A stretch of DNA of 64,000 nucleotides from Lineus longissimus (taxonomy: Eukaryota > Nemertea > Pilidiophora > Heteronemertea > Lineidae). Under the pieces are notes generated by a model. It ran no database searches, was not told the origin of the DNA, and was given only the letters and a program-made list of their open reading frames with translations. The position numbers and the translations under genes are program-made. Within the stretch, counting starts at the first letter, position 1. Each line of letters begins with the position of its first letter. Of the stretch, positions 1 through 64,000 are shown one piece after another. Location of the stretch: the NCBI RefSeq assembly GCF_910592395.1, contig NC_088313.1, positions 2,544,501 through 2,608,500 of the forward strand, in the 5' to 3' direction.

Positions 1-1
1 G

Positions 2-121
2 CAGATTGGTCTAAGTGTCCAGATATACAGTTCTGTCACAGGTAAGACAGCTGTAGACTTCCTGGTGACACGACTCCCGGGATACTATGAGCGCAGCCTC
101 ACTGACCTTGCTAATGGATAG
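2..121 (+). CDS. C-terminal end of an unidentified protein (5' truncated by the window edge)
   Basis: The second reading frame is open from the first base and gives 39 codons ending in TAG at 119-121. The last residues read LPGYYERSLTDLANG. I do not recognise the family; nothing in these residues is diagnostic. I call it coding because the frame runs off the left edge and because an AATAAA signal lies about 410 bases after the stop in otherwise A/T-rich, UTR-like sequence. There is also a GTAAG string at 42-46, so an alternative reading is that an exon ends there and the rest is intron. Confidence is therefore moderate. Confidence 0.45.
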   Translation, partial: QIGLSVQIYSSVTGKTAVDFLVTRLPGYYERSLTDLANG

Positions 122-555
122 GAAAGCTCCTCACTCTCTCAGTCAGTATGTCATGAACAATGAAGGGATTGGTCGAAACAAATCTTCGAAGTGGTAGTTC
201 CTTACCATCATTGTAAGACTATTTTGATAGGTTGTGAGAACATTTTGCCAACTTTGGTTGCGTTTTATGATTTTGAAACCAGTATTATCATCAATGAGAA
301 TCAGATGCTACATGTACATGTAGTATGATGTAGTAATTCTAATGGTTTTTGCATTGAAAGTGACATCTTTATTACACAATGTACATTAATTTTGATAAGA
401 TTTTGCGTGTTTGCTATGATGCAGGTTTGCATTGAAACAGCTTGGTGTCGTAAGCTTTCTATTATACCTTAGTTATCTCTCCTTACCTTGTAATGAGTTT
501 TGTATGAATGTTCTTACATGATCGATGCAAAATAAAGTTATTTCTAAAGCTATTT
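122..555 (+). other. Probable 3' UTR with polyadenylation signal
   Basis: A/T-rich sequence follows the stop codon of the partial gene. A canonical AATAAA lies at 531-536, so cleavage would be expected near 550-560. No open frame of note is present here. The UTR assignment depends on the terminal exon call at 2-121. Confidence 0.4.
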
Positions 556-699
556 CCATGACTTGAGTCATTCTTATGTACTGTTAAGGATGCTGGTCCC
601 AGAAGCAGAACCAGATATGTTGATATGATGCCACCCGTTGCTCTCTCTGAACTGTTTGATGACTGACACCTTTCTGATAGGTGAGAGAAGGAGTAAAAA

Positions 700-775
700 A
701 AATTCCCAGGTGGGATTCGAACTTGCGCCGAATAACACTGCTGTCTTGAAGGCCAGCGTCCTTGGCACTAGCACA
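700..775 (-). repeat. Degenerate tRNA-like sequence (SINE head or tRNA pseudogene)
   Basis: Read on the minus strand this carries a box-B-like GTTCGAATCC (713-722) and, about 36 bases upstream of it, a weak box-A-like TAGTGCCAAGG (758-768). That is the internal RNA polymerase III promoter arrangement of tRNAs and tRNA-derived SINEs. The T stem does not pair, so this is not a functional tRNA. No target duplication was found. Confidence 0.45.
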
Positions 776-2973
776 ACTTTCTGTGACGTCACGTCGAATT
801 TGATTGGTTGAAAGTTTCTAATAGTAAACCTGTTTGGGAAAAAAACTCGCGGCCCGCCCGCGGCCGCCCAACTTCGAGGCTCATTTCGTCAGCCCCGGCG
901 TCAACCTGCCATAGGCCGTGCTGCCATCTATTGGGGCGTGTCCATACTGAGACAGTGAGTATTGACCAAACCTGCTTTAGCACCGCAGGCTGATTTATCG
1001 GCGGTGTGCAAATCCTTAGATAATCTTAAAGGAGGGATACCATCCTAAGATATCAACATCCGAAGTATATTGAAAACCACCCGTTATACGAGGATGGAGG
1101 GATACCGATAGTTACAAACGTTCAGTATAGACGGCAGCAGTGGTACTTAATTTTTAGACGTATAACGTTGTTTGAGAATGCTGAAAGATGTGTTCGCCCC
1201 TATTGAAAATTCATGGTCGTTATCAAACTGTCTGTTTAACGGTATATACATAACACTGAAATCTGGGGAACAACGACAGATGTTACATCGGTACAGAGTT
1301 TCTCCTTAATGCGCAATGGTATTCAAACATTTCTGAGTCTTCTACAACGGCTAAAGATCTTACGGGAAAAGGGTGCGACTTAGCACTTCTTTTCTCAAAT
1401 TCTTTTTTGGCGTCGTCCACCATCATCGCATCAACCAACTGTCGCTACAGCTGTGTGCAGTTTCTTACGGTCTAGTTTGATGATTGACTTCTGGTATGCA
1501 TCTTCTTCACCCAAAGGGTTAATCTCTCAAACGTATTGTAGATACTAACTGTAAATGTGTGTAATACATCATTTCCAAAGTTAATTGGATCATATAGGTT
1601 AGAAACAAAGTGCTGTAAACCACTGATACACTGCGGTAGATGATAAAGCGTTTCCTAGCCAATCCATTTTCATGTCCGATTGCGAAAAACTAAAATCATC
1701 ATGTGGGCTGCCAGCTTTAATAATTGATCCATTCATTTATTTTGCTTTCCTGTATGGTGCGGGGGCGGTTGAATATTGTTCTATTCGGGATATTAAATAT
1801 CACCATCAATGAAATGTGCGCTGTAGTGCATATTGCTTCGATAGTTGGATTAGAAAGAACGAATGTATTTAACATCCGGAGCTAAAGGGTTGAAACTATC
1901 AAGCGATTTTTGAACCTCCGGTGTAATTGACCCGGCCTTCAGTGTTTTTACAAGCCTTGTGCTGCATAGACATAAGCCAGTTAAGGCGAGGATGTGTAAA
2001 AAAGATATATTTTCGTTGGAAGGTATAATCAACCCCACGCAATACCAGGTTCCAGCTGAGGCCAAAATGCTACTATAGTACTACATGCACTAGTACATGA
2101 TTCTAGTTCTTGGTTCTTTCATGCAATAGCATTCCGCGAAGATGACGTCACTGCAGCTGCTGCCCTCTATTTCCCCATCGCTGAATTACAGGCAATGTCG
2201 GACAAATATGCGGTTTCGTAATGGATTCAGGCTTTCTAACTAGGGCAGTTAGATTCAATCTGGCACATGTCCGAGTGTTGGAAATACTACATAATTGTTC
2301 TGAATATTTCTTTCTCTGACTCTATGGTATCATTCATGCTAAAAACAATGCAGGGTCAAAGATAATTGACTTTGAAATAAGCTCAAATGCGTAGAAAGAA
2401 GTGTCGATGTCCGCCTGTCACGTGACTAAAACGTCATCAATATCTTATGCAAATGACCTTGTGAGCTATAAATAGTAACTTCGCGGGATGCTATTTGATC
2501 TATCTTACCGAGTATTCTTTGCGCTAGGGCCGAGGCATCTCTCAGCGACGAAGCTGCATTGTGTACTCCCCAGTCCGCTGTACCGGGAGAGAACCAGATG
2601 ACCTTTGGCTTTGGGCTGTGTCATTGCTGGATGGCGGGGCACTGAAGAAAACATTTTGTTAAACTCTTGATGGTAACAGACATCATCCACTTGTTTGTCC
2701 CGCAGAGGGATCAGTCAAGATATAAGGCGGAGTGATTGCAGCATGCTAACGCGGTCAAATGGCTATTCTCAATGGGCTGGCCATTCGACACTTATTCCTT
2801 CATCCCACAAAACGCAACAAGATTAATCGCGCATAAGCTTAGAATACAAGAAATAAATCGAAATAAACGTCAACAGTAGCCCAGTATAAAAAGTCCTGGG
2901 AAGCAATAAAGATGGCGATAGCCCAAGCTAATCTGATGAGAGACGACCCCAGGATAATGATAGCATTATTTAC
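776..2973. other. Gene-free stretch
   Basis: No exon can be supported here. A short GC-rich, CpG-rich patch lies at about 848-915. A good TATA-box string (TATAAATA, 2467-2474) has no recognisable gene behind it. Isolated TGACGTCA octamers occur near 784 and 2143. Short open frames are at chance level. Confidence 0.5.
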
Positions 2974-3315
2974 TTAGACCAGTGTCTTAGGTTGAAAGAT
3001 CGCTCTCAAGCCCGGGATAATGCTTGTGTGATATCGCTCGTGGGCTGGTTCTGCAAACAGCCAGGCCGTCATATAACCATGATGGTACATACATCCCACA
3101 GTGTATGTCAACCTCCTCAGCAAAGGTCTCCATTTAGCAGCTAGCATATTATAAATAGTTGCTCTTAATCCCACGCATCCGAAATAATGTTCCAGTCCGC
3201 GGACCTGTGGAAACATCCTCTTGCAACTTCTCCAAACAGGGTTAATGAAAACTCTTTGAACTGCAATAAACAATGCAATATACGAGGCCTGCCTGAAATT
3301 CGCAAGCCATGCCAA
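2974..3315 (-). other. Unassigned 113-codon open frame, coding status unknown
   Basis: A minus-strand frame starts at an ATG at 3315 and ends at 2974. The hypothetical product is rich in hydrophobic and basic residues (Trp, Tyr, Arg, Leu) and resembles no family I recognise. No clear splice sites, Kozak context or polyadenylation signal support it. It may be one exon of a gene or a chance frame; chance is more likely. Confidence 0.12.
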
Positions 3316-4635
3316 AAACAGCCTTCCAACACTGGTGAAAATCGTTATCAGAGAACGGTATCAGTGTAATACTACCAGTGGCGGCGCATGATGTCACGTT
3401 GGCACATTATCATCCTGGCCAGGTTAATCACACGCCCAAGTTGTCCATTTAAGACTGAGTTGTGACCTCTTGGAATTGATTTTATAGAAGGCAACCCAAA
3501 GTGAAGCTCTAGATGCAGTTGCCTTCGACTGCATTGCCGCCAATTGCTGACGAGAGAAGAAAAAATGTGTATAATTTTACTGTCTAAAAAGCCCCTTCCT
3601 CTCATCAGATTTTGAGCTCAAGAATCTGCTAGTCGTAATTTTAAAATGGAGTTCACCATTTCTCAGCAAGGGCATAGAATTAGACTCGTGTCACTTTGCC
3701 ATAATGATGTATTAGATTGATTTATAGACGTGTTACAACACACAAGAGACATAACGTAACACACGATGAATTTTATAAACGTCAACACATCAAAACAGTG
3801 CATATCCAAATATAACGCTATGTAACTTCCGTCTTGACCCTCAATGTACATGACATCGACATTGCTCAGCTTCTAGACAACGCGCATCAATAGGGGCGGA
3901 GGCTACGGAGGCAATACCGCTGGAAGTACGAATTGGTAACTTGTAGCTTGTCTCATCTGTCCTTGGTGATGTTTTAATCGAGATGAACACACAATAGGAC
4001 CGAGTAACATGAGATTTCCTGTTTGAACATCACGGATACTGCTTCCTTCTTCTTGCATAACCTCTTACAAAGGATTACATCACCTAGATATAATGCACAA
4101 CGCTGACAACACGTTGACTAATTAGTCAACAAGTCAAAAACCGTGCACTTCCAAATAAAACCGTCTGGTCCAGCAAACTGATAAAAGTTATGCAATTTGA
4201 TTTTGGCCTCTTACAAGTATAGGTCACCTCTCTTCGAAATTTCAAATGCTGCTACATGTCCGGTTCCCTTTACAAATTATGTCCGGATTGATATGAATCT
4301 TATACAAAAGCATTCTTCGTATCAAAGATCACTTAGGAATTTTCAGTTTTACACGAAGTAGACAAATTCGCACCATATTTGTCAACTTCCAACATTCCTT
4401 GATTGACTGTATGACCTTTTTTTGTTGTTGTCCTTCCCTCCTATAAAAAGGAGAGCGCATTCTTGGGAATATTGCGGTGTCAGGCTCAAGGAATTTGCAG
4501 TCTTCAGGCTGCAGAAAAGCCCGTTGCCCGTTTTTGGCGTACACTAGTGCAGCTCGAGAAGAATAAAAGTATGCGGGTCAAGATGTATATATTGATCAAT
4601 CGAAAAGGGTAACTTTTCTTGACAGAAGGCGCTCC
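3316..4635. other. Gene-free stretch
   Basis: I see only short open frames with no family resemblance or splice-site support. No repeat structure stood out. Confidence 0.4.
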
Positions 4636-5025
4636 TCAAAGTGTCAACGCCATTTCTGACTTGCATAGTTGGTGGTATTGCTTGCTCCGTTCGCTCAGCG
4701 GGTCTCTCTGCATGACTTTCCTTTTACGAGTAAAATTGACAGGTGTTTTGCAGTACCCCAGCAGGCGACTATTATTATGAGAGACCTTTACACGTATGAT
4801 AGTCGATCCTCCCGTTGTGTTGTTCGCTCTAAGAACTATCTCTTTATCATTGACTCCCAAAGAAAACAATTTTGAAAACATTTCAAAAGACGACACCGGA
4901 ACGGCTGACCACATCCGACGCCCCCGCCATCGCAGACGACAAGCCTCGCACCAAGGGACTCGAGGTGTTTGTATGTATACAAATGAATAGGGAAGTGGAA
5001 AGGGACGCGACTGACAGACCACCAC
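4636..5025 (-). other. Unassigned 129-codon open frame in a locally CpG-rich patch
   Basis: The patch at about 4,880-5,060 is richer in G, C and CpG than its surroundings, and several frames on both strands are open through it. That is what locally raised GC would produce by itself. The minus-strand frame is the longest at 129 codons. I recognise no domain and do not claim a protein. Confidence 0.12.
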
Positions 5026-5099
5026 GAAGTGTCAGTCCGCTATCTCTGACGCCTCTTGGCGTGAAAGAAGACATTGTGCCCTAAACCTTGCTCTGTACC

Positions 5100-8000
5100 C
5101 TGGCCACACGTTGCTTTATGAGCATGTCACAAATAGCAAAAGACCGCAATAAAGAAATACAATGCAGAAATCTCATTGAGATGATTTCTGCGACACTTCC
5201 GCGGCGACATTTTACACATGGGTGATCGCCTTTGCTGGTTTCCCTGAACCCAATCCAGGATTAATTGTCGAGAAATATGAAATTACATGCCTTATTCTGA
5301 ATAGATATATACATTTTATTGAAATTAATACGGAAATGATACTAGAGTACATTCTATTGTCGAAGATATGACCGCGAGTCCCTGTCCGTCTCGTGCGTGC
5401 ATGGCTGTGGTCCATTGGTTAAAGCAGTACAATTATTGTCAATATTTGATACTGATTCGCAAGTCAAGTCACACTTAACGCAGTACTATAGAGATACATG
5501 TACCCAAGATTCACGGCCGATCCACAAATGCCGAGCCAGAACGGACATTCTGGCGATTGGACAACTTGGCGTGCCACGCCCATTTCTCCAAATCGACTTG
5601 AAGCGTATTGCCACATTGATCTTATGATTTCAAGGGTCATTAATATAGGTATAATATTACGGGAGAGGCAGAGTTTTAATGAGTCATATGGGTTCAAATA
5701 GGGATCATCATGCAAACATCGACAATGACATACATGTAGTTGCCATTAGAAAGTGTGCCAAATCCAGTCACTCAAGAGGGTTTAATTCAAAGGTGCTTAT
5801 TCCATTAAAGGCAGTGCTGTAGTTTTATACTGAATTTGAATTCAGTGAGCTTGACTTTCCTTTCCGCTTTAAAGTAACACTATGTATCTATAAGCATGTT
5901 GTCACACTCATGCCTCTATAAACATTACTCACTTACCCAAGGCAAGTCACTTTAACAGTTCCGGAACACCTCTGAAAAAGTGATGTACGAACAGAGATCC
6001 CCCCCCCCCCCCCCAGAGAATGATACCATTTAGACTAATACTATGCTTGCTCTCTGTTGCACCAACACGTTATTCTGGTTACAACGGCCAATACCTATTG
6101 AAATGTTAGCATCATTTACTAATCAATAAAATAGATATTATAGATATTGGTGAAGTAATAATTTGCCTTTAATTGTGATCAAATTATAGTGGACACTTCG
6201 TCTATTTACCTAAGTTCTGTGTCGGATATAATCATAAACATCAATGGGACAGGCGTATCTAATAACTTCCGGCCATTTCCGGTCACTAAAGCCTACACGT
6301 ACTTAAGATTAAGAAGGGCACGCACCTATATTTGGCTTAACATCTACAAGTTTGAGGTGACATTTACGTTCAATTAATTTGACACTATAGCAGAAGTCGG
6401 TAAAATATTGTGTTAAATTCGTTTTAAGATTTCTGATATAGGCTTGGTAGGCGAGAACTGAGTTTCCCCGCGTGACCTGAAGAATTTTAGTGAATTAGAC
6501 TGACACCAAACCCACGAAGGATAGACGGATGCAGGCCCGGCCATCTTTGGTACGCAACGCACTGCGCATCGAAAGTAAGGTTCCTCTGCTGCATCGTAAG
6601 CCATTTCAACAATTTCGGGGTAAACTTTCAAACAGCCATCTTTCGTTGTGACTCACTGGTGTCCTCCTCTTGGCTTTTCGTCAATACATTAACAACGCTT
6701 TCATGACACAAATTGACGTTTCAAAAAGCTTAGTTTTATGGGTTTTTTTTACAGTGATCGGGTCACAGAAGAGTGTCGGTATGACGAGAGTCTTCCAATG
6801 ACTGAGTCCCAAGAGAAGGCCACGAATCGTGGGAACGGGGCAAGCCCAAAAAGTGATGTCCCTGAGGAAAATGACAGGAAGTTTCACTTTTTTTGATCAA
6901 AGTGAACGCCTCACATGTACCAGCCTTATCTAATTACCTTATTTTCCACAAGTTAATCTATTCAGCAAACTTGAACAAATTACACAAATTTAGTAGGTAG
7001 GGCATAATCCTTGAGAGATGATATCAACACTTGTTGTTTTATGGACCCTCAGTGGATAATAGGCCTATTTACTAAAGCAATTGTTTTAGGATGTTTGTAG
7101 TAAGTTGTGTCATTAGTAAATGAGAGTCAATAAAGGGAAAACCTTACAACTGATTAACGAAAAGAACCCATATTCTTGTTGAGAGGACATCGCCGAATAC
7201 CTTCCGGTCCCTATGAAGATTGCCACTGTGGGAAATGGCAACGACCCAGGTCCCCACATCTGGGAATTAGTTGACAACAAGAAAGAAGATGAGTGTGCCA
7301 GTGTTGGTTACAAAACTTGCTTTGAACCAGCGGGCCTTGATGCCTTATGCCAGAGAGCTTTCTGGATTAGACCATTTCATGCCAGAACGTTGCTTGTCGA
7401 CGTTTCTTCTCAGTTCATATCATTTTTTCAACTTCAAAACAAAGTATCTTCGCAATCCATGTGCCTATCGCGATATGTATATTTTTCAAGACTCAATTCT
7501 GATTTGGACGAAACGATGAAAAAAATCATTGTCATAAAGGGTTAAGTGTGATACACTTGGGTCTTACTCCATACAGCATTCGTCTACACTACACATTTGA
7601 ATAGAAGAGTGAAGTATGGCATAAGATCAATCAAGTTAAAACTAATTCTGTCTGGTAAGTTAATTTACTTTGATAAGAGCATTTGACTGTTCCGTAGCTG
7701 AATAAATGAGAGCATTATTGGTTACATTTTAAAAGGAATGTGTGATTCATGTGTTGAATCTGATATGGATGATGAAATCACGAAGGATGTCAACGGTAAA
7801 GCAAATACAGTGTATACGAAATTGAGATCATGGTGTCACGACAGAATAATGTATTCTTTAAAGAGATTCCCTCACCGCATGCTTCGATGAGGTTTAACGG
7901 CCAGGTTAAAGAGGCGAGGCAATAGAAATTTCATTTTCTCATGAAAGTTTCAATCATCCCTATGATTCATGCATGAGTAAATCCAGACAGTTGCGAAAAC

Positions 8001-10800
8001 CTTAGAATTCCCGTCATCATATACAATCGATTGATTTAAGGTATAAGCTTAATAATCTTAGCCATGAATTCACCTAATTGGTAAATGAAATATATTAGGG
8101 TCCCTGTAACCTTGCAGTCTGCAGAAAGAGTTAACGTACACCGGGAAAAATGTGGTCATTATGGCTGAGAAAACTCCGGCGTTGGTCTATGAAATACCAC
8201 ACTTCTTCTTAACGCCTCTGAACCTCCCAACTTTTACATTTTTATTCAGTTTTTGAAAAGCAGTCTACTTTGAGTAACCGACACCAGTACAATTCGGTTG
8301 GATTTAAAAGATACACTTATAGCACCATCACTGTCTAATTCACCCTTGGCATTAAGACTGCCACAGTATCTTTAAGTGACAATATCGGCGGGGGAGTTAT
8401 GATGTGGCCATTAATTAAGTAAGGGTTCACCTAAAAGTCTCCTCAAAGCCAATATGCCAGAACCCAGACTGTATACTTTGATCGATTAGCAAGTGGTCTT
8501 AGCGTAACATGTCTTAAATAGATTCTGCGGGATGTGCATGAATTCGCATTTTAATTATCAGATGATCTTGCGTCTCATCTTGACAGCCACTATATCTCCT
8601 TGCTGTAAACTGTACATTTCAAGGGAGTATATAGAATTATGAGTGTCGGGATTTTAGCGCCTAGGGATCTGAGGACAGTTAGGCAATAATCTGTCACAAT
8701 CACAGGGTATTCACATGACGCGTACCGTATTTCTTTCTCGAAAAGATCATCATCACTGAATGTAATGTTCTTCAATACTTTTGCGGTGGTTTTGCCATTG
8801 GTTTTGACTTCTTTTCGATATCAACTAATGTGTTCCTTCTTCCAACAAAAGATATTTCAATTTCGAGGATTAGTTTGAAACGCATGCTAGCATCACTTAA
8901 TAGGTTTTGGCAACAATCCTTTCTCAAGCAATCCGAGCAGGCCTACTACTGTCTACTGGTCTGTTTTAGTTTGGTTAATTTGTTTGCTTTTTGTCTTAAA
9001 AAGTTTCATTTTCACTAGTTTCCGTGGAAAGGGTTATATGGTGCACATGTATTAAATCCAGGGGATGAGACCGTGGGTAAACTTGTACTTGTGCGGTAAA
9101 TCGCTCAAAGGAGCAGAAGGAATTATTGGCCTACCACAAATTAGCTCGAAATCGTAGGCAAAATATTGTGACACCGTTCAATAAGCGCCGATGAAAGTTG
9201 GACCTCGACACATCCGGACTAGCGGCGCTTTGTGATGTCTTGAAAATCCTTGTCCTTGGTGTCGGAAGGTCTGGAGGGGCGATTGCCTACTTATGTGTCA
9301 TTAACGCCTCAAAACCAGAAGGTGTGACCAGTTAATATAAAACGCGTCCTTAAACACCTCTTAAGTGATCATTCAGATCGGTATTGGTCACTTAGTTCAA
9401 AGACGCCGGCGACAAATTGGATGTGTACGGTTAAGACAGATTTCCTCCTCTCGCGACAAAATCAACAATTTCACGACACGATAATCTCAAACGGGCTATG
9501 ACTATTGTAAATGATATGGCAGTGTCTGCCCCTGTATTGTGCTCATGTTGTTGGTAAACTCAGGGGGGCTTTGTCGCTGTGTTGTTGACCACCCCCGCCA
9601 CTGTCCGCGGTCACCGCCTACCTGACGCGACAATTTTTGCACTGCCGGAGGTCACCGACTTCACGTAGATACCTGTCTTTCCAGCAAGGCATTTTCGTGA
9701 TTTTTTTTCTGAACCTTTAAAGCGAAATACATGTAATACCACGTATCAAGGAAGCTTCAAATCCTTGTACCTTGTCTTCGAACCGCCTTGATGTCGTTCC
9801 ATCCCATATAAAAAAGTGAATAGATCTGTGGCAGCGGTAGAATAGTGGCGCTAATAGATGTATTATGTTGGCCGCTCGGACGTGTTGACTGCTTTGTCTT
9901 CAGAAAGTGAAGCAAAAAATATGAAATTCTAACCGGATCCCATGTCGGCATCCTTTCATGTACGTTATGCCTAAAACATGAAAAATTGGAACTCAAAGTT
10001 GTGTACTTAGTACCACCGGAAGCGGTCCTAAACCCCGATTATTTTCTTAATTGTCAAAGTCAAATTGCTGTGGTATATGGCTTAGAGGTAGACAACTTTC
10101 TCAGAAAGTTGAAAATATCCGTTTTATATTTCGCACGCTTCTGCTAGCTTATACCACATCAGAAGACAGCGCACTTTTATAGTTTGTGTGGTCTAACCAC
10201 GAGCCTAAAGCGACGAGGCGTGATGAGTATTATTGTTCGTGATATTAGCGACACTATTGTTGTTTTTGTGCGCACCGCCATTGATGTTATTGTCCCAGAA
10301 TGACTTTCACAAATTTGTAGGTCACATCTGGTTCCTGCTATGAATCAAAAATCGAAAATATATGGTTCTCAGACACATTAGTATGAGGAAACCCTATAAG
10401 TATATCAGGAATAACGAAGCGGCATCGTCAGATCTTTCCTTTCAAGTTCACCGCTTTTTCCGTGAGGGCGGCTGACACTTCAAGTATTCAAGGAAATTTG
10501 CCTAAAAGGGTCAGATGTTAAGAATAAAATATGGAACTCAACTCGGAAATAAATTTTTCGTGACTGGTTGACGTCAAAGTATACGAATCGCTTCATATAG
10601 TTGATCTTTGATACATCTGTATGAACTTATAGTATAGTTGGCACAATTCATAAAGCCCTCCAACGAGCTCTTCAAACAATTCTCTAGAAATACATGTATT
10701 GAAAGCCAGTTTAATGAATGTCAATGCTTCGTTAATGAATACTAGCTCGATATATCATATGGAATTACTGAAAGATTTGCCTGTCAATAGCTGCTTGAAT
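5100..10800. other. Gene-free stretch
   Basis: A 9-bp-stem hairpin lies at 5163-5190 and a run of 16 C lies at 5999-6014. A 110-codon plus-strand frame at 7213-7545 has no recognisable domain and no splice context. Nothing else is supportable. Confidence 0.4.
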
Positions 10801-10869
10801 CATCTTACAAGTGGATTATACGCTAATCACTGACGAGCGTTTAATGCAAATTTATCTTTTTGTTAAGAT

Positions 10870-10905
10870 GTCGTCGTCGTCGTCATCGTCATCGTCATCA
10901 TCGTC
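10870..10905. repeat. (TCG/TCA)n microsatellite
   Basis: Tandem trinucleotides TCG and TCA run for about 12 units. They create a poly-serine stretch inside an otherwise unremarkable open frame (10811-11167), which I treat as a by-product of the repeat. Confidence 0.85.
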
Positions 10906-12185
10906 TGGGACAGATGATGATCATAATGAAGCTATAATGGTTGCCTTTCCTTCTTCAAAATCAAGCCTCCACTCAGAAACAAGAGGAGAAAGTAGAATTG
11001 AGTATCGTTTGTCTAACCCGCGCCCTTCATCTTCGAAGTCTTCACCTTCTTACTCATTTTTCTTGGAGGTAGTACGGAACATTTTTTTCGAACGAGTCGT
11101 TAAGGTACAGAGCAATCAGCAGAGCAATATATCAATATATCAACCCTGCTACGGCTGTGGTGATTAGGGCGTCCGTTGGCGTCCTCATCATTGGGGTATA
11201 AGTGTGGGAGAAGAGTAAGGGCATCAATTAACATTGTCAGGTCTCGTTCAAGAATCAATAAAAGGGCCTAATACATGGTAACAACCTGGGGTAAAGAAGG
11301 TCATGATTGAAGACTCATAGCTGAAGCATCGAAATAGCCAATTCATAGCTATTTTGACCCAAAATAACCCACTGCCGCAGTGGGTCCTTAGTCATGAACA
11401 TGACTATGATGACTAATGGAACGAACTAAAGCTACCTTTTTTAGAAGATCCGTTTAACTTACGAGTTTCTGTCTCAAATTACATGTTTGTCGGTCTTGAC
11501 TATTAAAGTTCGTCTTATTTCTTTGATTCAGCTTTTAGTTAAATGTAATGTTTAACAAGTTCGGTGTTCAGTCGTTTGTGTGACTAACAAGGGTAGAATA
11601 GTGCCAACTTGGCAATATCCGAGCTAATTGACAAGTTTGCAGTGTCAATCATTGCACCGCGAAGTATACACTCAAACGTTTCTCACGGCACGAAACCTTT
11701 TAGAAACTCAAATCACTTAATTTGGAGAGAAACAAACTTAAATATAGACGCATGTTTGGTTAAGAGGCCATCTACCGTTTGCAAAAAAGCCCCTTGGTTT
11801 AGTGCAAACAATTATAGGGCCTAAAAACAGGTGTCCCTTTTTCTATTTTGGCAAAACACATCCTTCATGATCAAAACATACCCTCACTGACCTGAAGGTA
11901 AACACCAATTTGGCCCAATGACCGAAAACTGTTGACCCTCTTGTGGGTGCAAACATGTGTTCGGGGTCCTTTGATAGAATTTGCCACATATACCCTTCCC
12001 GCAAAATAAATAAATTGGTTGTCGGTACATTTTCTTATCGGTGTTTATTATTTTCGTAAAACACATCCTACAGTTAACAAAGCTCTTGTCAAACAGTAAG
12101 CACATTCTCAGATATACCAGAAATATCGTAAAACGTCTGAAAAAACATCGTGTGCTCAGTCACTCGATGATTTTGATGAACATGC
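10906..12185. other. Gene-free stretch
   Basis: Only short open frames without homology or splice support. No repeat was noted. Confidence 0.4.
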
Positions 12186-12239
12186 TGATGATGACGATGA
12201 CGATGTCGACGACGATGACGATGATGACGATGACGATGG
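12186..12239. repeat. (GATGAC)-type microsatellite
   Basis: Tandem GAT/GAC trinucleotides, slightly degenerate. The complement of this tract gives the serine-rich frame seen on the minus strand between 12156 and 12419, which I do not consider a gene. Confidence 0.85.
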
Positions 12240-14565
12240 TTTCATGAATATATTTACAATGGAGCTAGTGGAACTGGACACAACCGAAGGAGACGATGCA
12301 AAATATGGACCACTCTGATTGAAACTGCTAGGGAACGACCGAAACACGATATAGGAAGGAGAACCACAAAACCCATCAATATTAGAACGTCTTCCTAAAA
12401 TGTATTTCAAAGAATTCACGATGCAGTTGCCAAGTGTTCAAAGCACGTTTTATTAAAGATTCAAAGAAACAACGAAATAAAGGCGAATAACTATAAGAAC
12501 TGAGTGGATTAATCAATAAACTTAACCGCCAATGTTTGCTTGTTTGGCTTCATGTTTGTGCGATACAATCATAACAATATTGGGAACGTTCGATAATGTT
12601 GTCTCCAAAGCCATTTCCGGTCACTTCCGGAAAACTGTTTGCTGTTTGGTTTACTACTGACGTCATATCCGCCGACCGGCACTGCTGACGACGTAAGTTG
12701 AAAAAAAGGGTTTTCCAAACAAACTTGATTCTGTCCGAATGTATACGGATATTTTGCCAACCTTGTTTGTTAACAGGCTGGTAAATGTCCATGTACATAA
12801 TATAGGAAGGATCTTTGAAGCGAAAACCAAAGAAACGAAATCAGGTCAGGCCAATTTTCCGTGAGAAATTATCCTTTGTTCAGGTTAATTTTGGCGAGGT
12901 TTCTTTCGGTGGATTGGTGTGTCGCACACTAGAAGAGTAAAAAGAAACGACCAGAAAATGAAAAATGAAAACAATCGAAAGAACAAAATAGGCTTTGCGT
13001 GAAGGAGGTTTCGACACAAGCATGGACACGGTGCTGATTTCTCCACTGCCAGAGATCATCACGCCAGCAGCAGAAGCCTAACGCTACCTGTCTAATTAGT
13101 CTCATCTTGGCCCACTAGTGTTCCATTGTATAGTGTAGTCCGTGATGACGAGCTACACATGGGAACTCTTGATGAATGATGCTGTACTTGTCAAATCTTC
13201 GGTTGCGAACCGCCAGGTCACGACAGTCCTTTCTTGAACATTATATACACTCTCCAAGTTACACCCAAACCACATCCGTCATTTCAGTGTAAGCGACCGG
13301 AAATGAAACATGGAGCACCGACCTCAAGAACTCTCCATCCACATCTTATCCCAGTCAAATTGACCAGCAAATTTACTTTCCGCGACCGCTGTACTTTTCA
13401 TAGCAAAACGGAAGCGGTCGAGGAACACTCGGAACCAATGGTGACTCTTAACTTTCGCTCCCTTCACCACTTTTTGTGTTAAAAGAATAATGTCAATAAG
13501 TGAAATGTGTATTTTACTCCTTCAATGCAACCTCAGCCCAAAGTCAATAAGATGGCGTCTGATGGACTTCCGGTGCGAGGTCATGGCCGGACCTTAGTTT
13601 TCAGCCTCGTCCTCCGCCAATTCCTGGACACAAGGTTGGATTGTAGCTACGTTTACGCAAAAATGATGATTTTGAATTATGTATCGCAGAAAGATTTCAA
13701 ATAATTGATAAGCTCACATTTGGCAACGGGAGGGTTAGGCCTCGATAGCAATATTCACAACTCGGCAAAGAAAACGATCGCATTTATAATCTCTAGCTGT
13801 TGAATGAGATATGTTTTACATGGTCATTGCTTTTAATGTAGCAACTCATATTTCGGGAACAACTCTGATAGTTGCTCGTCTGTTCTTCCTTAGAGTAACC
13901 AGCTTAAATGTTCTTCATAGCCTGAACCAGTGCTGAGTAACTATGTTGATACGTGTGATGCATACGCAATAGCTTTTGATTTGAAAAGACTGCGAGAAGT
14001 TGAAATCCATCAAGCATCCGTCGAGCAAAACTGGGAACGATAGTACCAAATCGTGTACGGGTGTACTGAAAATACGATAGTTGGTTATTTTCGTGGATTA
14101 TATTCGTATAATTAGATATTTACTTTGTTTGGCAGTAACGATTTGATAAGCACGTGAGTTGTCGATTGATTATTGATAGTTTAGCTGTAAATTGGTTATT
14201 TCTTGGAAGCAAATTCAGTTATATTTTGAAAAAGATCTCTATATTTAGATTTGTTGTTCAGATGCTTTCAGATGTTACGGGTCATAGGTTATCCCCCCCC
14301 TCCACACAACCACCACCAACGCTCAATGCTTTGTGCGGTGTGCTGTACGCTAGCGAAGTATTCTCTCTGTTTCTTATTATCGTACCCTTGAGCATTGGGA
14401 TGACAATGACAGATTCCAAAACCTCTTCATCCGCAACAGCACCAATGGGCACTCCTTCGTGTTGAAAGATTTGTCTTAGAACAAGAACCTGGCAACAGAA
14501 GGATAGGCAAATTGACTAATTAATAACTTGACTAATTAGCAAAAATATAAAAGCGGACCTTTCAG
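12240..14565. other. Gene-free stretch
   Basis: Nothing recognisable apart from an 8-C run near 14293 and a TATAAAAG string at 14546-14553 that directly precedes a retroposon-like tail. The 11-bp string TTGACTAATTA occurs twice about 18 bases apart just before that tail. Confidence 0.4.
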
Positions 14566-14650
14566 TCAATTCAATTCAATTCAATTCAATTTATTCTCTA
14601 CTTTTTAAAAAAGTACAGAGAAGAAAAACCTAACAGTAATTACACATGAT
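14566..14650 (-). mobile_element. Retroposon 3' tail with (ATTGA)5
   Basis: Five exact TCAAT units (14566-14590) are followed by TTATTCTCTACTTTTT and a short A/G-rich stretch. Read on the minus strand this is a 3' end carrying an AATAAA-like string and a short tandem pentamer tail, the usual form of non-LTR retroposon ends. The 5' limit of the element cannot be seen and no coding part is present. Confidence 0.45.
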
Positions 14651-15763
14651 GGCTGACGTACGGTGTCAAGGGTGGACACAAGGTAAATGAATCACATATA
14701 GGGGCTAAACTAGATTAAACAATCTGCGACACGCCAAGAGGAATTTGGCTTGTATTACATGATTCTTACTTTGAAACAAACTTTTTATTGTTTTTATTTA
14801 TCAGTATATATTCTTGTTATAAGTCATAGGCCCAGGGAATGAACCAACCAATCTGGCCATTTAGGGCGCTCATCCTCTTACACGAACACATTTTGACATA
14901 AGTAATTGATCCTGGAAGTACAGGCCCAGTTTAGGGTAAACAGTGGGCTGAATGTCACAATGTCAACGACTAATGCTCTCGAAAGGTGACAAATTGAACG
15001 ATTGCATTCATGAAATGCACCAATTTAAATATTTACAAACTATCAATTCAGTTTGTTTCAAATATAATTTCCAAAATTAACTTCCCTGTACAATAGCTAA
15101 TTCATTTCACTCTCATATAGCTGAAGGAAATTTGGCTTTACCACAGCCTTTCCCGGGCTTTCAAAGTCTTCCGGTAATCAATTAGGTCCCCTGACCGCAG
15201 CCCACATCACACGTGGGCTAATCACCATTATTAATCATCGATTTTTCAATTAAAAACACAATCAAATCAGTCACAGCATTTTTGCGTTGAACTTTCAAGA
15301 TGAATACTGGGTCAAAAGTCTAGGCATGTTTGAATCAACATAGGCTTCGCTAAATTGCCCAGGCCTTGTATTATTTGGGGAAATATGGCAATTTCGTGCA
15401 GCTGATCATGACCTAAATGACGAATGTTTTACTATTTTAGCTAATTAAAAACATTACCCAGGTCGTAGATTTTTTTGTATACCTTTTTCTTCATAGGGGT
15501 TATGGGTGAGGCGATGTAGTCATAAATTCGACCACAATGACCAAACATGGACATTATTTAAATCTAGAGCGTTGTTTTTTCTGAAGGAAGGCCCGCTCAA
15601 CAAAAGCATGGATGGTTGCTCAATTGGTCATCGTATTTGGTAGCTGACCTGTTTTCTCAATAAAAAAAAAGGAGAAAACGATGCCAGCAACATGCTCCAG
15701 TGGATCCTCTCACAAGGAGATCCAACTGCATTGCATGTTTGTTAAGATCACATGGCTTAAAAC
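14651..15763. other. Gene-free stretch
   Basis: A/T-rich sequence with no supportable exon or repeat. Confidence 0.4.
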
Positions 15764-15778
15764 GAATACATCGAATAC
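15764..15778. repeat. Target-site duplication, left copy
   Basis: GAATACATCGAATAC occurs here and identically at 16186-16200, directly flanking the SINE on both sides. Confidence 0.9.
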
Positions 15779-16185
15779 TTCTTCTTCTTCTTCTTCAGCG
15801 TTCGCTCTGCACTTGGAGGGGTCATTCTCCTAGGAGTAATCCTCCTCCAAGGCGCGCGGGATGAGCGTATCCTGCGTGCCACTAAGGTTAGGCGCCAATT
15901 GGGATTATTGGCCTAGTGGTCCGACTTTGGCGAGAGAGATAGAGTCCACGCAAGCTACTCATGTTTCTCACTTGGTGGGGTCTTAGCTTGCCCTGGCATA
16001 GACACCAGGTACAAGGAACCTCGGTTTTGAGTCTCATTCGAAGGACTGTGAAGAGCCAGGAATTTTAGTTCCTTGAAAGCCACGCCGGTTCATCCAGACA
16101 TACGATCATGGGTTCTTCCCGGGATCGAACCCGGGCCCTATTGCGTGGTGGCCAGCAGTGTAAACCACTAGGCCATGAGGCTCCT
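15779..16185 (-). mobile_element. Complete tRNA-derived SINE (407 bp) with 15-bp target duplications
   Basis: Read on the minus strand the element starts at 16185 with a tRNA-like head. Box A (TGGCCTAGTGG) is at 16165-16175 and box B (GGTTCGATCC) is at 16122-16131. A body of about 330 bases follows, ending in a (GAA)n tail at 15779-15796. Both ends abut a perfect 15-bp direct repeat, which marks a target-primed insertion that is fairly young. The element needs a partner LINE for movement; none is seen in the window. A diverged second copy lies at about 21285-21515. The family is not one I can name. Confidence 0.9.
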
Positions 16186-16200
16186 GAATACATCGAATAC
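16186..16200. repeat. Target-site duplication, right copy
   Basis: Identical to 15764-15778; it marks the 5' boundary of the SINE. Confidence 0.9.
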
Positions 16201-19200
16201 AAATCATGACAAATTTACAAGTAAAATGTATATATAGAAACTATTATCCAAAAATAGAAATGCACAAGGGAAAATAGCAGCATATTAGCCTACATTTCAT
16301 TTCCTGGAATATTTCATTGGTCTACCCAGGGCTATGTACATTTCTATATGATTCAAATGCCAACGAAATTCCAAATCGGTGAAACCGTCATGATAACTTC
16401 CCATATTTACGCTCTTTTTGACTTAGATGAAGGAATGTTTCTCCGGTAGGCCTATAGTTTGTGGTATATTATCAGTGATCAGTGGCTCATGGGCATATGC
16501 GCCGCCAAATGGCTCAAATACCGGTATAGTTGTAAGGTTTGCTTGGTAATTTCTTATAGGTCGGCTGAACCGTTTGTTGAATAAATGTTATATGCTGTAA
16601 TGATTTCATGAAGTGGGGGGGGGGGGGGGGGGGGTATATAAGCGTTGACAGGACTCCATAGATTTCACTGACGATGACGTACATGACGTAGGCCAATGTC
16701 AGTAAAGTAGTTCCCTAGCCTATATCTATAAAAATCCATCCTTCAAAACCCACCCAGGGTCTTACTCATTTCTATTTCTACATGCTCCATGATCTGAGAC
16801 AACAAATGTAAGTGTTTACTCTGTGATATACCGATGCATCATTGTTAAGATTAGATGCTGCTACAATGACTTCAGAAATCATTAAGTACTGAACGAACCC
16901 TATCGATTCTTAGGAAGGGTGAGATCATGCTTCAGTAAAGTCTTTTTTACTCCGAAAGCTGGAAGAGTAAATTATGTGAAAAGCTGTTTAGGAAAGGCCA
17001 AACTGTGACTCAAAACAGGTCGCCCCTCTATTGACCTGTTTCACAGGGTAGCCCAAAAAGTAAACCCCAATAAAGCAAGAAGAGGACAATGCATTTTCCA
17101 ACGTTCGGAATCGGAGATTAGGCCTTTTTTTAAAAATGAAAGTTCACTACGCCACATAAAGTTGTTACAACAGCTGCTAAATCGTCAAAATCCATGATTT
17201 CGATTTGGCATGATCACGGTTGCCAATAATAATGGAGAGGTACATATATACTAAATACACTTGATCCAACCCTCCACGTGAGCACAGCCCAAAGTATCTT
17301 GACCACGACTTGATCACGTAGGTACTCATGTTTTAAAGGAAGTATTAAACCGTGAGAGTAAGGAAGTGCCCAAAGACGCCATGATTTAGGTGAAGTCATC
17401 ACTGACAGTGGAAACCTGTTGGTCTGCAGCTGCAGGCCAGAGAGGTGTCTCTTCTCCCCCTCTCCACCAATAAGCCAGCTACGGACATGAACTAGCATGG
17501 GTTTTAGAGAAACAATCCCGCCGCCCACTGAATTGCAGGTTCGCCCTCCCATTTATTAATGGAATCATTGACGTACGCTGCACGTTATTAACGTTTGTTG
17601 AGGAGTGCATTGTATACACTGTAACGACTAAAGCAAACTTGCCTTCGTAACTTCTGCAAACATTTTGCAATAACCCTGTGTATTGCAGATCTTTCCCACA
17701 CAACGATATGCAAGTTTCATTCAGTTGCCATATACTCCAAAAAGATCTCTTACTCGGCTAGTTCTTCTGCTGACAACACCATTCTTGACCGTGCAGACAA
17801 CATAATTCTTGAGCTTTCAGAATCTCAAATCCAATCTAAAAAATGTTCCCGCATATTCAGGAATTTTTTTCAACGCTGAAAATCCTAATATGGAATGGCT
17901 TCATTGAGGCGTTTAATCTTTGAGTTCACTCATGTTGGCATCTCGCGAATGTCATGAGTTTACACTAATCTATTTGCCCAAAGGCATATATTAAAAATAT
18001 TCCACAAACAATCCACTGTTATGTTGGATGATGTCGGAAATACTGCGGTTAGCGGGAGCAAATGCTTGACATATTTGAAATATCAATATTGTTGACCTTA
18101 AATGATGTATGTAGACAGGAAGAGAGTGTGGTTTCTTCAACTTAAAAAAAATCCGATCTGCACTGACCCGTCTAAATCAGACGCAACGACCATCTGATCA
18201 CTATTCAAATAAGCTGGCGTAACGGTGTCTCGCCGGTGTAACGTGTTTGGTTGTTCCCAATATAGAGCGTCCATACAATAGACAGATAGCGAGACCATGA
18301 CTTTTCGACGGGAAAACACAGAAAAACGTGTCAATCTGTTTTTCAGTGTTCCCTCACGGTGAGGCGGGGAAACACTCATAAATGGAAACACTCAAAATGG
18401 TACACCGGTATATGGTCTCCACCCTCACAATAACAGTGTTCTGAAAATAACACCCTGGTTGATGAACCTCAATTATCAGTTGAATATACCACGAATCTGT
18501 AGCAATAGATCCGTGACCAGAAGTTGGGGAAGTCTTTTTTCTAAATCGTGGGAAAATTGTCTGGTATGTCATTCCATTCAGCCGATTTGTCTCTTGAAAA
18601 TTGGTAGTGATGTGATGTTGGTGCGCCCGAATGGGACACCAGTAGACTAGAGGCACTTACCATAACAGCGTTATCAATGTACATACAATAAACAATGTCT
18701 TATTTCATTAGTTATTATGACCATTTCGGCTGCCATAAAGCTCAGCCAGTGCGAAAGTTTCGCTCGGGAAAATGTGCGAGATGCATTTATTAATGGCAAC
18801 GCGTTCCTTGTGGATTTCAATGGTTTACTACTTTACAGACATACATGTATACATAAAATTACGCTGGTGGGAATGATTTGAATGGTGGCAACTAACAAGT
18901 CAGTTTCTTTACCCTGATATATCATTGTAATTTTCTTTTGTTTATATGCTCCGAAAGTTTCTTTAGAATACTCAATATTTATCAATTTTTTTTCTTTCAA
19001 TATTTGGTTCCAGTTTTTTCCTCCTTTCTCTGCTGACAGCCTACTTAGTATCATTCATGTTTACCATCCTTTCACAAAATAACGCTATTAGAGCACATAT
19101 GGTCAATATGCATCATCTACACTATTTTACAGTTTTAGAGCATGTGAAATTACAAAAATTATCTCATACTTCGCCTAAACAAGATAAATATGTAGAGCGT

Positions 19201-21137
19201 GTATGCAGTTGTAAAAGGGTCCTTTTTTCGGCAGCTTATGGTCGACGATCACTAATCAAATCGCTTCTTTTGGGATCGAGTGTTGATCTTTAGCGTAACA
19301 TTTGAGAGTAACCAACGTGTCACTCGACCAAACATTGAATACTGTCTGGCGTATTTCGCGTCCCTGCATCCTCCCGAGTCTACATGACACTTGTTCAAGC
19401 ACAAGTACGAAACCCAAACCCTCCAAACATTGAATAGCTCAAAGAAATAATGACAAGGTGATATGATGAGCGTCGCCCTAATAGTCGTGAAGGAGGGTAA
19501 ACCTTGGATAGCAGCGCTTTCGGCCACACACGAGACAACCACAATATACTATGTATAAAATAATGAGAACTGCTCACACTGCTGATGAGTATCAATTGAC
19601 ATGATTAAGCAGTTATGTAGGATACATGAAGTATATGTTTGTTAACCACCTAGTCTTACCTTTAAAATGCTGTATGTGCTACATATTAGTTTAACCAGGG
19701 AAGCAAGAAAAGGGGGGTAAAGACTTAAAAACTAATCGGGCCGTTTACACGAGATCAATCTATAGATCGATACGGATCGGTCAAGATTTTTCTGCCGTGT
19801 AAACGCACATGAATGTGATCTGACACTGGTCTGGTTCGATGAACATACTTACCTTAGTTAAGTTACATTTTGTAAAACTTGCAGGATTTGTTCTGATGAT
19901 AAAAGTTAGAACATTATTTAAGGTGAAACTACTACAAAAACATGGTCCGTGTCCTTTCTATTTTCTGAAAGGATAGGATATCCAAGCCACGGAGGCCAAA
20001 CCAAGTTGTTTTGGTCGTGTCTGTCTTGAGTCCGGCCAGGGGCATCTATTCATGGCCGAGACCATTCAAGTAGCCTCACACAGAAAAAAACGTGGCGAAA
20101 GTGATCGGTCCTCGTGGGTGATTTGACTCAATGGTACCTATCCTCTCAATGATGAGACAAATGCACTCGGATGACCCCGGTGAAACATTGGACTGGTTAA
20201 GCGACAGGAAACTGCTGTTGGGTCCATTTGAGTCCATTTCGCCCTATAGGTATGCATGAACCAATGTATTTCGCTACAATGGTACAGAGCGAATCCGTCA
20301 GATTTGGGGTGGCATCAATGATACCTACATCGTCGCGAGGCACATTTGGATAGTGCAGTATAATAAAAAGTATAAGAAGAGATAACGAGGAGCGTCTAGA
20401 AAAGTGGAGCTTTATCAATTATGGTTTAGTGTCTCCAAATGTGAGAGAAAGTCTCGATGGAATTGTTGTATTTTCTTAATGAAACAAAATGAAACCAATT
20501 AGCAAGTTCAAAACAATGTTTTTGAAAGCCAGTCAACCGTGGTGGCAACGAGAGAGTTAAAAAAGTGTCAAGTTAAAATAAGACAGAATGGATATAAAAA
20601 ATAGCAATTAGACCAATTATCAACAAATTAGCTTTTTCAATTTATTTTCAATTGCTGTTCATAAAACCAATACATCTCACATACTGTAAACAGATTTCTG
20701 GATAAAGCCACACGCGTCTCGGCAGACACTTAGTTCAGGCGACGGAAAGCACAGCCACGAACAAACACAACGCGGAATACCTGGGCAGTGATTATTTCAC
20801 GCCGTTCGAGAGCCCGGAAGCGAATACTTGCAGATCTTTTCCGATGACTTCCGAGTTCCAATCCATTAGTGCACTAAATATTTCAATAATGAAGTTTCCT
20901 TACATTTCAATATAACGATATCAGTTATATAGTATGTGTACATTTATATGCGCTAATGTACGTTATATCTGGTTTTTGTTATTTTGTAAAGCTCCATTTT
21001 GGTTGAGAGCTTGTAATGCCAGGCCACATGCTATATTTAGCAACAAGGCCAGAGGAAATAGGCCTATCACTTCTTTTGCAAATGGGTGATTCAGAATTTT
21101 GTTCATTTCACTCTACTAAAAGGAAATACCTCAAACA
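16201..21137. other. Gene-free stretch
   Basis: A run of 20 G lies at 16615-16634, followed at once by TATATA. Minus-strand open frames at 17214-17552 (112 codons) and 18354-18656 (100 codons) show no recognisable domain. No exon is claimed. Confidence 0.4.
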
Positions 21138-21193
<56 letters not shown>

Positions 21194-21230
21194 CGTCGTC
21201 GTCGCCCGTCGTCCTCCTCATCATCATCAC
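21138..21230. repeat. (TCG)18 microsatellite with degenerate flank
   Basis: Eighteen perfect TCG units (21138-21191) are followed by interrupted GTC/CCC and CAT units. All three plus frames and the minus frame read through as homopolymers (Arg, Val, Ser), so the overlapping open frames here are artefacts of the repeat. Confidence 0.95.
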
Positions 21231-21284
21231 CGGCGTCGCTACCCTATTGGTACTGCCTACCTGTGTATGATCTTTCGCTTGCAT

Positions 21285-21515
21285 TGACATAGGTACTCGG
21301 GTACAATATCTAAGGAACCAAGGACCAACGCCTTTATTCGCATGCGACAGACCCTCAGCCTCAACTTTGTTGTGAAGAGCCAGGAATTTTAGTTCCTCGA
21401 AAGTCACGTAGGTTTATCCAGAAAAACAATCCTGGGTTCTCCCTAGGACCCTGACCCGGTCCCTTTGCGTGGTAGCCAGCAGCGACCACAACTGCACGGG
21501 CTACCCTGAACGTTT
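21285..21515 (-). mobile_element. Diverged, 3'-truncated copy of the 16-kb SINE
   Basis: The segment GAAGAGCCAGGAATTTTAGT near 21373 and the following 130 bases align with 16,050-16,185 of the intact SINE, in the same minus orientation. Box B is damaged (CCTGACCC in place of ATCGAACC) and no target duplication is visible. This is an older copy that has lost its pol III promoter. Confidence 0.75.
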
Positions 21516-24500
21516 CGATAATATTTATCACAGATAATGCGGCTGATAATTGGCAGGAAAGTAACACTTCGTTGTTGTTTCATTGGGATGGGCCCTTGTT
21601 GTCAGCAAGTATATAATTGTGAATATTTGCTTCAAGGTGCCGCCCGATTGTTTGCCATTTCGGTGGGAGAATAACCCATAATATTATCCATAAACTCTAG
21701 GACCAATGATATGCAGTATACGCAGCAGCCGGGGACAAGATCCGGTTGAGTTCGAAATGATTGCAAAAACGTGCCAAATACTAAATACCGTGGCATAGTA
21801 CTGCGAGTTGATCTTAAGGGGAGTGTATAGGCAGCATGCATTCTGGTCGGCAAGATAATTTCCACGAAAATCGCCAAAAGGTGGCTCCCTTTCGCACAGC
21901 GTATCGAAACTGTCTGCGCTTTCCGCAGGAATCGCTAAACAAAAAAACCCATTCCTCAACTGTGCATGTTGGTCACATGAACCCATCAATATGACCCCAT
22001 ATCTCTGCCTGTAGGCCCTCTGATATTGTAGGGAAAGATTCGATGTATTGCTTGGTAAAAGCAGTTTCTGCGAATCATTCTCCCCATCACATTCCATGAC
22101 ATTTTATTAACTCTCGTAACACTTCGGCTTGATCATGGCGACGTACATTCTATTATTAAATTACATGGGATGATGCATGTGGATGGTAATGGTTTGTATC
22201 CAATAAAAGGGCTTCCCCGTTCATTGTATTTACTGATGGCTAAAATACACAATGCCATAGTGCAGTTATTATGCATGCTAGAATTTGGTATCAATAGTTT
22301 TTATATATCAGATAATTAATTACCCCAGAAAATCACTTACACATCAACAAATTAACGCAAGACAACACGAAAAATGATTGTTGGTCTGCTCTTTTTCACG
22401 TTCGTACGCCGAGAATTCCGCGAAAGCAACAACCACCATCAACGTTTCTGGGCGTCCGATGGGTCATTTCGTGTCATTTATAAGCCCCTAACTTAGTTAC
22501 TGAATGAAAACTTCAGAGTCTCTTCCCCGAAAGTACACCTGATGCGTATTTCTAATAAAAAGCGGTGTCTACAGTGATGTACGTTATATATGTATATGTT
22601 CAATAATTCAATATATCAAATCGGGTCGACGTAAATGTCACTAGTTTGTAATTGTGTGTGGTAAACCTTTTTATCTTACTCATTACTTTGTGTTACCTCA
22701 CAAGTCTAGACTCTTCACTTAATTCTATCTGGAGAACTATGAAGGAAGTAATTTGATATCACAAGTCAGGCGTGTCTTTATTGTCGTTTAGATGAAAGGT
22801 TTGTGCTGCAACCGCAATCTTATGAGAGAAAAACATTATACGACTGGAGTCGTTACGGGGTTCCTCTGGGTCGTATTTGTCGGCTAACAAACATATACAT
22901 GGGTAGTTCACTTGACAATTTCCCCGGGGAAATATTGGCGAGGAAGAATCTTTATCTTCTTTGCTTGTCCGCAGGTTTTGGATTCTTTATTATCAACCTA
23001 CGCAGTCTCCGATAGCAGATGCGTGGGGGGGGGGGGGGGTACACTAGTAAGTGTTGTGCGCACTGGTGTTAGGTGGTGTGATGGGTCTTTGATTTTATAC
23101 TTGATGAAGTGTAGCTACATATAAAAAGTTTTGTCTGCACGTGCTGGCGGCTCATCCTCGTCTCCAAGATTGTTATGATGCACTGAATATTGAATTGCAT
23201 GACACAGTAAACCTTAGGAACGAGCTTGCAGACGACCACCTGGAAGAGTCTGGCTGGGCAGGAATAAAACAGGGATTGACCTAGATCTAGTCACCTCGAA
23301 GTGATTGACCCAGAAAACTTACATCAATCCAGACTGAAACGTTGGTAATCGAACCGTCAATCCCTGCAGTATTAGAATCATCAACCAAGAGTAAAAATAC
23401 CAACACAGATGACAGTTTTTACCATCATGGTCTTCACCTTGCTGCCATAGTAGGAACGCCAATGGCCATTATTGTGGCCTCTTGATGAAAAGCCGAAGTA
23501 ACACCCGTGATGTGATTTGAGAGTAATATATTTTTCCCGAAAATATCGATGCCTATTCTGAGTAGAAGCCACGGTTGCATCATCCTTTACAAATAAACTA
23601 CAAATCATCAACATTGCGTTACTCAACTCGGGGCTAATTCAGCTTTCGCGGTTACTCACCATTCGACCCTTGGCACCAGTTCTATCGCGGGTGTCTTGAC
23701 TAGTTACTCCAAATAATTGACATTTTCTCCCGATGGACCATAATCATTTCTGGGCATGAATCTGCTAAATTCGGTGAAAGGTATACTGGCTTTATCTCAA
23801 ATAGCATGATATTTGTACATTTGGAGAATCTGTTGCCGCTCAAACTTCTCAGTTGGATGAGCAATGAAACGAACAGTTTTATGCAATGTATGAAGCAAAC
23901 CGCTTGTAATATTTCCTTCCAGAGTTGGCTAGTCTATTAACTTAATGATAATAATAATCATAATAAAAACAACAACAACAAAAATGAAAATATAAGATTA
24001 CCTTGGCACTCAATAAAATAAGTTAAATGTACATGTACATTGCATAATACAAATAATACGTTACCTAGTACAGTAATCTAATTAAATTGGGTTTTAACTT
24101 TCACAAAATAAATTATAGCTCATAGGGTAAATTGTTATCTTGGTTGGCACGAGTGTTAAGTGTGGTTACACATTTTTGTTCTTACAAAAGACATTGGTAG
24201 CAAAAGTATTCTTTGTTCTAACTTCTATTAATGCCCAAGCTCTCTTTTACCGTACTCCATTGTTAGGATAGCCTTACCATATTGTACCAATAATAGCCTT
24301 CACTGCGTTCTTATTGAATATAGGATTTGAATTTGTATAATCGAAGAATTACAGAAAATGTCACCAAAAAAGGGGTCCATCGCGACATGTATTTTGCTGG
24401 GGCCGGTTGTTAAGTATCATGAAAGACGTTATATCTTTCAGTTAATCGCATTAAAATCTTCACGTTAAGACTTAACGAGCTGACGTGGATTTGAACAACC

Positions 24501-27500
24501 CAGCTCAGAGCATCTTCACACCGAATATCAGAAGGTATTGGTCGCAAAGCCCGCCGTAAAAGCGCCTGACTTATGGTGCAATTGTAGCATATCGAGTTAA
24601 GGCCTAAAGAAGTTAGGGAATTGATCATTCTCTCTGATTTGGACCGGTTGTGTTCAATAGGACTTTGATTGATTTGAATTGGTGAGATAAAAAGGCAAAA
24701 ATATCTTGAACACACTTGAACATTTCTAACAACCTTACTCGAGGAAACGTGTCACCATAATCTAAGCCAATTTCCTCATGGCTTTCAATAATTATGCCAA
24801 TCAACTTATCTCACTTCTGCCCGCTTCTGTCCCCGCCGGGGTCACCCAGAATATTTGATTGTTTCGCCTTCCTGTTTTGGAACGGTTCTGCGGAAATACA
24901 GTGGGATCAACACCGTGTTTTACTGCCACTTGCAAACATATCATAAAAGGTATAGAACTTGCTAATTTGGCTGTAAAAATCTTTTATCTGTAATATGAAT
25001 TTGTTTTGACTGCTTTATGGGGTTATTTCACCGAGCCAGACGACTGGCGGCGTCAAGTGCTCTTTCTGGACTGAGAAGTGTCGTCTAATTCGCCGGTAAC
25101 CCCATGAGCTAATTTAGTCAATCAATAGGGCCTCGGGGCACGCTTTGTTATCGCCAGTAGGGGCACATTCCCCGCAAGCGCCGGAGTGAAGTATGAAAAG
25201 TCCTTTAACGCCCTCATTAGTGACAGTTACCACAAAACAACTAAACAACATAATGATAACCGCCATTTAATGCCTGTAGGAGGTCAGGTTAATCTTTGTT
25301 TAATACTCCACGAATAGCTAAATACAACATTGTCTCATTGAATAAAGAAAGTGTGGAATTTCTGTATTGTTTCAATTCATGAGTTCCTAATAGTTGTATA
25401 AATACTTTTCCCCTGCATTTGGAAGATCTGTTAACATAGGACTTTCAATCTCTGTGTTATCAGCAATAACGCCCTGTTTTGCACGGGGGCGGGCGATGTT
25501 TGCATAGTAATTAACACCTAATAAAATATTTCAAAACACTTGTTATAATTGCGAAATATTTCTCACCCTTCTTACGGGTGGGTACACAGCAACGGAGTTC
25601 TGATGTAGCAGTTTGAAATGTCCTAGGTTAGAAAGTCCTGGGAACAAAGTATTCTATGTGAGCTTAAATCTCTGAGCTGTTGACGGTCATGGTCTCTATA
25701 GAACCACGAAGTCTCTCAAAAACATTTATTTCTGTCGGTCAACACAAGCCTTGCTGAATTGTATATTCATTCTTAGTGACATAATAGGAAGATCTAACAA
25801 TAAATTACAAATTGCACTTTTTGAACGCAGAAACCTGGTCAAAGTTAACTCTTGATGCTGACTAAGGATGCAGGGGTGTGTACGCCTTGCAGGCTACAGA
25901 ACCAGAAATACACAAAGAACGAGTCATCTATAGGATAATCAAGTACCCAGAAAATTGGCATAATAAGATTTGTTAACAGTTACTGACTAAACTGTCCGAT
26001 TCGTTGATACAGGAATATCTTGTGGTACCCAGGTTAGCATGACAGGTGTCGATTCCATGCCTCACGTTATCGGTCGCGGGTGGTTGATATCATGCAATTG
26101 ATAAGAAACGGGATGAGTAGGCTATGATAAGACATGACATAGTCATGGTCGCTCAATGTATATGCCTACTCGATTCGTCATCAGTTTGGTTGCAGCGACG
26201 CCCAATGATTACAAAAGGAAGAAAGTCGATGACATCTGTTTTAATACACAGACCTTATCATCAAGAATATCAATTCTTGACATGTACCTTTCAAAGCCGT
26301 TGGCAGCACGGTCAATTTGCCTGCATGGACTCGAATATACACTATTCTGTTTACTTTTTTTACGGGCATTACCAAGCCATGCATACATGTATAAAGTACA
26401 TACCAGAAAGCGCGCCAGTTTTCAACAAGTCATATATTGAATCGAATGAAAACATTCTTGTCCTATTTTAAAGTATCAAAAAAGAAGGAAAAATGTCAAC
26501 AAACAATGAAAAGTAAACAGAGGCGGTGAAAATGAGTATAAATAGTCGACAGCTGTCTAACAGGGTGAAACGGGACTTTTGGAACGTGTGTTTATATCTA
26601 GAAACTTCTTGAGTCCCCTGAAGCACTCGTGGCATGAAATTTCAGCAATTTGCCCCAGAAATGCTGCTGATTCAACTGGCCACTTTCAGGCGTGAAGAGG
26701 GAGGTATGACTTGTACTTGAGTCCATCCCAAGGTGTTGAACCCCCTTGACATTTACATGACCTCATTTTGACACAATTCTTCCTCAAATCTGTGTCGATA
26801 TCTCGGTGTCCCATATATTAGATTTCGTTTTTATTATACAGGGATTGCAGCTGTTTTCCCTTTCCATATTCGAAATCGTAGATTACGTGTACTTTCCCTA
26901 TTAATGGTTCTTTGTCTTACCTCCATTAAGTAAACCTTATTATTGATAATCTTACATGAAATTGCTTCAGACAAAAGTTTTTCCTTTGTGCGGTTGTGTA
27001 CATGTGTACAGAACGGCGATATACTTCAAATTCGCACCGCAATGCTAACAAACAGAAATAACCAGCTGTTCCAATTTTCCTTTTTTAGTTTGGAAATGGT
27101 CACATGCCTTTTAAATCAATAAAAATGATGTAGAGTATGTTACTTCTTTGTATCTGAATTACTTTTGCTGTTGTCAGATACTCGTACTTAATGCATCCGA
27201 CAGTGATGCAGAAAAAAACCCCATCGTTTCTGCTCTAATCACTTATCTCCAAAATCGGAAAAGAAGCAGTTACAAGAAGCATGCACATTAACTTCCCGAT
27301 TCGTTCTTCGTGTAATGGAGGAACCTTTCCAAGTTGGCTCTGATGAAAGACGGCTCACTGGAAAGAGTGATGGCCATCATGATCATATTGACGTTTGAGC
27401 CAGGTAATCCCTGAAACTCGGGTTTGTGTTTGAGGAATGGTGTCTCTTAACTGTTGTCATCTCCAGACCTGGAATTGCATATGTGTATGGAAGACAAGGG

Positions 27501-27573
27501 TGAATATGGTCTATAAAGTGTTTGCAAGTGTATGTCTAGGTCACTGTTTTACAACTTTATTTACAGAACAAAT
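21516..27573. other. Gene-free stretch
   Basis: A 15-G run lies at 23025-23039 and a TATAAATA string at 26537-26544. Unassigned open frames at 21684-22097 (minus, 137 codons), 24410-24715 (minus) and 26124-26471 (plus) have no recognisable domain or splice context. I see no supportable gene. Confidence 0.4.
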
Positions 27574-28023
27574 CTACAGCGTCACTACGGAGAGAATACT
27601 ATAAACAGTTGGATTACTAAAAGTATTGACACTCGAAAAAGAAGCAAATAATGTATCATCAATGTCTGTCAATTTAAGCTCTGTACTCTGCGGGAATAAA
27701 ACTGAATCAACTCTGACTAGGCTTGTCCGCATGCACTGACTGACTCTTCTTAACTGAGTTACGGGGATGCTTGCTGTTATTGCGGTATGGAGATGACAAA
27801 CTATAGGCCTGCGGGCGTAGTGGGCAAGGACCACACTCATTCCTGAAGGCGTTTCTTCGAGTACATTTGATGCTTTTGACACGGAAGTGAAATCAAGCAC
27901 TTTCTGGTAGCAGCACAACCGAGACAATTTCATCACCAGCATGGCTGCTTCATTCTTCAGTGATCTCATATCCGACAACAGTAGGCCGTTCTCGCAGGGT
28001 AGGATTTTAGTTGATTCCGGGGG
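27574..28023 (-). other. 149-codon open stretch, possible exon of an unknown gene
   Basis: On the minus strand the frame is open from just after a TAA at 28024-28026 to a TAG at 27574. The first ATG is at 27978. The product would begin with an amphipathic stretch (LKNEAAMLVMKLSRLCCYQK) and be serine/valine-rich later. There is no signal peptide. No convincing donor or acceptor could be chosen. It is long for a chance frame at this base composition but no family is recognised, so coding status is open. Confidence 0.2.
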
Positions 28024-28026
28024 TTA

Positions 28027-29749
28027 ACTGCTCAAAATATAGAAGTAAATTGCGACCGTTGGGTAATATGTGATAATGCGACCTAGGTGTGTCGAGTTAT
28101 GATAGTTTGATAAACAAATTGGCCAATTTCCGAATTCTATGTGATGGTCTAACGGTTGTAAAAAATAATTGCTTATTCAACGCAGCGTACAGTAAAACAT
28201 TAATTGATTGCCGGTGCATGCCGTTTTAAATGCCTTGATAAGGTGTTTGGTGTGCTGATATGCATTTTAGTACATGCAGGGTCGACACTTTATAACTATT
28301 CTGAAGACAAAAACAGATAGCATGAACATGTATTGGTGTAAATACGACATATGATGGAATGAAAGTGACATAATGCCCATGATGCGCCATGACTCTAAAC
28401 TCCATGTAAACATGAGCAGGATATTGACTAAAACCTCTCAATTATATCAATTTGCTTTCAGCCTTCTGATTATGGTTGGAAGATTCGTAGGCCCAGATAA
28501 AAATTGAAAAACAAAGCTACAATCACCGACAGAAAGAGAAGAGGTCCTAAAAAGAGCAGAGGAAAGAAGAATAACACTAATGTAGGTTACAATATCATTT
28601 GCAGTGGTCGTGATGGACATTTTAGGTAATTTTATTACATGAATGAGGTGAAAAATCATACAGTTTCGGAGTTCTTCCGAAACCGCAACTCTGTGACGTC
28701 ACGCCATTCGCGGAAATTGTGTGTTCGGCAATTTCCGGCGCTGTATTCGGTAGTTTTCGTAATGTAAACATTACGATTGTTTTGACAACCTGGCCTAGAT
28801 ATTTGTAGGCTTTGGGGGCAAGCTTACACTAATTTAATTTAGAGGAAATTATGAACGCGGATCCTACTAATTGACAGATTTACTTCCTCTGTACCAAAAG
28901 TATGCTATTTTGGTATTTATACCGGTAGGCCTTTTTTAAAAATCTACTATACTGTATATAGAAATCATAGATGTGCCTCGTTGGCCTTCTAAAAGTGAAT
29001 AGGCCTATTTGATATCAAATGATGTTTGTAGGTGGACGGGCAAGGTTTTATAATTTATGATGCTCGTCACTGTCAGTCATTATGATAAGATGAACTTGAA
29101 ATATCAAAGATATTGCTGTTCTTTCATGTCGTTATCAGGTTGAGACAGAAGATGAACAAATTCAAAGAAAAGTTATCATTGACTGCGATAGTTGGAAAAT
29201 GAATTACACAGTAGCAAACAGAATAAACTAAGGCTATATGGAGTTTATGAGTGATGCGAAAACTGAAGAAAAAAACTTTCCGAGAAAGAATTCGTGTCAA
29301 CGTGGACTAAGTAGGTAACGGATGGCATGATTACGCGGGGTATTTCTGCACTGACTCTGAAAAAAGTTCAGTCTTATTACCATTACAAGCAACCGCGATC
29401 CGCTTCATCTCCAAACAATGATCCTCATGCAATATCTTCTTGGTGACATCTCGTATCATTTCGCATTATCAAAAATAGCCCAGCATCAAATGTTCCACAT
29501 ATTTGGCAGTCGTTCGCGTGGCGATGAATAGACCATGCATGCCATCTAAATATAAAGGAAGGTAGGACCATTTGTGCCAAAGAATTTGGGAGTGGCGCTA
29601 CTTCTTTTAGGTCAGTTGAAACATGTTGTTAATACGCGAAGACCTTTGAGTGTCTCGCTCAACGGTGGGGGCAGCTTTTCGGCAGAAACAGCTACCAACA
29701 ACGTTGAGTTGTGCTTCCGGAACCACATGCACAGGCTGTCCACAACTTT
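28027..29749. other. Gene-free stretch upstream of the cytokine-like gene
   Basis: No exon supported. A perfect TGACGTCA octamer lies near 28693 in a short GC-richer patch. The frame beginning near 29574 lacks an ATG start and is not claimed. Confidence 0.4.
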
Positions 29750-29811
29750 GATGGCCAGTCCAAGCGTTTCTATACTGGGAGTTCTGAATTCATACGCTTG
29801 GACTGGCCATC
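29750..29811. repeat. 18-bp perfect inverted repeat (hairpin 1)
   Basis: GATGGCCAGTCCAAGCGT at 29750-29767 is the exact reverse complement of 29794-29811, with a 26-base loop. It sits about 0.5 kb upstream of the presumed transcription start of the cytokine-like gene and is immediately followed by a second hairpin. Confidence 0.9.
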
Positions 29812-29815
29812 TTTC

Positions 29816-29866
29816 AAGATTTTGGTGAATGGTTTATATAGTTTATAAACCATTCACAAAAATCTT
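29816..29866. repeat. 23-bp inverted repeat with 5-base loop (hairpin 2)
   Basis: Arms 29816-29838 and 29844-29866 pair at 22 of 23 positions around the loop TAGTT. Only four bases separate it from hairpin 1. It could be a small foldback element or a structured transcript; I have no evidence of expression. Confidence 0.9.
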
Positions 29867-30297
29867 CTCTCACAATCCAACGATCAATAGATATATTAAA
29901 GACATCATCCGCGTTCCCTTCACATCGCCCGAGATGAGATCCTGTGGCAATATCACACAGGTGGCAAATGAGATTGTGGGCGAAAATGGGTTAATTTTCG
30001 CACCTTGCGTTCCGCCTACACCACGCTCAGATCCCAGAACTCCCCCTTGAGGATCTACCAAGATCTGACGAATAATCCTGAACGCCTTAAACGCTTGTTT
30101 GGCACACCAGGTCAGTTCGATGACTCGACATTCAGTGGTGGGGAAATTGTAAACATTAGAGTAAGCCGTTCATTCATAAAATAGGACAAAACGGAAGCTA
30201 TCGGGGCAGCCAATCAGCGAATGGAAGAGAACCGTATACATTAATATTAATGCCACCCACACTGGCACTCGCATGTATATGAGTAACCGCGTGCTGG

Positions 30298-30335
30298 TAT
30301 TTAAGCTAGAGACAAAATGACCAAATAGTCAGAGT
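30298..30335 (+). promoter_or_regulatory. Probable core promoter (TATA-like box plus initiator) of the cytokine-like gene
   Basis: A TATA-like TATTTAAG (30298-30305) is followed 33 bases later by an initiator-like TCAGAGT (30329-30335), which is the normal metazoan spacing. Start at A30331 would give a 5' leader of about 101 bases to the ATG at 30432. Inferred from motif and spacing only. Confidence 0.45.
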
Positions 30336-30387
30336 TTATCAGGACGCGAACGCGGGAGGTATATCGAGACGAACACTGCCATATCAT

Positions 30388-30414
30388 ATGTTTTTTTTCT
30401 TACTTGGATACTAA
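30388..30414 (+). promoter_or_regulatory. Upstream ORF in the leader (8 codons)
   Basis: An ATG at 30388 opens a frame of eight codons (Phe-rich) that stops at TAA 30412-30414, 17 bases before the main ATG. If the predicted leader is right it would tend to lower translation of the main frame or make it conditional. Confidence 0.4.
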
Positions 30415-30431
30415 TCTCACATTCAAACACA

Positions 30432-30444
30432 ATGGCATCTTTAG
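30432..30444 (+). CDS. Cytokine-like gene, coding exon 1 (13 nt)
   Basis: ATG GCA TCT TTA G, then donor GTAAGT. The context ACACAATGG is good for initiation. It encodes MASL and the first base of a Gly codon, giving a phase 1 intron of 493 bases. Confidence 0.65.
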
Positions 30445-33400
30445 GTAAGTTAACCTCTTAACCGTATCTGTGATTTCTTGTAGCATCCGCGTCATCTTGC
30501 TGTCACTGTCAATGTTCATTATCGTCCCGTCTACTTTCTTGTCACCATCATCTCATATTTACCAAAAGGACAATACGACATTCAGTTCATGTTTGAATGG
30601 GCTTTACACGTGGTTTCGTCTGTCAGCCCCATAACCATGAGTGTACAACTCAGTGAAATAGCTTTTTATTGACATTTCCTAATTTTGATATTTGAATCTG
30701 AGGATGACAGTTAAGAAAACGTGGATGTCCTAGCATTAATTTTAGTTGTGAGAGTTATTTTCATTGATGATTAGGCCCGCTTGTTTTGGCAACCTCTTGA
30801 TTTGTATGTGAACTTGGTTACCTTCCTTATTGAGCAATCTGATAAGGTTTGGAAGCGATTAACACTTCAGACGGATTGGAATTTACAATCGTCTTACCAC
30901 GGAAGCCCATTAATGAAACTATTTCCTTAAATTTTAGGTTCAATTGCCACCCTTTCCGGCCTTGTTGCATTCCTAGCCCTTCTTACAAACACAGTAGCGC
31001 GACCACTATCAAAATCACAGCATCTCGAGTTTCCGGAAACAGCCGAGGAGATCACGAAGATAACCGAAGGCAAACGCAAGGATACGCTACTCAATAAAGT
31101 CATCCTCACGGCGCTAAGGGATAGAAGAGACGGGACACAAGCGCAACATTTGACAAAAGATTATGTGCGTCGACGGTTGGATGAGACGCTTATTCACGTG
31201 CGGGATTTAATATATAGAGCAAACGACACGTATAATCTGCTGGTGAGTACCATGACATGTTATTTGAAAAAGCAGTCAAGAGGCATCAATGGCCGACAGG
31301 CGAGGAATGCAGCATTTTATGCTGCAGCAGACGCTTGTAAAGTCTGCTTGCGTCGTCTGCCAAACGCGTTGCGCGCTTGATTCTAGACCAAGTCCACCCT
31401 CAGCGATTATTTGCCCCTCTTCGCGGATATCTAATCTTATTACATGCTTCTTACGACACTTTCCCACGAATTGGCCACTTCGCATCATTGTTGGGCAATA
31501 TCATACTATAAGTTTCGTACAATAACATTGGAATAGCATCACATTCTAATATTCGATATTGAATGAAATACTAAAAAGATGAGCATTTACTGCAATTACA
31601 GTCTGTGCCTATTGTCCCTGGCACTGTCAGATGTCAATTCCGCAAGTCTGGACCCTCGCAGACGACATTGGCGCAAAATGGCGCTCACCTAAAAGTAGTA
31701 TGACCATCTGATCGCTCTGTGATCGACTTGAACCTTCGCAATCGAGATATTTCTTAGGTAATATCGAGAATTGATTGTCTGCTGGGCTGCCCTTTGAATA
31801 TGGTGTCAGACTTTAACCCTTTGAGATGAAGTCACTGGATGTCACGATAATGTTCGAATGGAACACTCTTCAATTGATAACCCATTACCAGCTCACAGTT
31901 GAGAGCAGAAAGTATGTTTTTCTGCGTTTCTTGCAAGCGTACTCAAAACGGTATCCAATCGTACGACCGTTTCGCGTGAGGGAATAGATTGCCGGTGACA
32001 GAAATCCGCTCCGACATTTTGTAAGTGGTAGAGCTGAGAGGTGTAAGGAGTGCATCCGATGGAACCCCTTTATCTGAAGCCAATACCGATAGTCCTCGCA
32101 ATCCAGTTCTTGGGCCTAATCCACTGTCACACTATTTAATTCTTAAACAAACACTTAATAAGTACTTCCGGTATATACCCGTCAAATCTTTGACGTCATC
32201 AAAATCAAGACTGTTATCCAACATGTCGCAAAATTACGAGCTATATAATACGGTTTTGATTGGCATTAAACGCTAACATAATTCTGGTGGATTGGCTTAC
32301 AAAGTGAACTACGAATCCAAACTTCCAAATTGCTAAAACAAATTTAACTTGTCGGGGTTATAAGATCTTATTTCAAAACCGAGTCAAAGTTTGTTTGACG
32401 ATTAGGTTGTCCATCCTTTGAGAGTTTCGCTGCAAGTACGGTCAAAACACTGCCGGACGCCCCGACCCCAAACTCGCCCCAGTGCCGAAATTTAAATTTA
32501 AATTCAAATTCAATGTTTTTTCTCTTTGTATGGTGCGCGTAATATCAACTGTGGTACTTTCTGGAATTCTTGTCTGGTGATATCCAAATATAGAGAATAC
32601 TTTAAACATGGTCGCGCGTCGACCTTCCCTAATCTTTCGGTTTTTCCTAAATCTTGCGCAAGGCTTACCGCAGGGGATCAGGGTGATGCAAGGTCATCAC
32701 GGTCGTCTGTCTGAGCAAATCTTCGACCAGACGTTGAAAAACAGCTAATCGTCATCGTGTCCTTCATATTCGTAAAGTGGTGTAAGAAACGAATTTAAAA
32801 ACTACTGATAAACCAAAGTGGAACGAACGCTAAATAAGCATTTCCGACTCTAAAATGTAATAGAGAAGATAATATTGAAAGACATGTTAATGATTTTATA
32901 CCTTCTGATAATTTCGGTTGAATCTTTTTAAGTATAATTGAACAATTTCTCGTCTTTGGTGACATGCATGTCCCTAGGATCTGAAGCACCGACATTCAAT
33001 ATTCAGAGCACACCCGTACATCAATGTGTAAAAACCGACATTGTGTGTAGCACATACATCCCAAACGTTTTATTGACCTACACGAGTTGAATAGGCATGC
33101 ATTAATAACTATTTAGATATTAATTCACCTAACCACATAAATAGCAGAGGAATGCACGACAGAAAATTGGCTCCATCTCAACTCGGTCAGTCTAGGTTTC
33201 CAAGTTGCTTGACACTCACGTGGCACACTGTTTTCCTCTGGTAACTATAAAACACTGAAATTTGAAGCCAACCCAACATGGATGAGTGACTCAATTGGTT
33301 AAATATAGGCCCTGTATTCAAATTATCGGATCATATATACACCAGAACATTTTGTTAATTTTCGTCTAATGAATAAAGCAGTGGAACTTGAAGAATTTCG

Positions 33401-36400
33401 CGTGCATTCCTTTTGAATAAAAGATTTGACGTGCGACTGATCGGTCAATGGGTCTGTCTGGTGATATTCGCGCATAGCACTGCAGTTTACATGGAAGACA
33501 TGTAGAATGTACACACGGCGGGGGCATTGAACAGGGAATATCACTGATATACTCCGGGGCCCTGGGGCATTTGCAAAATGGCCAAATATTGTAGTTTCCC
33601 ACGTAGTTATATAATTGGAAGGGTTATCACTCATGCTTAGAACTAAATATCATCATAATCTATATTTTGCAACGTATTCGAAACTTAGCTAGAAACCAAA
33701 CGATTAATTTTCTCGATTGTTTGTGCCACGAGATGTATACCAAGAACGGACGGACTCTCGTACTCGGCCGAATGCCAACCATCATTTCATCAAACCAAGT
33801 CATGTGCCCCGAATACATTTTGGGTATTTATGCAGTGCTGTTTATCAGTATATCTGATATTGATATATATTGACGTGTGAAAGAAAGTTAATTATACCTA
33901 AAATGTCATCGCAAAACCAATATGTCACAAGGACGTTCTAATTACATAAGTTCCGGATGCAATTCGAATATGATCTGTGTTGATTTCTCAAAGTCAAAAA
34001 TCAGTGCCAAATGGACCACTTCCGGACATGCCGACTTTTTTGTGCAGCGGTTTTTTCATGGTGTCTTCTGATATACCACGGCCTTTTATTTACAGAGGGC
34101 ACGGGGCCTATCAAAACCGTAGGCCTATGACATTTATAATCAGCAACAGGATGCAATGGTTGATGTTATCGAGGGGTGAGGCCAATCGGGCAAACCGGGA
34201 GGCAAGACGTTTACTCCAAAGTTGTACAAGTTACCATCTTCTGTCCTGTAACCTGCGATGATGTTTGCATTATGTTGGTGATCATGATACATGTTGGGCG
34301 CCTAATGAGGAAATGCTGACTCAGCACTGACCAAGGGTATCAGCTTGCCGTTCAGTGACTCAATCCCGTTAACCGATAAGTGGTCGATTGCACCTTGTGG
34401 CTACTAGAACCAATATTGAACACCACCGTGGCCACACAAGCCATGCAATTGCTATTTACCCACACCTCCCCCATGCCCCGCATTTATAGCAATGGCCGTG
34501 GATTCTTTGAAACATGGTCGAAAACGCCATCTACTGGAAACCACTTAAGGCCAGAGGTCAAAAAGTATGCTGTATATTTTCTCTCTCTGGTTGTGTACAT
34601 TTAATTGCTGTAACATAAAAATACTCGGAAGTGTCCATTAATGGTCACTATCGATTCACGCGAGTGTTCATTTACACCGTCCCTAATGAATATGCTTCTG
34701 TTTAACAAATCACCAAGGGATACGCGCACCATTTTGCTTCAAGGTCAAATGAGGGCAATGGTGAATGAAGCGGTGCAAAAAGTACATTCAGAAGTGCAAA
34801 AGTATCATTCGATTACATGAGCGTGCATGACGTAAGGGCGTTGATCGTATAATATACACTGATCATAAGTCATGCCACGGATTATGAAAATCGTCCATTC
34901 TGTGTTTTAGTTGGTAACCGATATTTGTAACTCGAAGAACATTTTCATTTGGGATCGCATGAAATATGGGAGCGCAGTAGCCGTATCGCGGGCAATGAAA
35001 ACCATGAACCACCTGGTCTGGCGATGCGCACTTAGTCTACACTTCGCCAAAGACGTACATTGTAGACATATTTTCTAAAAAAAAATCGGCACTGCTATTG
35101 GCAACCTTCTACTATAAATGATGAAGAAGTCGACAGGTTTTTGAAACTATACATGTATATATTTTTCTGATCAACAGAATGTCGAGGGACGAAAAAACTG
35201 TTCACTCAGAATTCGGCACTTTATAGCTTAGAGGTGATGTGACCCGTGGCCAGGCCTAGGGTGGTTTACATTGACCGCTGCACTGATATGATGACAGCGC
35301 TTCGGGAACAATCTTTGATTCCGCATCCAATAAATAGTTTTCCCAAAAGAGAGATGTTTATGATGAGAGCAAGCGAAAGACCCAATCGGGTCATGAAGCC
35401 ATTACTGCTATTCTATATGAGAAATGCCGCGAAATGAAATCTCCAACCAGCAGGGCTATTAACCGCTCCACCCACGCACAACATGGATGTGGTGTCTCTC
35501 GTGACCGAGCAAATACGGCTCATAACTTAAACAGTGACGGGTGGAGGCATTGCTTGTCAAACCAAGGCAACACCTCGCGAGGTGCCGGTAATGAAAATGG
35601 AACATCGTTCGTCATCTTGTTCAAGTCTTGGTGATTCGAATGTACCCCGTGCCCTTTTCCTTTCTCAATTCATCATCTTCTTCAGTCTTGACCCGTCCGT
35701 GATGTGGCCGGAATGGGCTGGTGGGGCAGCTATCATTCCATTCATCTCGGCCATTGATGTGCTTTTAATGTTCGTTAATTACATTGCATAAATCGACAGA
35801 CAGGTTGTTCGGACACGCGCATTACAGTCCACCCGAGGTTGTCAGTTTGATGTGTTCAATTAAACCCATCAAGGCTGCCATAAGAACAGGGTTATGTGAA
35901 CTTTATAATGTTGCGATTGAAGCCATGCGCTTCCGGTTTGAAGCAACACTAATCCGTGTGAAACTGCGCTATCGAACCCTATTAGCTATAAGAGTACGGG
36001 CGAACTTCATAGATTAGTCAAGTCTGCACCCAAAGGGATGGGTGAAAGCTTTTGGAATAATGCTATCTTATTAAGACCCGCATGGTGTCTTCTCAAGATA
36101 ACATTCAAACTCATTTCAGTATTGCCCTCGAAATACTATACTAAACTAACCTTGCTAAATAGCGAAGTAATTTTAGAATCGATTTGCCTGTACGTCCACG
36201 GCCAACGAGCTGACTTTCTTCAGCAACCACTAGCCAGTATCCATTGTGTTCCATGCCTGTTAACGGTGCTGTCGCACGTGGACGTAAGTTTGAAAAAATG
36301 GTCATGGATAAACATGGCCTTTCAAGTTGGTGCTTTGTTTTATTATGAATAATACTAATGTATATAGCCACTTCTTTTTTGCTTTTCAGTGTTACCAGAA

Positions 36401-39400
36401 ACACGCTTTACTACCACACAACGATCCACGATTGAGTACTTGTCGAGGTTTCACTCAGGCGAGCTTGGAGATACGGGGAGCTTTAAACATTCCTGATCAC
36501 GCTGGATATGAATTCCAACTTGACTCAGATTCAAGAGACTTATTAAAGGTAAGCCACTCCCCAAATGAATGAGAGTAGAGATAATCCGATGATAAAGATT
36601 TGCCAAAAAAAGTAAAAAAGGCAGTGATCTGTATGTAAAAACGAATGGAACGTGACAAAAACGCAAAGGGTTACGGAAAATTGGTAAGCAGATTCATGTA
36701 CATGTACATGTATTCCGACACCATTCACTGCTCACCGCTCTAATATGTTCCTATATCGGGTGAATATCTCACATTGATATCTTTAAGATAACTTTGTCAA
36801 AAGATTTTTATAAACTCATTAAATTTAAAAGGATTGAAAGGTGGCACGCTTTGGTATGGGCAAGCGCGTGCTGAGCATAAGGGACGTGCTTGGTTGAACT
36901 GGAATGCACTCTTTTCGACATAAGTGGTGTCACTAGCATAAAGCAAGGCTTGTGTCATCGATATGGGTCGATGAATGTCTTGATATAACGGTCGACATTA
37001 AATTCCACCAAGTATTGAGGCACCTTGATCGAAATATCAAAGAATAGCATAGAAATGAAAAATGAATGTCAACTGTCAAATAATGTGCCCAGATCCATAT
37101 ATCATATTGGAAAGTTTGGATGAAATGCATCACCTCTGCCTAGCACGCATTTTGCTATATGGTTCTGAAGGACGCCTATACCTTTGGATATAGCACTTTT
37201 CGCTAACATTTTTGTATCATACAGATGCACTACATGTTTACCATGAATACTTTTGACCAAGCATGTATGACATTAGGTCGACCATCCATTATGAAGTTCG
37301 AGACTAAAAAACTCACGACAAGTATAAACAAACTCACACCTACGATAGTAGATTGCACTGGTATAATGTTCTAACTTATCAAAACCTTCCAAAACAGACA
37401 TTATTCACATCCGAGATAAATTTATAGTCATGTAAATAAAAGAAATGTCAGATTAATGTTCGCCATCAATATCTAAATGATGAAATGAGAAATCAGACAC
37501 AATCGGACATAAACAAAGTGTGTAGAACAATGCATTGCTCCACTTATACGGCGAGTGCAAGGGTGACATCTTGGTCATGATATTAGATGAATATGTTAGA
37601 AATCAATTTCTGCTTAGACTTTGTGCCTTGTATCCATGTTTATTATTTGGAAACATTGACTGCCCATATATCTGCAGAACAAGTAATTTACGATTCTGCC
37701 TGGACCTTCACCGATGGCATTTCCTCAATCGGTGCAACTAATTATGCAAGTAATATTTTATGTATTGTTCTTATAATGTACAATTAAATGTAGGTGCATG
37801 AGTCCTCCTTGGAGCATGATAAACGGTCTTAAAATAAAACAATGATTAAGCATTACAACCTCAAAGAAAAAGGCAAGCCCAATTAAACTCACAATGACAT
37901 ACTTGATGGGGGTTGTACGCCATTCGTGCGCACTGTATACATTGGTTGCACTGAAAAATGGAAATGCAAAATGCCGTATAGTAGTGCAGTTATTCTGCTT
38001 GCAAATTTTAAATTTCCAACAGCAATTTCAAATTACTATCTGGTTCATATGGTAAATCTTCTCAATCCCAATGGACACATTGATTTTCGTTAGGTTAGCT
38101 TATCATTGTTCTATAGGCTTACAAACGGTAGAAATCGCAATCATAAGCTAATTTCGTGCATACACCTGCTTTGAAGGCTAAACGATAGACATACCAGTAT
38201 GATTGGAACATCCCGGGCGAGCTTCAAGCATAAAAAAACGCCAAGCGGTTCAGTTATTCTTTGCACTCACCTGGCCTGCACCCAGAACATGTACAGAACC
38301 ATGGAGGTATTAATAATACCTCCATGACAGAACTAAGTGAACCATTCTTTCTTCAAAGCTTTCCACAGCTGGCTACAGTTTTTGTACGGTTAAAGATAAC
38401 AGCCACTCCTTTGTGGGCCCGGCTCCACTAAAGAGTAGAAATCAGTCATCTTTTATCTGCCTCGGTAACGGAGGGTATCTATCTCTTCTGCCTGTCTTTA
38501 CACGCTTTGAAGTTGGATACTTTTTCACAGACAGTATAGCTCATACTGTATTGCAAGTACATGTGTATTGCCAGAATGTTATGTTTTTACGTGTCTATTT
38601 ATATTGGAGTGTTTCAAGCTCAAATGCAACAACTTGAATATTAAGCCAAGCAATTTGGTCTTCACCCTTTCGATTGTTCACTGTTAACATTTCAATTTAA
38701 AGTGTATTGCAAGTGTCATTAAACAACTCGAGTCACGCAACGTACATCGTATGTGTATAATCACTGTTATATTACTACTGTCTCGGTCGAAGGCGTAACT
38801 TGCTGTGCTCAGACACCAAGACATCTCAAGATAGCAATTCCAATAGTTAAAAACAAGAGCTCCTTGATAGTTAAGCAATATACATTTTAGCATTAAGTGC
38901 AAAGCAAAGTTTATTGTAAATAACGAAGGGAAAACTCGTAAATAAATATATCAATTTTATGGCAGGCCTATATTTCGATCATAATCAGTGTAATGGTAAT
39001 CAAATTGTGAAAAAAACCATTAAGAAGTGCAGAGATCATAATAAAGGCTATTATGATAGTTCTTTTTTTAGGTTTACGCTCGTGGGAATATATGCTTTTG
39101 AGCTAAAAACATTTTTTTCAAAAAGAATGTCATACAATTACGCTTAGCCTGATGAAAGTGCTATCATGAATAAATAACCATGTACAACTTGCCAAACACA
39201 CAAGTGACTTAACTTAATTATGTTTTCCCATTTTCTCTTTCCAGACCGTTTATCATAAATCTTGGGAAATAACGAGAGAATATCAATTCGTGGTTTCAAA
39301 TATGACCACGTTAGAAGAGGACTATCTATGTAATGGACATAGTTGTGAAATAAAATGTACGGACAGGATACGTAATTCAGATCCTCATAGTTTCTTGTGC

Positions 39401-41104
39401 CAATTACGGACTTTAGAATCAAGAATTATTAGTTTTTCAAAAATATTAGTGCGTTCGGTAAGTTGCTTTTTCATCCCAATTTTTTAAATGGCTTGGTACT
39501 TGGCGACGCCATGTGACTGTTGACCTCGTTTGGCCTGACTTATATTAAGTTAAATACATGTAGGTGAAAAAGGCTGCAAGAAGATCACCTTTCTGTACTC
39601 TGAAACTGGCCTCGAGATATTGCTCGTCGACAGGCAACATTCCCCGCTCTCAGAAGCTCTTTCCCTGGTCAGGCAGTCATTGGACGTGTGCATCAAATTC
39701 CTGTTGCAGTTTAGAAATAGTACAATTACGTAGGCGTAGGAGACATATGTCGAGTCACGTACCTATCTCATATAGCCAACTAATATGCAATAAAGTGTCA
39801 TTAACACCCACAATTGCAGCATTTTCTGTCATTCATATTAAACAGTTCTATACTTTCCTGTATAGACCATAGACCAGCATCATCGTGCTTGGTACAGGCG
39901 AGATTTAGATGAATACTCGATTTGAACACTGTCAACCCATCCACTTGAGGGCACTTGCATGCAGGCCAACTGCATTATTCAACTCTAACGAGCACTTTTC
40001 ACCAAAAGCGCAACAAGTATAGATATTTCCAGGGGGTAGATGGCTTTTTGGTAGGGCCATACTGAGCTTCCAACGGTATTGCCCCCGTAGCCACCGCCCT
40101 TGACGCTCGTTACCTGGAAGCTGAGCATTGTCAATACATTGAGGGCCAAGGTGGTAGGGGTGGGAAAAAACCCTTCCTTGTCCCCCCCTCAGAAAATTGG
40201 CCAAAATCTTCATGAGGAGCACGTTTCTTGGAGACACGGAGGTGAATCTGCCCCCCCCCTTTGCTACTGCCCTGAAGTCATGTGCAAAAAAGTGTCACCT
40301 CGTTTACTTTTGAAACCTGGAAATGCTAAGAATACTTATTAGACGATGATGCATTGATGAAAGGTGAACAATAGTGTATTTCAACCAAGCACCGCCTGAG
40401 AGCACGTTTTAAGCGCCAGATCGACGCTCGACATATAAAATTTTCAAGATTTGTTCCTTTCTTTCGGAAGTGTCACAAGTACATACGTTCTTTGAATTCT
40501 GCATGCGTTATTTCTTACGAATTTGTCTAGAGTGTCCGACCATTGAAACGTGTTACATTTTTTCTACTTCATAATTCGATGGCCAAGTTTACGGTAATAA
40601 ACCAGATATATATATATATCGATGAACAGCTAATATAAGGTTCTAGGAAATCATGAAAAAAACCAATGCTGTACGAACTTCTCTTTAAGTTCGAGAGACG
40701 TATAGTATTGCCTAGTGTACTCATCAGGGCATTACTCGAAAGAATATTATAATGCCAAAGAGCAATATTTCCATTAAAAGTGTGCCATCGTTTTCAGTGT
40801 AGGAGCCGCGGTAGATACGAGTGATGCCTCCGTCAGGTAGCCTTCTAATGCATAGTGGAATAATGCATTACCTGATACACCAGGAGAACCAATCTTTTTT
40901 CTCAATAGCTATCTTTTTTTCTATTTTCAGATGAACATGCTTCACTTGTCGCCAAAATCGAATAGGAGGGTTTTTATCACGGGACGGCCTGAGGTGTCGG
41001 AACATACCCGACTAATGTACAATTTCGCAGCGTCATACCAGCTTTATCGACAGGCGGAGGAGATCGAATATGCAATTCAACTCACGCGAAATACCGTCTC
41101 GTAA
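30432..41104 (+). CDS. Candidate secreted four-helix (class I type) cytokine, five exons, 287 aa
   Basis: Seen: joining 30432-30444, 30938-31242, 36390-36548, 39245-39457 and 40931-41104 gives an uninterrupted 287-residue frame. All introns are GT-AG, in phases 1, 0, 0 and 0. Residues 1-25 form a signal peptide (hydrophobic core LSGLVAFLALL, cleavage predicted after TVA). A furin-type RDRR lies at 65-68. Long amphipathic helices are predicted at about 76-110, 160-186, 207-235 and 251-283. Six cysteines occur in the mature chain (107, 124, 188, 193, 197, 211). N-glycosylation sequons are at 100 and 178. Known: EPO, GH, G-CSF and IL-6-type genes have five exons, 1-0-0-0 phases and a tiny first coding exon. 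Inferred: a secreted ligand for a JAK/STAT-type receptor. Alternatives are another helical hormone or an unrelated lineage-specific secreted protein. The gene model is more certain than the family. Confidence 0.7.
30938..31242 (+). CDS. Cytokine-like gene, exon 2 (signal peptide and helix A)
   Basis: The acceptor ATTTTAG ends at 30937 and the donor GTGAGT starts at 31243. The 305 nt complete the signal peptide, then encode a charged pre-region with RDRR (65-68) and helix A (about 76-106, KDYVRRRLDE...YRANDTYNLL). It ends in phase 0, and the next intron is 5,147 bases. Confidence 0.7.
31243..36389 (+). other. Intron 2 of the cytokine-like gene
   Basis: The largest intron. It has an A/T-rich stretch near 32490-32515 and several short frames (for example 35784-36017 and 36038-36327) without matching splice sites in phase. 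I looked for an additional in-phase exon and found none that I could support. No repeat element was recognised. Confidence 0.6.
36390..36548 (+). CDS. Cytokine-like gene, exon 3 (A-B loop)
   Basis: The acceptor CTTTTCAG ends at 36389 and the donor GTAAGC starts at 36549. The 53 codons start with Cys107 and hold Cys124. They are rich in polar residues, Gly and Pro, consistent with the long loop after helix A. In and out phases are both 0. Confidence 0.7.
36549..39244 (+). other. Intron 3 of the cytokine-like gene
   Basis: It contains a perfect 27-bp palindrome at 38300-38326 (13-bp arms around one A). No additional exon or repeat family was recognised. Confidence 0.6.
38300..38326. repeat. 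Perfect 13+1+13 palindrome
   Basis: CATGGAGGTATTA, then A, then the exact reverse complement. It lies inside intron 3 of the cytokine-like gene. No function is evident; a dimeric factor site or short foldback is possible. Confidence 0.9.
39245..39457 (+). CDS. Cytokine-like gene, exon 4 (helices B and C)
   Basis: The acceptor CTTTCCAG ends at 39244 and the donor GTAAGT starts at 39458. The 71 codons comprise helix B (about 160-186), a short cysteine-rich turn (Cys188, 193, 197) with sequon N178-M-T just before it, then the start of helix C with Cys211. In and out phases are both 0. Confidence 0.7.
39458..40930 (+). other. Intron 4 of the cytokine-like gene
   Basis: It contains C/G homopolymer runs around 40175 and 40251-40259 and a short (AT)n tract at about 40607-40619. 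Minor open frames on both strands are unsupported. Confidence 0.55.
40931..41104 (+). CDS. Cytokine-like gene, exon 5 (helix D and stop)
   Basis: The acceptor CTATTTTCAG ends at 40930. The 57 codons and TAA (41102-41104) finish helix C, then encode a basic turn (SPKSNRR) and a long amphipathic helix D at about 251-283 (SEHTRLMYNF...EEIEYAIQLT). The exon has no cysteines. I did not find a canonical AATAAA in the next kilobase, so the 3' end of the transcript is undefined. Confidence 0.68.
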   Translation: MNMLHLSPKSNRRVFITGRPEVSEHTRLMYNFAASYQLYRQAEEIEYAIQLTRNTVS

Positions 41105-43903
41105 CCAAAAAACATTCAGAATCAAAAACCTTCCACTTCATCTGTTCAAGCTTCGTCTCCAGGGGATCTGGACACTTTAAAACTTCGGGTGCTGCACTGG
41201 AAACGAGGTTGTTCTATCGTCTGTTTTCTGAGATATTCAAATGATCTGCTTATGGATCACGTCATCAGTTTGGCGTGATTCGATTGGTGCCTGCGGGTCA
41301 GGTTACTATTTCTGGCTTTGTGTACTCTCCTCACTCAATGCCAAGGATGTCATGGCACGTGTCCAAACATAGCAGATGCTGAAAAATGTGCATTCATGTA
41401 GAGAAAGTGAGTTAAATTAATGATCTTAGTTTGGGAATTTCTAGGAGAGCTGTAATTGGTTATTGCCCTTGAACTAAAGTGTATCTAGTCTTTGAGTGTC
41501 CCTAGTATTACTGGTATTACCCATGGTTTGTACTGACCTAGTCACAGTCAACAGAATACAGACCTAAACGCGTCAAGCTTTCTTCTACCTTTCAATGCAA
41601 TAACATATGCATTTTCATACCTTTCATAAAGAGCATGTTTTCAAATCCAAAGTCACAAAGCTATCTTATTTGTGTTGACAAAAGTTTGTAGGGGGCGTCG
41701 AAATGATGAAAAGTCCAGAGCAAACAGTACTTTCTGGGTCGAGGAATAGAAAACGGTATTATGACTTACAATATTTAGTCTTTGGCAATGAATTTTACTT
41801 GCTTCATATTTCACCACTGGTGCGAAACTTTGCTTTAAAATTTGGAGTCGCCCTTACCACTGCATTCGTATTGCGGTGCATAACAAGTGTTTTAAGTGGT
41901 AAGCGTGATGCCTTGTCATACATGTACATGTAACCAAATACACACCCCATTCACAGATTCACTGCCATGACACCCTTGGAATCTTCCTTTGAGTACCTAG
42001 CCTCTCTGATCTCAAATTGTTGTGATATCATGCGCATCCACTTACTCCTGTTTCGCTCTTTCATATTTTGTGTCGGAAGTATTCAAATACCTCATGTGAT
42101 TTTATTTGTCTTATCATGTTCATATGTATTCTTGTGACCACTGATACGTCGAGTTGAAACGTTGGAATGAAAGTAACGTGACGAGTACGCCGTATCGGCG
42201 GTTCGATGTCTGAAGCTGTTATAGGTAATGCGTGTGAGAAAGTTTTCATTCTATGCATGTGTGCATTATATTAGTATTTATTAATTTATTCGATGTATTT
42301 CACAGCTTCTTTGCATGATGTTGTTTACTTTAGAGGATGTTGCGTCAGTTTTATCACATATATATTATGTGCTCCATTGCACCACAAAATGTATTCACGA
42401 CCGAATGTGTCGTCATGAGAGGTTGAATCTCGTTCTTGGGTTAGTTTCAAATGAAGTCTCGTTGTTGGTTCCGCTGTTTGCACTCTTCTTATTTGTATTC
42501 TTACATTTCTGCCGGAACATATGAGCGATGATAACCAGCTGAAATGATTGCAGCATTCTTTGCTCAAACATGTTCGGCACAAGGTACTAAATCAGTTTCA
42601 CATTCTGTCAGCAGGAACGCCCGCAGGAACATAACTAGACATCAGCTGGAACGTTCGTAAATGCGTTCTAAATGAATAGTAATGGGGGGGGGGGGGGGGG
42701 GGTAACATGTTTAAATGTGTTCCTTATGCCATGTTGCCATATGGAACACCAGGGGGGGGGGGGGGGTTCGGGAGATTACACACCATGCATTTGGTCAAAG
42801 ACCACGTCTCCATTCATCATCAGATTATATTTTTATACTTGTAAATACACATGTGCTGCTAAGCAGACTGCTGACAGTGTTTGAGGCAAAACATGTCTTG
42901 GCTCGGTGCGTCATTTTAGTCATCAAAAGTAAACAAGTGAATTGCTATCTTTCAGGCTTGAGAATGTTTGCCTGAAATGGGCCGAAGCTCAAAACTGGTC
43001 AATCGACCAATATTGTCACCGATCATTCAGATATGACACCAGTATTGTCATAATATTGTTGGCTGTCATTTTAACTGACTGACAATTCTGAGATATGAAC
43101 CTTCTAAATTTCACTTTGCACTAGGCACTAGACTTTGGTACGTTGATGCTTGACCGAGCTTATATGACTGCCAAAACTAAACCACATAATAATGTTCTTT
43201 GTAGGACCGTATTTTGTTTTTTATAAGATATAAAGACATGGCAAGCAACCAAGTTTGTTTAGGAAAGGGCAGAGGTGAATAATTGTCATCATGTGTGTAT
43301 ACCGTGTGACACCTCATCTATCGGCATTTGATAGGCCTATCGCTTGATTCATCCAGTCTTACTTGCCCGATGAGCCGCGTTTCTTATATAGATGACACTA
43401 CTTTCAATCACAACGACTCTAACGATATTCATCTCGATGATACGTCCATGGAAACATGTCGATGTAAAGGAATATCGTACTACCCTCTCCAGTTTACCCT
43501 TTAGTTTAATGAGACACTTCAAAACTGCAGGGAGCCTAAACCTTTTAAGCATTTTGAAAAACCTCACTTGAGGGGGAAAAAGTTCTGTCGTGATATATTC
43601 ATTGTACTTGACAAGGAAAGACCTACAACCTTTAGCGGGAAGAAGATTGCACTCTGACACCTCTTGGCAGTAATGTATACAACTTTAAACAAGCAGTGGC
43701 CGTTTTATCGGTCATTGTAAACCAGATCGGCCTTTTATTTCGGTTGTCGTTTTCTTGGTCCACTACCGACACTTGTGTCAGGTCAAGCAGTTGATCACAT
43801 CACTCATCTGCTCTCTAACCTTTACATACACTGTTTGATCGGTACACGGCCTGCTGTCCAAAAAGGGCAAAAGCAACGGATGCCACTAATGTTGTTGAGG
43901 CCT

Positions 43904-43953
43904 GTGCGCCATGGTTTGTTATCATGGCGCGCCATGACAACAAATCATGGCAC
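43904..43953. repeat. Imperfect 50-bp palindrome
   Basis: Two arms of about 25 bases, centred on ATGGCGCGCCAT, are near reverse complements (GTGCGCCATGGTTTGTTATC against GTGCCATGATTTGTTGTC). It may be a decayed foldback. Confidence 0.75.
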
Positions 43954-46900
43954 TATCTTGCAGTTCGTACTGTACCCCACAAAAGCCAACTCCAGATAGT
44001 TCTGTGTCTATCGGAACTCACTCTGGCAATAGTCTCTTTTATTGGGAGACCACCATCCGCGGATTCACCCAGCCCTTAACACTTTCGTAGTTTTATTTCA
44101 GCTACAGGAACCTCCTTGAACGAATTTATTCTGAAGCTGCGAGTTTTAACGCTCATTGAAAAGTGAGCCTTTACTTCGCGGCCCACTTCGAACAAAAGTG
44201 CGACACACCCCACTCTCCAAATATTTAATAGTCAAATTGGTGAATTATTTGACCTCTGGTATTAAATACCACTGCTTTTCATAAATATTATTCCCGGTGG
44301 AACCCCAACGTTGCGGACGACCAGACTGTATAGCAATCGAAGTTACTGTGATCATGGTTGTTAAGGGAAGGGAAATATTACTTCCATCCTAACCAGAGTG
44401 AATTCCTCTGTACACTGTACTACAGACGAAGTACTTTAAAAAAAAGTAATGTTATTTCAGAACGTACTCTATGCACGCGGCTGCCAGTGCGTGGGTGTTC
44501 GTGGAGACTAGACCCTCTTTCAATAGATTCCCGGTCAACGAGAACCATCATGGAAACTCCGGAAAACTACCATGGACTTAATTGTCATCAGCTCATTAGT
44601 AATCGGCGTCAGTAACATCTGGCTGAAGTTGTGATAGTTTAAAGAGAGAAGCACGAACTGCCAACAGTTATCATATTGATATAACATGCCAATATAACGT
44701 GGAAAAACAGGCATTAAAGGTGCACTTGCCTGTACTATTTCAATGAATGCCCTGTAATTTCAAACTTGTTGTTCTTTGCTCAGTTTTCTCTTTATTTTGT
44801 AAAGTTTGCAAAACTCGTCCTATTTTATCGGTTATCTTTGATGATTTGTTGAAAGTCATGTTTCATTTCAGTAATTTCTGAGAACTAAGTCTGACAAATG
44901 TTTCGTCCGAATGAGATAGTCTCGTTTCATTCCCATGCCTTCATGAATATTTACCTTTTTTATCGGTAATATTCCACTTCCATATAGCCGAATGTTGTGA
45001 GAACAATCGCATTAACCAAAACATGCGTTGGTCGGCAAACTATCTGAAGTCAATTTAGAGTGGAGTAGTGTTTGTGAATGGTCATTAGCATCACTTTTCA
45101 TGATATAATACTATCTGATTGCAAACGAATTTGCCTCAATTTCGACTGGAATTGTCAGCATAACGACATTCCTTCATAAACACTCCTTCTGGTATAATTC
45201 CCCCCATTTTGCTGCCAACCGAACGTTTTTATTTAATGATGGTTCGGTGTGGTAAAAACTTGTGTCTATCGTTCCTTTTCCAAGATTCTTTGATAGTTAT
45301 TGTTAAAACTGCACGGCAATCCACATATCACTGTCAGTTCCAATGCGCACTGGCTCGATGAGCTTGATAATGAAACTAACAACTCTTATTGTTCCTGCCC
45401 CTTTGGGCTTCATCTGGGTGGCTGGAATTGACCTGGCTTCTTTAGAAGGCAGCGTTTGACAAGGTAGCTACCCGAGAAGCAATCTAGATATGTGCCTTGG
45501 GGACACACCTTCATGACCGGACAACATTCTTGGTGAATTATCTGTCATTTCTTTGTAGGCGGCTGCAGGAATCTGGTCGATGACGCTGAAAAGCGCGGGT
45601 GGTAACAAGGGAAAATCTAATAAGCTTTTTTCGTGAAAGATAATCAAGGTTTTCATAATTGGTCAAGAGTCAGGAATGATCAGCAGTTTATAATGTTCAG
45701 TAATTTTTTGTTGTTGAACTCTTCGTGATGACTAAGTTGGCGATCCAAGTGGGACGGGCATGCGGGACAGGTGTGAATGCTTCATCTTCCCTCCCACGTG
45801 GAGGTATGAGATGGGCACATATCAACAAAGCTACATATGGGTTTCGTAGGTCTTTCTTTTATGGCTCTATCGATCGTGATCAGGCGTATTTCACAGCTTC
45901 CGGTTCTCTTGGGAAAACTAGCAGCCCGGGATGGGAGGAAGTGGAAACATCTTGTTGACGACCCATGCTCCACTTGGAGGAATAGGGTACAGTGAAGTGT
46001 CTCAAAACAAAAGAAAATTTGGCAAATCGGGCACTAGCTGGACTCGTTTTTTTTACCTATTCTTCTTTAAAAAACATGTTTATAATATGATGGAAAAAGA
46101 GAACGATACAATTTTCACCTTTCACCTTTCACGTTTGCAGTGTTGCTTTCACTGGCCTCAGTCATGCAGCCATCGATACTAATGAGTGTTCGTGCTTCAT
46201 TCGAATCGGCGGCTGATGACCGACGCTAATAACCACTTAGCTATGACGTCACCCTGTTCGGGTGTGACCTATGTAAATGTTAGTAACTTAAAGAAAGGCA
46301 CGAAGCAGTGTTGTTCGAACGTTCATCAATTTGGTGAAAATATCACACCAAGCACGGGCGCACAGACCTTTCCTACACTTTGTGGGAATTTACGATGTTG
46401 TCATTGTCACTGTCATATATTGTCATAAAGATCAAGAAAACAGTCTTTGGTAAAGCAAGGCTAAACATCTCTCATCTCAGGTTTAGCCTTGAGTTATTAA
46501 AGATGTATTCTTAAGATACATGTATTTAAATACAAAGAAAATGTATTCTTTTTTGTATGTTTTGTACAGGACCTGCATGTAAATATTATCTTTATCATTA
46601 TTTATCTGCTAACTTATTATGACCTGTTGATTTTTAAATTATTCCGAATTGTTCCAAATAATGCATTTCTCGAGCCCAGGTGCAATGGCACGGGGTGACC
46701 AGGTAAAGATGTCAATCAAACATACATGGAAGTTAGGTTCCAGTTCGTTGTGTTGGGAAGTGGTACAATTGTGATCATTGTAATTGTATTAGACTTTGTT
46801 CTAGCGATATCAAACGTATTCTGTGGAATCGTACCAGAGAGAAACCCATTTGTCAATATATCAGCTTGCTTAAAGCTGAACCGTCAATTTTACTCTAAAG

Positions 46901-47232
46901 AAAGGCTGTTAGGTCAGTTGGTGGCGATGAAAGCATAAATTGTTGCATTGAATGGAATGCTACGAGTAATTACCCCGGTATCTAAAATGTTGGGATGGGC
47001 GGCAATTTGAAAGCTTGACATACCATTCAGTTGCTTTGAAAGTTAAGCTATTAACTATAACAAGGTGGGTCGGTCAATGATGTTTCACAAGTATCTCTTT
47101 ATGGTATATTCATTATTCTAGATAAAAATACGGGTTTGATAACCTATTTTCACATTATTTCATGTTCAGTGCCGAGTAAATGTGAATCCAAAAAGTTGTT
47201 GTCAAATATTTCATGAAGAGAGTTGTCCGGCT

Positions 47233-47529
47233 ATGCGAGTTAGCGGGAAGGTGATAAGTATATGCGTGTTATTCATTGTGACCGTAAACTTAGGTAGCCC
47301 TCAGATCAAAGGGGCCGCCCGTCTGTCCGGATGTCTTGCGATGATATCACGTGTTGTGGTGGGATGTTTTGATACTTTATGTGGTCACCTTGTCGTCAAG
47401 ATTAAAATGTTGAGAATTAGAATGATAATAAACGAAATATTAATATTTTATCGCTTTGTCAGCTTTAATTCATTCCATGAGTTTGATTGGTCTTCCATCA
47501 GGAACTGTTCACATCGCGCAGAAAGATGA
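47233..47529 (+). other. Open frame with a signal-peptide-like start, coding status unknown
   Basis: From ATG 47233 the frame reads MRVSGKVISICVLFIVTVNL followed by a Gly/Ser-rich site and cysteines. That looks like a secretory signal. The frame is also interrupted by strings that could act as donors, and no partner exon was found. The tail is A/T-derived and looks non-coding. Recorded only as a possibility. Confidence 0.12.
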
Positions 47530-47640
47530 CAACCACGCTGTGGACATGGCGGTCAGTTTCAGTGCCGTTGCTCAGTTTGTTCTGCGGCTTCGATCGCGCA
47601 TTCGCCAAGACGACTGAATCATTATCTGCTTTATATCAAT

Positions 47641-47702
47641 ATCGTCGTCGTCGTCATGGTCATGGTCATCATCATCATCTTCATCATCATCATCATCATC
47701 AT
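47641..47702. repeat. (CGT)n(CAT)n microsatellite
   Basis: Tandem CGT, GGTCAT and CAT trinucleotides. They produce a poly-histidine tail in one frame, which I regard as an artefact. Confidence 0.85.
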
Positions 47703-47821
47703 GAGCTTTGAAGTTTGGATCTTCAACTTATCAAACACCACACACATGACACAATGTTAGCTGTGCAGTATGGGCGTTCTCACAACAACAAAAAATCGAC
47801 TGGTGTCCCTTGCTTGTTAAC

Positions 47822-47904
47822 GCATCCTGAGGAAATCAGAGGTAATATTCGCTTGTGTGAAGGGCTTGAGAAGCGAACATTAACCCCTGATTTCCTCACG
47901 ATGC
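47822..47904. mobile_element. Short foldback element (family with 58092-58139)
   Basis: The arm 47822-47854 and its inverted partner 47871-47904 match at about 85 percent with one indel, around a 16-base loop. The motif CCTGAGGAAATCAG leads both arms. A single matching arm is found at 58092-58139, so this is a dispersed repeat rather than a unique hairpin. Confidence 0.75.
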
Positions 47905-48235
47905 ATGAAACGTGATCCAATGCGAAAAAGTGAAGTACACGATATCTTTTTACAATTTCAATAATGAGTTTGAAGCGCTGGATGATATTGTTCACATGAT
48001 CTAAAAAGGCATAAATGCGCGGCTAGAACCAAGTGCTATGTTTTAGAACAAGACACAACTGGTAAATCTTGCAACGGCGTACACGACTTGGATTAGGCTG
48101 GTGTGAAGGATGAAACTCCAGCGCATAGCTTGCGGACTGGTCTAGTGCTGCCATCTGAGTTTGGAAAGTAGAACTAGGACTTCGGGTAAAATGAAAAGTA
48201 TCTGTGATATTTTTGTGGGGGACGATCCATTGGTA

Positions 48236-49835
48236 CTGTGACACAGCTTCGCTCAGACACTACCATCAGATAAAGAATGCGCTGTGTCACTGAAATCAGA
48301 TCAGAACAGTGCTGTGACACTGCCATTAGCTGAGGACAGTGCAGTGAAATTGTCGTCAGAATGAGAACAGCGCTGCGAAATTGTCATCAGAATGAGGACA
48401 CTGCTGTGACTCTGCCATCAGACGAGGACAGCGCGTGACACTACCATCAGATAAAGACAGCGCTCTGACACTATCATCAGATGAAGATAGCGCTCTGACA
48501 TAGCCATTCGTTTAGGGCAGGATTTTGTCTGATCCTGCCATCAGATAAAGACGGCGCTCTGGCACTACCATCCGATGAGGACAGTGCTGTGACGCTGCCA
48601 TTAGCTGAGGTACGAAATTGTCATCAGAATGAGGACTGCGCTGTGACACTGCCATCAGGTGAGGACAGCTTTGTGACACTCCTATCAGATAAAGACAGCG
48701 CTCTGGCACTGCCATCCGAAGAGGACAGCGCTGTGACGGTGCCATTAGCTGAGGAGAGTGGTGCGAAATTGTCATCAGACGAGGACAGCACCGTGACACT
48801 GCCATCCATTGACTGCGAAACTGTCATCGGAATGAGGACTGCGCACTCTCAAACTGTCATCAGATGAGGAGAACATTGTGCACTGCCCTTAGCTAAAGAC
48901 AGTGCTGCGCTGTGACCCTGGCATTAGAATATGGGGATCGGAGCTCACTGTGACACTGCCGGAATTAAGCTGGGGACAACGCTGCGAAACTGTCATCAAA
49001 ATGAGGACTGCGCTTTGACACTGCCCTCTGATGAGGACAGCGCTTGTGACAGTGCCATCAGAATGAGGACTAGGCTGTGACATTGGCATCAGCTGAGGAT
49101 AGCACTGACACTGCCATCAGCTGAGGACAGCACTGACACTGTTATCAAAATGAGGACAGCGCTTTTACACTGCCATCAGATGAGGACAGCGCTGTGACGC
49201 TGCTGCCATCAGAATGAGGACCGGGCTGTGACACTGCCATCAGCTGATGATAGCACTGACACTGCCATCTACTGAGGACAGCGCTGCGAAACTGTTATCA
49301 AATGAGGACGGCGCTTTGACACTGCCATCAGATGAGGACAGCACTGTTACTGTCCCGGTTGAAGAGTGCTGCGATTACTACCTTTGATTAGGACAGCGTT
49401 GTGATACTGCATCTGATGGGGACAACAATGTTATACTGCCCCAGATGAGGACAAGGGCTGCGGGTGTGATATACCATCAGGCATGGACAGCGCTTTTATG
49501 ACACTGCCATTAAATGAGGACAGCTCTCTACTGTTTATGTTGAGGAGTGCTGTGACACTACCTCCGATTGGGACAGCGGTGTACTGCCTCAGATGGGGAC
49601 ACGGCAATACTGTCTCTGATGGGGACAAGGCAATACTGTCTCTGATGGGGACAAGGCAATACTGTCTCTGATGGGGACAAGGCAATACTGTCTCTGATGG
49701 GGACAAGGCAATACTGTCTCTGATGGGGACGAGGCAATACTGTCTCTGATGGGGACAGAGCGGATGTGATACTACTGCTGCAGCTGACGGGGACAACACA
49801 TTGACGGCACTCCGATAAGGACAATACTGGGCGAA
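48236..49835. repeat. Degenerate 30-bp minisatellite array
   Basis: Dozens of diverged copies of a unit close to GACAGCGCTGTGACACTGCC plus ATCAGATGAG, with unit lengths of about 24-32. Because 30 is a multiple of three, one frame (48589-48867) reads as acidic decapeptides of the form EDSAVTLPSD. The frame breaks repeatedly across the array, so a protein is unlikely. The array includes a homogeneous 26-bp block (49603-49758). Confidence 0.9.
49603..49758. repeat. Six near-identical 26-bp tandem units
   Basis: The unit GGCAATACTGTCTCTGATGG plus GGACAA is repeated six times with one or two differences. It is clearly derived from the surrounding 30-bp unit by a 4-bp shortening and then homogenised, so it is the youngest part of the array. 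The unit length gives an apparent 26-residue protein repeat in all frames on the minus strand, an artefact. Confidence 0.95.
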
Positions 49836-52800
49836 TGTGTCCGATGAAGTGCGCAGGCTACTTCTTTGTACTGAGGAAATCAATTTCACAATCCACAACC
49901 CATCAAAGGAAATGAACAAAATTACTCAACTTGTTTATTTTGAACTTTTTATTGCACATTTCCTTGTACACGTCATCATAGGCTCACACAAGCATTGGTT
50001 TTCTCACTCCATACTTAGAAAGTGATCAGTGGGCAATGCCCCCTAACTCTGATCACACCAATTTGACAAAAATATCACTGTAAGCCATCGTAGCTAGTCC
50101 CACATCTGGGAGCTTGTACCCTTTTCATTGGTTTTAAAGGGCAATGAAGAAACATGTAGAAACAATTTATCGAGACATCATTTTAGGAACGTACATGTAG
50201 GCCTGCAGTTACTCAAATTTTCCACGTGATAATCTCCTTTTTTTGGAGAAGGGCCTCGAATATGACAAGCATCCAAGTTGTTCGTGAATCCAATCATTCC
50301 CATTAAAGAAAGCGTTTTGCCCAATTTTCAAAACCAATGTAGTGTACTTGCCATTGTGCAGATTAATAACTGCAATGCCTATCACAGCATCGGCATTCCG
50401 GTGCACTTTGTACACCATAATACATATAATTTTGCATTCTTCACCACACACCTAGTACGGTACATAAGTATGGAACTGCACAGTATGTTCCAAAAAAACA
50501 CTTTTATGGACCACACTCTACTCCCATGATAAATGCCACCAGGAAAGGCAGTGGAAAATGTCAACAACTTGAGCACCAGCATGGAGCTAAAACCTATGCT
50601 TTGTATTACCCTTCAGACTACAGTATCAAACACATGACAGACTCAGTACAGTTTGTCTCAAAAACAATCAAGGGAGGGTTTGTTATCAGAACATCTTTCA
50701 GTGCCAAAGAAGCAATTTAAATCCTAAATCCAATCTCAGTTCAGAACTTCTACATTGACATATCGAGATAGGTACTGTAATTCATTCAAATATTATTGGG
50801 TATCTAAACCAGGATGCTATGTTCAACCATTCTTGATGTTTTTGAGGCAATGTGTACAAGAATGGAGTCTAATTCACGTCAAGTTTGCTAGAATACCAGT
50901 ACATTTTCAAACAAAATAGTGTCCGAATGTACAAATGAATGTACTGGAAGACACTAAATGTACAGTTGATTCATGCAACTTAAATGATGTCACTGATGAC
51001 GTCACAAGGATGCCATGACGTCATCATGATGTCATGACGTCGGGTCAACAATCACAGCTGCCAGACAGTTCCTGAATGATCTCTTCATTCAGTTGCGGTC
51101 ATGCAGGCGCAGTGGACACCAAATTGCCACGTCAACATCATTTGATTCATGCAACTTGGCTAGAAATGACTTGGATGTCGTCACCATGAGAATGAGATGG
51201 GGCAAGAGCAGATACTCCCTCTATAGGTCACAGACTTTTCTCATGAAGATTCAACATTCTGAAGGTATTGCCCAGCATGTATCAATCAGTAAGCTGGGCC
51301 GTCAGCAATGCAATGCTGTTGAATTTCCAACTAAAGAATGTATTGTGACTTTTGAGGGATCACAATGATTGTACGCGAAGTGCACAAAATTTAAATTTAC
51401 TTTTACATGGAGGTCAGAATTAGCATGTTTTCAATAGTCTGTGAACAGCTTTTTGTGATATTAAATTAATATCACATAAATTTATCAGTGAAACACAGGG
51501 AGTGTTTTTTTTTACCTCCCCAACTGTGAAATCTGGTCATAAAACACATGAAGTCCACAAACTACTGAGTAAAATGAATCAACATGCTAGCTTTGCCTCT
51601 TCAATGACAAAATCAACTAAACACCTAGAACTGGACTGGAGCAAGGTTGGTTTTAAATGCCTGCACAAGTTTCTAATCAAATGCAAACTCCAACACCTGT
51701 GTCTGACCAATTTAAATTTACACAGAGTCAAGTAGCAAGGAAATTATTCATGATGAAAAGTAAATTCAAAATACACCAAAACAAATCTAGTCCAATAAAT
51801 ATGCTGAAAAAATATAATAGCTCTCAAATCCAAACATACCCCAGGTGATTTTTTGAAGGTTCAAGACATGCTGAAAGTGTCCAGTGCAATAACTGTGTTT
51901 TCTCCATAGCCAAACAGGTGTTCTGAAACAAGTGCTGCTCCCTACATTCAACGCAACTGGAGAAAATCTCAATAACATCTCGAGTCAAGCACATCCAATT
52001 GAATTGACATTAGTACCATGAGTTCACAAGTAAACTATATGATACTTGTAGGCCTAGGAATTTTCCGAGCTCCTGCGTAAAAAGTTTCTGGCCTGTCTAA
52101 AGTTCAAAAAGGAAAATTGCTCACACAATCATATATGATTAACACAAAAGCCCTGCTAACACAAGGGTGTTTGTTCTTGGCCCCAACCAAACATATATGT
52201 AGTCTGGCTTTGGACACAAGCTGCCATGTTGATGCACTGCACAAGGCAGGAGCCAGCCTCAAAGAGACTTCAACAACTGACTGGAAGCAGTGAGATCTAG
52301 TTGGTATTTGTCCCAAGTTCTTATATTAGCACAATATCAAATACTGTATTCCATAATGGCACAAGCAAGTGACATTAGTCATGTCTAAATGCTCTTATTG
52401 TGATCACTCACATGGTGTTATTATTTTGAATATTTATAATACACAGTTGTCTTGTAAATATTACCAAAAGCAACAAATTGGACAGATGCTGTCCATTTTT
52501 TTCTCCAGACACAATACTTTTCTCAGAGAGCTAAAAACAAGACATTCCTCACATTCATCATGCAAACTGATGAATATCTGCTATCGAAGTTAACTAGATG
52601 ACAGTTTCATTCGATAATTCAAAGTTAGTGTGCATTTCATCCTTCACAAAAAGTGAAATAAGCTAAGTCAAGTGGTCGACAGTTTTTCTTAGACTTTGAG
52701 AGTTTTTTGAACACACGTTATTAAAGGTGCAGCATAAATACAAAAATTTCCCAATCCACCACACACACAACAGAAATTCTGTTTTTGACCCAGCCCATAT

Positions 52801-54269
52801 CAAATGGAATATATTACTTTAAACATTCAAGCAGAAAGCTACTGTCCATCTTTACCATATTTTGGTTTGAAACCCCACAAAATTAAAGAAAAGAGCACAC
52901 TTAAAATTAGAGGGGACGCACACCACAAAAAAATCTCAAATACCAATGAAACCAAAATGATTTTTTAGTTTATTATTTTGCTTTTGAAAAGGTTCATCAG
53001 TTCATCACTGCATACAACCAATTTGAGGTAACATGAATAATATTCAGCATTTCATTTGGGCGCAATTACATGTATCAGAAAAACATGCCCAGCTTGACAA
53101 TCGAATGATGCTGGTATCCAAACAATGATAATTATCTGGCGTATAAGTAAGTAATCATGTATTAGATAACAAATGATAATGACTTTTTTATCTCAATGGT
53201 AGCTGAATAGGTTAAAATTGAAAAAATATATGCGAATAATTTCCTTGCCAAAACTCACCTAATAAGCACACAAAAATCAGGAAAATCACATTTTTTTCTT
53301 CTTTAGAATGGCTCATCGAAATTATTTTTTATAACCTATTACACTTACTAGTATTAGATCAGGAGGGTTAATCAGCGAAAAAAAAATGTTTTGCCATCAC
53401 CTAATTTCTTTTCAATTTTGAGGATTTTGTGAGCTCAATCTTTTAGTAGCACAAGTTTCAAATGGGACAACATCTAGACTGGTGTATTCCTCATTTTCCG
53501 TCTCAAACATATCCGAAATAATCTGCATTTACCACAGAGGAGCATCAGAAAAAAATGAAGACGGAAAATATTTAGGTCGTTAAATTCTGTACAGGATTCA
53601 TCGCTTCACAACTTGGCAACTCATTGAACATATGATACAAACATTCTCAGAACAAACTGATCCGAAAAACATTCACGAGAATTAGAAGCATACATATTTC
53701 TGAGTTCTGTCCTTATGGTAAATGTTAAGTGCAAAAGAATGACAGCTGAGCCAGCTGTGTCTTCACCTGTGCAGTGTGTATTCAATATGACAATAGCCGA
53801 CATAATCCATGACATACCACATGTACATGAAAACGACAGACATTATAACATCTGTATAATGGTTTGTTTTCGTGCCTACCTTAATTGTAATTATCATAAC
53901 GTCTGAATATTTTAAACATGGGCAACGCTCCAAGTCCACTTAAACGTATTACAGCACAACTATGCAACTGTCCTTAGAGCAGAGTTCTTATTACCTGGCA
54001 TTTTGCCAACAATACTAATTTCTAGTTATCATTGTAAAGGTAGATTACACTTGAAAACTGAGTGAACATGCCAGAACTCAGAAAATATTATGCAATATAC
54101 AGGAACAGAAAGACAACACTTTACTGGTCGATTCAAATAGTAATGTGGCTGATACCAATATCATGGAAGTCATGGCGATACCACCAACCAACCATCACAA
54201 GAAACCTACCAGTATCTGACATTAAATGAAACGTTTTCTTGAAATTGATTGGTGGTTGTGCCATTGTGC
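49836..54269. other. Intergenic sequence downstream of PAIP2
   Basis: No exon can be supported. The stretch is A/T-rich with many short frames. A cluster of CRE-like octamers lies at 50985-51042. TTTATT strings near 49936 and 49950 could be distal minus-strand polyadenylation signals if PAIP2 has a very long 3' UTR. Confidence 0.4.
50985..51042. promoter_or_regulatory. Cluster of five CRE/ATF-like octamers
   Basis: TGATGTCA (50985), TGACGTCA (50997), TGACGTCA (51016), TGATGTCA (51027) and TGACGTCG (51035) fall within 58 bases. TGACGTCA is the palindromic CREB/ATF site. The spacing is irregular, so this is not a simple tandem repeat. No gene start is adjacent, so an enhancer role is only inferred. 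Confidence 0.4.
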
Positions 54270-54274
54270 CATTG

Positions 54275-54390
54275 GGTGATATGAATAAAATCTGGCAATT
54301 GCTTTTACTTCAGTTTTGTACAGAAAGGCCCAGTGTAAATGTACAGGAAGTTTTAGATAAAAGCATTTGCTAGTCTTTATTCATATCACC
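54275..54390. mobile_element. 116-bp MITE, copy 1, with 5-bp target duplication
   Basis: Terminal inverted repeats of 33 bp (GGTGATATGAATAAA at the left end, complement at the right) match with about four differences. The element is flanked on both sides by CATTG (54270-54274 and 54391-54395). Copy 2 at 62714-62829 has the same length. No coding capacity. It lies in the region downstream of PAIP2. Confidence 0.9.
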
Positions 54391-54522
54391 CATTGCCTAA
54401 AAGACCACCTGAAAGTCGTTTTCGTAGATGCAGTGTAGTTTTCTTCCAAATGTCTACGAGACTACATTTTATCTGTGTCTGATCACACACATTGAGACAA
54501 CTTGTATAACATCTGAAGTGTT

Positions 54523-54528
54523 TTTATT
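54523..54528 (-). terminator. Candidate polyadenylation signal of PAIP2
   Basis: AATAAA on the minus strand, about 1.03 kb after the PAIP2 stop, is the first canonical signal I find downstream. It implies a 3' UTR of roughly 1.05 kb, which is ordinary for this gene. Confidence 0.4.
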
Positions 54529-55559
54529 TGGGCTGTGCACTTGACTTCAAATTAGATTAGGTAGTAACAACAATACAGTAGTTTGTTTACGAATCTAAGT
54601 TTGCTAAACACTGCTATTTCATCAAAATTAAAAAACAAACTCGATGTCTTATAGCTATTCATTGTTTTAACACTAGTCCTTCAGTTTAGTAATCTGAGGG
54701 TTTTTTCAATTGGGAAGACAGTTGTATTCTACATTAAATGATTGTGTTTTCTACCGACTCTCTGATCTTCAAAAACCATACATAAATTAGTTCAAATTCT
54801 GAGTAGGTCTAACTTTGCTTCCCAACAAGACTTTGACAAATATTGTGAGCAATTTGTATGACAGATTATATGAAACCACACAACAATACCTACATACAGC
54901 TTATCAGTACCATCAAGGACTGACGTAGACTTCCGTCCCTGTGGAACATGCAAGAAAATATCTACAGAATATTCAAAACCCTACGACCCGATACAGCATT
55001 TTTGAAAATACTCGTTGAGCACTATTACGTACCTTTTTGAGATTCTAGATATAGAAAAAATTTACTCCCAGTACGTCCGTGGGAAGACTCTCAGTCCTTA
55101 ATGGTCTTAAAACCCTTGAACCAAGAAACCTTGGCTCCACATGATCAGTAAAATCACAGATATTTTTTTGTATTATTTTTCAAAAATGCATACAACTTTG
55201 CTGACAACTATTGTAACAATAGAATGACCTGAATCTACAGTTAGTTCGGATACCTATGTTTACAGCGGACAGTTTTTTTCACAATAACCATTTGTTGTTT
55301 TGAACTTTTTTTTGCAGTTTTGAAATTTGCAGCACATGCACTCGAACAATAAGCCATCCCACTGCCATCTTACGTGGCAGAACATTTTTACAAAGAGGCA
55401 ACTTGAAGATGCAGTGCTAATTCATTTGTTGATACATCTAAGGTTGGTGATGCGTGACATTGTCTACGCTTCACAAGCAAGATTGAAGGACTCCTGGTCA
55501 AATGACAATTGATGTAGGCAGTCTCCATTCAAATGCTACTTGGTTAGGGAGCAAAACTT
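54529..55559 (-). other. Probable PAIP2 3' UTR
   Basis: A/T-rich sequence between the stop codon and the first canonical polyadenylation signal. No open frame worth reporting; a short plus-strand frame at 55327-55512 is unsupported. Confidence 0.4.
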
Positions 55560-55640
55560 TTATCTGTCGGCGCTACTCCGGATGTCTCCACTCCTTGGAA
55601 CAAAGACTGGAGCGTCTGGATTCAGTCTACTGCTCATCAC
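55560..55640 (-). CDS. PAIP2: PAIP2 coding exon 3 (PAM2 motif and stop)
   Basis: The acceptor TTTGTTTGCAG ends at 55641. The 26 codons and TAA (55562-55560) contain the PAM2 motif and a short Ser/Arg-rich tail. This small exon is easy to miss; without it the frame would run from exon 2 into intron sequence. Confidence 0.92.
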   Translation of the reverse strand: MMSSRLNPDAPVFVPRSGDIRSSADR

Positions 55641-56626
55641 CTGCAAACAAACAAGGATTAAAATCTTCTTTACAATTTTAAACCGTATGATGATCAATAA
55701 TATTTTCAAAACTAAGTTTAGTTCAGCTCATTACAAATTATCTCATGTAAATATAAAATCACTCGAGTCTCTAACACACCTCCCAATGCACACTTTCTAG
55801 CGTCAGTAATGATATGACTTTGTCCATTCGTTGAAAATAAACAGTTCAAAGGAACTCCCTGTGGGTTACTTACTCTATTCTTTTGGTTATGTTCCTCGAT
55901 ATTGAGTCCCTGCATCATACCAGCAAGATCTGCCCCCTCCCTCGGTGGTACCTGACGAGGCAATGGCTGCGAGTTGTTATTGGGCACCCGACTGGGAGCT
56001 GCGAGAATATTAGGCCCAGGAGCATTTTGCTGAGGTGGAATGAAGACGCTGTGGCTATCCTGACCTTGTCTTTGGGGCTGACCTCCTGCATTTCCTGGTG
56101 CAGCACCTTGGCCTTGCTCCTCCTGCAACATCTCCTCAAAGCAACTCTCGATAAACTGCTCCTCCCAGAACTCCAATTCGCACTGCAGAGAAAAGGGACA
56201 TAACTCATACTGTACAAGTACAGATTTATACCAGGGTGTGAAATGTACACCAAGTATTGGAAGTTTACAGGCCAATTGTCATTATCACAATCCCTACTCT
56301 ACCCTTTCCACGATCAACCTTAGTCTAATCTTTTCTGGCTGGTTAAGTGACAAATAGGTTGGTTCAAGGCCTTTTGATTAGATATTTACATGTAGTTTGA
56401 ATCTTAAATCTTGTCAACAATTGAACTCCCGAGACTAAAGAGTGAGTAGAGCTCCTACCTGCTTATCAAATTCCTCTATATTTTCTTCGCCCATCCATAA
56501 GAATTCGGCAAACTCATTACCCTCGCCATGTCCCTGAGGCTGATGATAAGGGTGGTTGTTGTTATAATGGCTACCTCCATCGCCTCTACCATCAGGTTTA
56601 TGGCCGTAGTCAACAGGTCCTTTCAT
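55560..56626 (-). CDS. PAIP2: Poly(A)-binding-protein-interacting protein 2 (PAIP2), three coding exons, 185 aa
   Basis: Seen: joining 56626-56459, 56182-55874 and 55640-55560 gives 185 residues with GT-AG introns in phase 0. FAEFLWM at 39-45 and the acidic helix EFWEEQFIESCFEEMLQEE at 60-78 match the PAM1 region of PAIP2. The last exon holds SRLNPDAPVFVP (163-174), a textbook PAM2 motif with the key Leu165, Ala169, Phe172 and Pro174. Known: PAIP2 binds cytoplasmic PABP through PAM1 (RRMs) and PAM2 (MLLE domain), displaces it from poly(A) and eIF4G, and represses translation. Odd: it is longer than the human protein (about 127 aa), with an N-terminal Gly/His/Asn-rich segment (residues 12-36) and a Gln/Pro/Asn-rich linker (80-140). 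The ATG is chosen because a 3' splice site (CACTAGCAG) lies about 20 bases upstream, implying a non-coding first exon. Confidence 0.93.
55874..56182 (-). CDS. PAIP2: PAIP2 coding exon 2
   Basis: The acceptor CTCTGCAG lies just upstream (56190-56183) and the donor GTAAGT starts at 55873. The 103 codons start inside the PAM1 acidic helix and run through a low-complexity Gln/Pro/Asn linker to NIEEHNQKNR. Confidence 0.9.
56459..56626 (-). CDS. PAIP2: PAIP2 coding exon 1
   Basis: 56 codons from ATG 56626 to CAG, then donor GTAGGA. They encode a Gly/His/Asn-rich N terminus and the first conserved block (EFAEFLWM...EEFDKQ). The intron to exon 2 is 276 bases. Confidence 0.9.
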
Positions 56627-56940
56627 CTTGACTTTGAGATCCTGCTAGTGTAAAGGGCAAGTGTGGTGTTGATACTGATACATTTTTACACAATATAAAT
56701 GGGCTAATCATGAATCAATCAATCATAGACAAACTTATTAAAACGATCTCAATTACTTTCATGAAAAGGTCGATTGGACTGGCAACAAGTAACGAGACAG
56801 TCGTCGGAAAGCAGAACCATCATCGGTCAAGTGACAACGCTCTCCCAGATCTAAGGCAGCACGGCTCGAGTCGAAATATTTACTGTGAGCAAAACCACCA
56901 TGGGCTATGTCCATATCATAACTGAGCAATCTGAGCACAG

Positions 56941-57248
56941 TGATGATATGACGTCTTAGAGAGAACGATAATGAAGTACTGAAACTTGGTCGGCTCTTCG
57001 CCATTTTGTCACACCAGTGGTGCTCGTTGGGTTTTTTGTGTGCTTTTAATGACTATTTGTGATCCGATTTGGAGAACAATGGATACACGAGGAGTAACTT
57101 GAGAGTAAGTAGCTCGGTATAGAATAGTTTTTGGAATTTTTCAATGCACTGTCCGCCTGTTGAAGTTGCTCAAATTTTACCATTCCAGAGTCGCGCCGAC
57201 CAAGTTTCAGCACTTTATTATCGTTCTCTCCAAGATGTCATAGATATC
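56941..57248. repeat. Inverted repeat upstream of PAIP2
   Basis: 56941-56996 and 57193-57248 are reverse complements over about 56 bases at about 85 percent, separated by 196 bases. The shared block contains CCGACCAAGTTTCAG. The left arm overlaps a YY1-like AAAATGGCG (minus strand, around 57000), a common mark near animal promoters. The PAIP2 start site may therefore lie in or beside this repeat. Confidence 0.75.
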
Positions 57249-58277
57249 CTATCACTGTGGATCACTCACACTGGATGGGGTATGCATGACACCACCATCC
57301 ATCCGATCCATCATACCAGGAGGCACGAGACCATGCATGATGGTTGCAGTGCACCATCACAGAGTATATCAATTATCATGACATAGGCCTACAGTGAGTA
57401 TGATCGCAAACCAATAAAGAGTGGATTGACCGCATCACGACTCCAAAAGATAAAAAACAGCCACAACATGTTGGCTGCATGTATCACGTAGTCGTATGCA
57501 CACACAAAATGTACTGTTGCACTCGGTGTGTTGTGCATGTGTGGTTTCGCAAGGAAAGGTAGCCATTTTGCTTGGGATCAGTAGATTATTTTTGGAGATT
57601 TACTCGCAGATTTCTCATGTCGTAGCAGCACTCAGCTGAATAGAAACCGATCAATCGTTTCTTCATGTTGCGTCCTATCAAATAGATGTTACGAACCTTG
57701 AGAATTTCAAAAGGTTATTGCAAAACGAAACGGATTTTGTGAGCTCCTCGGTGGATTATGATTGAAAAACTTTGTTTTGGGAATGCAAGTGTGTATCTTG
57801 CGCTAATATAGTGCAAAGCGTTATACGTTTATGCGAGGAACTGTGTAATTAAAACAAAAACATCATTACATATATTTCTGAAGCTTTGTTTTTCTTACCG
57901 TCACTTTTTGTGCATTTCGGTGCTGACGCGAGTATGCGAATGTTTAAGCAAGCGTATTAACATCATCTCATCGTAATGCGGTTTGTTTACGTCGCGCAAC
58001 CTTGACCTTGGGTCTTTCCTGTGAGGACTCTGACGGAGGGGGCGATTCATTTAGTCCTTGAAATTTTGATTGAGATGTTCAGATTGGGATTATCCTGAGG
58101 AAATCAGGGTTTAATGTTCGCTTCTCCGGCCCTTCACTGCTAATTTGAGACAACATAGTGTACTTATTACTGAAAAAAGGTATGGGAAGAACTTATGAAA
58201 AAGCCACGTGCCCCTCTTGACCCTCCTCTTTTAAAGGACTAACAGAGTTATGAGGCGCATTAGTACTCGTCTGTCGG
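57249..58277. promoter_or_regulatory. Shared upstream region between PAIP2 and the transporter
   Basis: The two genes are head-to-head, with about 2.3 kb between start codons. The interval holds another CCATTTTG (YY1-like, near 57562), the single foldback arm at 58092-58139, and no supportable exon except presumed 5' UTR exons that I could not place. Confidence 0.35.
58092..58139 (+). repeat. Solo arm of the 47.8-kb foldback family
   Basis: It matches the inverted arm and loop at 47862-47904 (CCTGAGGAAATCAG...GTTCGCTTCTC...CCCTTCAC), without a partner arm here. Confidence 0.7.
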
Positions 58278-58579
58278 TAGACTCCCGGGGCAGTCCATTT
58301 CGTTACCCTATTTATAATGTTTCATGTGGTAAGGGACATGGCCGGTCCATCCACTGCGTCCGGAGTGTAGCTGTCGGCTGCCCATGCCCATGCAATCATA
58401 ATTATATAAAATGGAAAAAATACAAAAATCTGTGAATAATTTGTCCTGCTCTTCGGAGTTTAGAGTAGTCTTGGCTCCCGCTGTCGTACAGGCGTATAAC
58501 TCCTACACTCCGGATGCAGTGGGCCGGCCTCGTTCCTCACCATAACTTAGGAGACGCGATGGGCTGCCCAGGGAGTCTA
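58278..58579. mobile_element. 302-bp MITE-like foldback just upstream of the sugar transporter
   Basis: The ends TAGACTCCC...(58278) and ...GGGAGTCTA (58579) are inverted repeats of about 25 bases. Subterminal arms 58340-58370 and 58503-58529 also pair (GGCCGG...CTGC.TCCGGAGTGTAG). The TA at each end could be a TA target duplication of Tc1/mariner type, leaving GACTCCC as the element end. It has no coding capacity and ends 375 bases before the transporter start codon, so it may contribute to or disturb that promoter. Confidence 0.7.
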
Positions 58580-58954
58580 ATTATTGCGTGCTTATACTAA
58601 ACATAATCCAAACCTCGAGCTCAATGTCAGGGGCTCAGGTTAATCCTTAAAGCAACTAACCTATGAAACGAGAGGCACCGTCCAGAAAAAAATCCAGCAA
58701 AGTTATTTAGTACGTCAATGAATTTTATATGTTGAATGTAAATCACTCGCCCAAAAAACGCATGAAAATCAGGATATAGGCTAAATTGTAAACCAATACT
58801 TTGTCGACGGATAATGGGCTTGCTAATCTGCGTCGTCCTTTAATGAGGTTGCCACGAAGAAGCCAGCCTCGTTTGCAGAAAATATGTCGGAGAAAATGTA
58901 CAGGGGTTCTACACAAACGCCTGCGATAACGACCAAGGGCACAAGGTTGTAAAC

Positions 58955-60385
58955 ATGGCGGTCTCGGGAACCGATGGCGATGAAGGCAGGCTCCTAAATT
59001 CCAAATACAATGGAAGCATGAAGAAGGTCGTGTTTGCAACGTTTGTAGCGTGTACAGCACCGTTTTCATTCGGTTATGCCATAGGGTACACTTCCCCTGC
59101 CATTCCCGAGATGGAATGGAAGGGAGTGATGAGCGCAAATAACTTGTCGTGGTTTTCAAGCCTGTTGACACTTGGTGGGATGATGGGCTCTCTCCTAGCT
59201 GGAGTTGCCATGGAACTTATTGGCAGAAAACGAACTTTGATGATCACAACACTACCCTTAGTTCTTGGCTGGACATTGATAGCTGTAGGTTTCAATACTT
59301 TTACGTTTTTGCTTGGTAGAATTTTGACTGGAATCGCGATCGGATTGGTGAGTGCTGCGACTCCAGTTTACATTGCGGAGATATCAAGTAAGGAGCACAG
59401 AGGCTTGTTGGGATGCTGTAACCAGTTGTCTATCACTTTCGGAATCCTGATGGTTTATTACTTGGGTATAACTGGAAGTTGGCAGTTTTTGGCCTGGGCT
59501 GGCGTTGTCGTACCTCTTCTGTCAAACTGCATGATGGCAACTATACCGGAGACACCAAGATGGTTGCTCATGAAAGGACGTCGAGCAGAAGCAAAACAAT
59601 CCGTCCTTTGGCTCCGAGGTCCATATATTGATGCTGAAAATGAACTCCGGGACATAGAAGAAAATATGGAGAGTGGGGAAAAGGCATCTCTTTCGGACTT
59701 CACCAAGCCAGAACTTTATGAACCGTTGAAAGTTGCTGTGTGTGTCATGGCTCTGCAGCAACTGACTGGTATCAATGCTATCATGTTCTATGCTGTAACA
59801 ATCCTACAACAAGCTGGTTTATTCACCATGTTTGGCAACACAGGAGCAGTAGTCATAGGTGGCATTCAAGTTGTTGCAACATTGCTCAGCTGTTTCATGA
59901 TGGATCGTGCAGGAAGACGTCGACTTCTTCTATTCGCAGCCTCTGGAATGATGATGAGTTGCATCGTATTTGGATGGTATTACAATGGAATGGCCACAAG
60001 GAATGTCAACACAACCAAAATGATGGAAATTCTGCCTGTTATTTGCCTAATGGTCTATATCATTTCATTTTCATTTGGTTGGGGGCCAGTGCCGATGTTA
60101 CTGTCATCAGAAATCTTTCCGCAGAAGGCCAGAGGTTTGGCCAGTTCAATATCAGTTCTCGTGAACTGGGGCTTTGCATTTCTTGTCACCAAGACATTTA
60201 GTCCTCTTAGTGGGCTAATTGGCTATCATGGCATATTCTGGCTCTTTGCTGCCTTTTGTTTTGTTGGAATACTTTTTGTGTATAAGTTTGTACCTGAGAC
60301 TAAAGGAAAATCTCTTGAAGACATTGAACTCTACTTCCTAGGAAAATCCCTCCATACTTCCAATTCCAGAGAGAGACAAGTATAA
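58955..60385 (+). CDS. Class III SLC2 (GLUT8/GLUT6/Tret1-like) facilitated sugar transporter, intronless, 476 aa
   Basis: A complete major-facilitator sugar transporter with 12 predicted membrane helices. Family signatures in order: GRK 90-92, GR 121-122, VYIAEIS 138-144, PETPRW 198-203, QQLTGIN 268-274, DRAGRR 317-322, GWGPVP 375-380, SEIFP 385-389 and PETKGKS 447-453. The first extracellular loop is short and the only likely sequon (N352-T-T) is in loop 9, both class III traits. DEGRLL at 9-14 is a DxxxLL acidic dileucine sorting signal, as in GLUT8, suggesting residence in endosomes or lysosomes. Known: such carriers move glucose or trehalose down the gradient. The start ATG has a good context (AACATGGCG) and overlaps a YY1-like ATGGCGG. 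There are no introns, so a retrocopy that kept function is possible. I cannot separate GLUT6, GLUT8 and Tret1 orthology. Confidence 0.95.
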   Translation: MAVSGTDGDEGRLLNSKYNGSMKKVVFATFVACTAPFSFGYAIGYTSPAIPEMEWKGVMSANNLSWFSSLLTLGGMMGSLLAGVAMELIGRKRTLMITTLPLVLGWTLIAVGFNTFTFLLGRILTGIAIGLVSAATPVYIAEISSKEHRGLLGCCNQLSITFGILMVYYLGITGSWQFLAWAGVVVPLLSNCMMATIPETPRWLLMKGRRAEAKQSVLWLRGPYIDAENELRDIEENMESGEKASLSDFTKPELYEPLKVAVCVMALQQLTGINAIMFYAVTILQQAGLFTMFGNTGAVVIGGIQVVATLLSCFMMDRAGRRRLLLFAASGMMMSCIVFGWYYNGMATRNVNTTKMMEILPVICLMVYIISFSFGWGPVPMLLSSEIFPQKARGLASSISVLVNWGFAFLVTKTFSPLSGLIGYHGIFWLFAAFCFVGILFVYKFVPETKGKSLEDIELYFLGKSLHTSNSRERQV

Positions 60386-61803
60386 CTTTCAAGTGGGTGA
60401 GTGAAAAACTGCCATGGTTTTAAGTCCTGGAACAAAAGATCTTGTTGCTCTGTACACATATCAGTTAACCAATATGACCTTGGGTACTTGCCTATAGTCG
60501 TAGTTCCACCTATCATAAAACCCCGTGTTTTTTCTAGACCCGTGTCTTCGCCGTGTGTCAAAAAACCCGGGGCGCACTTACACCTATCAGTGGTGTTAGA
60601 TAATGGTTAATAGCCCCGGCGACAGGTGCGCTGTAGGTAGGGAGCTCTCCTGTGTTTCTTTCCCGTTGGAGGGGAATTTCGCGTGCGCGATACCGAGGCA
60701 ACTACACCGCGCCATCTGTCGCCGGGTCTTAGAACTTGCAATTGCCGGGGCTATTCAGATTCCACCTATCGAAAAACCCGTGTTGAACACGGGTCTAAAT
60801 TAGCCCCCGATTAGCCCCATCGAGCTCGATGGGGCTAGTAGACACGGGGATTTGACACACAGGTCTATTTAGACACGGCAATTCATAGGTGTAAGCGCAA
60901 AAGACACGGGGATTTGATAGGTGGAAGTACGACTTATGTAATGGTCAGATCTTTAATAAGGTTCTCTATGAAAAAAAGTGTTTATGGTAAGGTGAGATTG
61001 AAAGTGTGCCAAATATACAACAAAAGAACAAAATTCTATTTTATACTATTAGACTGCAAGAGTATATTGTTAGTTCTTATCTTGGACTGTTGCAATTGGA
61101 ATTTAAATAACAATCTTTGTTATTATATGTATCATTCTATTTCTAAGTTTTGTTTGAGAATTTTTTACTGCTTATCAAGTGTGATGGTTACTAAAACATG
61201 AAACATTACCCACAGAAAGAATTTGCTTTAACTGGTTCTGGTTAGTTTATCCATAAAAAAGGGACTGGTCATTTTACATGTATTTAATTGAAATAGCCCA
61301 TTCTTTTCTACTGTTTTGACTGGAGCTTGGTCCAAAACCTGTATTCTGGTATTAGGCTAAACTTTAGAATCCCCGATCGGAAATGACGTAGTTTGATCAC
61401 ATTCAAGTAACTATAAATCCATTGAACAGTGGTACTTCGTTAGTCAACCGATGACCTTTTTTTGGGGTGTGATCGGGGATTGTAAACTCGTTCCCCTGTA
61501 TTACTAAGGCATCCCCAGGAATTCCAGAGGTGCGTTGTTTTCCAAAAATACTTGTAATTATATACTCGGATAATTTTGAAAGTTAATTGCTTCATAAAAG
61601 ATTTTTCCCAATTGCTGTCAGTCTCATCTGCCCCCTCAGACAATGTGGGTTTGTACTGTATTTGTATGGGAACATTGTAGTGTGTATTATGGTAACTAGT
61701 GGTATTGACACTTTCACTGGCAATGTTATACATAATAGAGGCCCTAACACAGGGCGGAGGAAGCCACTGCTGGCCACAACAAACAACCAGCAAACAAAAT
61801 AAA
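60386..61803 (+). other. Presumed 3' UTR and flank of the transporter
   Basis: The first canonical AATAAA that I find is at 61798-61803, which would include the 439-bp inverted-repeat element in the UTR. Shorter UTRs using variant signals are possible. No other exon is seen. Confidence 0.3.
60496..60934. mobile_element. 439-bp MITE with nested inverted repeats
   Basis: Terminal inverted repeats of about 33 bp (AGTCGTAGTTCCACCTATCA at the left; the right end is its complement with a few changes). The flanks read TAT on both sides, a possible 3-bp duplication. Inside are further pairs: AATAGCCCCGGC against GCCGGGGCTATT, a 26-bp perfect palindrome TAGCCCCATCGAG/CTCGATGGGGCTA at 60813-60838, and repeated CACGGGGATTTGA modules. 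No coding capacity. Confidence 0.8.
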
Positions 61804-62103
61804 AGACCGCATGGTCGCACACCACATGTTTTTTTGTTGTGCCTATATGTGACTCGCTCTACCAAAACTAGGCGCTTGTCGCATCTGAACTCGACAGGTT
61901 GATACGGACTTGTTGTTCATTTCCCTATTGTAGACCTTTTGTGAAATCTATTACAAACTGATTTGGTCACATTTCACAAAAGGTCTACAATAGGGAAATG
62001 AACAACAAGTCCGTATCAACCTGTCAAGTTCAGATGCGACAAGCGCCTAGTTTTGGTAGAGCAGGTCACATATTAAGGTTTGTGTGGGCCAGCAGTGGCT
62101 TCC
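61759..62103. mobile_element. Foldback element with a 92-bp near-perfect stem
   Basis: Arms 61856-61947 and 61971-62062 are reverse complements at 91 of 92 positions around a 23-base loop. Pairing continues outward with interruptions (ATATGTGAC), and again at the outermost 17 bp (61759-61775 with 62087-62103). The left side carries about 70 extra bases between these blocks. No open frame fits a transposase. Transcription would give a long double-stranded hairpin RNA. Confidence 0.92.
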
Positions 62104-62708
62104 TACACATGGTGTAAAAGGGTATATATGAAGCACCACAAGTTCAGTTCGCTTCTCACTACCCAATGGTTTGTTTTCCTGTTTCACCATTCTCTTGTTA
62201 CACAGGACATAATATTTACTGTGCTGTACGTTTTGTGTACTTTTCATGCAGGACATCTTGTTAATCATAAAATCTGATTCAAGTTTGCATTGTTGGTTTT
62301 CCTTGGGGGAGTATTCCCATCAAATGAAGACATTTTCTCTTTTGAAGACATATTAGTACTGGTAGAACTTTTGGAGGTTAGAATCATGAATGTATATGTA
62401 TGTTTGATAGTTTACATTTTCAATATACAACGTAGGCAAAATTACGCTAGACTCTTGCAAATTTTTCTTGTTTATCATCACTCGCTTCAAACTGGGGCTA
62501 GGGAGGCCCTCCCTTGGGGGTTCAATATGGTAAAATACGGATTTGAACTGAAACTGGGAGGGGGTTACTGTGTGTTTTAAAAGCGGGTATGGAAGACTAC
62601 CGAGATGATGTTTTTGGTTATACATGTATGTTTTGTTTAGATTCTAATATAATTTGTATTGTACCATGCAATGTTTTTTTTCTTTGCGATGGGCCCTGTT
62701 ATTCTTAA
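62104..62708. other. Gene-free stretch
   Basis: A/T-rich, with no supportable exon or repeat. Confidence 0.4.
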
Positions 62709-62713
62709 CAATG

Positions 62714-62829
62714 GGTGATATGAATAAAGACTAGCAAATGCTTTTACTCCGGTTTTGTACTGGAAGGCCTAGTGTAAATGTACATGGAGATTTAGATAAA
62801 AGCATTTGCTAGTCTTTATTCATATCACC
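62714..62829. mobile_element. 116-bp MITE, copy 2, with 5-bp target duplication
   Basis: The 33-bp terminal inverted repeats are perfect here. CAATG flanks both ends (62709-62713 and 62830-62834). Same length and core as copy 1 at 54275-54390, and the better preserved of the two. Confidence 0.92.
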
Positions 62830-62869
62830 CAATGTTTGTCAACAACTTGTTGTTAGAGTTGTTGATACC

Positions 62870-62960
62870 TAGAATCTCACACAGGCAGTTCGGCTCGAAC
62901 CTGGGGCCTAATGACTGCTATAGTCAGAGAGCTACTACACCACCACTGGTCTTTGCTAGC
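62870..62960 (-). repeat. tRNA-like sequence (SINE head or tRNA pseudogene)
   Basis: On the minus strand, box A TGGTGTAGTAG (62932-62942) and box B GGTTCGAGCC (62892-62901) fit the pol III consensus with 30 bases between them. The T and acceptor stems do not pair, so this is not a working tRNA. The flanks differ from the 16-kb SINE, so it is a different family. Confidence 0.55.
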
Positions 62961-64000
62961 TTTGCGGGGTTAAGACTCTGCTTTCTGAGTGGTCCCGAGC
63001 TAGCCCAATGTGTTGATGACAAGTGAGCAAATCGGATGCACCCTTGCAATGCAATATATTATTGATCAAGTGGTGTTAGCATAGAAAGGTGGTGTTAGAG
63101 TATATTCTGGGTACAGCACTTGTGCACCTGTATCAGTAGAACATGGAAACCATTCTCATTCATAGTCAATGGTGACTGGGTATTTCCAGGTGAAATGTAA
63201 TAAATGTGCTTGTAGTTAAAATGCTGAGGGCGAGGACAGACCGGTGTAAAAGATATGCAAGTCCCCCCGGAATATAAGTCCGATCCTTTTGTTAAACTTA
63301 AAGTGAATAGAGTCGCCAAGTTCCTTTGTTGAAGATTATGTAGCTGACCCTAACCAAACCATTGACCGCATTGTTGACAATACGCAGCTATTGTATGGGG
63401 TCCTGCATTCATAGGACGTCCATTCCTTTTACACCGGACTTAGAATAGATAGACCATTGTTTGCTATTTAACAGTGTAATATGTAGACTGGTGGGGTGTG
63501 TATAATTCTACTTAATAGTTTATGATCTCGTCTCTTTGTTATAAGTATGATTAAAAACTTGCATTGTGTTATAGCTTTGTCATGTTTATGAATATGAGAC
63601 AGTATGTGCTATTACATCTAGACAGTTGTAGTCTCTGCCCAGTTTTCTGATTGAAGAGGTTTGAGGGTTGGCAATACACCTTTCCAGAAATGGGGCGCTG
63701 AGTGTCCGAAATACTGATGTCATAAGGGGAAACTAGGCCTTTTGGTGGAGGGACAAAGGAGATAGTCATGGTTGACCAACACACTTGAATGCCTTTATTG
63801 ACGGACAAGGGGAAAAAGTTAGTCCAATGCAAGCCACCAATTTCGGGAAGCATGTACAGGCACCACCATTTTGGCTAGAACCTGAAATTCTAAAGCAATT
63901 GGAACTCCTTCAAAATGAATTGAATGCTCATTCAAATCATGGGTGTCTGTTCTCTAGAAAACAAAGAACAGACTCCCGGCCTTGAAATTGCAATTATAAT
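62961..64000. other. Gene-free stretch at the right edge
   Basis: Only short frames on both strands. No exon, repeat or signal can be supported. Confidence 0.4.

Follow-up and report, generated by a model that had tools for sequence, protein, structure and literature searches.

A five-exon ribbon-worm gene for a secreted, predicted helical protein as a candidate invertebrate class I cytokine

The window, a stretch of 64,000 nucleotides from the 391.1 Mb genome of Lineus longissimus, carries a gene whose five coding exons join on the forward strand, with GT/AG at all 4/4 introns, into a single frame of 287 aa (Table 1). The NCBI entry 'uncharacterized protein LOC135489555 [Lineus longissimus]' consists of the same 287 residues (100% identity over 100% length), which bears out the five-exon frame and the splice sites proposed by a first-pass annotation. 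Intron phases are 1-0-0-0, with coding exon 4 in phase 0 at both ends, and intron 1 interrupts the signal peptide. A strongly hydrophobic stretch (residues 4-21, mean 0.69) precedes the pro-segment; judged from its sequence, the protein would be secreted by way of an N-terminal signal peptide, as is expected of a class I cytokine. If it is cut at RDRR|D, the mature domain comprises 219 residues (from D69). The earlier annotation had implied a start at residue 69, directly after this motif, which is kept in a paralogue. The annotation's counts of six mature cysteines (107, 124, 188, 193, 197, 211) and two sequons (N100, N178) were also correct.

Table 1. Features of LOC135489555, in positions of the window.
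Feature	Position	Strand	Remarks
Coding exon 1	30432..30444	+	13 nt: MASL and first base of codon 5; phase-1 intron after
Coding exon 2	30938..31242	+	Remaining signal peptide, pro-segment, RDRR|D, most of predicted helix A; ends in phase 0
Coding exon 3	36390..36548	+	AB loop (Cys107, Cys124; conserved DxxLxTCxG, NIPxH) and helix B residues 152-159; both ends phase 0
Coding exon 4	39245..39457	+	Remaining helix B, Cys-rich BC region (Cys188, 193, 197, 211), most of helix C
Coding exon 5	40931..41104	+	CD loop, conserved SExTRxxYNFA, helix D, TAA stop
Putative signal peptide	30432..30999	+	About residues 1-25, split by intron 1; from hydrophobicity, end set by eye
Predicted furin-type cleavage motif	31117..31128	+	R65-D66-R67-R68 before D69; RQRR|D in paralogue
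Sequon N100-D-T	31222..31230	+	Not kept in paralogue
Sequon N178-M-T	39299..39307	+	Kept as NVT in paralogue
Predicted helix A (exon 2 part)	31141..31242	+	Residues 78-111 or 73-113 by model; low-confidence models
Predicted helix B	36525..39298	+	Residues 152-177 (single-sequence) or 152-162 (two-sequence), spans intron 3; models disagree
Predicted helix C	39383..40939	+	Residues 206-233, spans intron 4; low-confidence models
Predicted helix D	41000..41098	+	Residues 254-286, wholly exon 5; low-confidence models

A genome search with the protein found the paralogue on another contig (C12) by a match to exon 4 (E 4.9e-5). Spliced by the same logic, this copy equals isoform X2 of NCBI LOC135497114 letter for letter (309 aa), and the two proteins share 29% identity (BLASTP, E 6e-34). 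The NCBI label 'isoform X2' implies a further isoform of LOC135497114. For the first exon of the paralogue, the search gave four poor candidates. Introns 2-4, the three testable ones, lie at identical alignment columns in both genes (118, 173, 253), and the six cysteines, one N-glycan site (N178) and the RxRR|D cleavage motif are common to both. Since a paralogue this diverged shares introns, cysteines, glycan site and motif, LOC135489555 is, on sequence grounds, a real gene that has been kept as protein. The exons are small and scattered across 10.7 kb, as they might be in a chance set of splice sites belonging to no gene, but the NCBI gene model is identical to the exon reading, codon-position identity between the paralogues (0.43/0.57/0.30 over 284 codons) falls at third positions, and the paralogue with its matching intron positions refutes an artefact, the probability of which is negligible.

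Beyond this pair, a search of 5.77 billion proteins with the whole protein (964 candidates), with residues 72-180 (22) and with a two-sequence profile (6066) returned only the two paralogues at E<=10, by a method that needs shared 5-residue words and may miss remoter relatives. LOC135497114 X2 searched against the genome at E<=10 matched only its own locus and exon 4 of LOC135489555. A further locus on contig C2 (E 0.265 to LOC135489555) was dropped, as it has one in-frame stop and no conserved motif by eye. Pfam gave as its sole match DUF7844 (E 0.13), which fails the cut-off and was taken as chance; no profile for IL-6/G-CSF, LIF/OSM, CNTF, EPO/TPO or GH/PRL matched, and the protein is therefore not filed in any named cytokine family of Pfam. 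NCBIfam returned nothing, nor did a PDB search by single sequence at E<=10. Profile matches in the PDB to ribosomal protein S13 (21 rows, E 0.043-2.3) fall within profile positions 13-90, which take in the signal peptide and pro-segment and a few residues after them, and were likewise taken as chance. In Pfam and PDB searches with single sequence and two-sequence profile, there was no match to any cytokine family.

Structure prediction gave helical AlphaFold models of low confidence, one from the single sequence (pLDDT 39.9) and one from both paralogues (pLDDT 42.0, pTM 0.45). Helices A, C and D are long in both, and helix B extends over residues 152-177 in the former and only 152-162 in the latter. 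In Foldseek, the best 50 of 210 matches to the two-sequence model comprised 30 axonemal helices, 10 class I cytokine chains and 10 others. The cytokine chains represent four proteins (PRL, G-CSF, GH and IL-11), prolactin is the top non-axonemal row, and no class II cytokine occurs among these 50; none of the cytokine matches is significant, with target TM <=0.44. The single-sequence model, which serves as contrast and not as evidence for another fold, gave 129 matches, none at E<=0.001; axonemal helices make up most of its best 50, and no cytokine is among them. VIA-align listed 50 rows, of which 11 were G-CSF, CLCF1, CNTF, IL-11 or placental lactogen (96-130 residues aligned) and none was a class II cytokine. 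An up-up-down-down bundle of four long helices with long AB and CD crossovers, as in class I cytokines, is a putative fold on these models.

The first-pass annotation had predicted four amphipathic helices. The mean 18-residue helical moment over residues 26-287 was reached by 5/500 shuffles. Per helix at 100 degrees, the observed moment was reached in 1073 (A), 242 (B), 259 (C) and 4292 (D) of 5000 shuffles, so that at this angle B and C are marginal, while A and D, within the limits set here, lack amphipathicity.

In vertebrate class I genes, helix A, the AB loop, helices B and C, and helix D fall on exons 2, 3, 4 and 5, respectively. The coding exons measure 13, 146, 87, 180 and 156 nt in human EPO, 10, 161, 120, 165 and 198 in GH1, and 19, 191, 114, 147 and 168 in IL6, with phases 1-0-0-0; these lengths sum to 193, 217 and 212 aa as an arithmetic check. 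LOC135489555 has the same five coding exons and phases. Its predicted helices A, C and D conform to the vertebrate distribution, with 34/41 residues of A on exon 2, 25/28 of C on exon 4 and 33/33 of D on exon 5; helix B conforms in the single-sequence model (18/26 residues on exon 4) but not in the two-sequence model (3/11). Phase 1 is common for introns close to a signal peptide, as is phase 0 for introns elsewhere in genes, and the phase string alone is therefore weak evidence.

The best explanation, with a probability of roughly 0.65, is that LOC135489555 belongs to a two-member ribbon-worm family and encodes a four-helix cytokine of the long-chain class I type, synthesised as a pre-pro-protein and acting as a ligand in JAK/STAT signalling. 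The class I assignment of the first-pass annotation gains from the exon and phase layout and from the cytokine rows in Foldseek, and loses from the lack of a significant fold match or cytokine sequence match and from an inconsistent helix B; its overall interpretation is partly supported. Like the vertebrate long-chain class I cytokines (EPO, GH/PRL, IL-6, G-CSF, IL-11, CLCF1/CNTF), the protein is apparently secreted and has predicted long helices A, C and D with a long AB loop, and its gene has the same five coding exons with phases 1-0-0-0. Unlike them, it shows no detectable sequence similarity, carries a furin-type pro-segment and a Cys-rich BC region, is longer (219-aa mature) and has an uncertain helix B.

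Alternatively, the protein could be a secreted helix bundle with a non-cytokine job, such as an exchangeable apolipoprotein or carrier, whose exon layout is coincidental. An apolipoprotein structure (1aep, E 1.2) does occur among the best 50 of 210 Foldseek matches, set against 10 cytokine chains from four proteins, and low-confidence helical models match many bundles. The positions of introns 1, 2 and 4, which are those of class I genes, and the conservation of cysteines, sequon and RxRR|D, which would fit a processed extracellular ligand, speak against a carrier; the commonness of such phases and the position of helix B off exon 4 in the better, two-sequence model speak for it. The placement of most of helix B on exon 3 in that model and the low TM-scores in Foldseek count against the class I reading and a bilaterian ancestry of the gene and in favour of a carrier, which is still unlikely.

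A class II (interferon/IL-10-type) helical cytokine would likewise be secreted, helical and Cys-bearing, and the structure of the oyster interferon-like protein CgIFNLP is described as class II-like (PMC9756803). Fish type I interferon genes, however, are described with four phase-0 introns (PMC4929537), which differs from the phase-1 intron 1 of LOC135489555, and all cytokines among the best 50 of 210 Foldseek matches and the 50 VIA-align rows are class I; this alternative appears improbable. Nemerteans also produce helical disulphide-rich toxins with pro-segments, and a processed toxin or defence protein of mucus or proboscis could account for the dibasic motif in the pro-segment, for the six cysteines and for relatives by sequence being found in this worm only. 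With no Pfam toxin match, a genome in which just two diverged copies were detected and predicted helices that are long, unlike a small disulphide core, a toxin is highly improbable.

For the class I cytokine, we infer processing, receptor and signalling as follows. The signal peptide would send the protein for secretion, a furin-type protease would cut the pro-protein at RDRR|D, and the 219-residue mature domain would fold into four helices, A-B-C-D, joined by a long AB loop (Cys107, Cys124) and a Cys-rich BC region among others. The mature ligand could then bind a domeless-, gp130- or CRLF3-like cytokine receptor, which would signal via JAK and the genome's STAT. In a profile search of the genome, STAT_bind scored above cut-off at one locus (contig C13). 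Searched exon by exon, the receptor profiles PF09240 and PF09067 had no match in the genome, with controls detected in no case for PF09240 and in 2/14 for PF09067, none over cut-off; the JAK family profile PF17887 had no match either, and its controls also went undetected, so that these receptor and JAK negatives are uninformative. A degenerate DNA pattern for WSXWS, the motif of class I cytokine receptors, occurred 1923 times forward and 1777 times reverse vs 1591 and 1430 in the control, which is uninformative.

CRLF3 has been reported as an ancient eumetazoan receptor; to our knowledge, its ligand is not known, nor are ligands known for domeless/IL6R-like receptors and CRLF3 in the lophotrochozoan branch. 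No nemertean class I cytokine is reported among the titles and abstract openings listed from the open-licence PMC literature. Amphioxus GHl, a GH-like hormone, is also an invertebrate member of the type I helical cytokines and shares low sequence identity with those of vertebrates, but it comes from a chordate, is 208 aa long and owes its assignment to phylogeny and modelling; according to the review, acorn worms and sea squirts yielded no such gene, and the review nowhere uses the word 'protostome' (PMC9010856). Drosophila Upd1-3, from an arthropod, are protostome ligands of the IL-6R-like Domeless that feed JAK-STAT (PMC13203501). Oyster CgIFNLP is likewise lophotrochozoan with a helical-cytokine-like structure, but is class II-like with an IFN domain (PMC9756803), whereas the LOC135489555 protein has no Pfam IFN match. 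According to a 2026 survey, IL6 is confined to vertebrates, JAK and STAT go back to sponges, and the IL6R-type receptor goes back to molluscs; molluscs, in which no IL6 ligand is known, are the first to have all three, and the survey suggests alternative ligands (PMC13203501).

As the exon layout of LOC135489555 resembles that of the vertebrate EPO/GH hormones, class I signalling may predate the worm/vertebrate split. Perhaps, at slightly under even odds, a five-exon 1-0-0-0 class I cytokine gene was inherited from the bilaterian ancestor, the ribbon-worm pair is its lophotrochozoan form and a ligand of domeless/IL6R-like or CRLF3 receptors, and intron layout can find more members where sequence search fails. 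If so, a ribbon-worm class I cytokine would be a candidate ligand for both the IL6R-type and the CRLF3 puzzles, the ligand family would have its origin in the bilaterian ancestor instead of in chordates, and exon phases together with helices would offer a search rule independent of sequence.

The five exons named in the first-pass annotation join through GT/AG junctions into a single 287-aa frame with intron phases of 1, 0, 0 and 0, and an NCBI protein from Lineus longissimus agrees with this translation at every residue. LOC135489555 is confirmed as a gene. Its best reading is a long-chain class I cytokine, to which we assign a probability of roughly 0.65. On this reading the product would start as a pro-protein and be cleaved at RDRR|D, a furin-type motif that is present before D69, and we infer both its receptor and its role. 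As the protein matches no named cytokine family, it is filed in none. The candidate belongs to an animal branch, the nemerteans, for which a literature search of titles and abstract openings found no report of a class I cytokine.

Exons of LOC135489555 (window positions) and of its diverged paralogue LOC135497114 (contig C12)
Feature	Position	Basis
LOC135489555 exon 1	30432-30444	splice joining
LOC135489555 exon 2	30938-31242	splice joining
LOC135489555 exon 3	36390-36548	splice joining
LOC135489555 exon 4	39245-39457	splice joining
LOC135489555 exon 5	40931-41104	splice joining
LOC135497114 exon 2 (starting at ATG)	C12:2601458-2601805	DNA reading, splice layout
LOC135497114 exon 3	C12:2603770-2603934	DNA reading, splice layout
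LOC135497114 exon 4	C12:2605113-2605352	DNA reading, splice layout
LOC135497114 exon 5	C12:2605858-2606034	DNA reading, splice layout
LOC135497114 (L008), whole	C12:2601458-2606034	

The window spans C6:2544501-2608500 of a genome of 391.1 Mb in 30 contigs. Besides the query's exons, searching this whole genome with the LOC135489555 protein returned two matches. One, on C12, is to exon 4 (E 4.9e-5, 31%), and the other looks like chance. The DNA flanking the C12 match holds exons on both sides with the same splice layout, which splice into a 309-aa protein equal to NCBI LOC135497114 isoform X2, a name that implies another isoform. The first exon was not identified in the DNA read around the match; a splice acceptor two bases 5' of the ATG of exon 2 fits phase 1. 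The paralogues share 29% identity across 269 residues (E 6e-34), and introns 2, 3 and 4 fall at alignment columns 118, 173 and 253 in both. Each has six cysteines, with C107, C124, C188 and C211 equivalent in position; the other two are separated by a spacing of four residues, and just one of them, C197, is matched in the alignment. Sequon N178, RxRR|D and the motifs DxxLxTCxG, NIPxH and SExTRxxYNFA are also common to both. Identity over 284 aligned codons is 0.43, 0.57 and 0.30 at first, second and third positions, and the family, of two members as far as found, is kept as protein. No third member was found in the genome or, within the limited reach of a word-based search, among 5.77 billion proteins.

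In long-chain class I cytokine genes, a first coding exon of few codons ends in phase 1, and exons bounded by phase-0 introns then carry helix A, the AB loop, helices B and C, and helix D. The coding-exon lengths of EPO, GH1 and IL6 correspond to phases 1-0-0-0 and add up to 193, 217 and 212 aa, respectively. The predicted features of LOC135489555 largely follow this order. Predicted helix A lies largely on exon 2 (34 of 41 residues), helix C on exon 4 (25/28) and helix D entirely on exon 5 (33/33), while the low-confidence models disagree on helix B: in the single-sequence model exon 4 carries 18 of its 26 residues, and in the two-sequence model it covers just 152-162, with 8 of 11 residues on exon 3. 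Therefore, three of four helices (A, C and D) appear to match the class I exon layout, and helix B differs by model. Because signal peptides are commonly interrupted by phase-1 introns, and phase 0 is common elsewhere, the phase string on its own is modest evidence for this layout; more weight lies in its agreement with the points where predicted helices A and C end. Fish interferons, which are class II, are described as having four phase-0 introns (PMC4929537).

Pathway domains were searched for in the genome by profile, exon by exon. STAT_bind exceeded the cut-off in three adjoining pieces (C13:4561810-4562665; 0/14 controls responding). Neither IL6Ra-bind nor Jak1_Phl gave a match, in the genome or in any control, so these two blanks do not demonstrate absence, and EpoR_lig-bind had no match in the genome, with 2/14 controls responding and none over the cut-off. 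A 2026 survey places IL6 itself in vertebrates only and traces the receptor back to molluscs, leaving the ligand open (PMC13203501), and CRLF3 is described as having no known ligand (PMC6797617). Published accounts report a GH-like type I helical cytokine in amphioxus (PMC9010856) and a class II-type interferon-like protein in oyster (PMC9756803).

Downstream of the cytokine-like gene, an uninterrupted 512-codon frame (58847-60385, + strand) encodes a complete sugar transporter domain (Sugar_tr E 4.1e-97). A 186-aa Q/P/G-rich open frame (55718-56278, - strand) has no Pfam match and may represent one exon of a gene that has escaped recognition. Minisatellites occupy 48256-49341 (diverged 30-bp unit, ~36 copies) and 49582-49757 (26-bp unit, 6.8 copies, 96%), and the open frames over them look like repeat by-products. 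A (TCG)n tract of ~25 copies at 21138-21213 yields poly-Arg and poly-Val frames.
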